From assembly GCA_947573135.1 (NCBI GenBank), contig CANPDU010000027.1, forward strand, positions 1 through 44,943: a stretch of 44,943 nt of DNA, read 5' to 3'. Below are positions 1 to 44,943 of the stretch, in pieces (the first letter of the stretch is position 1; each line of letters opens with the position of its first letter). Source of the DNA: an uncultured Bacteroidales bacterium. GTDB lineage: Bacteria; Bacteroidota; Bacteroidia; Bacteroidales; Muribaculaceae. A program made the translations under genes and the position numbers. The notes beneath the pieces are model-generated. The model saw only the letters and a list, made by a program, of their open reading frames with translations. It was not told the origin of the DNA and did no database searches.

Positions 1-39
1 ATTGATAGACAAAGAACTTAACCCCTGCCGAGATAAATC

Positions 40-55
40 CCACCGGGGTCACAAA
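40..55. repeat. 16-base direct repeat, left copy
   Basis: The 16 bases CCACCGGGGTCACAAA are repeated exactly at 3360-3375. Both copies are followed within about 30 bases by a Rho-independent terminator, and both sets of downstream bases share AAATCAAG. The copies bracket the AAA-HEPN-HicAB gene group, so they could be attachment-site-like ends of an inserted segment or the 3' ends of two related RNA genes. The sequence does not decide between these. Confidence 0.6.
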
Positions 56-76
56 GCCAAACGGCAAAATCAAGCA

Positions 77-110
77 AATCGCTGAAACTAAGACAGTTTC
101 AGCGATTTTT
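77..110 (+). terminator. Rho-independent terminator
   Basis: A perfect 13-bp stem (77-89 with 95-107) with a 5-base loop is followed by a T run ending at 110. It would end a transcript entering from before the window. Nothing else is seen between 111 and 250. Confidence 0.8.
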
Positions 111-252
111 GTATTGCCCCTATCCGGCAGAATAAAGCATATTGTGGGTCAGCGGATTTTCTAGGTGGGTGGCTTGGGTGGATCAATAGTATAGTCTTGT
201 AATTGTATTCATGGCTTTGGTTGCTCAAAATTGATAATACCCGCGTCGAAGT

Positions 253-332
253 TGAATAAAAAAGCCTTATTTTATTCAGTACAGTGATTTAATCGAATAA
301 AATTCGCTATATTTGCAGTCTAAAACAGACTG
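253..332 (+). promoter_or_regulatory. Promoter and operator-like repeats of the ATPase gene
   Basis: A Bacteroidetes -7 box TATATTTG lies at 308-315; no good TTG -33 box is seen. Upstream, TGAATAAAA (253-261) is inverted at 270-278, and GAATAAAA recurs near 295. A second inverted repeat, CAGTCT (316-321) with AGACTG (327-332), covers the expected transcription start and ends two bases before the ATG. The predicted leader is only about a dozen bases. The repeats look like operator sites; the binding protein is unknown. Confidence 0.55.
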
Positions 333-334
333 TA

Positions 335-1573
335 ATGAAAACAACCATACTCAATCAGCGGGCGGAGCGCGACGAATTATTGTCGCGTCCTTATCAGCAA
401 CGCCATACCAAGTATGATGCTGACGAACTTTTGCAGAGCCCGCTTATCAAACTTATAACCGGCCCTCGCCGCGTAGGTAAATCAGTTTTTGCCCTGCTGA
501 TGTTACAAGGCAAGAATTTTGCCTACCTAAATTTTGACGATAATCAGTTGCTTGAAAAATGGGAGGAGGATCTGGCAATGTCAGCACTTGATGATGTCTA
601 TCCTGATTATGACTTCATGCTGCTTGATGAAATTCAGAATCTTCCGGATTGGGATTTATGGGTGAGCAAGCTCTATCGTCGCGGAAAGAATCTGATAATA
701 ATCGGCAGTAATGCCAATATGTTGAGCAGTGAAATGGCGACAGTGCTGACCGGGCGTTATCTCCAGATTGAGATGTTGCCTTTCAGTCTTGATGAAACCA
801 TGAGGTGGAAAAATATCAGTCCAGACCGCGAGGAACAGGCGGCACAGGCAATAATGCTGGCTGATGACTATATGCGAAACGGCGGGTATCCTGAAACAAT
901 CCATTCCCGTAGCATAACCAAAAGCTATCTTTCCACACTATTTGATTCAATCCTGCTGAAAGATGTCGCCCAGCGTCACAAAGTAAGGAACACAACCGAC
1001 CTATACAACCTTGCCACCTATCTGTTGTCAAATTTCTGCAATCCGATTTCAGTCAACGAACTTGCCGGTGAACTGGGTATGTCAAGTGTGGCGACTACAA
1101 AGAAATTCTGCGACTATCTCAACGAGCCTTACCTGTTCTTCTATTTGCCACGCTTCAACAACAAGTTGAAACTGATGAACAAGGCTCCGAAAAAGGTATA
1201 TGTCGTTGACAACGGCTTTGTGCAAAGCACAGTGTTCAATCTAAGCGAAAACCTCGGCCGCTTGTTGGAAAATCAAGTATTTGTCGAACTTCTGCGTCGT
1301 GGCTATATTCCCGGTCATACGCTGTTCTATTACCGCACCCGCAACTATAAAGAGATAGATTTTGTCACTCGTAAAGGTGCGAAAGTAGAACAACTGATTC
1401 AAGTTTGCTACGACATGACCTCCGAGAAAACCCGCAAACGCGAATTCGACGCTCTCGTCGAAGCCGCCGAAGAACTCCACTGCGACAATTTGCTTGTAAT
1501 CACCAACTCGCAAGAAGAAAAAATCGAGTGGAAACGAACCGCAATATTGGTGACATCAATACAAAATTTCTGA
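335..1573 (+). CDS. AAA ATPase with DUF4143 domain
   Basis: This 412-residue protein has a Walker A motif GPRRVGKS at residues 43-50 and a Walker B motif FMLLDEIQ at 94-101, typical of the AAA_14 family. The C-terminal half has the DUF4143 pattern: VVDNGF followed by a conserved LLENQVF segment, then EIDFVTRKG, which resembles the core of a PD-(D/E)XK nuclease-like fold. Such two-domain ATPases are very common in Bacteroidales, often in variable regions, and have no settled function. The start is fixed by the -7 box at 308-315. The gene precedes the HEPN-like gene by 23 bases on the same strand, so the two are probably cotranscribed. Family assignment is firm; any defence or regulatory role is inference from the neighbours. 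Confidence 0.85.
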   Translation: MKTTILNQRAERDELLSRPYQQRHTKYDADELLQSPLIKLITGPRRVGKSVFALLMLQGKNFAYLNFDDNQLLEKWEEDLAMSALDDVYPDYDFMLLDEIQNLPDWDLWVSKLYRRGKNLIIIGSNANMLSSEMATVLTGRYLQIEMLPFSLDETMRWKNISPDREEQAAQAIMLADDYMRNGGYPETIHSRSITKSYLSTLFDSILLKDVAQRHKVRNTTDLYNLATYLLSNFCNPISVNELAGELGMSSVATTKKFCDYLNEPYLFFYLPRFNNKLKLMNKAPKKVYVVDNGFVQSTVFNLSENLGRLLENQVFVELLRRGYIPGHTLFYYRTRNYKEIDFVTRKGAKVEQLIQVCYDMTSEKTRKREFDALVEAAEELHCDNLLVITNSQEEKIEWKRTAILVTSIQNF

Positions 1574-1596
1574 TACTAAACTATTTGCAATAGAAT

Positions 1597-2442
1597 ATGA
1601 GTGATTTTTCATACGAGCTTCCAAATGAGGATGGATTTTTTAATGCAGTTATGACAGTGTTAGGAAACGATCCTAAATATAGTAATAAAAATTACTATAA
1701 TATCTTACGAGAGGGATATTGCGAGATTTCTGCGACAAGTAGTTACTCTCAAAGAAGATGGGATGCCATGTACACTATTGTGAATTTCTATATTCCTCAA
1801 GATAAATTTGGTGCAAATGCTTCTAATCTTACTGATATTAAAGATGTTTTACTAAAAGTGAGCAGATCAGTAATGCCTCCAAATGCAGGGTATGATGTTA
1901 TGGAGATTAACATTTCTCCTAATTTAAATACCGCAAGAAATAATATTTTAGAAGAAGTTATTATTGCTACAGACCAAGCTAAATTGGATATTCTTTCGGA
2001 CGAAATTAAGCAGAAAGGTAAAGAAATGTCCGAATTATATGTGACACTTTATTGTGTCGAAAATTCATTGCGAAACTTTATTGATACGATCCTCTCAAAC
2101 GCCCTTGGAGAGAATTATTTTCCTCTTATAGCTGTTCCATCGGATATTGCAAAAGGAATTAGCACGAGGAAAAAAGAAGAGAAACAAAATAAGTGGTTGC
2201 CACTTCGTGGTGATAAAGATATCTATTACTTAGATTTTATAGATTTGGCCAAGTTAATTCAGAATAACTGGGAGTTTTTTAAAACGTACTTCCCAAGTCA
2301 AGGCTGGATATCAACAAAGATAGAGGAGCTTTACAAGGTTCGATGCTTAATTGCACATAATAGCTATGCCGGAGACGATGAGAAAGATATGGTTACTCTG
2401 TATTACAAACAGATTGTTAAACAAATAGGAAGTCATAAATAG
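1597..2442 (+). CDS. Hypothetical protein with C-terminal HEPN-like (Swt1-type) domain
   Basis: This 281-residue protein has no signal peptide or membrane segment. Its C-terminal half is helical and ends with RCLIAHN, in which R249 and H254 form the RX4H signature of HEPN ribonucleases. The preceding segment, with a long helix (ELYVTLYCVENSLRNFI) and a WEFF...W region, resembles the HEPN domain of Swt1-like proteins. The N-terminal 120 residues are not recognised. The gene is clearly more AT-rich than its neighbours, with many AAT, TTA and ATA codons, which suggests recent transfer. It lies between the DUF4143 ATPase and hicAB. An RNA-cleaving toxin or defence effector is plausible, but no partner is identified. 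The HEPN call rests on the motif and fold-like pattern only. Confidence 0.6.
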   Translation: MSDFSYELPNEDGFFNAVMTVLGNDPKYSNKNYYNILREGYCEISATSSYSQRRWDAMYTIVNFYIPQDKFGANASNLTDIKDVLLKVSRSVMPPNAGYDVMEINISPNLNTARNNILEEVIIATDQAKLDILSDEIKQKGKEMSELYVTLYCVENSLRNFIDTILSNALGENYFPLIAVPSDIAKGISTRKKEEKQNKWLPLRGDKDIYYLDFIDLAKLIQNNWEFFKTYFPSQGWISTKIEELYKVRCLIAHNSYAGDDEKDMVTLYYKQIVKQIGSHK

Positions 2443-2540
2443 GAATAATTACGGCTTAACAAACTTTTATGGTTTCAAATCCTTGCTGCCAACTGCTACC
2501 TCGTTATTCCCCACCTTCACGAACTTTCCTATTCACATAT

Positions 2541-2571
2541 TTGTTTTGCAACTAAAATTTAGTTACTTTTG
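2541..2571 (+). promoter_or_regulatory. hicAB promoter with palindromic operator
   Basis: A TTG -33 box (2541-2543) and a TACTTTTG -7 box (2564-2571) are separated by 20 bases. The spacer holds a perfect 7-1-7 palindrome, AACTAAA-A-TTTAGTT (2550-2564), whose last base is the first base of the -7 box. A ribbon-helix-helix antitoxin such as HicB would be expected to bind such a site and repress its own operon. Confidence 0.65.
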
Positions 2572-2588
2572 TGCTAAGATAAAACAAC

Positions 2589-2843
2589 ATGGGAACAAAA
2601 GAAAAACTGATAGCCCGGTTCTCGGCTCTCCCCAATGACTTCACATGGGAGGAAATGAGGCGTCTGCTTGTCGCTTTGGGATACGTTCCGGGCAACAAAG
2701 GTAAGACTTCCGGATCCCGCGTAATATTCAAAGGTGATGGAATGAAGCCGATAATGCTTCACAAACCGCATCCGGGAAATATCATCAAAGGGTACGTTAT
2801 GAAACAGGTTTATGATTATCTTAAAAACGAAGGACTGATATGA
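2589..2843 (+). CDS. hicA: HicA family mRNA-interferase toxin
   Basis: This is an 84-residue HicA-type protein with the dsRBD-like fold pattern: an N-terminal helix, GSRVIFKG at 42-49, then LHKPHPG (57-63) and a C-terminal helix. HicA toxins cleave mRNA and are held inactive by HicB. In the classical family the catalytic histidine sits in a GSHxxF motif. Here that position is arginine (GSRVIF), as I recall for a Bacteroidetes branch of the family, so H58 or H61 may act instead or the protein may be weakened. The stop codon overlaps the hicB start (ATGA, 4 bases), which fits a toxin-antitoxin pair. The start lies about 18 bases after the -7 box, giving a very short leader. Confidence 0.85.
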   Translation: MGTKEKLIARFSALPNDFTWEEMRRLLVALGYVPGNKGKTSGSRVIFKGDGMKPIMLHKPHPGNIIKGYVMKQVYDYLKNEGLI

Positions 2844-3178
2844 ATACATTGAAATATAAGGATTTTATCGGCTCGGTTGCATTCAGCGAGGCCGACGGCG
2901 TATTTTTCGGCAAAATCGAAGGCATTGACGGACTTGTGAATTTTGAGGGCGAAAGCGTAGCCGAACTCACCAACGCCTTTCAGGAGGCGGTTGACGATTA
3001 CCTCGCCTATTGCGCCGAAGAAGGCATCGAACCCCACAAAAGCTATTCCGGCTCGCTGAATGTGCGCCTAACTCCCGATATCCATACCCGCGTGGCATAT
3101 CTTGCCAAACAAGCAGGGGTTTCAATCAATTCTTTCATACGCACTGCCGTTGAAAAGCAGATTGCCGCCATGCTCTGA
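2840..3178 (+). CDS. hicB: HicB family antitoxin
   Basis: This is a 112-residue antitoxin. The N-terminal part (about 1-65) has the partial RNase H-like HicB fold (DGVFFGKIEGI, then SVAELTNAFQEAVDDYL). The C-terminal part (about 72-110) is a ribbon-helix-helix DNA-binding domain (LNVRLTPDIHTRVAYLAKQA, then INSFIRTAVEKQI). It should neutralise HicA by direct binding and repress the operon at the palindrome in 2550-2564. It is translationally coupled to hicA by a 4-base overlap. Confidence 0.9.
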   Translation: MNTLKYKDFIGSVAFSEADGVFFGKIEGIDGLVNFEGESVAELTNAFQEAVDDYLAYCAEEGIEPHKSYSGSLNVRLTPDIHTRVAYLAKQAGVSINSFIRTAVEKQIAAML

Positions 3179-3206
3179 TCGTATGATATTTTAACGCCAT
3201 AGATGC

Positions 3207-3236
3207 TTGGTAATCGGCGAAAAAGCATTAACTTTG
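3207..3236 (+). promoter_or_regulatory. Promoter downstream of hicB
   Basis: A TTG (3207-3209) and a TAACTTTG -7 box (3229-3236) are 19 bases apart, a good Bacteroidetes promoter. No open reading frame follows before the terminator at 3383-3410, so it probably drives a non-coding transcript. Confidence 0.6.
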
Positions 3237-3359
3237 CAATACCCCAATGGAACAATGGGGAAGAACATTGAAATAGTGTCGTGTGCAATTCGTGAACAAC
3301 GGATATGACGGCATTGCAATATTCTGAATACTAATTAGTTACAACGATATACCTCGGTT

Positions 3360-3375
3360 CCACCGGGGTCACAAA
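3360..3375. repeat. 16-base direct repeat, right copy
   Basis: Exact copy of 40-55. Together the two copies delimit a 3.3-kb segment holding the ATPase, HEPN-like and HicAB genes. In this copy the repeat forms the 3' arm of a hairpin that begins at about 3352. Confidence 0.6.
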
Positions 3376-3382
3376 AATCAAG

Positions 3383-3410
3383 TAGCCGGCAAACCACCGG
3401 CTATTTTTTT
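3383..3410 (+). terminator. Rho-independent terminator
   Basis: Stem TAGCCGG (3383-3389) pairs with CCGGCTA (3397-3403), followed by a run of T to 3410. Confidence 0.75.
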
Positions 3411-3484
3411 GTCCTGTCGCAACTCTGCACCACGCGCCCCGAAAAAGTTGACTGAAATATTATGCCTCTTTTGTGGTGGCATAT

Positions 3485-3515
3485 TTGCACATATGTGGTA
3501 TATTCTATATCTTTG
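3485..3515 (+). promoter_or_regulatory. Promoter of the membrane-protein gene
   Basis: TTG at 3485-3487 and TATCTTTG at 3508-3515 are separated by 20 bases. Transcription should start near 3522, about 25 bases before the ATG at 3547, which rules out the longer reading frame starting upstream. Confidence 0.7.
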
Positions 3516-3546
3516 CCGTGAACAATACATTATCGCACAGCTTATT

Positions 3547-4017
3547 ATGAAGTGTCAAAATCTCAAATACGTTTTATCGGCCTTTTTGCTTGCCGTCCCG
3601 TTTGCAGCAAGTGCCAACATGGTTTGGCCGTCGCTCTATATTGTCGGGCAATATTATTCATGGTATGTGATACTTGCCGGCTTATTGATTGAAACAATTG
3701 CAGCACATATCTTTAAAAAAACTTCGTGGATAAAGTCTTTTGGAATAATGTTGGCTACTAATGCCATATCAGCGCTTATCGGACTGTTGCTTATTCCACT
3801 AAGCGGTATACTTGTAGAATTTCTGACGATACCTTTTGGTGGGGGTACATTTCAGTTGTCTCACTGGATACTCGATTACTTATGTGTTATGCTGGCAAAT
3901 ACCTGTATTGAGGGACTGGCATTGAACTTGATATTTAAGTACCCTTTTAAAACAAACTTTTGGTGGCTCCTGGGAGCAAACGCCATCAGCGTTATCATTT
4001 GCGTCTTTGTCCCCTAA
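3547..4017 (+). CDS. Small integral membrane protein of unknown function
   Basis: This 156-residue protein is almost entirely hydrophobic. An N-terminal segment resembling a signal peptide (LSAFLLAVPFAASANMVWPS) is followed by about four membrane helices, the last ending in VIICVFVP at the C-terminus. The frame stays open further upstream, but the promoter at 3485-3515 places the real start at 3547. The sequence pattern, with an early NMVWPS and helices separated by short loops, is seen in small predicted membrane proteins of Bacteroidales. No catalytic or binding motif is visible. It stands alone, convergent with the acetyltransferase gene. Confidence 0.7.
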   Translation: MKCQNLKYVLSAFLLAVPFAASANMVWPSLYIVGQYYSWYVILAGLLIETIAAHIFKKTSWIKSFGIMLATNAISALIGLLLIPLSGILVEFLTIPFGGGTFQLSHWILDYLCVMLANTCIEGLALNLIFKYPFKTNFWWLLGANAISVIICVFVP

Positions 4018-4110
4018 ATATTAATGGATGCCACGACATCCATCATGGTCATACTTCCCATACTCTCCCGTTTCCTATTATAGGCAATTCCGGAGCATTT
4101 TGTGGTGCAG

Positions 4111-4716
4111 TCAGGACTGATTTATTTTTCGGATCGGTTTGGCGGGATTACCGGCAACAATAGTGAGGGGTTCGACATCTTTGGTTACCACGCTTCCGGC
4201 GCCGATTACCGCTCCTTCGCCGATTGTCACACCTGGTAGTACGACAGCATTAGCCGCGATCCAGACATTGTCGCGGATGGTTATAGGCTCAGAACGCATT
4301 ATTCCTGAATTGCGCTTTTCGGCGTCGAATGCATGGATTACTGTACACAATGTGACATTGGGCCCGATAAACACATTGTCGCCTATTATCACAGGAGCTT
4401 CATCGAGAATAGTAAGGTTGAAATTGCCGGTGAAATTCTCGCCGATCTCAATGTTGAAGCCGAGATCACACAAAAATGGACTGTGAACCACAAATTTCGA
4501 ACCAATTTTCCCGATTATCTCGCGGATGATTGCTTCGCGTTCGTCACGAAGCGACGGGAGGGTCGCATTAAGCCGGAAACATAGATCTTCGCATCGACGG
4601 AGAGCATCGCCGATGGTCTCCTGAAATCCGTTCATCCAGTCGCCTGATCTTAAATAGTTAAAAACCGGAAGATTTTTGTAGGTCATGGTTGCTGCGCATT
4701 TGCTTTCGGGGTTCAT
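4111..4716 (-). CDS. Sugar O-acetyltransferase of the hexapeptide-repeat family
   Basis: This 201-residue protein resembles maltose/galactoside O-acetyltransferases and NodL. These transfer acetyl groups from acetyl-CoA to sugar hydroxyls using a left-handed beta-helix. An N-terminal helical region (about 20-70) is followed by hexapeptide repeats from about 85 (IEIGENFTG, VIIGDNVFIGPNVTL, NVWIAANAVVLPGVTIGEGA, VIGAGSVVTKDV) and the typical end IVAGNPAKPIR. H128 in TVIHAFDA is the likely catalytic histidine. The ATG at 4716 overlaps the manA stop in a 4-base ATGA, so it is probably translated by coupling to manA. The longer upstream reading frame is overlap with manA. The acceptor sugar is unknown. 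Confidence 0.85.
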   Translation of the reverse strand: MNPESKCAATMTYKNLPVFNYLRSGDWMNGFQETIGDALRRCEDLCFRLNATLPSLRDEREAIIREIIGKIGSKFVVHSPFLCDLGFNIEIGENFTGNFNLTILDEAPVIIGDNVFIGPNVTLCTVIHAFDAEKRNSGIMRSEPITIRDNVWIAANAVVLPGVTIGEGAVIGAGSVVTKDVEPLTIVAGNPAKPIRKINQS

Positions 4717-5693
4717 ACGTGTGCTCCGAGTGCTATGCCGCATCCCGACAGGACGATTTCTGATGCATAAGCCGGTATTAGAGCTGTATGGCCGGCTGTG
4801 ATGGTTCGGCTGTTGCCGTCGGCACATATTGTGACCGATCCGTCAGTGACAAGAATTACAGTGAATGATCCGTGGTCGGTAGATAGTTTGAAAGGTTGTT
4901 TGCCGTCAAGCTGTATGTAGTCGACCTCGAAACGGCGACTGCTGACAGCATTTACTGTCGAACGGTCGAATATGCGTGCGGTTGGTTCGATATGGTGCGG
5001 GAATGTGAAGTCAATCGCTTCGCGAGCCTGTCTGATATGCAGCTGGCGTGGTTTTCCAAACGGGTCCTTGCGGTTATGGTCGAAAATTCTGTAGGTTATG
5101 TCGCTTGCTTCTTGGATTTCGGCTATAAGATTGCCTGAACCCATTGAGTGTATAGTTCCTGTCGGGATAAAATAGAACTGACCCGGTTGTGAAGCGTATG
5201 AAGCGATGTAGTCCATTATTGATCCGTCGGGGTTGTTTTCGTCGAGGGTCTCGGGACTGAGTTTTTTTGAGAGTCCGCAATATATGCGGGCTCCTTTTTT
5301 CGCGTCAATGACATACCACATCTCAGATTTCCCGCGTGAATTGTGAAGTCTTTGCGCCATATCATCGTCGGGATGAACCTGAAGTGACAACATGTCGTGA
5401 GCATCAATAAGCTTGATAAGCAATGGAAATGTGTTGCCGTAAAGGTCTATTGACCGTTGTCCTAACAGTTGTGAACCATAAGCAGCGGTGAGTTCAGATA
5501 TGGTCAATCCTTTGTGCGGACCATCAGCAACGACCGATTCGTGGCCTTCGACCGGTGATAGTTCCCAGCTTTCGCCTATATCGGATGCCTCGACAGATTC
5601 ACCCTTTAACCGGGATATCTGTTGACCTCCCCAAATTACAGACTTGTAAATAGGTTCAAATATGAGTATTTTGTCAAGCTGTTTTGTTGTCAT
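4713..5693 (-). CDS. manA: Mannose-6-phosphate isomerase, class I
   Basis: This 326-residue enzyme interconverts fructose-6-phosphate and mannose-6-phosphate, feeding GDP-mannose synthesis or mannose use. The cupin metal site is visible: Q105 and H107 in SLQVHPDD, E124 in GKSEMWYVI, and H182 in GTIHSMG. The length matches the short bacterial class I form. The start at 5693 is set by a promoter ending about 27 bases upstream; the frame remains open further upstream but that part is not conserved-looking. The acetyltransferase follows with a 4-base overlap, suggesting linked action on mannose-derived sugars. Confidence 0.93.
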   Translation of the reverse strand: MTTKQLDKILIFEPIYKSVIWGGQQISRLKGESVEASDIGESWELSPVEGHESVVADGPHKGLTISELTAAYGSQLLGQRSIDLYGNTFPLLIKLIDAHDMLSLQVHPDDDMAQRLHNSRGKSEMWYVIDAKKGARIYCGLSKKLSPETLDENNPDGSIMDYIASYASQPGQFYFIPTGTIHSMGSGNLIAEIQEASDITYRIFDHNRKDPFGKPRQLHIRQAREAIDFTFPHHIEPTARIFDRSTVNAVSSRRFEVDYIQLDGKQPFKLSTDHGSFTVILVTDGSVTICADGNSRTITAGHTALIPAYASEIVLSGCGIALGAHV

Positions 5694-5719
5694 ATATACA
5701 CTTTGTCGGAGAGGTTCTG

Positions 5720-5750
5720 CAAAGTTACGGTTTATGCGCGGATTATGCAA
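5720..5750 (-). promoter_or_regulatory. manA promoter
   Basis: On the minus strand, TTG (plus 5748-5750) and TAACTTTG (plus 5720-5727) are 20 bases apart. Transcription should begin near 5713, about 20 bases before the manA ATG. Confidence 0.75.
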
Positions 5751-5890
5751 ATTAAGGCTATCGCGTTTTGTCCAAAAGTTTGCCGGCAAAGGAGATTGTT
5801 AAAAATAATAAATTATACAGATCGGCTCAACTTTTCTGATGAGAAGTTTGTCTTATATGTACAGAACAGCAGAAAACGAAATAGAATTAG

Positions 5891-5959
5891 TTTTTTCATA
5901 GGATTAGATTTTAAGGTTTTTAGCAAGCGCGGCAGTCGTGAGACTGCCGCGCTTGTTTT
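5891..5959 (+). ncRNA. Divergent third copy of the leader-GTGA-terminator unit
   Basis: The leader TTTTTTCATAGGATTAGATT and the following TTAAGGTTT (5891-5919) match the two better copies at 11361-11394 and 19690-19730. They are followed by a 15-bp stem (5923-5937 with 5942-5956), a GTGA tetraloop and a short T run. The closing GTC-GTGA-GAC is the same as in the other copies, but the rest of the stem is different in sequence. No TAnnTTTG box is seen at the matching upstream position, so this copy may be decayed or driven by another kind of promoter. It sits tail-on against tyrS and could also act as a stem for that gene's 3' end. Confidence 0.45.
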
Positions 5960-5981
5960 GGGTATATGTTCGGGAAAGTGA

Positions 5982-7274
5982 TTATTTCGCAATGATCAGA
6001 TAATAGTTTTTCTTGCCTTTCTGTACGATGATGTATTTGTCGTTAAGGAGCATGTCGACCGATGCCGGAGCATAAGCATCGGTGACTTTTTCTTTATTGA
6101 TTGCGAAGCCTCCCTGTTGGGCAAGTTTGCGCATCTCGCCTTTCGAGGGGAAAACCTGCGCGCGGTCAACGAGAAGATCGGCGAGTTTGATGCCGTCGGC
6201 GATTTCCTGACGGCTCACTTCAAATGTCGGCACGCCTTCAAAAACGGCGAGCAGAGTCTGTTCGTCGATTTTGTGGAGCGTCTCGGCGGCCTTATTGCTG
6301 AACAGTATCTGCGAAGCCTCGACTGCAGCCTCATAATCCTCGGCGGAGTGTACCATAGTCGTGATTTCTTTTGCAAGGCGTTTCTGGAGCGGACGCTGTC
6401 CGGGATCGGCTGCCTGTTGGGCGACGAGATCTTCGATTTCTTCTCTGCTGAGTTCGGTGAAGATCTTGATATATTTCTCGGCGTCGGCATCCGACACATT
6501 GAGCCAGAACTGATAGAATTTGTATGGCGACGTGTAGCGCGGATCAAGCCATACATTGCCGCTTTCGGTCTTTCCGAATTTGCCGCCGTCGGCCTTAGTT
6601 ATAAGAGGGCAGGTGAGTGCGTAGGCCTCGCCGCCGTCAGTGCGTCTGATCAGTTCGGTTCCGGTTGTTATATTGCCCCATTGATCCGAGCCGCCGAGTT
6701 GCAGACGGCAGTTCTTGTTGCGGTAAAGATAGAGGAAGTCATAGCCTTGAAGCAGCTGATAAGAGAATTCGGTGAACGACATTCCTTCACGGTCTTCGCC
6801 TGAAAGACGCTTTTTGACGGAATCCTTGGCCATCATATAGTTGACTGTGATCAGCTTGCCGATTTCACGGATAAAGTCGAGAAATCCGTAGTCTTTCATC
6901 CAGTCATAGTTGTTGACGAGTTCGGCGGCGTTAGGTGCGTCGCTGTCAAAGTCGAGGAACTTAGAAAGCTGTTTTTTGATGGCCTCCTGATTGTGACGCA
7001 AGGTCTCTTCATCGATAAGTTTGCGCTCCTGACTCTTCATCGAGGGGTCGCCGATCATGCCGGTCGCTCCTCCGACGAGTGCGATAGGCTTGTGGCCGGC
7101 ACGCTGGAAGTGTTTCAGCATCATTACGCCGACAAGGTGACCAATGTGGAGGCTGTCGGCTGTAGGGTCGATGCCGAGGTAGGCCGTCGTCATTTCTTTT
7201 TTCAGTTGCTCTTCGGTGCCGGGCATGACAGTGTGGATCATGCCGCGCCAGGTAAGTTCTTCTATAAAGTCCAT
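5982..7274 (-). CDS. tyrS: Tyrosyl-tRNA synthetase
   Basis: This 430-residue class I synthetase attaches tyrosine to tRNA-Tyr. It has the HIGH motif at 43-46 (LHIGHL), a KMSKS-type loop KFGKT at 232-236, the tyrosine-binding segment [13 protein letters not shown] and GGSDQWGNI. An S4-like domain occupies the C-terminus. The start at 7274 ([11 protein letters not shown]) fits the promoter at 7309-7340; the upstream extension in frame is not part of the family. Length is normal. Confidence 0.96.
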
Positions 7275-7308
7275 TGAGGTAATATTATTATTCTTAAATT
7301 TTAGAGTG

Positions 7309-7340
7309 CAAATATACGAATAACTCGAGAGTAAAGCCAA
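7309..7340 (-). promoter_or_regulatory. tyrS promoter
   Basis: On the minus strand, TTG (plus 7338-7340) and TATATTTG (plus 7309-7316) are separated by 21 bases. It lies about 35 bases before the tyrS start. Confidence 0.7.
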
Positions 7341-7351
7341 ATTTATTTGGG

Positions 7352-7834
7352 CTATACCGGGTAAGTGGTATTCTCGTGGCTGAGATGGTGCAGTACTTCG
7401 TCGGTGAAATGCCGGGCGACTTTTCTGGCAGCCGGCAGATCGTTGAATGTGTAGTTGCCGCAGTCGCGTGGCGTTGCTCCCGGGATGTCTCCTTCGAAGC
7501 CGGCGATGAATTCAAACGTTGCGGTCAGTAACTCCGCTATGTCTGCAGGTTCGAGTTCGCCTTGCATCAGCAGATATGATCCGGTGCAGCAGCCCATTGG
7601 CCCCCAGTAGACGATTTTGTCGCCCCATTCGGGATCGTTGCGCAGGTAAGTGGCGGCGAGATGTTCGATGGTGTGAAGTGCCTCCGGGCTTACGGTCGGC
7701 TGGCGGTTCGGCTCGGTCAGACGGATATCGAATGTAGTGATTGTATCGCCCGACGGGGTATGGTCGCGGCGTGAGACGTAGACCCCTCGTTTCAGTCTGG
7801 TATGGTCTATTGTAAAGCTGGCAATCTTTTTCAT
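7352..7834 (-). CDS. luxS: S-ribosylhomocysteine lyase (autoinducer-2 synthase)
   Basis: This 160-residue metalloenzyme cleaves S-ribosylhomocysteine to homocysteine and DPD, the precursor of autoinducer-2, in the activated methyl cycle. The metal ligands H54 and H58 (HTIEH) and C124 (PRDCGNY) are present, as is the conserved GPMGCCTG at 78-85 with the catalytic cysteine. E57 is the usual general base. The gene lies upstream of tyrS on the same strand, but tyrS has its own promoter. Confidence 0.96.
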
Positions 7835-7864
7835 TTGTCATGTTTTTAACAATCTCTTAAAGTT

Positions 7865-7898
7865 ACGCCCGACAACGCGTTTAGGCGATGTCGGGCGT
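7865..7898 (-). terminator. Terminator-like hairpin after the OmpH gene
   Basis: ACGCCCGACA (7865-7874) pairs with TGTCGGGCGT (7889-7898). The minus-strand tail is only moderately T-rich. It would end the OmpH transcript before luxS. Confidence 0.55.
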
Positions 7899-7923
7899 CG
7901 TATGCTTTGCTGTCTGTTACCTT

Positions 7924-8523
7924 TTATTCGGCTTTGGGAGTATATCTGGCATTGAGGCCTTCGATGATTTCGCCTGTGATTTCAAGAGCCGGGTTGAAAT
8001 AGAGACCTGACGCGCGATAAAGTATGGCGTCATAGTTGCGTGTGGCGTTATAATCCTTGATAAAGTTCTGGATTGAGTCAGTGAGCTGACGGTTGAATTC
8101 AGCAATCTGTTTCTGAACTTTCTCCTGATGAGCGCGCAGAATGTTTGCGGCCTCGTTTTGCTTTTTGTTAAGATTGTTGACGTCGGCGTCAAATGATTCC
8201 TGGCTCAGATAGCCGTTGTTGTTGCGTTTCTGCTCAATCTGAGCGGCAAGGTTCTGCAGTTCGTTCTGCTTCTGGTTTTCCATGCGCTGGTAGTCGAGCA
8301 TGAGTTTGCGGCCTTGTTCGTCAAGTTCTTTCGACAGAGTATAGGTGGCCATAACAGAGTCGATGTCAACATATCTGATGCTGAGTGCCGGGGCTGGAGC
8401 GTCAGCGGTACTTGCTTGTGCGCCGTCGGCGACGTTCTCTTTGTTGTCTCCTTGGGCGCAGCTTATCATGCCGGCTGCAATCAGTACGATCAACGATTTG
8501 GCTGCAAATGATGTCTTCTTCAT
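7924..8523 (-). CDS. OmpH/Skp family periplasmic lipoprotein
   Basis: This 199-residue protein has a lipoprotein signal with lipobox GMISC near residue 22, so it is probably anchored in a membrane rather than free like Skp. An acidic and alanine-rich linker follows, then an OmpH domain: YVDIDSVMATYTL, a long charged coiled coil (about 70-150, rich in E, Q, K and N) and a hydrophobic end. Skp-like proteins hold unfolded outer-membrane proteins in the periplasm. The 52-residue membrane-protein gene starts 199 bases upstream and ends 41 bases before this gene, so the two are probably cotranscribed. Confidence 0.8.
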   Translation of the reverse strand: MKKTSFAAKSLIVLIAAGMISCAQGDNKENVADGAQASTADAPAPALSIRYVDIDSVMATYTLSKELDEQGRKLMLDYQRMENQKQNELQNLAAQIEQKRNNNGYLSQESFDADVNNLNKKQNEAANILRAHQEKVQKQIAEFNRQLTDSIQNFIKDYNATRNYDAILYRASGLYFNPALEITGEIIEGLNARYTPKAE

Positions 8524-8563
8524 TATTGAATGGTTTATTATACGGATTAATATTTATTATATT

Positions 8564-8722
8564 CTAGTCTTCGTGAGCGCATTTTATGCCTTTGCTGCGG
8601 AGCTGAGTTGACTGTCCTATATGACTTGACGGGAAACGGCCGCCTTTGACAAACAGGACTCTTACTCCCAGAAGCACGGCCGACAGGCCTATGATTGCTA
8701 TGCTTAGAAGGACTATTTTCAT
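8564..8722 (-). CDS. Small conserved membrane protein, 52 residues
   Basis: Reading the minus strand from the ATG at 8722 gives a 52-residue protein with one N-terminal membrane helix (VLLSIAIIGLSAVLLGVRVL), then FVKGGRFPSSHIG and a tail ending in GIKCAHED. The FVKGG.FPSSHI...LR..GI.C pattern is one I recognise from short Bacteroidetes proteins of unknown function; I cannot name the family. A -7 box TATATTTG (minus strand, plus 8746-8753) lies about 24 bases before the start. The gene is in the same direction as, and 40 bases before, the OmpH lipoprotein gene. It is too short for usual gene-length cut-offs. Confidence 0.7.
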   Translation of the reverse strand: MKIVLLSIAIIGLSAVLLGVRVLFVKGGRFPSSHIGQSTQLRSKGIKCAHED

Positions 8723-8745
8723 GCTGCTCGGTGTCTTTTGGAGTG

Positions 8746-8753
8746 CAAATATA
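8746..8753 (-). promoter_or_regulatory. -7 box upstream of the 52-residue gene
   Basis: TATATTTG on the minus strand, placed about 24 bases before the ATG at 8722. No clear TTG -33 partner is seen. Confidence 0.5.
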
Positions 8754-8898
8754 GGAAAGCTGGCGAAAATATTTGCAGATTAACAATTTTATTTTGTAAC
8801 TTAGAGGTCGATAAACGATGTTTTTAACGTTATTTGTCAAAACTAAATTTTTATTAAGCCGTTTTTCGGTGCATTAATTTCAATAATAACAATATACG

Positions 8899-10359
8899 AT
8901 GACAATCAAAGACCTCAAACCGGCTCTCGTTTTTGGAATCTTCAACGAGATTACTAAAGTGCCGCGTCCCTCGAAGAAGGAGGAAAAGATCCGTCAGTTT
9001 CTGCTTGATTTCGCTGCAAAGCATAATCTTGCCGTCAAAACTGACAAAATAGGCAACGTCGTTATCACCAAACCGGCTACTCCCGGTAAAGAAGACGCTC
9101 CGACTGTGATCATGCAGGCTCATATGGATATGGTATGCGAGTCTAACGACAAGAATTTTGATTTCGATAATTCTCCGATCACGACAGTTGTCGATGGCGA
9201 ATGGCTGCGTGCTGAAGGCACGACTCTGGGAGCAGACAACGGTATAGGTATGGCCGCTGCTCTTGCCGCTCTTGTCGACGAGTCGCTTGTCCACGGACCG
9301 CTTGAGGCTCTTTTCACGGTTGATGAAGAAACCGGTCTTACAGGAGCAAATAACCTTGGCGACGGTATGATAAGCGGTAAAATTCTGCTTAATCTTGACT
9401 CCGAGGACGATGCCGAGATATTCATAGGCTGTGCCGGTGGCGTTGATACTACGTGTACGTTTAGCTATCACCGATCGGTAGCGCCAACCGATTTTCATTA
9501 TTTCAAGTTTGATATATCCAACGGACTCGGCGGACATTCCGGCGGAGACATCCATCTCGGGCGTGCAAATGCCAATAAGCTTCTTGCCCGTTTCCTTTGG
9601 ACACTATCGTCTGATCATGATCTTTCATTAGCCGAAATCGACGGCGGAAATCTGCGCAATGCAATTCCGCGTGCCGCTCATGCTGTTTTCGGCGTTGACA
9701 AAATGAAGAAAGAGGATGTCAGGATTGCATTTAACCATTTTGTGGCTGATGTTGAAGCGGAATACAAAGGACTGGAGCCTACGATAAAACTCGAGCTTGA
9801 GAGTGTAGACCGTCCGGAATATTGTGTTGATTCTTCTACATCTTCAAAGCTTATCAAGTCGCTCTATTGTGCTCCTCACGGAGTGATTTCAATGAGCCGA
9901 GATCTTGAAGGCCTTGTGGAGACATCGACAAACCTTGCTTCCGTAAAGATGAAAGATGGCAATGAAATCGTCGTCACTACCAGTCAGCGTTCTTCGGTTG
10001 AGTCCCGTAAGTGGGATATAGCCAATCAGGTCGAGGCGTTGTTTACCCTTGCCGGAGCAACGGTTACCCATGGTGACGGTTATCCCGGATGGGCTCCTGA
10101 CATGAATTCTCAGGTAATGAAGATCGCTTCTGACGCTTATGAGGAACTCTACGGTATCCGCCCGGCAATCAAGGCCATTCACGCCGGCCTCGAATGCGGC
10201 CTGTTCCTTGAGAAATATCCTCATCTCGACATGGTTTCGTTCGGTCCGACTCTTCAGGGTGTCCACTCTCCGTCCGAGCGGATGTATATACCGGCTGTAG
10301 AGCGTTTCTGGGGCCAGCTGACACGCATACTCGAAAAGGTCGCCGACCTTAAAAAGTAA
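8899..10359 (+). CDS. pepD: Aminoacyl-histidine dipeptidase (M20 family)
   Basis: This 486-residue cytosolic metallopeptidase hydrolyses dipeptides, including X-His. The M20 di-metal ligands are present: H75 and D77 in QAHMDMVCE, D113 in GADNGIGMAA and E143/E144 in VDEETGLTGA. The lid-domain motif GGHSGGDIH is at 211-219. The C-terminal HAGLECGLF and the ending SFGPTLQGVHSPSERM are also typical. Length matches PepD. The gene ends at a strong terminator hairpin. Confidence 0.95.
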   Translation: MTIKDLKPALVFGIFNEITKVPRPSKKEEKIRQFLLDFAAKHNLAVKTDKIGNVVITKPATPGKEDAPTVIMQAHMDMVCESNDKNFDFDNSPITTVVDGEWLRAEGTTLGADNGIGMAAALAALVDESLVHGPLEALFTVDEETGLTGANNLGDGMISGKILLNLDSEDDAEIFIGCAGGVDTTCTFSYHRSVAPTDFHYFKFDISNGLGGHSGGDIHLGRANANKLLARFLWTLSSDHDLSLAEIDGGNLRNAIPRAAHAVFGVDKMKKEDVRIAFNHFVADVEAEYKGLEPTIKLELESVDRPEYCVDSSTSSKLIKSLYCAPHGVISMSRDLEGLVETSTNLASVKMKDGNEIVVTTSQRSSVESRKWDIANQVEALFTLAGATVTHGDGYPGWAPDMNSQVMKIASDAYEELYGIRPAIKAIHAGLECGLFLEKYPHLDMVSFGPTLQGVHSPSERMYIPAVERFWGQLTRILEKVADLKK

Positions 10360-10373
10360 TTTATAACATATAT

Positions 10374-10424
10374 TTCGGCCGCCCAACGCGAATTGTTTTT
10401 ACGTGTCAGGCGGCCGAAATTTTT
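10374..10424 (+). terminator. Rho-independent terminator after pepD
   Basis: TTTCGGCCGCC (about 10374-10384) pairs with GGCGGCCGAAA further on, closing a long loop of about 23 bases, followed by TTTTTT. It ends the pepD transcript just before the muramidase start at 10442. Confidence 0.7.
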
Positions 10425-10441
10425 TCCCTGTCGCGGTTCGG

Positions 10442-11251
10442 ATGAAATATAATACAGCATTTCATACATTTTTCTTAGCAAGTGCGTTTGTTTCGGCAGT
10501 ATTTTTTGCAGAGGCTTCAGTTCCGATGCAGGAAAAGTTTATGAAACCTGTGCCATATGCATCATGCAGTGGTAATGATTTTGATCTCTGGAATATATTC
10601 GGCGCCCGTCAGTCCGGCGACTATTTTGTCTTTAAAGGTGATACCATCCGTTTTGACTATATCAGCAAGAAAGGTCTGCGCACACTAACAGATCTTGATT
10701 ATAAATTGGTCGCATATAATCTTGGGGTCGAGGAAGCTGCGATAAAAGCAATCGTTGAGATCGAAACAGGGCGCACCCATCGCGGATTTAATGCCGACGG
10801 TTCTCCGATTGTAAACTTTGATATTGATGTTTTCAGAACTATGGCCGCTCGCCGGAAGATCGATATCTCAGACTTCGAATGCTCTCATCCCCTTGTGTTT
10901 TCTGATGATGATGCTTCACAGAAAGTCCATCATTTGCGTTTACGTCAGGCTATGGCCATCGATTCCATAGCTGCAATTCAGGGAACGTTTTGGGGAATGT
11001 TCCAAATCGGAGGTTTCAACTGGAAGATATGCGGAGCGTCCTCGCCTCGTGATTTTGCCTACCGGATGAGCCGGACAGAGCGCGACCAGCTTGATCTTTT
11101 TGCCGAGTTTATTCGCCAAAGCGGTCTGTTGTCTTATCTGCAGGAAAAAAATTGGGCGGCTTTTGCCCGTGGTTACAACGGACCTTCATATGACAAGCAG
11201 AATTATCATGGTCGCATGGCCGCTGCTTACCGGAAATATTCTGTTAAGTGA
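10442..11251 (+). CDS. Secreted N-acetylmuramidase-domain protein
   Basis: This 269-residue protein has a signal peptide (helix FFLASAFVSAVFFAEA) and a domain resembling the N-acetylmuramidase family known from phage endolysins (PF11860). Diagnostic stretches are AAIKAIVEIETG with the likely catalytic glutamate, GTFWGMFQIGGFNWKICG, QLDLFAEFIRQSGLL and the end WAAFARGYNGPSY...YHGRMAAAYRKY. It should cut peptidoglycan glycan strands. The start at 10442 begins right at the signal peptide and after the pepD terminator. No phage genes lie nearby, so this looks like a cell-wall enzyme of the host or a domesticated phage gene. No promoter is recognised between the terminator and the start. Confidence 0.8.
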   Translation: MKYNTAFHTFFLASAFVSAVFFAEASVPMQEKFMKPVPYASCSGNDFDLWNIFGARQSGDYFVFKGDTIRFDYISKKGLRTLTDLDYKLVAYNLGVEEAAIKAIVEIETGRTHRGFNADGSPIVNFDIDVFRTMAARRKIDISDFECSHPLVFSDDDASQKVHHLRLRQAMAIDSIAAIQGTFWGMFQIGGFNWKICGASSPRDFAYRMSRTERDQLDLFAEFIRQSGLLSYLQEKNWAAFARGYNGPSYDKQNYHGRMAAAYRKYSVK

Positions 11252-11260
11252 TGTTAAAAT

Positions 11261-11268
11261 GGGGGGGG
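11261..11268. repeat. Run of eight G after the muramidase gene
   Basis: Eight consecutive G, in the context TTAAAATGGGGGGGGTAA, ten bases after a stop codon. A very similar context (TTAACATTGGGGGGGGTAA, minus strand) occurs at 36128-36146 inside a promoter. Confidence 0.7.
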
Positions 11269-11346
11269 TAAACATCTATTATTAAAAAAGTTTTAAATTG
11301 GTAGAAAAATAATTCACATATATTTCCTCAGTTTGTAAAATGTGCG

Positions 11347-11354
11347 TACATTTG
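11347..11354 (+). promoter_or_regulatory. -7 box of the small repeated RNA unit, copy A
   Basis: TACATTTG fits TAnnTTTG exactly and is identical in copy B. A -33 TTG at standard distance is not seen. Confidence 0.6.
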
Positions 11355-11360
11355 TACGTG

Positions 11361-11430
11361 TGTTTTTCATAGTATTAGATTAAGATAAAGGTTTAAGGAG
11401 AAAGAGTTGTCGTGAGACAACTCTTTTTTT
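11361..11430 (+). ncRNA. Candidate small RNA or leader unit, copy A
   Basis: From the -7 box at 11347-11354, a 70-base segment runs through the leader TTTTTCATAGTATTAGATTA and AAGGTTTAAGG to an intrinsic terminator: an 11-bp stem (11401-11411 with 11416-11426), a GTGA tetraloop and a T run to 11430. Copy B at 19663-19730 on the other strand differs only by one substitution (near the -7 box) and one missing base across more than 75 bases. No open reading frame is present. It lies on the same strand as the GH92 gene, 35 bases before it. It may be a small RNA or an attenuated leader; I have an impression that such units recur in Bacteroidales but cannot name the family. Confidence 0.6.
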
Positions 11431-11437
11431 ATTTTTG
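11407..11437 (+). promoter_or_regulatory. GH92 promoter overlapping the copy A terminator
   Basis: TTG at 11407-11409 lies in the 5' arm of the terminator hairpin, and TATTTTTG at 11430-11437 begins on the last T of its T run. The spacing is exactly 20 bases. Transcription would start near 11444, about 20 bases before the GH92 ATG. The second copy of the unit lacks this -7 box. Confidence 0.6.
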
Positions 11438-11464
11438 TAGCTCTTAATAATTATAAACTGATCC

Positions 11465-13642
11465 ATGATGAAAATACAAGTTTTGTCACTGATAGCGGCA
11501 TTATTAGTCGCTACTGGTTCAGGTTGCACTGATAAAAAAGAGGTGAATGATTATGCATCGTTTGTCAATCCTTTGATAGGCAGTGGCGGCCACGGCCATG
11601 TTTTTGTGGGGGCATCTGTTCCTCACGGCATGATTCAGCTGGGACCTAATAATAATTCAATTGGCTGGGAATGGTGTTCGGGGTATCATGCCTCTGACAG
11701 TACTATCATTGGTTTCGCGCATACACATCTTAGCGGAACCGGAATAGCAGACTTGGGCGACATTATATTTATGCCTGTAACTGGAGTGTCTGTCGGAGAC
11801 GGATATCTGGCTGACGAAGAATATGTGTCTGCGTTTTCAAAATCGTCTGAATGTGCTGTGCCCGGCTATTATAGCGTAATTCTTGAACGGACGGGTATAA
11901 AAGCGGAACTGACAGCTACCGATAGGGTTGGATATCACCGGTATACATATCCCGGCGCAATAGGTGCAAAACTTGTAATAGATCTGGAAAATGGGGCGAA
12001 ATCTATTAATAGCCGTAAAGGTGTGACCGGTAGCGATATAGAGGTGATTGACAGTGTGACCATAAGAGGTTATCGTAACTCCGACGAGTGGGCTAGTGAT
12101 CATAAAGTATTTTTCTGCACAACGTTTTCTCATCCGATACTCTCTTGTGATATATTCCATGACGGAGACGCTTCAAAAGCATTGCTTGATTTCGGTAAGA
12201 TAGACGGCCCTCTTGAAGTTCGTACCGGAATATCATATACCTCACAGGGGGGAGCCGAAACCAATCTGAAAGCCGAAGGTCTTATGAATGATTTTGACTC
12301 GGTGCGTGCCGCCTCATATTCTCGTTGGAATGATGCATTGTCGGTGATTGATTTTGAGGCTCCTGATGAGACGAAACATATATTTTACACCGCATTATAT
12401 CACACCATGATAGCTCCGTCGCTGTTTGCGGATGCCGACCTGTCATATCGTGGAGCCGACGGGAATATTTATAAGGCCGGCGATTTTACCCCGTATACGG
12501 TTTTTTCACTGTGGGATACATATCGTGCAGTGCATCCCCTCTACACCTTAATTGATCCGCACGTATCAGACTACGTTAATAGTCTCATAGATATCTCTGC
12601 GCGTCAGAAGGCTTTGCCGGTGTGGCATCTTGTAGGTAATGAGACCAATTGTATGGTCGGGCTGCATTCGGTGCCCGTTATAGTAGATGCATGTCTGAAA
12701 AATATTCCGGAAATAGATATCGAAGCCGCTTATCGCGAAGTTGCCCGTATCGACAGTATGCCGTCTGCAGGTCTCGATTATGTGCGCAGCATAGGTTACA
12801 TTCCTGCCGACAAAGTGCCGTGGTCTGTCGCCCGCGGGCTCGAATACTGCATCGATTATTATTCTGCCGCCCGAATGGCTGAGGCATTAGACCGTGCTGA
12901 CGATTATGAAAGATATATAGCGCATGCCGGTGATTATCGTCACTATTTTGACAGTATCACAGGTTTTATGCGCGGGAAAATGTCGGATGGCACCCGTAGG
13001 ATTGATTTTGATCCGTCCTATAGTCTTCATATGGAAGACGATTATGTCGAAGGCAATGCGTGGCAGTACACATGGCTCGTGCCTCATGATCCGGAAGGAC
13101 TGATAAGCCTGATGGGCGGCCAGGAGCGGTTTGAGAGCAAGCTTGACAGCCTGTTTACCGTGAGTTCGGAACTTAACGAAGGAGCGTCTGCCGATATAAC
13201 CGGCATGATAGGCCAGTATGCCCACGGCAACGAACCGGGCCACCACATCATATACCTCTACAGCTATATCGGCCGAAACGACAAGATGGCCGACCGCCTG
13301 CGTCAGGTCTATGACTCGTTCTATACCATAGGAGCTGACGGACTTATCGGTAATGAAGATTGCGGACAGATGTCGGCATGGTATATATTCTCTACATTAG
13401 GATTCTATCCGGTAAACCCTGTTGACGGCACGTTTGTGCTTGGTTCGCCGCTGGCTGAACGTGCTACACTGCGGCTGATCAATGGAAAAGAATTTACAGT
13501 TGTTGCACATAATAATTCAGAGAGTAACCGGTATATTGGAGCAGTGACGCTGAATGGTAAACCATATAACAACTCTGTGATCCACTATGATGATATCATG
13601 GCCGGCGGTACACTTGAATTAGAAATGACTGCTAAAAAGTAA
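11465..13642 (+). CDS. GH92 family alpha-mannosidase-like lipoprotein
   Basis: This 725-residue protein starts with a lipoprotein signal (lipobox near TGSGC, about residue 20) and matches glycoside hydrolase family 92, calcium-dependent exo-alpha-mannosidases common in gut Bacteroidales. Family landmarks are VNPLIGSGGHGHVFVGASVP, FAHTHLSGTG, SLWDTYRAVHPLYTL, EDDYVEGNAWQYTWLVPHD, HGNEPGHHIIYLY (E590) and GNEDCGQMSAWYIFS. The likely location is the outer-membrane face or periplasm, acting on host N-glycans, yeast mannan or similar. No SusC/SusD pair is beside it. It ends tail to tail with the TonB receptor gene, overlapping by 11 bases. Two ATGs (11465, 11468) are possible starts. Confidence 0.92.
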   Translation: MMKIQVLSLIAALLVATGSGCTDKKEVNDYASFVNPLIGSGGHGHVFVGASVPHGMIQLGPNNNSIGWEWCSGYHASDSTIIGFAHTHLSGTGIADLGDIIFMPVTGVSVGDGYLADEEYVSAFSKSSECAVPGYYSVILERTGIKAELTATDRVGYHRYTYPGAIGAKLVIDLENGAKSINSRKGVTGSDIEVIDSVTIRGYRNSDEWASDHKVFFCTTFSHPILSCDIFHDGDASKALLDFGKIDGPLEVRTGISYTSQGGAETNLKAEGLMNDFDSVRAASYSRWNDALSVIDFEAPDETKHIFYTALYHTMIAPSLFADADLSYRGADGNIYKAGDFTPYTVFSLWDTYRAVHPLYTLIDPHVSDYVNSLIDISARQKALPVWHLVGNETNCMVGLHSVPVIVDACLKNIPEIDIEAAYREVARIDSMPSAGLDYVRSIGYIPADKVPWSVARGLEYCIDYYSAARMAEALDRADDYERYIAHAGDYRHYFDSITGFMRGKMSDGTRRIDFDPSYSLHMEDDYVEGNAWQYTWLVPHDPEGLISLMGGQERFESKLDSLFTVSSELNEGASADITGMIGQYAHGNEPGHHIIYLYSYIGRNDKMADRLRQVYDSFYTIGADGLIGNEDCGQMSAWYIFSTLGFYPVNPVDGTFVLGSPLAERATLRLINGKEFTVVAHNNSESNRYIGAVTLNGKPYNNSVIHYDDIMAGGTLELEMTAKK

Positions 13643-15650
13643 AGGTTACGAAACCGCGCAAAGCAAAGGGTGTGCCGGGAGTAAAGCATATGTCGGTGAC
13701 CGGCTCTTTGTCGCCCGGTATCAGTGTTTCTGTAGCGAATTGAGCTTCGCGCCATTTCGTATTGAACAGATTTTCTATTATTGCGCCGACGGTGACTTTT
13801 CCTAATGTATACGATGCATTCAGATCGGTGATGCAGTAGCCTTTGGCCGTAAGCGAATAATCTTCGTTGGCCGGACGGTTGCTGATCCAACGTGTATGTA
13901 TTCCGGCTGATACATGCTTGTTTCGGTAACTTATACCACCTAAGAATGTATTAACCGGAGCGAGCGGTATATAATTTTCGCCCTTAGCTTCCTCTGTCAT
14001 TCGGGCGTTGCTGTAAGTATAGTCTGCCTGAAGATAAAAGTTTTTAAGAAATTCCCATCTGAGACCGAAATCAGCTCCGAGGCGTCTGCTTTTGCCAGAA
14101 GGCTCTACGATGGCCTCGTCACCGACATAGACAAATTCTTGATTCATGTGCAGATACCACAGCGCTGCATTGATTACAAGATTTTCACGCACTTTCCAGT
14201 GTACTCCCAGATCGGCGCCCAAAGCCTGCGGTAATACATTTTTACCGTTTTTGACCACAACAACACGCGCGTCATTACTGTGAAAACCGCGGCCGCCTTT
14301 CACGTACAGTTGTAGATTTTTGGTCGGATTGTAAGTAATGTTGAGTTTTGGGCTGACAAATGACTGCGCAGTTCCATTGTCTGTGTATGTTTCTGCGGTT
14401 TTGTCGGCATAGCTGAAATGGAACCAGTCGATTCTGACCGACGGATTGATCATCACCGGTCCGAGGTTGATCTCAATGCCTGCGAATGCAAACATGTTGC
14501 TCTCGTCGACGTCGCCTAAACTGTATGTCCCGAGCTGCTGACGTTTCTGCGCGTGATAGAGCGCGATATCGCTTACATGATCATAGCGGAAGCCAGCTCC
14601 TGCAGACCATTTCCATGTCTCCGAACCGACATGGAAGTGATTATTGTAATCGGTATGTCCGCCTGCGACAATTCGTTTTTCTTTTTGGTTGATTTCGTCC
14701 CAATGTTCCGGATCCTTAAGTTGAAATGTAAAATCAGAAAACAGATCGAAGGTATAATAAGATATATAAAAATCAGAGTTCACTGTAGCTCCTTCGGGAA
14801 GATAGAGTTTATGGAGAAACTGCAGGTTTGTGCGGGATGTAGACCCTCCCTCACTGGCATCAAGAGATCCGAACCATCCGATCATGCCGTTGTCGACCGC
14901 TCGCTCGGGGACCTGACCGGATGCGTTCCACGAGCTGTTGAAGTGTGAAGCTATTATGTTGAAACGTGAATTCTCGCTCCACCTGGTATATTTTGTCATG
15001 GCATTGAGCCGCTTGAAGTGCTGCGGACTGTCGAAAAATCCGTTGTCGCTCAGAAATGCCCCGGCAAAATAGAGGCTTTCATTCTCGCGGTTGATCAGCG
15101 ACATTGATGTGCGATAACGCTGATAATCGTGCATGCCTATTTCGGCTGATACCTGATTTGGCATACGGTCGCGCGTTTTAAACGCTACATAGCCCGCCGT
15201 GGCGAGGTTTCCTTTGGTCATGTCATACATTCCTTTGTCGAAATCGATACTTTCTATCACTTCCGGCTGGAGAAAATGCAGATCTGCATAACCCTGACCG
15301 TGAGCATGACTGACCATGTTGACCGGCATCCCGTCGACCGAGATGTTTATGTCTGTGCCGTGGTCCAGATCAAATCCGCGAAGAAACATTTGTTCGGCCT
15401 TTCCGCCGCCGGCATGCTGCGCGATAAACAGACCGGGTACGCTCCGCAGAATTTCTTGTGATGATTTTACCGGGTTGACAGCGAGATCAACTTTTGAGAT
15501 TTCGCTGAGATGGTTCACGCGGCGAACTACATTTATATCACGCAGGCGTATTGGTTCCACGCTCAGCGAATCCGGATCGTTAGGATTGTGAGCCATAGAC
15601 TGGATGCTAATGCATGCGGCTGCGATGATTACGTTCGTCTTTAGTCTCAT
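13632..15650 (-). CDS. TonB-dependent outer-membrane receptor
   Basis: This 672-residue protein has a signal peptide, a plug domain (about 45-160, with SSQEILRSVPGLFIAQHAGG and MFLRGFDLDHGTDINISVDG) and a 22-strand beta-barrel ending in FVTFTF, the terminal aromatic expected of an outer-membrane barrel. It lacks the N-terminal carboxypeptidase-like domain of SusC proteins, and there is no SusD nearby, so a small ligand such as a metal chelate or cofactor is more likely than a glycan. The start at 15650 begins the signal peptide; the longer frame upstream adds residues that do not look like a signal. It converges on and overlaps the GH92 gene by 11 bases. Confidence 0.9.
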   Translation of the reverse strand: MRLKTNVIIAAACISIQSMAHNPNDPDSLSVEPIRLRDINVVRRVNHLSEISKVDLAVNPVKSSQEILRSVPGLFIAQHAGGGKAEQMFLRGFDLDHGTDINISVDGMPVNMVSHAHGQGYADLHFLQPEVIESIDFDKGMYDMTKGNLATAGYVAFKTRDRMPNQVSAEIGMHDYQRYRTSMSLINRENESLYFAGAFLSDNGFFDSPQHFKRLNAMTKYTRWSENSRFNIIASHFNSSWNASGQVPERAVDNGMIGWFGSLDASEGGSTSRTNLQFLHKLYLPEGATVNSDFYISYYTFDLFSDFTFQLKDPEHWDEINQKEKRIVAGGHTDYNNHFHVGSETWKWSAGAGFRYDHVSDIALYHAQKRQQLGTYSLGDVDESNMFAFAGIEINLGPVMINPSVRIDWFHFSYADKTAETYTDNGTAQSFVSPKLNITYNPTKNLQLYVKGGRGFHSNDARVVVVKNGKNVLPQALGADLGVHWKVRENLVINAALWYLHMNQEFVYVGDEAIVEPSGKSRRLGADFGLRWEFLKNFYLQADYTYSNARMTEEAKGENYIPLAPVNTFLGGISYRNKHVSAGIHTRWISNRPANEDYSLTAKGYCITDLNASYTLGKVTVGAIIENLFNTKWREAQFATETLIPGDKEPVTDICFTPGTPFALRGFVTFTF

Positions 15651-15713
15651 GAAAAATGTTTGTGAATGAATGTCAAAAGATGAATAAAGCGATTTTACCA
15701 TTTTTAAACAAAA

Positions 15714-15746
15714 AGTCGGGCACCATGGTTCGCATGATGCCCGACT
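15714..15746 (-). terminator. Terminator of the pyrG-yidC transcript
   Basis: AGTCGGGCA (15714-15722) pairs with TGCCCGACT (15738-15746). On the minus strand the stem is followed by TTTTGTTTAAAAATG, a T-rich tail. Confidence 0.75.
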
Positions 15747-15773
15747 TGATTGACGGTATATCGGAATCGTTTA

Positions 15774-17861
15774 TTATCTGCGGTTTTTGCCGTTCCCTTT
15801 TTGCTGTTGGCGCAGGGCTGCCTGCTGCTGGCGTTGTGCCTCTTCGAGACGTGCCATCAGTCCGCTTTTCTTACGCGGCTTCTTTGCGTTGGCAAGCATT
15901 TCGGCCCGAACTTTCTTTTCATCTATTAACTTGCGGAAGATCCATGTCTGAAGAATAGTGATGAGCAACGACAAGAAGTAATAGTAGCTCAGACCTGCTG
16001 CATAGTCATTGAAGAAGAAGAGGAACATCACAGGCATAAGATACATCATCCACTTCATGCCCGGCATTGATGAACCGCCAGGCTGGTTCTGCATGTTGAT
16101 GCGTGTATAAACGATGTTTACGACTGTCATAAGCAGACAGAACAGGCTGACATGGTCTCCGTAGAAAGGAATAGAGAAGGGGAGTGCAAAGATATAGTCA
16201 GGAGCTGAAAGGTCGTGAACCCAAAGGAACGACTGCCCGCGCAGTTCGATCGCTGACGGGAAGAATGAGAACATTGCGATCAGCACAGGCATCTGCAAGA
16301 GCATCGGCAGACAGCCTGAGAACGGGCTTGCGCCGGCACGGCTGTAGAGCGCCATCGTTTCCTGCTGGCGTTTCATCGCGTTTTCCTGGCCGGGATATTT
16401 ATCATTGATTTCTTTTATCTCCGGAGCAAGTACACGCATACGAGCCTGTGATTTGAAGCTCTTGAATGTAAATGGGAAGAGAATGATCTTGATGAATATT
16501 GTCAGCAGCAGGATGATGATGCCGTAATTATCGATAAATTTACCTAAGAAAGAGAATACCGGTATGACTATGATCTGGTTTATCCACCGGAAAAGACCCC
16601 AGCCGAGCGGCACAAGACGCGTGAGCGACAGGCCTTCGTCGTTGTCAATTTCGTCGTCGATGCTCGACAGCAGCGGATAGTCGTTCGGCCCGAAATAGAA
16701 GTAGAACCCTGTCGGCGATCCGTCGGCGATTGTGTAAGGTGTGGTGGCATGAGCAGACATGTCCTTGAGGAAACGGTCATTCTTGATTTCTGTCGAAGTC
16801 AGGTCTGCGGTCGAGAGATAGTCATCGGCTATCAGCACACTTGAGAAAAACTGATTTTTGAATGCGAACCATTTTATGCGGCCCGTGAGTTGTTCGCTGT
16901 CATTGCCCGTCGAATTCAGATCGTCGGGACCTTCGCCTATAAACTTATAGTGGATCGCACTGTTGCGCTCTTCAAAAGTACGGCCTTTTTCGTTACGCGC
17001 CATCTTCTGGTGCCAGTTGAAATCAATCGTCGATGTGCTTGCCGGAAGTATAGTCTCCATACCCTTTTGAACAATGTCCATCTTGACGAGATATTTTGAA
17101 TGGTGGACTGTGTAGCGCAGCCCCCATTGTGCGCTCGCACCAAGATCCAGAACCATGAACACGGTCGAATCATTCTCCATAACGGGAGTGAAGTTGAATT
17201 CGCGTGTGTCGAAGCGCTGGTCTGAGGTCATAAGTGTGAACCCGTAGCCGTCAGTGTCATCATTGAAAAGCCGTATGTTGGCCGGTTCTTTACCGACTTC
17301 AGTTTTATAGTTTTTGAGCTCGACCTGACTGACAATGCCGCCGCGGGTAGCAAAAGTCACCTTCATCAGATCATTTTCTATGGTGACGCTGTCGTTTGCC
17401 CCGCTCAGATGACGGGCGAAACTTTTGTATTTCTGAACCTGTGCTATAGTCTTGCGGACGTTGGCGACTGCATCAGTGCGCTGCTCCGGAGAAAGTGATC
17501 CGAAACGGTTCGACAGCACATCTGATACATCTATGTCTGTCGAGGCTGCTTTTATGGTGCCGTTGATGCCGGTGCTGTCCGCGCTCAGGCTTACGATCTC
17601 GTTTACGAGTGTATAGCCGCCCTTTCCATCGGGATTGCCGGCTGTGCTGACTGCGGCGGCGAGGGCTTTGCCGTCAGATTGGGTCAGGCTGTCGGTAAAA
17701 GTGACGATTGCAGTCTCGTCTGCTGCCTCTTGGCGCGCGGCAAGTTGCTCTTGCTCGGCCTTGCGGCGGGCAAGTTCCTCTTCCGACGGTTTGTTGAAAT
17801 ACATGAAACCGAACAGACAGGCTGCCATCAGCAAGAGACCTAATAGGGTGTTTTTGTCCAT
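15774..17861 (-). CDS. yidC: Membrane protein insertase YidC
   Basis: This 695-residue inner-membrane insertase has the gram-negative layout. An N-terminal membrane helix (NTLLGLLLMAACLFGFMYFN) is followed by a large periplasmic P1 domain (about 150-430) and a C-terminal core of membrane helices containing FKSFKSQARMRVLAPEIKEI and FSGCLPMLLQMPVLIAMFSF. The tail is rich in K, R and Q, as expected for ribosome contact. It inserts membrane proteins alone or with SecYEG. It follows pyrG by 45 bases on the same strand and is probably cotranscribed with it. It is longer than the E. coli protein, which is usual in this phylum. Confidence 0.96.
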   Translation of the reverse strand: MDKNTLLGLLLMAACLFGFMYFNKPSEEELARRKAEQEQLAARQEAADETAIVTFTDSLTQSDGKALAAAVSTAGNPDGKGGYTLVNEIVSLSADSTGINGTIKAASTDIDVSDVLSNRFGSLSPEQRTDAVANVRKTIAQVQKYKSFARHLSGANDSVTIENDLMKVTFATRGGIVSQVELKNYKTEVGKEPANIRLFNDDTDGYGFTLMTSDQRFDTREFNFTPVMENDSTVFMVLDLGASAQWGLRYTVHHSKYLVKMDIVQKGMETILPASTSTIDFNWHQKMARNEKGRTFEERNSAIHYKFIGEGPDDLNSTGNDSEQLTGRIKWFAFKNQFFSSVLIADDYLSTADLTSTEIKNDRFLKDMSAHATTPYTIADGSPTGFYFYFGPNDYPLLSSIDDEIDNDEGLSLTRLVPLGWGLFRWINQIIVIPVFSFLGKFIDNYGIIILLLTIFIKIILFPFTFKSFKSQARMRVLAPEIKEINDKYPGQENAMKRQQETMALYSRAGASPFSGCLPMLLQMPVLIAMFSFFPSAIELRGQSFLWVHDLSAPDYIFALPFSIPFYGDHVSLFCLLMTVVNIVYTRINMQNQPGGSSMPGMKWMMYLMPVMFLFFFNDYAAGLSYYYFLSLLITILQTWIFRKLIDEKKVRAEMLANAKKPRKKSGLMARLEEAQRQQQAALRQQQKGNGKNRR

Positions 17862-17906
17862 TTTTGGGGATTGTAATCGGTTTGTGGTTATATTATGATT
17901 GCGTTG

Positions 17907-19520
17907 TTATTTCTTGCTTTCGTGATATTTGATCGCCGCATCGATAAAACTTCGGAATATCGGATTTGGCGACAGAACCGTGCTGGAATATTCGGGGTGA
18001 TATTGTGTACCGATATACCAGCGTTTATCGGGTATTTCGACGACTTCTACCAGATGTGACGCAGGATTCTCTCCGACGCACTGCATGCCGGCCGTCTCAA
18101 ATTGCTCGCGAAAATCTTCATTGAACTCAAAGCGGTGACGATGGCGTTCGCTTATATCTGTGGTGCCGTATGCTTCTGCCGCGCGGCTTCCCGACCGCAA
18201 TTTGCAGTCGAAAGCTCCAAGACGCATCGTGCCGCCCATGTTGGATATCGATTTCTGTTCTTCCATAAGATCGATGACATTGTATGGTGTCTGGCTGTCC
18301 ATCTCTGTCGAGTTGGCTCCTTGCAGACCGAGAACATTACGCGCGAACTCTATTACCATACACTGCATTCCCAGACAGATGCCGAAAGTCGGCACATCAT
18401 GTTCGCGACACCATTTCAATGCTACGAATTTGCCTTCGATGCCCCTCTGGCCGAATCCGGGCGCGATTATCACTCCGTCAAGATCCGATAATTTTTCATC
18501 GACATTGCGTTCGTCGACTTTTTCAGAATGTATATAGACGATCTTGACTTTATGATCGGCGTATGTAGCCGCCTGAAACAGTGCTTCGTCGATTGATTTG
18601 TAGGCGTCATGCAGTTCGACATATTTGCCTACAAGTCCGATTGTGACGGTTTCTTCCGCACGATCCATTTTGTCGAGAAATTCGAGCCAGGGTTTCATGT
18701 GAGGTTCTCCATCGGGCGTCAGACCTGTTTTACTGAGCACTATTTCATCAAGATGCTGTTCATGCATCTTGACCGGAACTTTATATATGCTGTCAACGTC
18801 GACCGACTGAATTACAGCTTCCGGAGACACGTTACAGAATAGCGCTATTTTTCTGCGCATGTCTGCAGAGATGTGTTTTTCAGTGCGAAGAACGAGAATA
18901 TCCGGTTGTATGCCGGCTTCCTGAAGCTGCTTGACGGAGTGCTGGGTCGGTTTTGTCTTTAGTTCTTTTGCTGCGGCAATGTAGGGTACATACGTGAGAT
19001 GTATACACAGACTGTTGCTGCCGAGTTCCCATCTCAGCTGTCTGACGCTTTCAAGGTAGGGCAGAGACTCGATGTCGCCCACTGTTCCGCCTATTTCTGT
19101 TATAATGAAGTCGAAATTCCCGGTGTTGCCGAGTTTCTTTACGTTGCGTTTGATCTCATCTGTGATGTGAGGCACAATCTGAACAGTCTTTCCGAGATAG
19201 TCGCCTCTGCGTTCTTTGTCGATGACGCTTTGATAGACTCGTCCCGTAGTCACATTGTTGGCTTTTGTCGTCTGGATGTCGGTGAAACGTTCATAATGTC
19301 CGAGATCGAGGTCGGCTTCGTGACCATCTACTGTCACATAACATTCTCCGTGCTCATAGGGGTTAAGCGTTCCCGGATCTATATTAATGTATGGATCGAA
19401 TTTTTGTATTGTTACTCTGTAACCGCGAGCTTTAAGCAGACATGCCAGTGAAGAAGATATAATGCCTTTGCCTAATGATGACACAACACCTCCGGTGACA
19501 AAAATGTACTTCGTTTCCAC
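17907..19520 (-). CDS. pyrG: CTP synthase
   Basis: This 537-residue enzyme makes CTP from UTP, ATP and glutamine. The N-terminal synthetase domain has GGVVSSLGKGIISSSLA (P-loop-like) and DPYINIDPGTLNPYEHGE. The C-terminal glutamine amidotransferase domain has the nucleophile cysteine in FGICLGMQCM and the closing triad residues in GTQYHPEYSS. Length is normal. Its own -7 box lies at 19563-19570, downstream of the small RNA unit copy B on the same strand. Confidence 0.97.
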   Translation of the reverse strand: METKYIFVTGGVVSSLGKGIISSSLACLLKARGYRVTIQKFDPYINIDPGTLNPYEHGECYVTVDGHEADLDLGHYERFTDIQTTKANNVTTGRVYQSVIDKERRGDYLGKTVQIVPHITDEIKRNVKKLGNTGNFDFIITEIGGTVGDIESLPYLESVRQLRWELGSNSLCIHLTYVPYIAAAKELKTKPTQHSVKQLQEAGIQPDILVLRTEKHISADMRRKIALFCNVSPEAVIQSVDVDSIYKVPVKMHEQHLDEIVLSKTGLTPDGEPHMKPWLEFLDKMDRAEETVTIGLVGKYVELHDAYKSIDEALFQAATYADHKVKIVYIHSEKVDERNVDEKLSDLDGVIIAPGFGQRGIEGKFVALKWCREHDVPTFGICLGMQCMVIEFARNVLGLQGANSTEMDSQTPYNVIDLMEEQKSISNMGGTMRLGAFDCKLRSGSRAAEAYGTTDISERHRHRFEFNEDFREQFETAGMQCVGENPASHLVEVVEIPDKRWYIGTQYHPEYSSTVLSPNPIFRSFIDAAIKYHESKK

Positions 19521-19562
19521 GCTATGTTTTTTTGTATTGCTGTTGAACTTTTATTAATCTCG

Positions 19563-19570
19563 CAAAATTA
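19563..19570 (-). promoter_or_regulatory. pyrG -7 box
   Basis: TAATTTTG on the minus strand, about 42 bases before the pyrG ATG. No clear -33 TTG is seen at standard distance. Confidence 0.5.
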
Positions 19571-19662
19571 CTAAAAAAATTGGATTGTAATCCCGGCGAT
19601 ATGCATTTTGTGGTTAAAAATTGGTCGTCGCAGTGGAATTAATTGTGCATATATGATATAAT

Positions 19663-19730
19663 AAAAAGAGTTGTCTCACGACAACTCTTTCCCTTAAACC
19701 TTTATCTTAATCTAATACTATGAAAAACAC
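19663..19730 (-). ncRNA. Candidate small RNA or leader unit, copy B
   Basis: This copy is read on the minus strand and is nearly identical to copy A. A TACATTTG -7 box (plus 19736-19743) is followed by the same leader and the same terminator: an 11-bp stem (plus 19680-19690 with 19665-19675) and a GTGA loop, then TTTTT. It points toward pyrG but ends about 140 bases before it, and pyrG has its own -7 box, so a stand-alone transcript is more likely than a pyrG leader. Confidence 0.6.
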
Positions 19731-19743
19731 ACATACAAATGTA

Positions 19744-19960
19744 GACATATTTTTTATTTCAGGATACATTCCGGCGAGGATATTTGCAGCCTGTTAACCT
19801 TTCTTAAGTATTGGGCTCCTCGCGATCTCTTCATTATTTATTCGCATTATTAGCGCCATGTCTTGTCTTTTAATTATGACACCATCTTATCTGCGCACGG
19901 TCTTTTGACACCCTCTCAGTCTGTTGCACTGAAAAAAATAAAGAAATTAATCATTGAAAA
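19744..19960. other. Intergenic stretch with no recognised feature
   Basis: Between the small RNA unit and the rpmB promoter I see no open reading frame of note, no strong hairpin and no repeat. Confidence 0.5.
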
Positions 19961-19962
19961 AT

Positions 19963-19993
19963 TTGGTAGAACCGCAAAAATGTAGTTACTTTG
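19963..19993 (+). promoter_or_regulatory. rpmB operon promoter
   Basis: TTG at 19963-19965 and TTACTTTG at 19986-19993 are 20 bases apart; the -7 box differs from the consensus at its second base. It leaves a leader of about 130 bases before rpmB, long for this genome. The leader contains an imperfect hairpin around CACCGG...CCGGCG (20028-20046) and could hold ribosomal-protein feedback control. Confidence 0.55.
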
Positions 19994-20127
19994 CACTCTG
20001 TTTTGTGGGAGCTCCATGAAAGTTCACCGGAAAGATGCACCGGCGGGCGATATGAGACTTGCGATGCAACTGCAGAACCCAACAACTAATAATAAGAAAA
20101 TTTAGATAAACCACCAGTAAAACAGCC

Positions 20128-20391
20128 ATGTCAAAGATTTGTCAAATTACCGGTAAAAAAGCGATGGTTGGCAACAACGTGTCACACTCTAAGCGTCGCA
20201 CCAAACGCAAATTCAATGCAAACCTCTTCACAAAGAAATTCTATTGGGTAGAGCAGGGCATCTGGGTCAGCCTGACTCTTTCTGCTGCAGGTCTACGCAC
20301 AATCAACAAACTCGGTCTTGACGCTGCGATCAACAAGGCCTACGAACAGGGTTACTTAAACGACAACGATATTAAATTCATAGGATTCTAA
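20128..20391 (+). CDS. rpmB: Large-subunit ribosomal protein bL28
   Basis: This is an 87-residue bL28. It has the conserved start [27 protein letters not shown] and the C-terminal [12 protein letters not shown]. Only one cysteine is present (C5), so it is the zinc-free form. It is the first gene of a three-gene ribosomal operon, followed after four bases by rpmG. Confidence 0.97.
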
Positions 20392-20395
20392 GAAG

Positions 20396-20584
20396 ATGGC
20401 AAAGAAAGCAAAAGGTAATCGTGTGCAGGTCATCCTCGAATGCACCGAACATAAGGCAAGTGGTATGCCCGGTACTTCCCGCTACATCACTACCAAAAAC
20501 CGCAAAAATACAACCGAGAGACTCGAGCTTAAGAAATACAATCCAATCCTTAAGCGTGTAACTGTTCACAAAGAAATAAAATAA
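20396..20584 (+). CDS. rpmG: Large-subunit ribosomal protein bL33
   Basis: This is a 62-residue bL33 with [16 protein letters not shown], the [14 protein letters not shown] segment and [10 protein letters not shown]. The zinc-binding cysteine pairs of the C+ form are missing (KKYNP where KYCP is expected), so it is the zinc-independent version usual in Bacteroidetes. It lies between rpmB and the DUF4295 gene in one operon. Confidence 0.97.
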
Positions 20585-20595
20585 GATACTGAGAT

Positions 20596-20745
20596 ATGGC
20601 AAAGAAAACCGTCGCATCACTTCAGAAGGGCGAAGGCCGCACCTACAGCAAGGTTATTAAAGTGGTCAAATCACCTAAGACTGGCGCATACATCTTCAAG
20701 GAAGAAATGATGCCTAACGAAGCAGTTAAAGACGCCCTCAAATAA
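20596..20745 (+). CDS. DUF4295 family small protein
   Basis: The ATG at 20596, 11 bases after rpmG, opens a 49-residue basic protein (MAKKTVASLQKGEGRTYSKV...). It matches the DUF4295 family, found in Bacteroidetes directly downstream of rpmG. The fixed position and high lysine content suggest a ribosome-associated or ribosomal small protein, but its role is not established. It is too short for normal length cut-offs. Confidence 0.9.
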   Translation: MAKKTVASLQKGEGRTYSKVIKVVKSPKTGAYIFKEEMMPNEAVKDALK

Positions 20746-20780
20746 ATTACTGTCTCTGGTAAGACTTTATAGCATAATTA

Positions 20781-20820
20781 GTCTGCCGTCATGTGTCAAA
20801 CACTGACGGCAGACTTGTTT
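20781..20820 (+). terminator. Terminator of the rpmB-rpmG operon
   Basis: GTCTGCCGTCA (20781-20791) pairs with TGACGGCAGAC (20804-20814), with a further inner GTG/CAC pairing and a TCAA loop; TTGTTTT follows. Any start codon inside this hairpin for the next gene is unlikely to be used. Confidence 0.85.
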
Positions 20821-20838
20821 TGTTATAGCCGTCAGGGG

Positions 20839-20869
20839 TTGCATATAACAAAGATTAGAGTTATCTTTG
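20839..20869 (+). promoter_or_regulatory. Promoter of the penicillin-binding protein operon
   Basis: TTG at 20839-20841 and TATCTTTG at 20862-20869 are 20 bases apart. It places transcription start near 20876 and supports the ATG at 20911. Confidence 0.75.
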
Positions 20870-20910
20870 CCTTCACGTTAATATTGTCTCTCAGCAATTA
20901 CATAATCATA

Positions 20911-23289
20911 ATGTCTACATCTGACTTACCCGAAAAGACCGCTCCCGTGCGTCGCTCCCGTGCGATTGTAAAGTGGCTGTGGATATCATTTGCCGCTTTA
21001 GTCGTACTAGTTTCCGCCTTTTTTATTATGGCATATAACGGCTTTATCGGCTACATGCCGCCGGTTGAGGATCTTAAAAACCCTCAGGATAAGTTTGCGT
21101 CGGTGATTTATAGCGCCGACGGTTCGGAACTTGGCCGTTATTTCAGGAATACAGGTAATCGTGTCTATGCAGATTTCGATGAAATATCTCCGGCTGTCGT
21201 CGATGCTCTTATTGCGACAGAAGATTCCAGGTTCGAGGACCATTCCGGCATTGATGTCCGTGCGTTGATACGTGTTGCTTTTAAAACGTTACTTATGGGG
21301 CAGCGTAATGCCGGCGGCGGTTCGACAATCACACAGCAGCTTGCCAAGCAGCTTTACACTCCTCCTTCCGACGGATTTTTATCTCGGGCTGTACAAAAAC
21401 CTATCGAATGGATGATAGCAATAAAACTCGAGCGCTTTTATTCTAAGGAAGAGATTTTGAAAATGTATCTCAACCAGTTTGATTTCCTTTATAACGCCGT
21501 CGGCATCAAGTCTGCCGCTAAAGTTTATTTCAATAAAGACGCCGCTGATCTCAACATTCCTGAGGCTGCAACTCTTATAGGCATGGTGAAAAATCCGTCC
21601 TACTTCAACCCCGTGCGCCATCCCGAGCGCGCTATCGCGCGGCGTAATGTGGTGCTCGATCAGATGAGAAAGGCCGATATGATTACCTCATCTGAATATG
21701 AGGCTCTTGCTGCGACTCCGCTAAGTCTCGATTTTCATCGTGTTGACCATAAAGAAGGCCTGGCTCCTTATTTCCGTGAAGAGTTAAGACGCTATCTGAC
21801 CGCTAAGCGTCCCGTGCGTTCGGCATACCCTTCATGGGACCAGCAGCGCTTTGTTGATGACTCGATCGCGTGGACCAACAATCCGCTGTATGGTTGGGTT
21901 GAAAAGAATCCCCGTCCCGACGGTACGAAATATGATATCTACAACGACGGCCTCAAAATCTATTCGACTATTGACTCGCGTATGCAAGCTTATGCAGAGC
22001 AGGCTGTGAATGAGCATATGCGTTTCCTGCAAAAAGAGTTTTTCAAAGAAAAACGTAATTCGCCGACGGCCCCTTATACGTCCAATCCCGCAGAACTCAA
22101 CACTGAGACTCGTAAGAAACTTATCGATAATGCTATCCGTCAGAGCGAGCGAAGTCGCATTGGCCGTTTGGCCGGTCTGTCTGACGATGAAATACGAAGA
22201 CAGTTTGACGAGCCCTTCGAAATGACGGTTTTCAGCTACGACGGCCCTGTCGACACTGTGATGACACCGCTTGATTCGATCCTTTATACCAAGAGTTATC
22301 TGCGCACAGGTTTCATGTCGATGGATCCGCGCACAGGTTATGTCAAGGCGTATGTCGGAGGACCGGATTTTAGGTTTTTCCAATATGATATGGTTTCGAC
22401 CGGACGCCGTCAGGTTGGATCGACTGTCAAGCCGTTTCTTTATACTTACGCAATGGAATCTGACTTCACGCCTTGCGACGAGATGCTCAACGAGCAGCCG
22501 ACATTTGTCGACGAAAACGGCCGACCGTGGGCACCGCATAACTCCGGTAAAGCGCGTGTAGGCGAAATGGTTGATTTGCGCTGGGCTCTCACTAATTCCA
22601 ATAACTGGATCTCGGCCCGCTTAATGGCTCAGCTCAGCCCGGCCGAGCTTGTGAAACGTATGCACAGCTACGGTATAACCAATTCTCTTCCGGCGGTTCT
22701 TTCTCTTTGTTTAGGACCTTGTGAGGTTTCGGTCAAAGAGATGGTTACAGCCTATAGCGCATTTGCCAATAAGGGTATGCGTGTCGATCCTATGTTCGTC
22801 ACTGCGATCGCTGACTCTAACGGCAACATTATATCGGATTTTTCGCCCACTCAGACCGAAGTGATAACCGAAGACGGTTACTATAAGATACTTTCGATGC
22901 TGCTCAATGTCGTCGACAGCGGTACCGGCAACCGTCTGCGCCGTGCGCCATATAATCTGACGGCTCAGATCGGCGGCAAGACCGGAACGACTAACTCCAA
23001 TTCCGACGGATGGTTCATGAGCTTTACTCCCGATCTTGTTTCCGGCACCTGGGTCGGTGGTGAAGAACGCTATATCCATTTCAACAGCAACGCAAACGGT
23101 CAGGGTGCCGCTATGGCTCTTCCTATCTTCGGGAAATATATGACAAAAGTCTATGCCGATCCCTCGTTGCCTTATAGTCAGGCGACGAGGTTTGAGTTTC
23201 CCGCAGATCTTGATCTCTGTGCCGGCAACGGTTATTTTGTTGAAGAAAAAGAAGCTGTCGAAGAAGGTATTTCCGGTGCCTTTGACTGA
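20911..23289 (+). CDS. Class A penicillin-binding protein (PBP1A type)
   Basis: This 792-residue bifunctional enzyme polymerises glycan strands and cross-links peptides in peptidoglycan. A cytoplasmic N-terminus rich in arginine is followed by one membrane helix (about 22-41). The GT51 glycosyltransferase domain shows ATEDSRFEDHSG at 102-113 (catalytic E104), GGSTITQQLAKQL at 136-148 and the KLERFYSKEEILKMYLN motif. The transpeptidase domain has S504-T-V-K507, SNN at 563-565 and KTG at 690-692. The start at 20911 follows a good promoter; an upstream in-frame ATG lies inside the previous terminator. Three genes follow with gaps of 14, 30 and -4 bases. Confidence 0.95.
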   Translation: MSTSDLPEKTAPVRRSRAIVKWLWISFAALVVLVSAFFIMAYNGFIGYMPPVEDLKNPQDKFASVIYSADGSELGRYFRNTGNRVYADFDEISPAVVDALIATEDSRFEDHSGIDVRALIRVAFKTLLMGQRNAGGGSTITQQLAKQLYTPPSDGFLSRAVQKPIEWMIAIKLERFYSKEEILKMYLNQFDFLYNAVGIKSAAKVYFNKDAADLNIPEAATLIGMVKNPSYFNPVRHPERAIARRNVVLDQMRKADMITSSEYEALAATPLSLDFHRVDHKEGLAPYFREELRRYLTAKRPVRSAYPSWDQQRFVDDSIAWTNNPLYGWVEKNPRPDGTKYDIYNDGLKIYSTIDSRMQAYAEQAVNEHMRFLQKEFFKEKRNSPTAPYTSNPAELNTETRKKLIDNAIRQSERSRIGRLAGLSDDEIRRQFDEPFEMTVFSYDGPVDTVMTPLDSILYTKSYLRTGFMSMDPRTGYVKAYVGGPDFRFFQYDMVSTGRRQVGSTVKPFLYTYAMESDFTPCDEMLNEQPTFVDENGRPWAPHNSGKARVGEMVDLRWALTNSNNWISARLMAQLSPAELVKRMHSYGITNSLPAVLSLCLGPCEVSVKEMVTAYSAFANKGMRVDPMFVTAIADSNGNIISDFSPTQTEVITEDGYYKILSMLLNVVDSGTGNRLRRAPYNLTAQIGGKTGTTNSNSDGWFMSFTPDLVSGTWVGGEERYIHFNSNANGQGAAMALPIFGKYMTKVYADPSLPYSQATRFEFPADLDLCAGNGYFVEEKEAVEEGISGAFD

Positions 23290-23303
23290 TAAAAATTGCT
23301 GAA

Positions 23304-26105
23304 ATGGATGCTAAGTATAAAGAATTTCTCGGTGAGATACGGACATTTGTCGACAGGCGCCGCATCTACACTGATGACCTAAGGCTTCTCGCATGGGGTA
23401 CAGATGCCGGCTTCTATCGGCTTCTGCCTAAGATTGTGGTTAGGGCCGAAGATGAGATAGAGGTAGGACTGCTTCTGGCTGCTGCCTCGCGCCATGGTTT
23501 GCCTGTGACTTTCAGGGCGGCGGGCACCAGCCTTTCCGGCCAGTCTGTTACGGATTCAATACTGATTGTCGCAGGTAAAAACTGGGAAAAATACAGCATC
23601 GCACCCGACGGCCTGAAAGCAACGTTTCAGCCTGGTGTCGTCGGCATGCGCGCCAATGAGCTACTCGCTCCTTACGGCCGCACATTCGGCCCCGATCCGG
23701 CTTCTAAACGGTCGGCTATGGTCGGAGGCATTGTAATGAACAATGCCTCGGGTATGAGCTGCGGTGTTCATGCCAATAGTGACCGTGTGCTTGATTCCAT
23801 CAGGCTGATTCTTGCCGACGGTACTATCCTTGACACTGCAGACGCGGCTTCGCGTCAGGTTTTTGAACGGACTCATAAATCCGTCGTTGACGAGATAGCC
23901 GCAATCCGCGACGAGATAAAGGCAGATCCGGAACTGACCGCCCGCATTGAATATAAATATTCGATCAAGAATGTAACCGGACTAAATCTTCGTCCGTTCA
24001 TCGCATATGATGATCCGATCGACATTATAGCCCATATGATGGTCGGTAGTGAGGGCACTCTGGCATTCATGAGCTCGGTTACGGTCAACACTTCTCACCT
24101 CCCCGCATATGCTTCGTCAGCCATGATTTATTTTGACGATATGGCTGAGGCATGCCGTGCGGTTGTGGCGATGCGTAAGGACGGACGACTCTACAGTTGC
24201 GAGTTGCTCGACAGCAAGTCGCTCGCATCTGTCGGCGACGATACCGGAACGGGACTAACAGCGCTCTTGCTCGAAACGAGATCTGACAGCCGGAGCGGAC
24301 TGGAGTCTAATATTGTCGGCATACTCGACGTTCTCAAGAGTTTCAGACTGTATAAGGACGCGCATTTTTCTTCCGATGCGCAGGAAATTGCCCGTTGGTG
24401 GAATATCCGTTCGGGTGTCTTTCCGGCGGTTGGCGGAACACGTCCGCTCGGGACGACCGCTTTGATCGAAGACATCGCTTTTCACATCGATGATCTGCCT
24501 GAGGCTACAGTCGCACTGGAGAAACTGCTGCGTGACTGCGGCTATGACGATGCCTGTATCTACGGTCATGCGCTCGAAGGAAACTACCATTTTGTCATCG
24601 CCCAGTCTTTCGACACTCAGAGCGAGATTGACCGCTACCGTCATCTTATGGAAGAGATTGAGCATCTTGTGGTCGACCGTTTTGACGGCTCTCTGAAAGC
24701 CGAACATGGCACAGGACGCAACATGGCGCCGTTCGTACGCAAAGAGTGGGGCGACAAGGCGTGGTCTCTCATGAAACGTATCAAAAGAGCGTTCGATCCT
24801 CAGAACATACTTAATCCCGGAGTTATCTTCAATGATGACCCGGAGTGTTTTATCAAAAACCTCAAACCGCTTCCGCTTACCGACTCACATGTCGACCGTT
24901 GCATCGAATGCGGTTTCTGTGAGGTCAATTGCGTGAGTTGCGGACTGACTTTGTCTGCCCGGCAACGCATTGTCGTGCGACGTGAGATATCGAGGCTCGC
25001 TCATACAGGTGAGGACGAAGCCCGGCGCCTGCGTCTCGAGAAAGGCTACCGTTATCTGGGCGACGAGACTTGCGCCGGCGACGGACTGTGCTCGACTTCA
25101 TGTCCTATGGGAATCAACACGGCCGATCTTACTCATGATCTGCGCCACGCTAGGATGTTGCACAAGAACGCTGCCTTACATACGGGTGAATGGTGTGCGC
25201 GTCATTTGGGAAGTGTCGAGAGCGGTTTGCGACTCATGCTCGGCGCAGCGTCGGCGACGCGCAGTGTTATAGGGGATAACGCTGTCAACGTTCTGGGGCG
25301 GGGGCTGCATAAGCTTGGCGCGCCGCTGTGGACTTCAGCGCTTCCGCGGCCCTATTATAGGTTCAGAACTCCGGCTGCTACGTCTCTGACTGAGCGTAAA
25401 GTCGTTTATTTCCCGTCGTGTATCAACCGTACTATGGGTGTAACTCCTGAAAAAGGATCCTCGCTCCGTGCGCTTGTCGAAGTCATGACTTCGTTATGCA
25501 GAAAAGCTGGCTATGAAGTGATTTTCCCTGATAATATGGATCAGCTTTGCTGCGGCATGATCTGGGAAAGCAAGGGTATGCCTGATATTGCCGACCGTAA
25601 GACTGCCGAACTTGAGGCAGCTCTGCTGAAAGCGTCGGATGGCGGCCGCTATCCGGTCCTTTGCGATCAGAGTCCCTGTCTGCATCGCATGCGCAATCAT
25701 ATCAAATCGATGAAACTCTACGAACCGGCCGAATTCATCCATGATTTTCTCGCACCTCATCTCGAATTTGAGAAGGCCGATATCTCGGTTGCCGTTCATG
25801 TGACCTGTTCGTCACGGCTGATGGACCTCACCGACAAAATGGTGGCGCTCGCCTCGATGTGTGCCACATCGGTGACTGTTCCGGCCGGAGTCGGCTGTTG
25901 CGGTTTTGCCGGTGACAAGGGTTTCACCGTTCCCGAACTTAACCGTTGGGGACTGCGCAAACTCCGTCCTGAGCTGGAGAGCGCCCGTGTTACCGAAGGC
26001 TACTCCAATTCGCGCACTTGCGAGATAGGACTGACGACTAACAGCGGTGTCCCGTATAAGTCTATCGCATATCTTGTCGACCGATGCACAAAACCGAAAA
26101 AATAA
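23304..26105 (+). CDS. FAD- and Fe-S-binding D-2-hydroxyacid dehydrogenase (D-lactate type)
   Basis: This 933-residue protein combines a GlcD-like FAD domain (about 1-500: PVTFRAAGTSLSGQSVT, GPDPASKRSAMVGGIVMNNA, KAEHGTGRNMAPFV) with two Fe-S cysteine clusters (C533-X2-C536-X2-C539-X3-C543 and C590-X5-C596-X3-C600). Two CCG-type motifs follow (CCGMIW at 749, GCCGFAG at 864-870). This is the architecture of large D-lactate or D-2-hydroxyglutarate dehydrogenases that pass electrons to the quinone pool. The operon context, with a cell-wall synthase before it and an amino-sugar kinase after it, suits D-lactate released from N-acetylmuramic acid. The substrate is not proven by sequence. Confidence 0.88.
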   Translation: MDAKYKEFLGEIRTFVDRRRIYTDDLRLLAWGTDAGFYRLLPKIVVRAEDEIEVGLLLAAASRHGLPVTFRAAGTSLSGQSVTDSILIVAGKNWEKYSIAPDGLKATFQPGVVGMRANELLAPYGRTFGPDPASKRSAMVGGIVMNNASGMSCGVHANSDRVLDSIRLILADGTILDTADAASRQVFERTHKSVVDEIAAIRDEIKADPELTARIEYKYSIKNVTGLNLRPFIAYDDPIDIIAHMMVGSEGTLAFMSSVTVNTSHLPAYASSAMIYFDDMAEACRAVVAMRKDGRLYSCELLDSKSLASVGDDTGTGLTALLLETRSDSRSGLESNIVGILDVLKSFRLYKDAHFSSDAQEIARWWNIRSGVFPAVGGTRPLGTTALIEDIAFHIDDLPEATVALEKLLRDCGYDDACIYGHALEGNYHFVIAQSFDTQSEIDRYRHLMEEIEHLVVDRFDGSLKAEHGTGRNMAPFVRKEWGDKAWSLMKRIKRAFDPQNILNPGVIFNDDPECFIKNLKPLPLTDSHVDRCIECGFCEVNCVSCGLTLSARQRIVVRREISRLAHTGEDEARRLRLEKGYRYLGDETCAGDGLCSTSCPMGINTADLTHDLRHARMLHKNAALHTGEWCARHLGSVESGLRLMLGAASATRSVIGDNAVNVLGRGLHKLGAPLWTSALPRPYYRFRTPAATSLTERKVVYFPSCINRTMGVTPEKGSSLRALVEVMTSLCRKAGYEVIFPDNMDQLCCGMIWESKGMPDIADRKTAELEAALLKASDGGRYPVLCDQSPCLHRMRNHIKSMKLYEPAEFIHDFLAPHLEFEKADISVAVHVTCSSRLMDLTDKMVALASMCATSVTVPAGVGCCGFAGDKGFTVPELNRWGLRKLRPELESARVTEGYSNSRTCEIGLTTNSGVPYKSIAYLVDRCTKPKK

Positions 26106-26135
26106 TACTAAACAATATAACCGATCAATCACAAA

Positions 26136-27320
26136 ATGACTACCAAAACATCTGATGCCAGGCCCAAGCGACTGATGGCCCTCGATGTGCTCAGGGGCAT
26201 CACAATCGCCGGCATGATACTCGTCAACAATCCCGGAGGATGGGACGAGATCTATTCGCCGCTGCGCCATGCGAGCTGGAATGGCCTTACTCCGACCGAC
26301 CTCGTTTTTCCTTTCTTTATGTTTATCATGGGTATATCAGCCTACCTTTCGCTCAGAAAATATAACTTTGAATTTTCGATGCCGGTAGTCTGGAAAATCG
26401 TAAAACGTACGGTGCTGATATTTCTTGTAGGACTATTCCTGACATGGTTCTCGATGTTTTTGCGCGGAGTCTATAACGGAGCCGAGCTCTGGGAGTCGGT
26501 CATGACTTTTGACCATATACGCATTCTCGGAGTACTTCCCCGTCTGGCGCTCTGCTACGGCGTCGGTTCTCTTCTGGGCATAATTTTCAGTCGCAAGGCT
26601 CTCAAATGGCTTGTCGCGTTGATGCTTGTCGCCTATGCTGTCATTCTGGTGTTAGGGCATGGCTTTGAATTCGCCGATCATAATGTCATTGCAGTTGTCG
26701 ACCGTGCCGTTCTCGGCGAGGCCCACATGTACACTGACTATGTCGACGGTGTGTCGCTGAAGTTCGATCCCGAAGGCTTCCTGAGCACACTTCCGTCTAT
26801 TGCCCATATGCTTGTCGGCTTCCTTTGCGGCGGCCTGATTGTGGCCAATAAGAATAACGAGACACGTATCAATAAACTCTTCATTGTCGGAACTGTTCTG
26901 ACTTTCGCCGGTTTCCTTCTGAGCTACGGACTGCCGATCAACAAAAAGATCTGGTCGCCCACGTTCGTTCTCACCACTTGCGGCCTCGCGTCGAGTTTAC
27001 TCGCGTTGCTGATATGGATTATCGATGTCAAAGGCTATCGTCGCTGGAGCCGCTTCTTTGAGGTATTCGGTGTCAATCCGCTTTTCCTCTACTGCCTCAG
27101 TGCGGTTCTCGCTCTTTTTATCGGACTTACAAAATTCCACTGCGGCGCTGTCGGCGGAGATCTCATTTCGATACGCGAGTTCATCTATCGTGTCTGCCTG
27201 CTGCCTGCCTGCTGTGGTGATGCAGCCCTTGCATCGGCTCTCTCGGCCGTCGTCTTTGTGCTGATATGCTGGTGCGTCGGATATTTCCTTTATAAAAAGA
27301 AAATCTATATCAAGTTATGA
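26136..27320 (+). CDS. NagX/HGSNAT-like multi-pass membrane acyltransferase-family protein
   Basis: This 394-residue protein has about ten membrane helices and the opening RLMALDVLRGITIAGMILVN typical of the heparan-alpha-glucosaminide N-acetyltransferase/NagX family (DUF5009-like). The conserved SPLRHASWNGLTPTDL follows, with H45 matching the catalytic histidine of the human enzyme. Relatives either acetylate glucosamine across a membrane or are proposed to handle N-acetylglucosamine uptake in nag operons. The gene overlaps the sugar kinase by four bases, supporting a role in amino-sugar use. Whether it acetylates or transports cannot be told from sequence. Confidence 0.85.
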   Translation: MTTKTSDARPKRLMALDVLRGITIAGMILVNNPGGWDEIYSPLRHASWNGLTPTDLVFPFFMFIMGISAYLSLRKYNFEFSMPVVWKIVKRTVLIFLVGLFLTWFSMFLRGVYNGAELWESVMTFDHIRILGVLPRLALCYGVGSLLGIIFSRKALKWLVALMLVAYAVILVLGHGFEFADHNVIAVVDRAVLGEAHMYTDYVDGVSLKFDPEGFLSTLPSIAHMLVGFLCGGLIVANKNNETRINKLFIVGTVLTFAGFLLSYGLPINKKIWSPTFVLTTCGLASSLLALLIWIIDVKGYRRWSRFFEVFGVNPLFLYCLSAVLALFIGLTKFHCGAVGGDLISIREFIYRVCLLPACCGDAALASALSAVVFVLICWCVGYFLYKKKIYIKL

Positions 27321-28159
27321 TCCTTATTGCTGACTGCGGAAGCACCAAGACTGACTGGTGTGTTGTCGGCTGTGGCGGTGAGATCGTGCGCCGTGTGTTC
27401 ACCGGGGGCATGAACGCCGTGATGCTTACAGAGGAGGAGATGGCTCAGCAAATCTCCTCCGAACTGATCCCACAGTTGGGTGACGAAGTGATCGACCGGA
27501 TATATTTTTATGGAGCAGGCTGTCTGGCCGATGAGATCTGCGGCAACGTGCGCCGGGCTTTGGCTGTCAACATTCCGACTGCATCTGATATAGAAGTCCA
27601 TACAGATCTTCTCGCCGCCGCGCGTGCGTTGTGCGGCCGTAATCCCGGCATAGCATGCATTATGGGCACAGGATCCAATTCCTGTTATTACGACGGCGAA
27701 AAGATATGCGACAATGTCTCTCCGCTGGGCTATATCCTCGGCGATGAAGGCTCGGGAGCAGTCCTCGGCCGACTGCTTGTCGGCGATGTGCTCAAAAATC
27801 AGCTGCCGCGGCATTTGTGCGAAAAATTTCTCGCACAATATCAGCTCGATCGCCTGACAATCATCCGTCGGGTTTATAAAGAGCCTCAGGCCAACCGATT
27901 CCTCGCTTCGCTGTCGCCGTTTCTGCTGGAAAACATCAGTGAACCTGCGGTTCGCAATCTCGTGCTCGGATCTTTCAGATCATTCTTCACGCGCAATGTG
28001 CTGCAATATGACCGTGCGCGGGAACTCGACGTCAACTTTGTCGGCTCAATTGCCTGCTACTACAGCGACATCCTCCGCGAGGCCGCCGAATCCTGCGGCT
28101 GTACCCTCGGCACCATCCTCCGGACCCCCATGCCCGGTCTCATCGCCTTCCACAGCTGA
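27317..28159 (+). CDS. BadF/NAGK-type amino-sugar kinase
   Basis: This 280-residue protein of the ASKHA fold resembles N-acetylglucosamine kinases of the BadF/BadG family. The phosphate-1 loop DCGSTKTDW is at 6-14. CIMGTGSNSC and GYILGDEGSGAVLGR are the adenosine and phosphate-2 contacts. It probably phosphorylates N-acetylglucosamine, N-acetylmuramic acid or glucosamine at the 6-position. Related kinases in other Bacteroidetes serve cell-wall sugar salvage. Its start overlaps the previous stop by four bases, and a strong terminator follows. Confidence 0.88.
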   Translation: MILIADCGSTKTDWCVVGCGGEIVRRVFTGGMNAVMLTEEEMAQQISSELIPQLGDEVIDRIYFYGAGCLADEICGNVRRALAVNIPTASDIEVHTDLLAAARALCGRNPGIACIMGTGSNSCYYDGEKICDNVSPLGYILGDEGSGAVLGRLLVGDVLKNQLPRHLCEKFLAQYQLDRLTIIRRVYKEPQANRFLASLSPFLLENISEPAVRNLVLGSFRSFFTRNVLQYDRARELDVNFVGSIACYYSDILREAAESCGCTLGTILRTPMPGLIAFHS

Positions 28160-28176
28160 TTTTTCACGCAAAAAAT

Positions 28177-28218
28177 AACGGCGGCGCATCTTTGTCAAGA
28201 GTTTGATGCGCCGCCGTT
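28177..28218. terminator. Bidirectional terminator
   Basis: A 14-bp stem, AACGGCGGCGCATC (28177-28190) with GATGCGCCGCCGTT (28205-28218), has A-rich bases before it and T-rich bases after it. It serves both the plus-strand kinase operon and the minus-strand envelope operon. Confidence 0.85.
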
Positions 28219-28225
28219 TTGGCTT

Positions 28226-30100
28226 TTATTCGAAACTGTATATACCGTAGATGCCGTAATCACGGCTGCTCTTAGGTATCATCGGTGTGATATCTCCGTT
28301 ACGTTCGGGTTGCCATGTCCTGATTTTTATTATAGGCTTGTCGGCCTCGTTCAGATCCACGAACAAGAACAGATATCCCTGGTCTCCATAGTGTTGCGAG
28401 TAATAGTCCTGCTTGATCTGTATGCCGAACGTATTGCCGCCGAAGGCCGCTTTCTGTATGTCGTTGTCAGAGAAGTTGATATTGACATACTCGTTGCGTT
28501 TGAAACACTTTTCCAGCTGAGTGATATACTCCTCTTTTGTCTTGCGCTGGAATTCATATTGCGTTCCTACCGAAAAACCGCCTTTGTCGTTGTAGGCCTG
28601 TAGTTTCTGCAGCTTGTGGCCAACTATTATGTAGGCGTTTTCGTCAAAAATACTTTTTATATAATCAAGGCGTTTGAGCGCGAATGCTGTTTTATAGTTT
28701 TCCAGAAATGTAACTATAACCATCTTGATAGAATCGCCCCACACATCTCCTCCTTGTTTGAAAATATCGCGTCGAGCTGCATTGCCAAGTCCGAACGCAA
28801 CGCTTTCGATCTTTTTGTCGGGAGAAAAAGTGAATGTCACATCTTCAGTGAAAATGCGGTTGTTGTTCATGAATTTGAACTGCATCGGCACACTGCGGCA
28901 CACCACCCGGTCGCCCATCGGATAGAAGCCCGGATCAGGATTTCCTACTAAGGAAGCAGACCCGTAGCTGAGCAATTCGGTGAACATTTCCCGGCCTTCC
29001 GGTGTAAAGAGTTCATCCTTATCCGAATAGTCTTTATTGCGGATCGATTTGATGATTTCATCCATAATCCGCTGATAGTCTTTGGTCTGTTTTTTGTCGA
29101 GAGCGGCTATCCCTTCTTTTTTGCCTGATTCGACTATGGCCTGTAAATCTTTTTTGGCTTCTTTGTCTTCTTTCAGCTGTTTACCGTCAGTGCCGATGAC
29201 TTTTCGAGAGGCGGAGTATGACACGGGCTTGAAATTGCTGATCATTATCTCCAGTTCCTTGTCGCTCATAGCCGCTTCTTCATATCGCGTTTCTACCGAC
29301 AGGATGATTTCCTGAGGAGTGTAGTCAGGCGGAAACGACAGTTGGCTCATACCGTCTTTAACACCCGTAAGCGGCGAGTTGAATTTACCGTTCCAATATG
29401 TGAAATCCAGACCCTCGACAGGTCTGCCTTTATAAGTAAACAGCATGTCGATCGTATTGTCAGGCTTTATTTCAGCCACAGCCGCCTCGACATTCTCCAA
29501 AATCTCTTTCACCTGCATCGGGATCCAGTTGAGCAGCAGTTGCTCCTCGCCGCCTATCTTCATCCTGACCTCTCCGGGATATTGCAACGAATGAAGCATT
29601 ATAAAGGCCCAGTTATAGAAGCGCAGCGCATCGTCGACTCGCCCCTTCTCTTCGGCTCTGAACGCCGATCTCACATAATCCTCGACACGCTCCCGACGCT
29701 GGTTGAACATCTTCTCCAGCTCCGTACGCTTCATATAGCGCAGTATATAAAACCCTTTGTCTCCGTCGCGGAAAGAGCATGTCTCGGTGTTGGTTATCGT
29801 GGCCTGAGAATATGTATTAAGCACGGATTTGATATCGGCTTTATATTCTAATCCATCGTTATTGGCTGTCTCTTCTTCAGAAACAGACAGTGTGCTTTGT
29901 GCCGATATTCCGATTTTGCTTAACAGATTGGCGAGTGCCATTTGATCGGCGTCTCCTGGCGTCTCCCCCCAACCCTCGCCGTAGATGTAATCGGCATTTG
30001 CTTTGATTTCTTCAGCGAGTTTTTTCTGATTGCCATTATTCTGAGCCAAAACAATCATCGGCAACAGAAACAGTAAGATTACAAGACTTGCTTTTTTCAT
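28226..30100 (-). CDS. Secreted LPP20-like protein of unknown function
   Basis: This 624-residue protein has a signal peptide (LVILLFLLPMIVLAQ). Its first 130 residues look like an LPP20/FlgO-type domain: IYGEGWGETPGDADQMALANL, a run of small residues, then TCSFRDGDKGFYILRYMKRTEL. A helical stretch (about 140-200, including a TPR-like DDALRFYNWAFIML) follows. The remaining 400 residues contain alternating beta-rich parts, including a segment with VTFTFSPDKKIESVAFGLG and KTKEEYITQLEKCFKR, that I do not recognise. It is the last gene of a four-gene minus-strand operon, 23 bases after the GLUG protein. A periplasmic or outer-membrane role in that system is inferred from position only. Confidence 0.65.
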   Translation of the reverse strand: MKKASLVILLFLLPMIVLAQNNGNQKKLAEEIKANADYIYGEGWGETPGDADQMALANLLSKIGISAQSTLSVSEEETANNDGLEYKADIKSVLNTYSQATITNTETCSFRDGDKGFYILRYMKRTELEKMFNQRRERVEDYVRSAFRAEEKGRVDDALRFYNWAFIMLHSLQYPGEVRMKIGGEEQLLLNWIPMQVKEILENVEAAVAEIKPDNTIDMLFTYKGRPVEGLDFTYWNGKFNSPLTGVKDGMSQLSFPPDYTPQEIILSVETRYEEAAMSDKELEIMISNFKPVSYSASRKVIGTDGKQLKEDKEAKKDLQAIVESGKKEGIAALDKKQTKDYQRIMDEIIKSIRNKDYSDKDELFTPEGREMFTELLSYGSASLVGNPDPGFYPMGDRVVCRSVPMQFKFMNNNRIFTEDVTFTFSPDKKIESVAFGLGNAARRDIFKQGGDVWGDSIKMVIVTFLENYKTAFALKRLDYIKSIFDENAYIIVGHKLQKLQAYNDKGGFSVGTQYEFQRKTKEEYITQLEKCFKRNEYVNINFSDNDIQKAAFGGNTFGIQIKQDYYSQHYGDQGYLFLFVDLNEADKPIIKIRTWQPERNGDITPMIPKSSRDYGIYGIYSFE

Positions 30101-30123
30101 CAGTTGTTTTCAGTGAATTCTTT

Positions 30124-33100
30124 TTATAGTGCGATCTTTGTGTTTGCTATGATGTATATTCCAGCAGGTAGGTCGTTGACAGTGACTGTTTCTCCGGCCG
30201 GAATACTAACGGTGCGTACAACGCGGCCGGTCAGGTCGAATATCTTGACAGCGGTAGAGAACGATGAACAGATGCATACGTTGTGATCCGCTGTAGTCAT
30301 GACTTTTATGCCCATTTCTACCATCAGATCGTCAGCGGCAGTAGTCTCGAATATGCGCACGCGGTTTTGGTTACTTCCGGTGAGATAGGCTTCAAACGTG
30401 CGTATATCGCGGGCGGAGACTGCGAAACAGCTTCCCGGCTCTTCTCCCTCGACCTCATCGTTGTTGACGACTAATTTAGTGGCGTCACTACGATTGGTAC
30501 TGTAATTTGCTACGAGCCTATAACCGTTTATGTAGTCGTATGCAAGATCGGCAGGTGTCTGTTCGATAATGGCAATTGTGGATTCGAATTGGACTGATCC
30601 GCTAATATTGAATTGGTCATCATAAAATTCATTATTCGGCATGGCTATCAGGTATGGCTTGTTTGCCTCTATTTTTGCGGCCGGTGTCCAGCCTGTAGCT
30701 GTAGGCTGATACAACCAATATCTTAGAGCCAAACCTTTATCAGAATTTTCTGCGAAGGAGTACACCTCTTTGCCATTGTGAGTGATGGTTTCAACATTAA
30801 ATGGTAGCGCAATGGTTTCCCATCCGGCGCACTCGCCGTCAATTGCAGTACGTTTGGTAAAATCTCTTCTGTAGATGATTGTCGAAGCGATAAATTCATG
30901 AGGACAATACCACGGCCATTCGTCAGATATTCTGATATATTCCGCCTGACCATTGACAATGATATTTGATACTTTATCGCTAATCGGCGAAGCGATGTTG
31001 TTATCCGGAACATAAACCAAAAAGTTAGTATTACTTAACAAATTGTCCAAAGTTGCACTGTCAGTCCAGCCGTAGGCTTCATCAAACGCTCCGTCGCTGT
31101 CAAGCATAACATAGCTTTCTGTGCCGTAAGAATGGACTGAAATCCCTTGAGGAGTAGTATCAGTATAGCCAGCTTTTCTTGCAAAAGCCGAAATAGTCTG
31201 CAGACCTTCGACATCGAAGGTGCCTATATAGCGGTTATAATCTCCGCCATTTATGGAGTAATATATATCTGCGTTGTCAGGTGATGTTATTGTCAGATAG
31301 CGTCCGTTATAATCATAAGAGAGATTTTTAAGATCGTCCCCACTTTGCCAGTTGAGAGCAGGATAGCTTTTGAATATCTTGCCGGCGTTAAACGCTTCCC
31401 AGGTTTGAATTTCTGCTACAAGCTGAGCATGTGTTTCATCAGTGGCTACTATGACCTGATCACCAACGATTGAAATATCATTAGCTATAGCTTGATCGGA
31501 TCCTGAATTAAATGCTATTACATTAAATAAATCTGCCGAATTGCCGGTACGTGATGCTCCGCATACAAGGTATGGATTAGTCCCGGAAACTATTCCTGCA
31601 ACATAAACATTTTCAAGGGCGATATTATGGTTTACCCTGCCGATAAGTCCGGCTGTCAATCCGGCTCCTATGACTTCCACATTGGCATAGCAGTTTAACA
31701 TAGTGATCTCATTACCGGTTGATCCTATAATTCCGCCGGTATAATTTGTTTTATTACAGTCTATTGATCCGGTAACAAAAACATTTTCAAGTGTCAGAGT
31801 GCTGCCCGTGTTATGACCACCATAGGCTGCAAGAATTCCTGAACCAAAATTATAACTTATGATGCAATTAGCATCAACAATGCCGAGATTTTTAATTTCT
31901 CCTGACACGACGCCAAATATAGACGTGCAATAATATGAATTAGATGCAATATCTAACGGTCGATCTTCCGGTGCAAAGTTCTTTATAATATGATTTTGAC
32001 CGTCATAATGGATAACAGCTGCATATGTTCCGTTATATCCTGCAATAGCTGTCCATTTTGTTACACCGCTCATGTCAATATCGGCCGTCTGCTTGAACCA
32101 CACATCGCAACCGCCAGTGTTGATATGTTTATATGCATTACATAAATCCTCGACCGTTGTTATTATATATGGATCATCCATTGTACCTTTCGGTTCATCA
32201 GAAATGGGCTCGTCAACTCCGGTCTGCCAGTTGAGAGCCGGATAGCCCGAGAAAAGGGTTTCTTTACTGAAGGCCCGCCAAGTCTGTATTTCTGCTATAA
32301 GCTGGGATTTTGTTGATTCTGTGGCTATGTCTATTGAGCCGTCGATTTCAATGTCTTCGGCAACGGCTAATTCGGCGCCGGTGTTAAATGCGACGACATT
32401 ATATAAGATTAGGCTCTGAGATCTGTCAGCACCGATTACTAGGTATGGGCTGTAACCATTGGAAGCTCCGACAGATCCGGCGACATATACATCCTCAATA
32501 ACCGCACTATTGCGCAGGCGCCCTATAAGTGCGCCGGTATTTTTTTGTCCCTCGACTGTGACATTCGCATAACTATTTGATATGCTGACGTTATTGCCTG
32601 TTGTTCCTAACATGCCGCCGGTATATGATGCGTTAGAGGCGACATTTCCTGTTACGAAAACGTTGTCAACAGTCAGTTGTCCGGCGGTTGGATGACCACC
32701 ATACGCGGCAAGAATTCCGACTCCCTGAGTGCTGAAATCGGGTGCTGCGTCTATGATGCCGAGATTTCGGATTTCGCCTGAGACGACTCCGAATAGGGAA
32801 GTGCAGTAATAATAGCTGCCGTCAGCTACCATTGGGTTATTCGCTGGACAGAAGTTCTTGATGACATGTTTCTGTCCGTCGTAGTGGACGATAGACGCAT
32901 ATAGTCCACTATGCCCAGAAATCGCGTGCCAGTCAGTATGTCCGGCCATGTCGATGTCGGCGGTTTGAATGAAATAATATTCAGTGTCTGGTTGACCTGA
33001 GACATGTGTCCATGCATTGCAGAGATCCTCGGCAGAAGCGATCTGATAGGGATCAGCGGCTGTACCGGAACCGACAATTTCGGCGTGGGCAGAAAACGAT

Positions 33101-33147
33101 ACGACAGAGAGGAACGAGAGTGTGAGTGCATATAGGATTTTTCTCAT
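30124..33147 (-). CDS. Large GLUG-repeat surface protein with T9SS type-A sorting tail
   Basis: This 1007-residue protein has a signal peptide ending near FSAHA. Two tandem copies of a module of about 290 residues follow (about 25-312 and 318-620). Each begins DPYxI...EDLCNA, contains TADIDM, HYDGQ, SxFGVVSGEI and NLGIxDA, and carries GLUG-like repeats. Then come about 300 residues of mixed beta structure. The last 70 residues form a type-A T9SS C-terminal domain: AVKIFDLTGRVVRTVSIPAG, then LPAGIYIIANTK. It should cross the outer membrane through the T9SS encoded upstream and be attached to the surface. Substrate or partner is unknown; adhesion is one option. It lies in the PEGA-BACON-GLUG-LPP20 operon. 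Confidence 0.8.
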   Translation of the reverse strand: MRKILYALTLSFLSVVSFSAHAEIVGSGTAADPYQIASAEDLCNAWTHVSGQPDTEYYFIQTADIDMAGHTDWHAISGHSGLYASIVHYDGQKHVIKNFCPANNPMVADGSYYYCTSLFGVVSGEIRNLGIIDAAPDFSTQGVGILAAYGGHPTAGQLTVDNVFVTGNVASNASYTGGMLGTTGNNVSISNSYANVTVEGQKNTGALIGRLRNSAVIEDVYVAGSVGASNGYSPYLVIGADRSQSLILYNVVAFNTGAELAVAEDIEIDGSIDIATESTKSQLIAEIQTWRAFSKETLFSGYPALNWQTGVDEPISDEPKGTMDDPYIITTVEDLCNAYKHINTGGCDVWFKQTADIDMSGVTKWTAIAGYNGTYAAVIHYDGQNHIIKNFAPEDRPLDIASNSYYCTSIFGVVSGEIKNLGIVDANCIISYNFGSGILAAYGGHNTGSTLTLENVFVTGSIDCNKTNYTGGIIGSTGNEITMLNCYANVEVIGAGLTAGLIGRVNHNIALENVYVAGIVSGTNPYLVCGASRTGNSADLFNVIAFNSGSDQAIANDISIVGDQVIVATDETHAQLVAEIQTWEAFNAGKIFKSYPALNWQSGDDLKNLSYDYNGRYLTITSPDNADIYYSINGGDYNRYIGTFDVEGLQTISAFARKAGYTDTTPQGISVHSYGTESYVMLDSDGAFDEAYGWTDSATLDNLLSNTNFLVYVPDNNIASPISDKVSNIIVNGQAEYIRISDEWPWYCPHEFIASTIIYRRDFTKRTAIDGECAGWETIALPFNVETITHNGKEVYSFAENSDKGLALRYWLYQPTATGWTPAAKIEANKPYLIAMPNNEFYDDQFNISGSVQFESTIAIIEQTPADLAYDYINGYRLVANYSTNRSDATKLVVNNDEVEGEEPGSCFAVSARDIRTFEAYLTGSNQNRVRIFETTAADDLMVEMGIKVMTTADHNVCICSSFSTAVKIFDLTGRVVRTVSIPAGETVTVNDLPAGIYIIANTKIAL
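31290..33075. repeat. Internal tandem duplication in the GLUG protein
   Basis: Two in-frame modules (about 33075-32210 and 32195-31290 on the minus strand) encode parallel protein blocks sharing TADIDM, VHYDGQ, FGVVSGEI, NLGI and AYGGH. They are diverged at DNA level, so the duplication is not recent. Confidence 0.75.
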
Positions 33148-33154
33148 TGGAAGA

Positions 33155-34507
33155 TCAGTTTATCGGTTTATTGTCGCCTTCTTGAGGAGTGCGCTTGGGG
33201 TTTGTTTTGAATGGGAATGAGCCGAGGTCGAAGTTTTTTGTTTCGTTGTTGTTGGGATCGACGGCGTTGACAGAGACGGCGAATGAATAGTCAGTGTCAG
33301 GGGTTAATGTAGTATTATGAGTCCAGACAAGCCGTCCGTTGTTTGCGTCGACTGTTTCATGCTGCTCGGCTATGCTTTGTCCGTCAGAACCTTTAAGAAC
33401 AGCCGTGATCGTCTTAATAGTAATGTCGGAACTTATGCTGAACGAAGCGTCGACTGAGGTTATAGCCGGATTGATGACGCTCTCGGTCATCTGCGGTCCT
33501 GTAAAGACAATATCACCATCGGTTATTATCTGGAGCTGAGAACCGGAGACTTCGCCGACTTTAGACTTGACGAATGGTGTGAGTGTGTAGTGGGTGTTTT
33601 GTTCGAGTCCGTCGAGGGTGAAATTGTAGCTGCCGTTCTGAGGGTAGACTGCTCCCTGTTGCAGAGGAGCCACGAAACGCTGCCCCGAACCTGCGATGAT
33701 GACTCCGAGTTCATCGATCGGAGCGTTTGATTTATATGTGATAGACAAAGGTATGGTGTAGTAGGTCGGGGCGCCTGACGCGGTGAGTGCGATATCGGCG
33801 GGCAATGTCCCGGCAGCCTGAGTCATAGTGAATCGTGGTGGCAAGGTAATATATTCAAGCAAGGATTCGTCTGAAGGATAGAGCTGCAGGGTGACAGAGC
33901 GCGGTGAGGTAGTGTAGTTCGGTTTCCAGGCGGCACTGACTTCTATTTCGTTCCAGTCACCGCCGCCGCTCAAGCCTGGATCGAAGTCGAGCCAGCCGCT
34001 TTCGCCGTCGGAGATATTGAAGCGCCAATCAATTGAACTGTTGAACAGCAATTTATTAACGGCCCCCTGCTCAGGCGCTTCGGCAAACTCCTGAGTCTCC
34101 ATTGAGAAGCTCATCTTAGCTTGTATAAGGTCAATAGAGATGCTCTTGTCAAATTCGCGCGCATAAATACGCAGAGTTGCCGAACGGACCTGATCATTTA
34201 CGTTGAGCCCGGCGGTGACTGTGATAGTGCCGTTGCCTTTATGACCGGAAGCGGAGGCTGCAAAAGTGCCTTCAGGAGCCTCGATCTCCCATTCGACATT
34301 TGACAGTACATTGATGTCGCGAGGCTGGCCGTCGGCCGGGACTCTGAGCTGAGTGGCGGGGTCGGCGGTGAGATAGACATCGTCGAGCGATCCGACATAG
34401 TAACCGTCTTCAGTGGTGTCACATCCTGACAACAACAGGGCTAAAACAGCAATGGCTGCGTGATGGCTGCGGATGTTGCGGTATGGTGGTAAAGTGCGTT
34501 TCATCAA
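33155..34507 (-). CDS. BACON-domain outer-membrane lipoprotein
   Basis: This 450-residue lipoprotein has its lipobox LLSGC at C29. A BACON domain spans about 45-130 (INVLSNVEWEIEAP, then GNGTITVTAG and ATLRIYAREF). A second BACON-like domain spans about 135-230 (LLFNSSIDWRFNIS, SGWLDFDPG, SPRSVTLQLYP). Fibronectin type III-like segments follow (TASGAPTYYTIPLSITYKS, LEQNTHYTLTPFVKS, TPDTDYSFAVSVNAVDPN). The end is short and charged, with no sorting tail. BACON domains often bind carbohydrate or act as spacers on surface lipoproteins. It lies 8 bases after the PEGA/barrel gene and 7 bases before the GLUG gene. Either of two adjacent ATGs could be the start. Confidence 0.75.
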   Translation of the reverse strand: MMKRTLPPYRNIRSHHAAIAVLALLLSGCDTTEDGYYVGSLDDVYLTADPATQLRVPADGQPRDINVLSNVEWEIEAPEGTFAASASGHKGNGTITVTAGLNVNDQVRSATLRIYAREFDKSISIDLIQAKMSFSMETQEFAEAPEQGAVNKLLFNSSIDWRFNISDGESGWLDFDPGLSGGGDWNEIEVSAAWKPNYTTSPRSVTLQLYPSDESLLEYITLPPRFTMTQAAGTLPADIALTASGAPTYYTIPLSITYKSNAPIDELGVIIAGSGQRFVAPLQQGAVYPQNGSYNFTLDGLEQNTHYTLTPFVKSKVGEVSGSQLQIITDGDIVFTGPQMTESVINPAITSVDASFSISSDITIKTITAVLKGSDGQSIAEQHETVDANNGRLVWTHNTTLTPDTDYSFAVSVNAVDPNNNETKNFDLGSFPFKTNPKRTPQEGDNKPIN

Positions 34508-34515
34508 ATGATCGG

Positions 34516-36048
34516 TTAGAAGTTAAATGACAGGCCTGCCGTGATATAGATGCCTCCTTCGGATAGACCGGCCGGTGCTGAGATTGATTTATACAGTTCG
34601 TTGACGCTGACGGGCACAGCATATTCCGGCGTGATGAAGATACCCAAGACCGGAACGGGGGTGAAGATGCAGCGCGCGCCGACGCTGAGATTATGGCACA
34701 TCGCTCCGTTGCCGCGAGTGCCGCCGCGCAGGCGCTGTCCGAGATAACCTACCTGAGGCATGATGCCGAAACGCTGGATGAAACGGAACTGATATCCCAG
34801 TTTGAGCGTAAAGGCATCCATCGAGTACTGACATGTGCTGTCGTATATGTCGGGATCGTTCTGGAACCAATAGACATCGTCGCTCTTAGTCAGGCCGAGG
34901 GTGTAGCCGGCTTCGATACCGACGTTGGCGATTGTACAGCCGATACGCATCGTCACGCCGGGAATCTTGGCGTAAGTCGCACCGATGCTTGCATAGAATG
35001 AATTGCGGTGGATATACTGGACACGTTTCATATAGACCGTGTCGGCAGTTTCCTCGTTGCGGCTGACAGTGAAAGTTTTTGTTACTGGTATATAACCTTT
35101 GCGGCGGAAAGTATATGTGTAATCGCCTACAGGAGTCTGACGAGCCAGACGGTTTTCGGCGACGAGAGTGTCGGCGTTGAATATTTTGGAGCCGAAGGCG
35201 GGTCTGACTTCGATGGAAAGATAGCCTTTGAACGGTATCGGAGCCATGGCATCGATGACCGATGACCGGCCGGGCGTTACGGAGAAGTTCTGTATTGTGG
35301 ATTCGCAATTCTGTTTGCGCAGTTCAACCGTGTAAGTGCCCCCGCGCAGACGCGCATGCCATTCTCCGAGACCTACGCGGCGGCCTTCAAACCAGATCTC
35401 AGCTCTGTCTGGCACGGAAACCGTGATTTCGCCATATTTAAGGTTCTCGTCTTCCATCTGCAGCTCGAAACGGTCGGGGCCGTCGGGTGAGACGGTAATG
35501 ATACCTTCGTAGAACATAGATCCGCTTCGTGCAGTCACCCTGTGGTCGCCGTAAGAGATATAAGCGTTGACAGGCGACAGTCCGAGCGAATCATTGTCGA
35601 CAATGATCCCGGCGTGGTGGACAGAGGCAGTCAGTGTAATGTCCTTACCTTTGACGGTGAGTTGCATGGAGTAGGTCTTGCCGGCAATGATTTCTTCTTC
35701 AAAATAATACTGTAGGGGAGTGTATTTCGGATCGGTGATCTGTAGCTTCTGAGAGCGCGCAGGTATGTAGAGCCAGATCTGTCCGGGCTTGTTTTCACGC
35801 GCCACGACGCCTAACACTCCGTTATCGAAATATATGTCGGAAGGTTTAAGATTGGTATAAATTTTGATAAGGGCCGCTGTCTTGCCGTTCTGATCTGTTT
35901 TCGTAGTCTCTCGGTTGATGGCAGTCTGATCAGTCGGGAGTAATTTGAAGTCGCGGACGACAAGATCGGCTGCGTGTGCAAAAAATGTAGACAGACATAA
36001 AATTAAAAGTAGCAGCGGTCTAATCGATAGAGGCTCTCTTGGGTTCAT
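34516..36048 (-). CDS. PEGA-domain protein with C-terminal beta-barrel
   Basis: This 510-residue protein has a signal peptide ending near FFAHA, then several small beta-sandwich domains. One is a clear PEGA-type repeat (about 265-325: GYLSIEVRPAFGSKIF...DYTYTFRRKGYIPVTKTFTV), preceded by a related copy (IWFEGRRVGLGEWHARLRGG). The last 170 residues are a predicted outer-membrane barrel (SFYASIGATYAKIPGVTMRI, TLKLGYQFRF) ending GLSFNF, with the terminal aromatic signal. It is the first gene of the four-gene operon and lies downstream of a promoter with a poly-G spacer. It may anchor the other products at the outer membrane; that is inference. Confidence 0.75.
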   Translation of the reverse strand: MNPREPLSIRPLLLLILCLSTFFAHAADLVVRDFKLLPTDQTAINRETTKTDQNGKTAALIKIYTNLKPSDIYFDNGVLGVVARENKPGQIWLYIPARSQKLQITDPKYTPLQYYFEEEIIAGKTYSMQLTVKGKDITLTASVHHAGIIVDNDSLGLSPVNAYISYGDHRVTARSGSMFYEGIITVSPDGPDRFELQMEDENLKYGEITVSVPDRAEIWFEGRRVGLGEWHARLRGGTYTVELRKQNCESTIQNFSVTPGRSSVIDAMAPIPFKGYLSIEVRPAFGSKIFNADTLVAENRLARQTPVGDYTYTFRRKGYIPVTKTFTVSRNEETADTVYMKRVQYIHRNSFYASIGATYAKIPGVTMRIGCTIANVGIEAGYTLGLTKSDDVYWFQNDPDIYDSTCQYSMDAFTLKLGYQFRFIQRFGIMPQVGYLGQRLRGGTRGNGAMCHNLSVGARCIFTPVPVLGIFITPEYAVPVSVNELYKSISAPAGLSEGGIYITAGLSFNF

Positions 36049-36111
36049 GTATATTAGTTATTATGATTGGTTTATCTGGTTAATAGCTGTTATTTCATAC
36101 GATAATTTTAT

Positions 36112-36140
36112 ACAAAATTAAATAAAATTACCCCCCCCAA
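36112..36140 (-). promoter_or_regulatory. Promoter of the envelope operon with poly-G spacer
   Basis: On the minus strand, TTG (plus 36138-36140) and TAATTTTG (plus 36112-36119) are separated by 18 bases. The G of TTG starts a run of eight G (plus 36131-36138), so seven of the spacer bases are G. Other promoters in the window mostly have 19-21 base spacers. Change in G number would change spacing. Transcription should start near 36105, about 57 bases before the PEGA gene. Confidence 0.6.
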
Positions 36141-36205
36141 TGTTAATAAGTGCTAATAATATGTAAATATGCTAATTCTTCGGGATTTGCTGTAGATTTG
36201 AGCAA

Positions 36206-36220
36206 ATTCCTAATAGGAAT
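36206..36220. promoter_or_regulatory. 15-base palindrome upstream of the envelope operon
   Basis: ATTCCTA-A-TAGGAAT is a perfect 7-1-7 palindrome about 66 bases upstream of the -33 box. It could be a regulator site; no binding protein is identified. Confidence 0.4.
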
Positions 36221-36254
36221 GTTTATCGTTTGCGGTCTTTTAGATCTATAAATA

Positions 36255-36293
36255 AAAAAGATCCGCTCTTGCTTTGGCAGGGCGGATCTTTTT
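36255..36293. terminator. Terminator after porN
   Basis: A 12-bp stem, AAAAAGATCCGC (36255-36266) with GCGGATCTTTTT (36282-36293), follows the porN stop on the minus strand and has a T-rich minus-strand tail. It separates the T9SS operon from the envelope operon. Confidence 0.85.
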
Positions 36294-36321
36294 GTGAAGA
36301 AGATTATTAATGCTGATTTTC

Positions 36322-37458
36322 TTATCGCTTGCGGTTGCGGACAGAGCGCGTGGCCGATGATGCGGCTTTGGCTTTCTGTTGCTTGGGCTCTTTGACTTTC
36401 TTTGATTCTTTTTTCGCAGAACTTTTCGATGACCGTTTGGTGGAGCGTGTCGCTTTGACGGCCGGTTTTGCCGCATCGGCTGCAGAGACTGTGTCGCCTC
36501 GCTCGGCAGCTTCACGAGCCTCGCGGGCAGCGATTACTTCTTCGCGCGAGGGTACCCATAGTTTTTTGTCAAAGTTGTCGAGGGTCGCCTGTATACTGTC
36601 CTGAGCGCGTTTTCGGCTGTCATCGTCGGGATAGATCTGGAGCATCGAACGGTTTTTGAGGTTGCGTGTCTTATAGATCTCGCCGTCATACATAGTCAGG
36701 TTGAAGTAATCGTCGTAGTTGCACGTCGGCAGGTTGTTGTCGTCGGATGTGAAGATCTGCTGCTGGGCGAGCCAGGGGCGGATGTCGCTGAATTTGATCC
36801 AGAACATGGGGTAGCGGATGGGCTCGCCGCCGAAATCGCCTGAGCGGTGAAGCACGGGGCAGATTGCTTCGATGTGCGGCCGCAGGCTGTTGCTGCGAGT
36901 GTCGAATTCCCAGCGCTCGATGACGTAGTAGGACAACACTTCGTTGGCCGGCACATCGCTCTCCTCGATGGTGAAGCGCGGATTACGCTCGGTCGAGCCT
37001 TTTGCGTCGGTGTAGAGGATATGGAAGCGGTCGAGGATGTCGCGCACCTTAACTTTGTATTGGTCGGAGAACACTTCGCGTCCGTCGAGATACTCGTAGG
37101 CCGACACCTGATTGTTGGCGAGAAGGCGCATGATGATGCGGAAGAGGTTTTCCTGTCCGTCGATCGGCTCGTCGGGATAGTAGAGCGGCGCGTTCTTGTC
37201 TTTGTTGAGGTCGAGCTGACGGTAGATTACGCGCATCCACTGTCGGTCGGCGTCAGAGACAGACGCGTCGCCGGTCTCGTAGAACGCCTGCATGCGGTCG
37301 GTCACCACAGGACCTGAGGCGCCGTTGTCTTTCTTGCGCTCGGCGGCGCTGCTGCGGCGCACCACACCGCGTTCGTCGGCGTTGTCCTGTGCGAAGGCCG
37401 GCAGACTCAGCGAAAGGAGCATTGCTGCAGCGGTGACGTATTTGCTGATAGTTTTCAT
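36322..37458 (-). CDS. porN: T9SS periplasmic ring protein PorN/GldN
   Basis: This 378-residue protein has a signal peptide (AAAMLLSLSLPAFAQ) and a GldN-family core: WMRVIYRQLDLNKDKNAPLY, NLFRIIMRLLANNQVSAYEY, and WIKFSDIRPWL. With PorK it forms the ring under the outer membrane of the type IX secretion machine. The C-terminal 60 residues are a low-complexity tail very rich in K, R, S and A, not needed for the family fold. It is last in porT-P-K-L-M-N and is followed by a terminator. Confidence 0.93.
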   Translation of the reverse strand: MKTISKYVTAAAMLLSLSLPAFAQDNADERGVVRRSSAAERKKDNGASGPVVTDRMQAFYETGDASVSDADRQWMRVIYRQLDLNKDKNAPLYYPDEPIDGQENLFRIIMRLLANNQVSAYEYLDGREVFSDQYKVKVRDILDRFHILYTDAKGSTERNPRFTIEESDVPANEVLSYYVIERWEFDTRSNSLRPHIEAICPVLHRSGDFGGEPIRYPMFWIKFSDIRPWLAQQQIFTSDDNNLPTCNYDDYFNLTMYDGEIYKTRNLKNRSMLQIYPDDDSRKRAQDSIQATLDNFDKKLWVPSREEVIAAREAREAAERGDTVSAADAAKPAVKATRSTKRSSKSSAKKESKKVKEPKQQKAKAASSATRSVRNRKR

Positions 37459-37490
37459 ATCGTGGTAGTGTTGTCTGTTTCAGAATAATG

Positions 37491-39056
37491 TTAGTTGACG
37501 ATTACTTCCATCGGCGAAAGGTCGCGTGTGATGCCGTCAGGACCGACAGCCTTGATGCGCGAGATGTAGAAGCGTTTGCCCCGCGACAGTCTTTGGAACG
37601 ACTGTTTCTGACGGGCAGAGAACGAGGCTCCGTCGCTGACTTCGGGTATGGCGTTGCCCATCGAGTCGAAGAAAATGGTCTCGAAGCTGATGACATTGAA
37701 CTTAGTGTCGAGCAGACCGTCGTCGATCGCGGCCTCGATGCCGGGCGACTGAAGCAGCAGCGTTTTAGCAAAGGGTTTGCCGCCGCGGTAGTGGTCGACG
37801 TTGCCTTTGCCGTCGTTGAACGCTATGTAGGGTGTAGGATCGGGCAGCTTGCGGACACGGAATGTCATATTGGCTACGTTGGCCGAGCGGCCGTCGATGT
37901 TGGCTGTCACAGCGATAGTGGCGTCTTTGCCGACGTTGGCCGGACGCGCGATCCATCGGTCGCCGTTGCGGGTGAGGGTGCCGTTGGTCATTGTGGCCGA
38001 GATACTATTCATCGGCACACCGGGCACCGATATACTGATCGGGTTGTCAATGCCTGCGTAGAGGACGTTCATCATCGTAGCCGAGACTGTGGCCATCGGT
38101 TCGATGACGGTGTATGATGAAGTGAAGTCGTGGCGTGTTGATGTGCCGTCTCCGTGGGTCACTTCGAGATAACCGCTGTAGTCGAATGTTCCGGTCGACG
38201 ATGCGTTGAGTTCGTAGAGCCCGCGGTCGTTGTCGAGCGGAGTTCCGTTGATGTAGACTTGCGGACGGGCAGTGGTGTCGACGGCTGCAAGGACGATGTT
38301 GGCCGAATATTTTCCGCCGCGCATCACCAGTCTTGACTGGGGCATGACGTAGGCGTTGAGTTCGTTGACGCGGACATCGCCGGCGTCGACGCTCGAATAG
38401 AGGGTCGAGAGCGCCTCGCCCTCGGCATATAGAATGTCGTTCTGCAGCTTTGACAGAAGAGTGATGGCGGCTACGACGGGCTGCTGGTCGAATTTGGCTT
38501 CCTCCCAAGACTGAGCCGAGAGGGTGCCTTTACGGGCGATCGGATCGGTGGAGAGCGCCGCTCTGATGCCGGCCGCTTTCACCGAGTCGGGCACCATGGC
38601 GGTAATGTAGGAGCGGTAGAAGTCGATAGCCTTGCGCAGGCCCTCGCCGAGATTGTTGCCGGGCGCGAGCATGACCACGGCTGCGGCTTCGAGGTCGTCG
38701 CGGTTGATGATGTTGTCGGGGTCGCCGTCGCGTCCGTCGGCCTTGTGGACGATTGCAAGCTTGAGAGAGTCTATCTGGGTGTAGAGCCCTTCGGTCACCC
38801 GTCTGACATCGGTCGCCTTGTCGAGCCAAGCCTGACCTTTGTCAGGGTTTTGAGCAGTGAAGTCTTCGAGGCGGCGGTAAATGTCGTCGTTGCGCTGACC
38901 GACGTTTGTGTTCGAGCGGTTCAGGCCGTCGTGGACCTGAGTGAAGCCGTCGAGCACATCGCTTGAAACGTTGAGCGCGAGCATGGCCGTCAGGACGATA
39001 TACATAAGATTTATCATCTTCTGACGCGGCGACAGTCGGTTGTTGTTTGCAGCCAT
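37491..39056 (-). CDS. porM: T9SS motor/shaft protein PorM/GldM
   Basis: This 521-residue inner-membrane protein has the diagnostic N-terminus RLSPRQKMINLMYIVLTAML, whose helix (about 15-35) sits in the PorL ring. A large periplasmic part follows, with helical D1 and beta-sandwich domains (AATMTNGTLTRNGDRWIARP region) that reach the PorKN ring. In known systems PorL-PorM is the proton-driven motor that powers secretion. It starts 32 bases after porL ends. Length matches the family. Confidence 0.95.
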   Translation of the reverse strand: MAANNNRLSPRQKMINLMYIVLTAMLALNVSSDVLDGFTQVHDGLNRSNTNVGQRNDDIYRRLEDFTAQNPDKGQAWLDKATDVRRVTEGLYTQIDSLKLAIVHKADGRDGDPDNIINRDDLEAAAVVMLAPGNNLGEGLRKAIDFYRSYITAMVPDSVKAAGIRAALSTDPIARKGTLSAQSWEEAKFDQQPVVAAITLLSKLQNDILYAEGEALSTLYSSVDAGDVRVNELNAYVMPQSRLVMRGGKYSANIVLAAVDTTARPQVYINGTPLDNDRGLYELNASSTGTFDYSGYLEVTHGDGTSTRHDFTSSYTVIEPMATVSATMMNVLYAGIDNPISISVPGVPMNSISATMTNGTLTRNGDRWIARPANVGKDATIAVTANIDGRSANVANMTFRVRKLPDPTPYIAFNDGKGNVDHYRGGKPFAKTLLLQSPGIEAAIDDGLLDTKFNVISFETIFFDSMGNAIPEVSDGASFSARQKQSFQRLSRGKRFYISRIKAVGPDGITRDLSPMEVIVN

Positions 39057-39088
39057 TTATAAATTGAAGCGTTAAGGCTAAGTTATGG

Positions 39089-40057
39089 TTAAACGTTGGG
39101 TGTCGGGTTGTCGTTAGAGAGAGGTGAGTCGCCGATTCCGGCCATCGGGCGGTACATGTTGACGGTCATTGCCGTGATCATTTTTTCGTAGACGGCGTTG
39201 AGCTGCTGCATGTAGCGTGTCATCTTCTCGGTCTCCTCGCAGTAGCGCGCGCTCTGTCCGGCACTCTTCTCGTACATGTCGCGGATGTCTTTTATGCCGC
39301 GGTTGACACGGTCGATCGAGTCGAGCTGAGAGGATACGCTTTTGAGCTGTATTCCATAGATGGTATTGAGGCCGCCGATGTTGCGGTTGAGATCCTGCAT
39401 CTGGTCGACGTAGCCTTTCGAACTGCGGGTGATGTTCTCGGAGTTCTCGGTGATTGCGCGGTAGCTTTCGAGCAGCACGTCTGACACATTGTTGAGGGCG
39501 GCTGTAGTCTCGCGGAGATGCTGCATCTCCGCCGAGATCGACGCCATCTGGTCGAGATACTGCTGGGTGGCGGAGGTTAGCTCGGCCATCCGGGCGAGCT
39601 GATCAGAGGCCGCCGCCATCTTGGCGATGCTCTCGCTGAGCGAGCGTGTGTCGTCTTCGCTGAGGTCGATATTCTCGGGAATGCCGGCTGCGCGACGCGC
39701 CTGCGGAGCGCTGACGCTGTATGCCGGAGCCCCGGCGCCCGCGCCGACAATCACAGACGAACCGCCTTCGAACGCCGGACGGTCTTCGTCGTTATGCGAG
39801 TCGAGCACGGGAAAGACATCTTCCCATTTGTAATCTTTCGGCGGACGGTCAAAGGCCGTGAGGATAAACATAAGCACCTCAGTGCCCATGCCGACCGAGA
39901 GCAGCATGTTGCCGCCCGGGAGATGGAGTATCTTGAACAGTGCGCCCCAGATAACGATGGCTGCACCTATACTGTATGCGAAGTTGAAGAAGCGCTGACC
40001 GCGTTCTGACGAGATAAATGCGCTGACCTTATTGCGATATGCTTGAACTTTTCCCAT
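39089..40057 (-). CDS. porL: T9SS inner-membrane motor protein PorL/GldL
   Basis: This 322-residue protein has two membrane helices (about 23-42 and 50-69) near the N-terminus. They contain GALFKILHLPGG with K42 and GMGTE with E60, which appear to match the charged residues linked to proton flow in GldL. A long cytoplasmic part follows, with coiled-coil stretches (about 130-300, rich in A, Q, S and E). It pairs with PorM as the motor. It lies between porK and porM with short gaps. Confidence 0.94.
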   Translation of the reverse strand: MGKVQAYRNKVSAFISSERGQRFFNFAYSIGAAIVIWGALFKILHLPGGNMLLSVGMGTEVLMFILTAFDRPPKDYKWEDVFPVLDSHNDEDRPAFEGGSSVIVGAGAGAPAYSVSAPQARRAAGIPENIDLSEDDTRSLSESIAKMAAASDQLARMAELTSATQQYLDQMASISAEMQHLRETTAALNNVSDVLLESYRAITENSENITRSSKGYVDQMQDLNRNIGGLNTIYGIQLKSVSSQLDSIDRVNRGIKDIRDMYEKSAGQSARYCEETEKMTRYMQQLNAVYEKMITAMTVNMYRPMAGIGDSPLSNDNPTPNV

Positions 40058-40107
40058 TTCGAAAGTCTGGTGAAGTTATATTTTGTTTTTACGGAATGAT
40101 GTGATGA

Positions 40108-41562
40108 CTATTTGGAATTTTTCTGAACCGACTTTGTGCCTCGGGCAAAACCGATCTGAGTGCGCACACATCGGAAGCCGATGTAGCTGCGCTGCTCGTT
40201 CTGGTATTCCCACATGCGCAGGTCAGAACGGATATTGTGGGCGACGTCTTTCCACGATCCGCCGCGGATGATTTTGCGTTTCATCCTGTAGGGATCTTCT
40301 TTGGCCGCATCGTATCTGTACTCGGGGTTCAGATCTGAAGTCAGCTTGCCGACACTCTCGGTGTAGGCTGTCGAGGTCCATTCGCTGACGTTGCCGGCCA
40401 TGTCATAGAGGCCGAAGTCATTAGGAGCATAAGTCCCCACACGCGATGTGATTACGTGACCGTCTTTGACATAATTGCCCTCGTTGGGCTTGAAGTTGGC
40501 ATAGAAACAACCTTTGTCGTCGCTCAGTGTGAGATCTCCGTCCCATGGATACATGTTGTCGGTCACACCGGCGCGTGCGGCATACTCCCATTCGGCCTCG
40601 GTCGGCAGACGGTAAGGCTCGACGTATATGCCTTCGCGACCGAGCGAGCGGCGCAGGAAGTCTGTGCGCCAGTTGGCGAATGCGTTGGCCTGTTCCCAGC
40701 TTACTCCGACAACGGGATACTCGTTGTAGCCGCCGTGAGAGAAATACATGCGAACATAAGGCTCGTTATATGCGTTCTCAAAATCATTGACCCACGCCGT
40801 TGTGTCGGGATATACATTTACTATATATGTGTTGAGAAAATCGTAGTCTCCGGTGAGACCGCGGGTAATTGTCTCGCGGATGATCTCGCCTTCGTCGTTG
40901 ATATAGGCGGTGTCCTTTGAAATTACGGGCACATCAGTCGGCACCGGTTTATCGGTGTTGTATTCGCGACGGCGCGGATCGAGACGGTTCTTGCGTTTGA
41001 CGGCTTCTGTCTGGTTGTAGACCTCATAGCGGTAATTGAGCTGGTCGGCGTCGAGTTCGCGCACACCGGTAATGGGATTGGTGCGGTATACGCTCTCGAT
41101 TGCACGCTGCTCGTCCTCGTTGGGATTGCGCCAGGGTATGGGCTTGTTCCAGTTGAGGTGGGGAGTGACGGGATTGCCCTCGCGGTCTTCCTCGATCTTG
41201 AAATCTTCGTTACCGCCGTAAGCCGGATCTGCGAGGCGTTCGCGGATGATGGAGTCGCGGACCCAGAATACAAACTGTTTGTACTTGCTGTTTGTGATTT
41301 CGGTCTCGTCCATCCAGAAGCCGTCGACAGATATTCCGCGAGCGTCAGCACTAAGATTCCATGCGCTGTCGGCTTTCTGAGGCCCCATTTCGATCGATCC
41401 GCGGTTGATCAGCACCATGCCGTAGGGGGTTGGTTCGGCCCATGATGTAGCGGACACACCTGTGACTTCACCTCCGCTCGAACTACGCGGGCTTGTCGCA
41501 CACGATGCGCCGAGGAGAGCGGCTAAACAGCAGGCAAATAAAATATTGCTTTTGATTTTCAT
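40108..41562 (-). CDS. porK: T9SS outer-membrane lipoprotein PorK/GldK
   Basis: This 484-residue lipoprotein has its lipobox LGASC at C21 and an FGE-sulfatase (SUMF1-like) fold: VLINRGSIEMG, WMDETEITNSKYKQFV, VSWEQANAFANWR, PTEAEWEYAARAG, NVSEWTSTAY and IRGGSWKD, ending RSYIGFRCVR. PorK forms the large periplasmic ring with PorN. The fold is structural here; formylglycine-generating activity is not expected. It lies 61 bases after porP. Confidence 0.94.
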   Translation of the reverse strand: MKIKSNILFACCLAALLGASCATSPRSSSGGEVTGVSATSWAEPTPYGMVLINRGSIEMGPQKADSAWNLSADARGISVDGFWMDETEITNSKYKQFVFWVRDSIIRERLADPAYGGNEDFKIEEDREGNPVTPHLNWNKPIPWRNPNEDEQRAIESVYRTNPITGVRELDADQLNYRYEVYNQTEAVKRKNRLDPRRREYNTDKPVPTDVPVISKDTAYINDEGEIIRETITRGLTGDYDFLNTYIVNVYPDTTAWVNDFENAYNEPYVRMYFSHGGYNEYPVVGVSWEQANAFANWRTDFLRRSLGREGIYVEPYRLPTEAEWEYAARAGVTDNMYPWDGDLTLSDDKGCFYANFKPNEGNYVKDGHVITSRVGTYAPNDFGLYDMAGNVSEWTSTAYTESVGKLTSDLNPEYRYDAAKEDPYRMKRKIIRGGSWKDVAHNIRSDLRMWEYQNEQRSYIGFRCVRTQIGFARGTKSVQKNSK

Positions 41563-41623
41563 ATGATGAGTCGGTAGTGATTGATCAGTTTTATTGATTG
41601 TAATAGAGAGAGTAGAAATGTAT

Positions 41624-42625
41624 TTACATTATGCGTATGTTCTTATGACGGTGACGGTTTTTGTCCGACATGTCGATTTTCATCTTATAGCCGGCAAACA
41701 CTTCGTGGCTTCCTGACGAGGCTTTGGCGATAGCAGAGGTCGCGTAGTCGTAACTGTAGCCGATGAAGATATTCTTGAACTCGGCTGCAACTGTGGCTAT
41801 AATCGCGTCGCGCCATCTGTAGCCGAGACCGAAGGTGAGAAATTTGTCGTAACGGCAGCGGACAGTCGCTTCGCCGGTAGTGAAAGTGAAGTCACTCTTG
41901 ACCAGCACCGATGGAACTATTTCAAATAACGTGTTATTGATCGGAATATTGCTTATGGCGGTGAAATATAGGGTGCGCTTTGCCTGAAACTGAAACTCCT
42001 GGGTCGTGGTCTGCGATCCTGATGCGGTTTCGGCGGTCATTGTGACTGTCGGAGAGGTCAGGTGAGTGGCCGACAGGCCTGCACTGAAGTAACGGTGAGT
42101 GTACCATACGCCGAATGCGAGGTCGAGAGCTGTGCCATGGATATCCTGATCCGGGATGCCGTCGTCGTTACTGTCGTGGTAGTTGTCGTCGTCAGGGATG
42201 TAGACTTCCGAACCTTTGAAGCCCTGATCATAGAAGCCAATCTGCAGGCCGGCTGACAGCGATCCTCCCAAGAGACGCTTTGAATATGAGATTTGAGCTC
42301 CGGCGTTGAGCGAGTTGTAAAGACCGGCCTTGTCGGTGTCGAAAAGCACTCCTAATCCGATGCGCTTGCCGAAGAGTTTCAACGGCATGTCGGCAGTGGC
42401 TACGAAGTCGCGGGGAGCGTTATCGATACCGACCCACTGCATTCTCATGCCCCCCCTTATGCGAAGGAAGTCTGTCTGGCCTATGGCCGAGGGATTGAAA
42501 TAGGATGGCACTTCATAGTACTGCGAATATTGCGCGTCGGTCTGAGCGGCAGCATTCACGGTGGATATCGCCGCGGCGGCAGCAAGAATTGCAGATGAAA
42601 TATGTTTTCGGAATGACTGGCGCAT
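41624..42625 (-). CDS. porP: T9SS outer-membrane protein PorP/SprF
   Basis: This 333-residue beta-barrel has a signal peptide (ILAAAAAISTVNAAAQ) and the PorP/SprF start QYSQYYEVPSYFNPSAIG. The strands include LRIRGGMRMQW and GLGVLFDTDKAGLYNSLNAG, and the tail is basic. PorP proteins link the T9SS or its substrates to the outer membrane. The gene starts 3 bases after porT ends and leads the canonical porP-K-L-M-N order. A run of seven G occurs in the coding strand at about 42447. Confidence 0.93.
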   Translation of the reverse strand: MRQSFRKHISSAILAAAAAISTVNAAAQTDAQYSQYYEVPSYFNPSAIGQTDFLRIRGGMRMQWVGIDNAPRDFVATADMPLKLFGKRIGLGVLFDTDKAGLYNSLNAGAQISYSKRLLGGSLSAGLQIGFYDQGFKGSEVYIPDDDNYHDSNDDGIPDQDIHGTALDLAFGVWYTHRYFSAGLSATHLTSPTVTMTAETASGSQTTTQEFQFQAKRTLYFTAISNIPINNTLFEIVPSVLVKSDFTFTTGEATVRCRYDKFLTFGLGYRWRDAIIATVAAEFKNIFIGYSYDYATSAIAKASSGSHEVFAGYKMKIDMSDKNRHRHKNIRIM

Positions 42626-42628
42626 GAA

Positions 42629-43348
42629 TTATTCGAAATAAAAGGTCAGCACGATCATCTTTGACACCGCTTTCTTGACCGATTGAGTAAACTTAAGTTT
42701 CATAGGATCATCCTCGAGGTCGGGGCGGTCGTGGGTAATTACATCACCAAGGCCGAGACAGAATTTCAGTTCGGGGATGAGTTTGAAATATGGCAGATAA
42801 AAATCGCAGCCGAAACCGACCGACACATAAAAATCTGACGACTTGGTCTTAATGAAGTCGCTGCGTTTCTTGGCGACGTCAAATGCCGGCATAATGCCTG
42901 TCGTCACATACGGGCGGCAGTTGCGGTAACGTAAAGAAGCATATTTCAGATCAAGAGGCATCACGACAAATGTCGATTTGATGTTCTGTCTTTCGGTGGC
43001 ACCGTCAGTGACGTTATACATGCGTATGTCACGGCTGCCGAAGTACATGCCGGGCGAAAATCTCAGAGAAAAGTAATCGTTGAGTCTCAATGCTATCAGA
43101 CCGTTGACGCAAAAGCCCGGCTGATAGTTCGGCTGGTCGATGCGCCACTCTTCGCCTTGCTCGGTGATAAAACCGTTGTGGACAAAGCGTATGTCTTCGG
43201 CATGGGCTCCGATTGAAAAGCCAAGATGCCAACGCCGCAGATCGGCATAAGGACGATTCATCAGTTTGTCGTTGAAATCGCGGGCTCCTGCAGGCGATGC
43301 AGCAATAAGAAATCCGAGGACAGTTACTATGATTTTAATCACTTTCAT
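42629..43348 (-). CDS. porT: T9SS outer-membrane protein PorT
   Basis: This 239-residue protein has a signal peptide (VTVLGFLIAASPAGA) and an eight-stranded barrel pattern typical of PorT: LRRWHLGFSIGAHAEDIRFV, PGFCVNGLIALRLNDYFSLR, SPGMYFGSRDI, VVMPLDLKYASLRYRNCRPY and YVSVGFGCDFYLPYFKLIPE, ending in TFYFE. PorT is required for T9SS secretion in Porphyromonas, where it maps elsewhere on the chromosome. Here it is first in the porP-K-L-M-N operon. Confidence 0.85.
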   Translation of the reverse strand: MKVIKIIVTVLGFLIAASPAGARDFNDKLMNRPYADLRRWHLGFSIGAHAEDIRFVHNGFITEQGEEWRIDQPNYQPGFCVNGLIALRLNDYFSLRFSPGMYFGSRDIRMYNVTDGATERQNIKSTFVVMPLDLKYASLRYRNCRPYVTTGIMPAFDVAKKRSDFIKTKSSDFYVSVGFGCDFYLPYFKLIPELKFCLGLGDVITHDRPDLEDDPMKLKFTQSVKKAVSKMIVLTFYFE

Positions 43349-43382
43349 CAGATGATAAACGCTCTTGTAATAGAATTATTGT

Positions 43383-43390
43383 TATTTTTG
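43383..43390 (+). promoter_or_regulatory. -7 box of the Rossmann-protein gene
   Basis: TATTTTTG at 43383-43390 lies 18 bases before the ATG at 43409; a TTG at 43365-43367 is closer than usual (15 bases). It supports the short start. Confidence 0.5.
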
Positions 43391-43408
43391 CATCAAAATG
43401 CAACTCAT

Positions 43409-43969
43409 ATGGCCGACAATTACCTTGAGAAAAAGATGGAAGAATACCGCAGCGGAGCGCTGTCAAAGCCTGCTGCGAGGAGGCTGTCGCCGACAGGTGA
43501 ACGTCCCGGCACGGTCAGTTTCAGGATCGATCAGCTCAGAGTGCTGGTGACAGATGCATCCGACGATGTCGGTCGGGCCGTGGTCCGAAAACTACGTGGC
43601 GCAGGGTGCCGCGTAGCTTTTGTCTCCCCTGACATAAAAGACGGCCGCACACTGTCTCAGGCTACCGGTTCGCGGTTTTATCCCGTGCCGGTGGCTCATG
43701 ATATCATGGCTGATATAACTGAAGCGTGGGGAGGCCTTGATGCTCTGGTTGTTATTGGCGGCGATATTCCGTCCGATATCCCGACCGGCGGTCTGCGGCG
43801 CATTATAATATTGGCCGACACCCCGTCAATCCCTGATATCGCAGCCGGCGATAATCTGACAGTCAATGCGATATCTACGCGAAATATCAGTGCCGGGAAT
43901 GCTGCACACCTGTGTCTGTTTCTCTGTCTGAACGATTCCGACTTTATTGACAGAAGAGTGATAATGTAA
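43409..43969 (+). CDS. Shortened SDR-like Rossmann-fold protein
   Basis: This 186-residue protein opens with MADNYLEKKMEEYRSG, a start I recognise from Bacteroidales SDR-family proteins. A Rossmann-type segment follows (LRVLVTDASDDVGRAVVRKL, where the glycine-rich TGxxxGxG is degraded to TDASDDVG), then ALVVIGGDIP and NLTVNAIST. The catalytic YxxxK of short-chain dehydrogenases is missing and the protein stops about 60 residues short of a full SDR. It may therefore be non-enzymatic or a binding protein. A longer in-frame upstream extension overlaps porT on the other strand and is unlikely. The gene is divergent from porT. Confidence 0.65.
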   Translation: MADNYLEKKMEEYRSGALSKPAARRLSPTGERPGTVSFRIDQLRVLVTDASDDVGRAVVRKLRGAGCRVAFVSPDIKDGRTLSQATGSRFYPVPVAHDIMADITEAWGGLDALVVIGGDIPSDIPTGGLRRIIILADTPSIPDIAAGDNLTVNAISTRNISAGNAAHLCLFLCLNDSDFIDRRVIM

Positions 43970-43983
43970 ATCAGTACGTGTTT

Positions 43984-44865
43984 TCAGGAGCAGTCCCAGT
44001 AATACAATATATCCGTAAAGTCTTTTTCAATCAATTTATTGCGGTTAATGAAGAAGTGAGCAATACCCATGTCTCCCCATATCGACATGAACTCAGTTTC
44101 ATCTCCTTCATCAGAGCCTACCATTTGGAATAATTGCGTATCATATTTTGCATATCGTTCTTCGTCAAAGCGTGGGTCGGACTGAACAAATACGGGATAT
44201 CCTAATAAGCAATTTTCCTCATTGAAGGCACATTCAAACAACTCGTCTCCGGCATCAGAGTCCAAGCAATCATATAAATCACCGGTATTGTCTGCATTAT
44301 TTTCTATCTGCCAGCCATAGGATGCCGCCTTCTTAATGAACATTTCCTTAAAGTCGCCATATTCAGCAGATGCTCTTTTCTGTATATCGAAATCAAGCCC
44401 GATTTCACCGGTAATCGGTTCATAATCATTTGCAGACGCGTCCGCCACAGGAATATTCAACTTCACGACATCTCCTATCGTAACATTCTTGTTGATTGAA
44501 GGATGATATATTACACGGAAGTGATTGTCGTTGGTATAGTCATCAAGATCAGAGCCATATAAATAATCATCATCTGATAAGAGGAAAAATTGAAGTATAC
44601 CTTTATCAGGCAATAATCCGATGTCAGAATGACATGCATTGGACACTTCACTCAGATTAAATTGGGCAAGAAGTTTCAGTTTGTTGCCCTTTTTATCTGT
44701 CGGATATGGCTGTGAATTATCCCAATATGGCAGTCCTCCGAATTTACTGCCGGTAAGAGAAACCTTCTTCCGTTTATTTGGATAGATGAAAATTGTAGGC
44801 ACCCCGATTTCTTCGTTAAGTTCATCGGTGATTTTCCTGATTAATTTGAGTCTGTCTATTGCCAT
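43984..44865 (-). CDS. DUF1963 (YwqG family) protein
   Basis: This 293-residue soluble protein matches the YwqG/DUF1963 family: SLTGSKFGGLPYWD, QPYPTDKKGNKLKLLAQFNL, GILQFFLLSDDDYLYG, CLLGYPVFVQSDPR and a C-terminal MGIAHFFINRNKLIEKDF. Members are widespread, of unknown function, and often scattered near toxin-immunity loci. It is acidic and has no signal peptide. It is convergent with the Rossmann-fold gene with only 14 bases between stops. No promoter is recognised in the 78 bases remaining upstream. Confidence 0.85.
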   Translation of the reverse strand: MAIDRLKLIRKITDELNEEIGVPTIFIYPNKRKKVSLTGSKFGGLPYWDNSQPYPTDKKGNKLKLLAQFNLSEVSNACHSDIGLLPDKGILQFFLLSDDDYLYGSDLDDYTNDNHFRVIYHPSINKNVTIGDVVKLNIPVADASANDYEPITGEIGLDFDIQKRASAEYGDFKEMFIKKAASYGWQIENNADNTGDLYDCLDSDAGDELFECAFNEENCLLGYPVFVQSDPRFDEERYAKYDTQLFQMVGSDEGDETEFMSIWGDMGIAHFFINRNKLIEKDFTDILYYWDCS

Positions 44866-44943
44866 ATTGGTGTACCATTTATTTTTAAACCTGTTGGTTG
44901 AATTAAATTAGTGAATATTTTATCTTTCCAATCGGACGATGAT

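Follow-up and report, generated by a model that had tools for sequence, protein, structure and literature searches.

Is a run of eight G in front of a surface-protein operon in an uncultured member of the Muribaculaceae a phase-variable spacer peculiar to that operon, or part of something more general? The window considered here is the whole stretch of 44,943 nucleotides that was analysed and belongs to a 56-contig assembly. Its minus strand carries four tightly packed open reading frames, running from 36048 down to 28226 with gaps of 8, 7 and 23 nt. A preliminary description, made from the letters of the window, proposed that slippage in the run could switch the operon. Parts of this are supported: a poly-G tract does sit in a promoter region, the genes behind it code for surface or secreted cargo, and among near relatives no other feature of such promoters is as changeable as the number of G. 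The observation is also larger than was first thought. The tract had been taken as special to this operon; it belongs to an element that recurs, with further copies in the genome and in related genomes. A phase-variable spacer unique to the window operon is ruled out, since the element recurs.

The tract and promoter of the window operon

The uninterrupted G8 lies on the minus strand, 82 nt 5' of the ATG at 36048 (Table 1). In order, the promoter reads TTAG-CACTTA-TTAAC-ATT-GGGGGGGG-TAATTTTATT-TAATTTTG-TATAAAATTATCG on that strand, and its first half-site, TTAG, stands exactly 10 bp 5' of the second, TTAA. The preliminary description saw a -33 TTG running into eight G. Eight uninterrupted G are present; they follow TT, which makes TTG plus seven G. 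The perfect -7 box TAATTTTG is one base away from the 36112-36119 given earlier, and the gap from TTG to this box is 17 rather than 18; G10 would therefore give a spacing of 19, not 20. The remark that the spacing is short stands, because 11 of 12 other TAnnTTTG boxes in the window have gaps of 19-22 and one has 15, these being putative promoters picked mechanically as TAnnTTTG with TTG 15-23 nt 5'. Set against an ordinary Bacteroidota primary-sigma promoter, with TTTG about 19-21 nt 5' of TAnnTTTG, the window copy has ATTG and the gap of 17.

Table 1. Positions of the promoter element, the operon and neighbouring features in the window
Feature	Position	Strand	Basis or remark
G8 tract	36131..36138	-	sequence and shuffles
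First half-site TTAG, one mismatch to TTAA	36153..36156	-	position from family profile
Second (promoter-proximal) half-site TTAA	36143..36146	-	TTAACATTGGGGGGGGTAA at 36128-36146 and family profile
Linker CATT between second TTAA and G8	36142-36139	-	
TAA directly after G8 tract	36128..36130	-	as in 9 of 12 G8+ tracts of the genome
-7 candidate A, TAATTTTG, perfect consensus	36113..36120	-	26 bp past second TTAA, uncommon geometry
-7 candidate B, TAAAATTA, two mismatches	36103..36110	-	36 bp past second TTAA, common geometry
Operon gene 1, PEGA-domain protein	34516..36048	-	over Pfam cut-off
Operon gene 2, BACON-like	33155..34507	-	below cut-off
Operon gene 3, Por_Secre_tail, type IX secretion cargo-like	30124..33147	-	below cut-off
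Operon gene 4	28226..30100	-	without Pfam family
gldN, 5' neighbour of the promoter	36322..37458	-	E 1.1e-53
Second element copy, TTAAGTGATGTTAAAATGGGGGGGGTAA	11244..11271	+	5' of GH92 gene 11465-13642; without -7 box at usual distance

The -7 box of the window copy may be either the perfect box at an uncommon distance (candidate A) or the weak box at the usual distance (candidate B); the latter aligns by eye with the perfect TAAATTTG of a paralogous promoter at the C6 locus described below. Compared with the rest of the element family, the window copy is atypical in its geometry. Among 49 genomes of the genus, the promoter-plus-gene region found a match in two, the window's own genome and a 96-bp stretch, 72% identical, within the gene. 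The G8 tract is a plausible candidate for a switch at this locus.

The cargo had been described as PEGA, BACON, type IX secretion and LPP20-like proteins. Of these assignments PEGA is upheld by Pfam; BACON and Por_Secre_tail fall short of the cut-off, and the fourth protein has no Pfam family. At the protein level the operon is matched in 20 of the 99 genomes of the family, the window's own included, the best of the others being 30% identical, and a comparison of the fourth protein with the product of the C6 gene gave no meaningful match. GldN, encoded next to the promoter, is a component of the type IX secretion machinery. The interval that separates gldN from the operon contains an inverted repeat GATCCGC...GCGGATC (36254-36290, seen by eye), with an A run 5' and a T run 3', which is likely a terminator; the hairpin tool, which considers loops of 3-8 only, gives just the inner plus-strand stem there. 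Elsewhere in the window, a possibly frameshift-prone G7 tract (42450-42456, minus strand, context CATAAGGGGGGGCATG) lies within the open reading frame 41624-42625.

A recurring promoter element and its cargo

The tract belongs to a recurring promoter element that consists of TTAA-N6-TTAA, a short linker, 7-11 uninterrupted G, TAA and, usually, a TAnnTTTG -7 box. A DNA search of the window's own genome with the promoter region led to two more places, C6 (77% over 68 bp) and C1 (88% over 32 bp), both 5' of open reading frames with signal-peptide-like starts. A pattern search of the same 2.85-Mb genome gave 16 G8 positions, which represent 12 distinct tracts. TAA follows the tract directly in nine of the 12, and in seven of these nine two TTAA-like half-sites with at most one mismatch each can be seen by eye, 10 bp apart.

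In the family, TTAACNNNGGGGGGGTAA with two mismatches matches 90 of 99 genomes, a count that is not usable as evidence because the reversed control also matches often in that search. The sites themselves are more informative. In 60 regions fetched from the matches listed, 50 of 74 sites with G7 and TA have TTAA within 14 nt 5', and in 38 of the 50 a second TTAA, which the search pattern did not demand, stands exactly 10 bp further 5'. When 46 own and family sites were anchored on the second TTAA and picked regardless of the first half-site, the four positions at exactly -10 were T in 93%, T in 91%, A in 96% and A in 89%. The distance from the second TTAA to TAA was fixed near 15 by the pattern behind most of these sites, and an argument from a fixed distance of 15 was withdrawn, having been imposed by the search. 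The half-site pair can be read as a direct or as an inverted repeat. At locus L288 (about 2860-2930), the other strand of a G9 element has the same TTAA pair with TAnnTTTG 37 bp away and lacks a G run; the pair is possibly one site for two divergent promoters.

Across the order, a strict pattern matched 25 times, in 12 of 295 genomes, and its reversed control once; the bearers include all five sampled genomes of the window's own family and seven of the 290 others. Over the phylum, a similar pattern matched five of 395 genomes and was about at control level outside the window's own genome. The exact pattern was found at no fewer than 119 loci in a species-level genome collection (genome_contigs). 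Among the matches listed, 78 of 80 titles name Bacteroidia, nearly all of them Bacteroidales, if two Candidatus genera are counted with that order as we assume; the remaining two are metagenome-assembled genomes labelled Paenibacillus and Clostridium, labels which are reproduced as given. A phage origin was considered and dropped, there being no exact match in viral_contigs.

Could the run be chance, or an artefact of assembly? Homopolymers are prone to error and the window comes from an assembly in 56 contigs. However, GGGGGGGGTAA occurs twice in 45 kb (36128-36138, minus strand; 11261-11271, plus strand) and in none of 100 dinucleotide shuffles, and the same element appears in many independent assemblies, which makes this explanation very improbable.

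Behind the element, 62 of 88 downstream open reading frames have signal-peptide-like starts, compared with 139 of 394 other open reading frames of the same loci, although the signal-peptide call is a crude rule of our own, the background frames exceed the downstream ones in length and the 88 include a few duplicates. These 88 come from 121 sites, 33 of which have no downstream frame by the rule. After 13 duplicates, doubtful or very long frames had been left out, 75 were compared with Pfam and NCBIfam (E <= 0.01). Among the first 25 families listed for each database there is no dominant cargo family: LRR_5 occurs in five of the 75 proteins, Thioredoxin_8 in four, DUF285, DUF6562 and Por_Secre_tail in three each and DUF3575 in two, with the NCBIfam PARCEL repeat in six. 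Some related genes lie behind the element in different genera, namely those for a DUF4595 lipoprotein (L003 and L151, proteins 47% identical) and for an outer membrane protein (L022 and L095, DNA 74% over 340 bp).

A link to the type IX secretion system was rejected. GldN is found in all 12 element-bearing genomes of the order, and this co-occurrence says little because it is found in 272 of the 295 altogether; Por_Secre_tail is matched by three of the 75 downstream proteins, those already counted. In a separate observation, four loci (L189, L235, L253 and L262) have promoters that resemble one another, element included, and almost identical signal peptides. Their mature proteins give no match in four of six pairs and about 24% identity over 106-110 aa in two, so that the four look like a promoter-plus-signal-peptide cassette on different proteins.

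Spacing to the -7 box and the number of G

Near 117 exact sites, 58 of 92 TAnnTTTG boxes lie 35-36 bp past the second TTAA, where shuffles give about 0.08 boxes per position; 29 of the 117 sites have no box within 60. A smaller set of 39 family sites shows clusters at 34-36 (11 boxes), 41-44 (seven) and 29-30 (five), with the rest scattered. Measured from the tract, the G run ends 18-24 nt before the -7 box at 78 of 121 exact sites, which is 78 of the 93 boxes found; 32 of the 121 sites have no -7 box within 55 nt. In this main class the G run occupies the -33 position, where TTTG would stand.

These distances bear on the simplest account of the window promoter, in which, as in Neisseria porA, a -33 TTG and the -7 box TAATTTTG flank a slippery G spacer and no regulator is involved. 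The window copy taken alone would fit, with its TTG, seven more G, a perfect box and a gap of 17, and a few other sites (L224, L228 and L098) have a -7 box 10-11 nt past the tract. For the element as a whole, however, the tract is not inside a spacer between two core elements: it lies outside the -33/-7 interval because 78 of the 93 boxes near the 121 exact copies are 18-24 nt beyond it. The conserved TTAA pair upstream would also be left unexplained. The account is thus improbable, and the original picture of a plain spacer between TTG and the -7 box gives way to one in which TTAA-N6-TTAA precedes a run that ends well upstream of the box. What the element does have is a homopolymer between a conserved box and the -7 box, the arrangement of the Bordetella fim promoters; the window copy has this with a single mismatch in its first half-site and two candidate -7 boxes.

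Tract lengths over the 121 exact sites are G7 (48), G8 (41), G9 (22), G10 (eight) and G11 (two). Paramuribaculum intestinale DSM 100749, a cultured relative, has a G10 copy (L192). All comparisons of length are between species or between copies, mostly in metagenome assemblies. Among pairs of similar promoters, which share members and are not independent for that reason, the number of G differs in 33 of 53 and is equal in 20; where the flanks are at least 90% identical, it differs in seven of ten and is equal in three. A difference of one G separates the members of each of the five most similar pairs (flanks 94.1-100% identical). In the most alike of them (L073 and L106, loci 95% identical over 3 kb) one tract is G9 and the other G10, between flanks that agree at all of 472 bases upstream and 558 downstream (1,030 in all). 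This pair supplies the first two genomes in a series of orthologous outer membrane protein promoters, which was found in seven of nine genomes of one genus with G10, G9, G9, G8, G10, G9 and, in one case, no tract. On a single contig, L273 has two copies of the element with similar flanks, one G8 and one G9.

The distance from tract to -7 box falls by 1.01 for each base of linker (95% CI 0.73 to 1.33) and by 0.19 for each G (CI -0.31 to 0.69) over 72 sites, which are the 122 minus 40 without a perfect box at 15-28 nt and minus ten near-duplicates; the correlation between linker length and G number is -0.78 here, partly owing to the search pattern. Mean spacing accordingly rises from 35.4 at G7 to 36.2, 37.0 and 38.0 at G8, G9 and G10 (33, 22, 13 and four sites). 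When outlying spacings are trimmed, leaving 66 sites, the slope is -0.41 per G (CI -0.72 to -0.10), a partial compensation. Linker length is thus constrained by a fixed overall distance, while G number is mostly free; extra G therefore lengthen the spacing from the putative regulator to the promoter, because linker changes are compensated downstream and G number mostly is not. Such freedom is expected of contingency tracts, and a neutral tract tolerated by a regulator would behave likewise.

In a different reading there is no switch, and the whole element, G tract included, is a fixed operator recognised by a regulator of envelope genes. The protein would read the G run as sequence or as DNA shape, and differences in length between species would be tolerated noise. 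This has a substantial chance of being right, if less than an even one. It is in keeping with the TTAA pair and TAA that accompany the run, with the presence of the element before related genes in different genera (L003/L151 and L022/L095), with the constrained spacing to the -7 box and with the partial compensation of G number in the trimmed set. Against it, near-identical promoters differ in their number of G before anything else, and this number is compensated far less than linker length. The tracts are also uninterrupted, and a mere recognition site should tolerate interruptions. Pure runs of at least seven G make up 79 of the 150 TTAACNNNGGGGGGGTAA-pattern matches listed, where mismatches placed at random would give 27% (two mismatches) to 53% (one mismatch). 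Five loci with interrupted tracts that were examined look like chance because all five are without a first half-site; the absence of G4-6 tracts behind TTAA-N6-TTAA is not counted, most loci having been selected for G>=7.

Proposed working and relation to known systems

The reading preferred here, to which we would give an even chance, is that the G tract is part of a Bacteroidales element through which expression of surface or secreted cargo is both regulator-dependent and tuned by slippage. Half-sites 10 bp apart would suit a dimeric regulator. A putative regulator, possibly Crp-like, would bind the TTAA pair and recruit or position RNA polymerase at the -7 box without a normal -33 element, and the G tract would set the distance and rotation between the two. 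Slippage between 7 and 11 G would then shift that distance by single bases, so that expression of the cargo could be tuned or switched among sister cells. We infer that a regulator binds the TTAA pair, that it activates rather than represses, and that one G more or less alters expression. Two genes for Crp-like cNMP_binding proteins that share 57% identity have the element in front of them, one in the window's own genome (L017, contig C16) and one at L282. The Crp-like gene is a candidate for the regulator, and its position suggests possible autoregulation.

The nearest of the known systems compared is that of the Bordetella fimbrial genes, and the element fits a slippage-tuned promoter of the fim box plus C-stretch type. 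BvgA is the activator of the Bordetella fim promoters. The C-stretch of the fim2, fim3 and fimX promoters adjoins a conserved fim box, tract lengths vary among strains, and C8 in fimX goes with 3.8-fold less transcript than C7 (PMC1891110). In both systems the promoters of several surface-protein genes carry a homopolymer beside a conserved box. Unlike the fim promoters, the element has G7-11 on the coding strand, a TTAA-N6-TTAA box, the Bacteroidota -7 box TAnnTTTG and many unrelated cargo genes; the variation recorded in its number of G is between species and between copies. In Neisseria porA, a poly-G tract lies between the -35 and -10 elements. The element shares with porA a poly-G run in the promoter of a surface protein gene; in most element copies that have a -7 box, however, the tract ends 18-24 nt before it, at -33 and next to a half-site pair.

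Neisseria nadA has TAAA repeats together with NadR and IHF, and the number of repeats alters the spacing of regulator sites relative to promoter elements (PMC2791445). A change in G number would likewise alter regulator-to-promoter spacing, although nadA involves a tetranucleotide repeat, a repressor whose operators lie on either side of it and a single gene. Primary-sigma promoters of Bacteroidota have TTTG at -33 and TAnnTTTG at -7 (PMC7366714); the element shares their -7 box, and in its main class a G run replaces the -33 TTTG. In searches of the open-licence literature, neither a poly-G promoter of Bacteroidales nor a description of an envelope-gene regulon marked by this element was found.

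It may be that gut Bacteroidales, foremost the Muribaculaceae and Prevotella-like lineages, have a genome-wide contingency system in which a shared slippery poly-G element independently tunes many unrelated surface or secreted proteins under a common regulator, and in which a clone is a mixture of surface types. This wider proposal is tentative, and we regard it as quite possible while rating it somewhat short of even. Its cargo would include BspA-type LRR proteins, lipoproteins, DUF3575 proteins and type IX secretion cargo. Promoter inversions are known in Bacteroidales, and surface variation of the gut members is mostly attributed to inversion of DNA. The element would point to a set of co-regulated envelope genes even if there were no switch. 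Heterogeneity in the poly-G tracts can be tested in ordinary short-read data. If the proposal is true, the contingency system would stand beside these promoter inversions, and the poly-G element would add a second source of surface heterogeneity in gut Bacteroidales, independent of the first, with consequences for the encounters of these abundant bacteria with antibody, phage and mucus.
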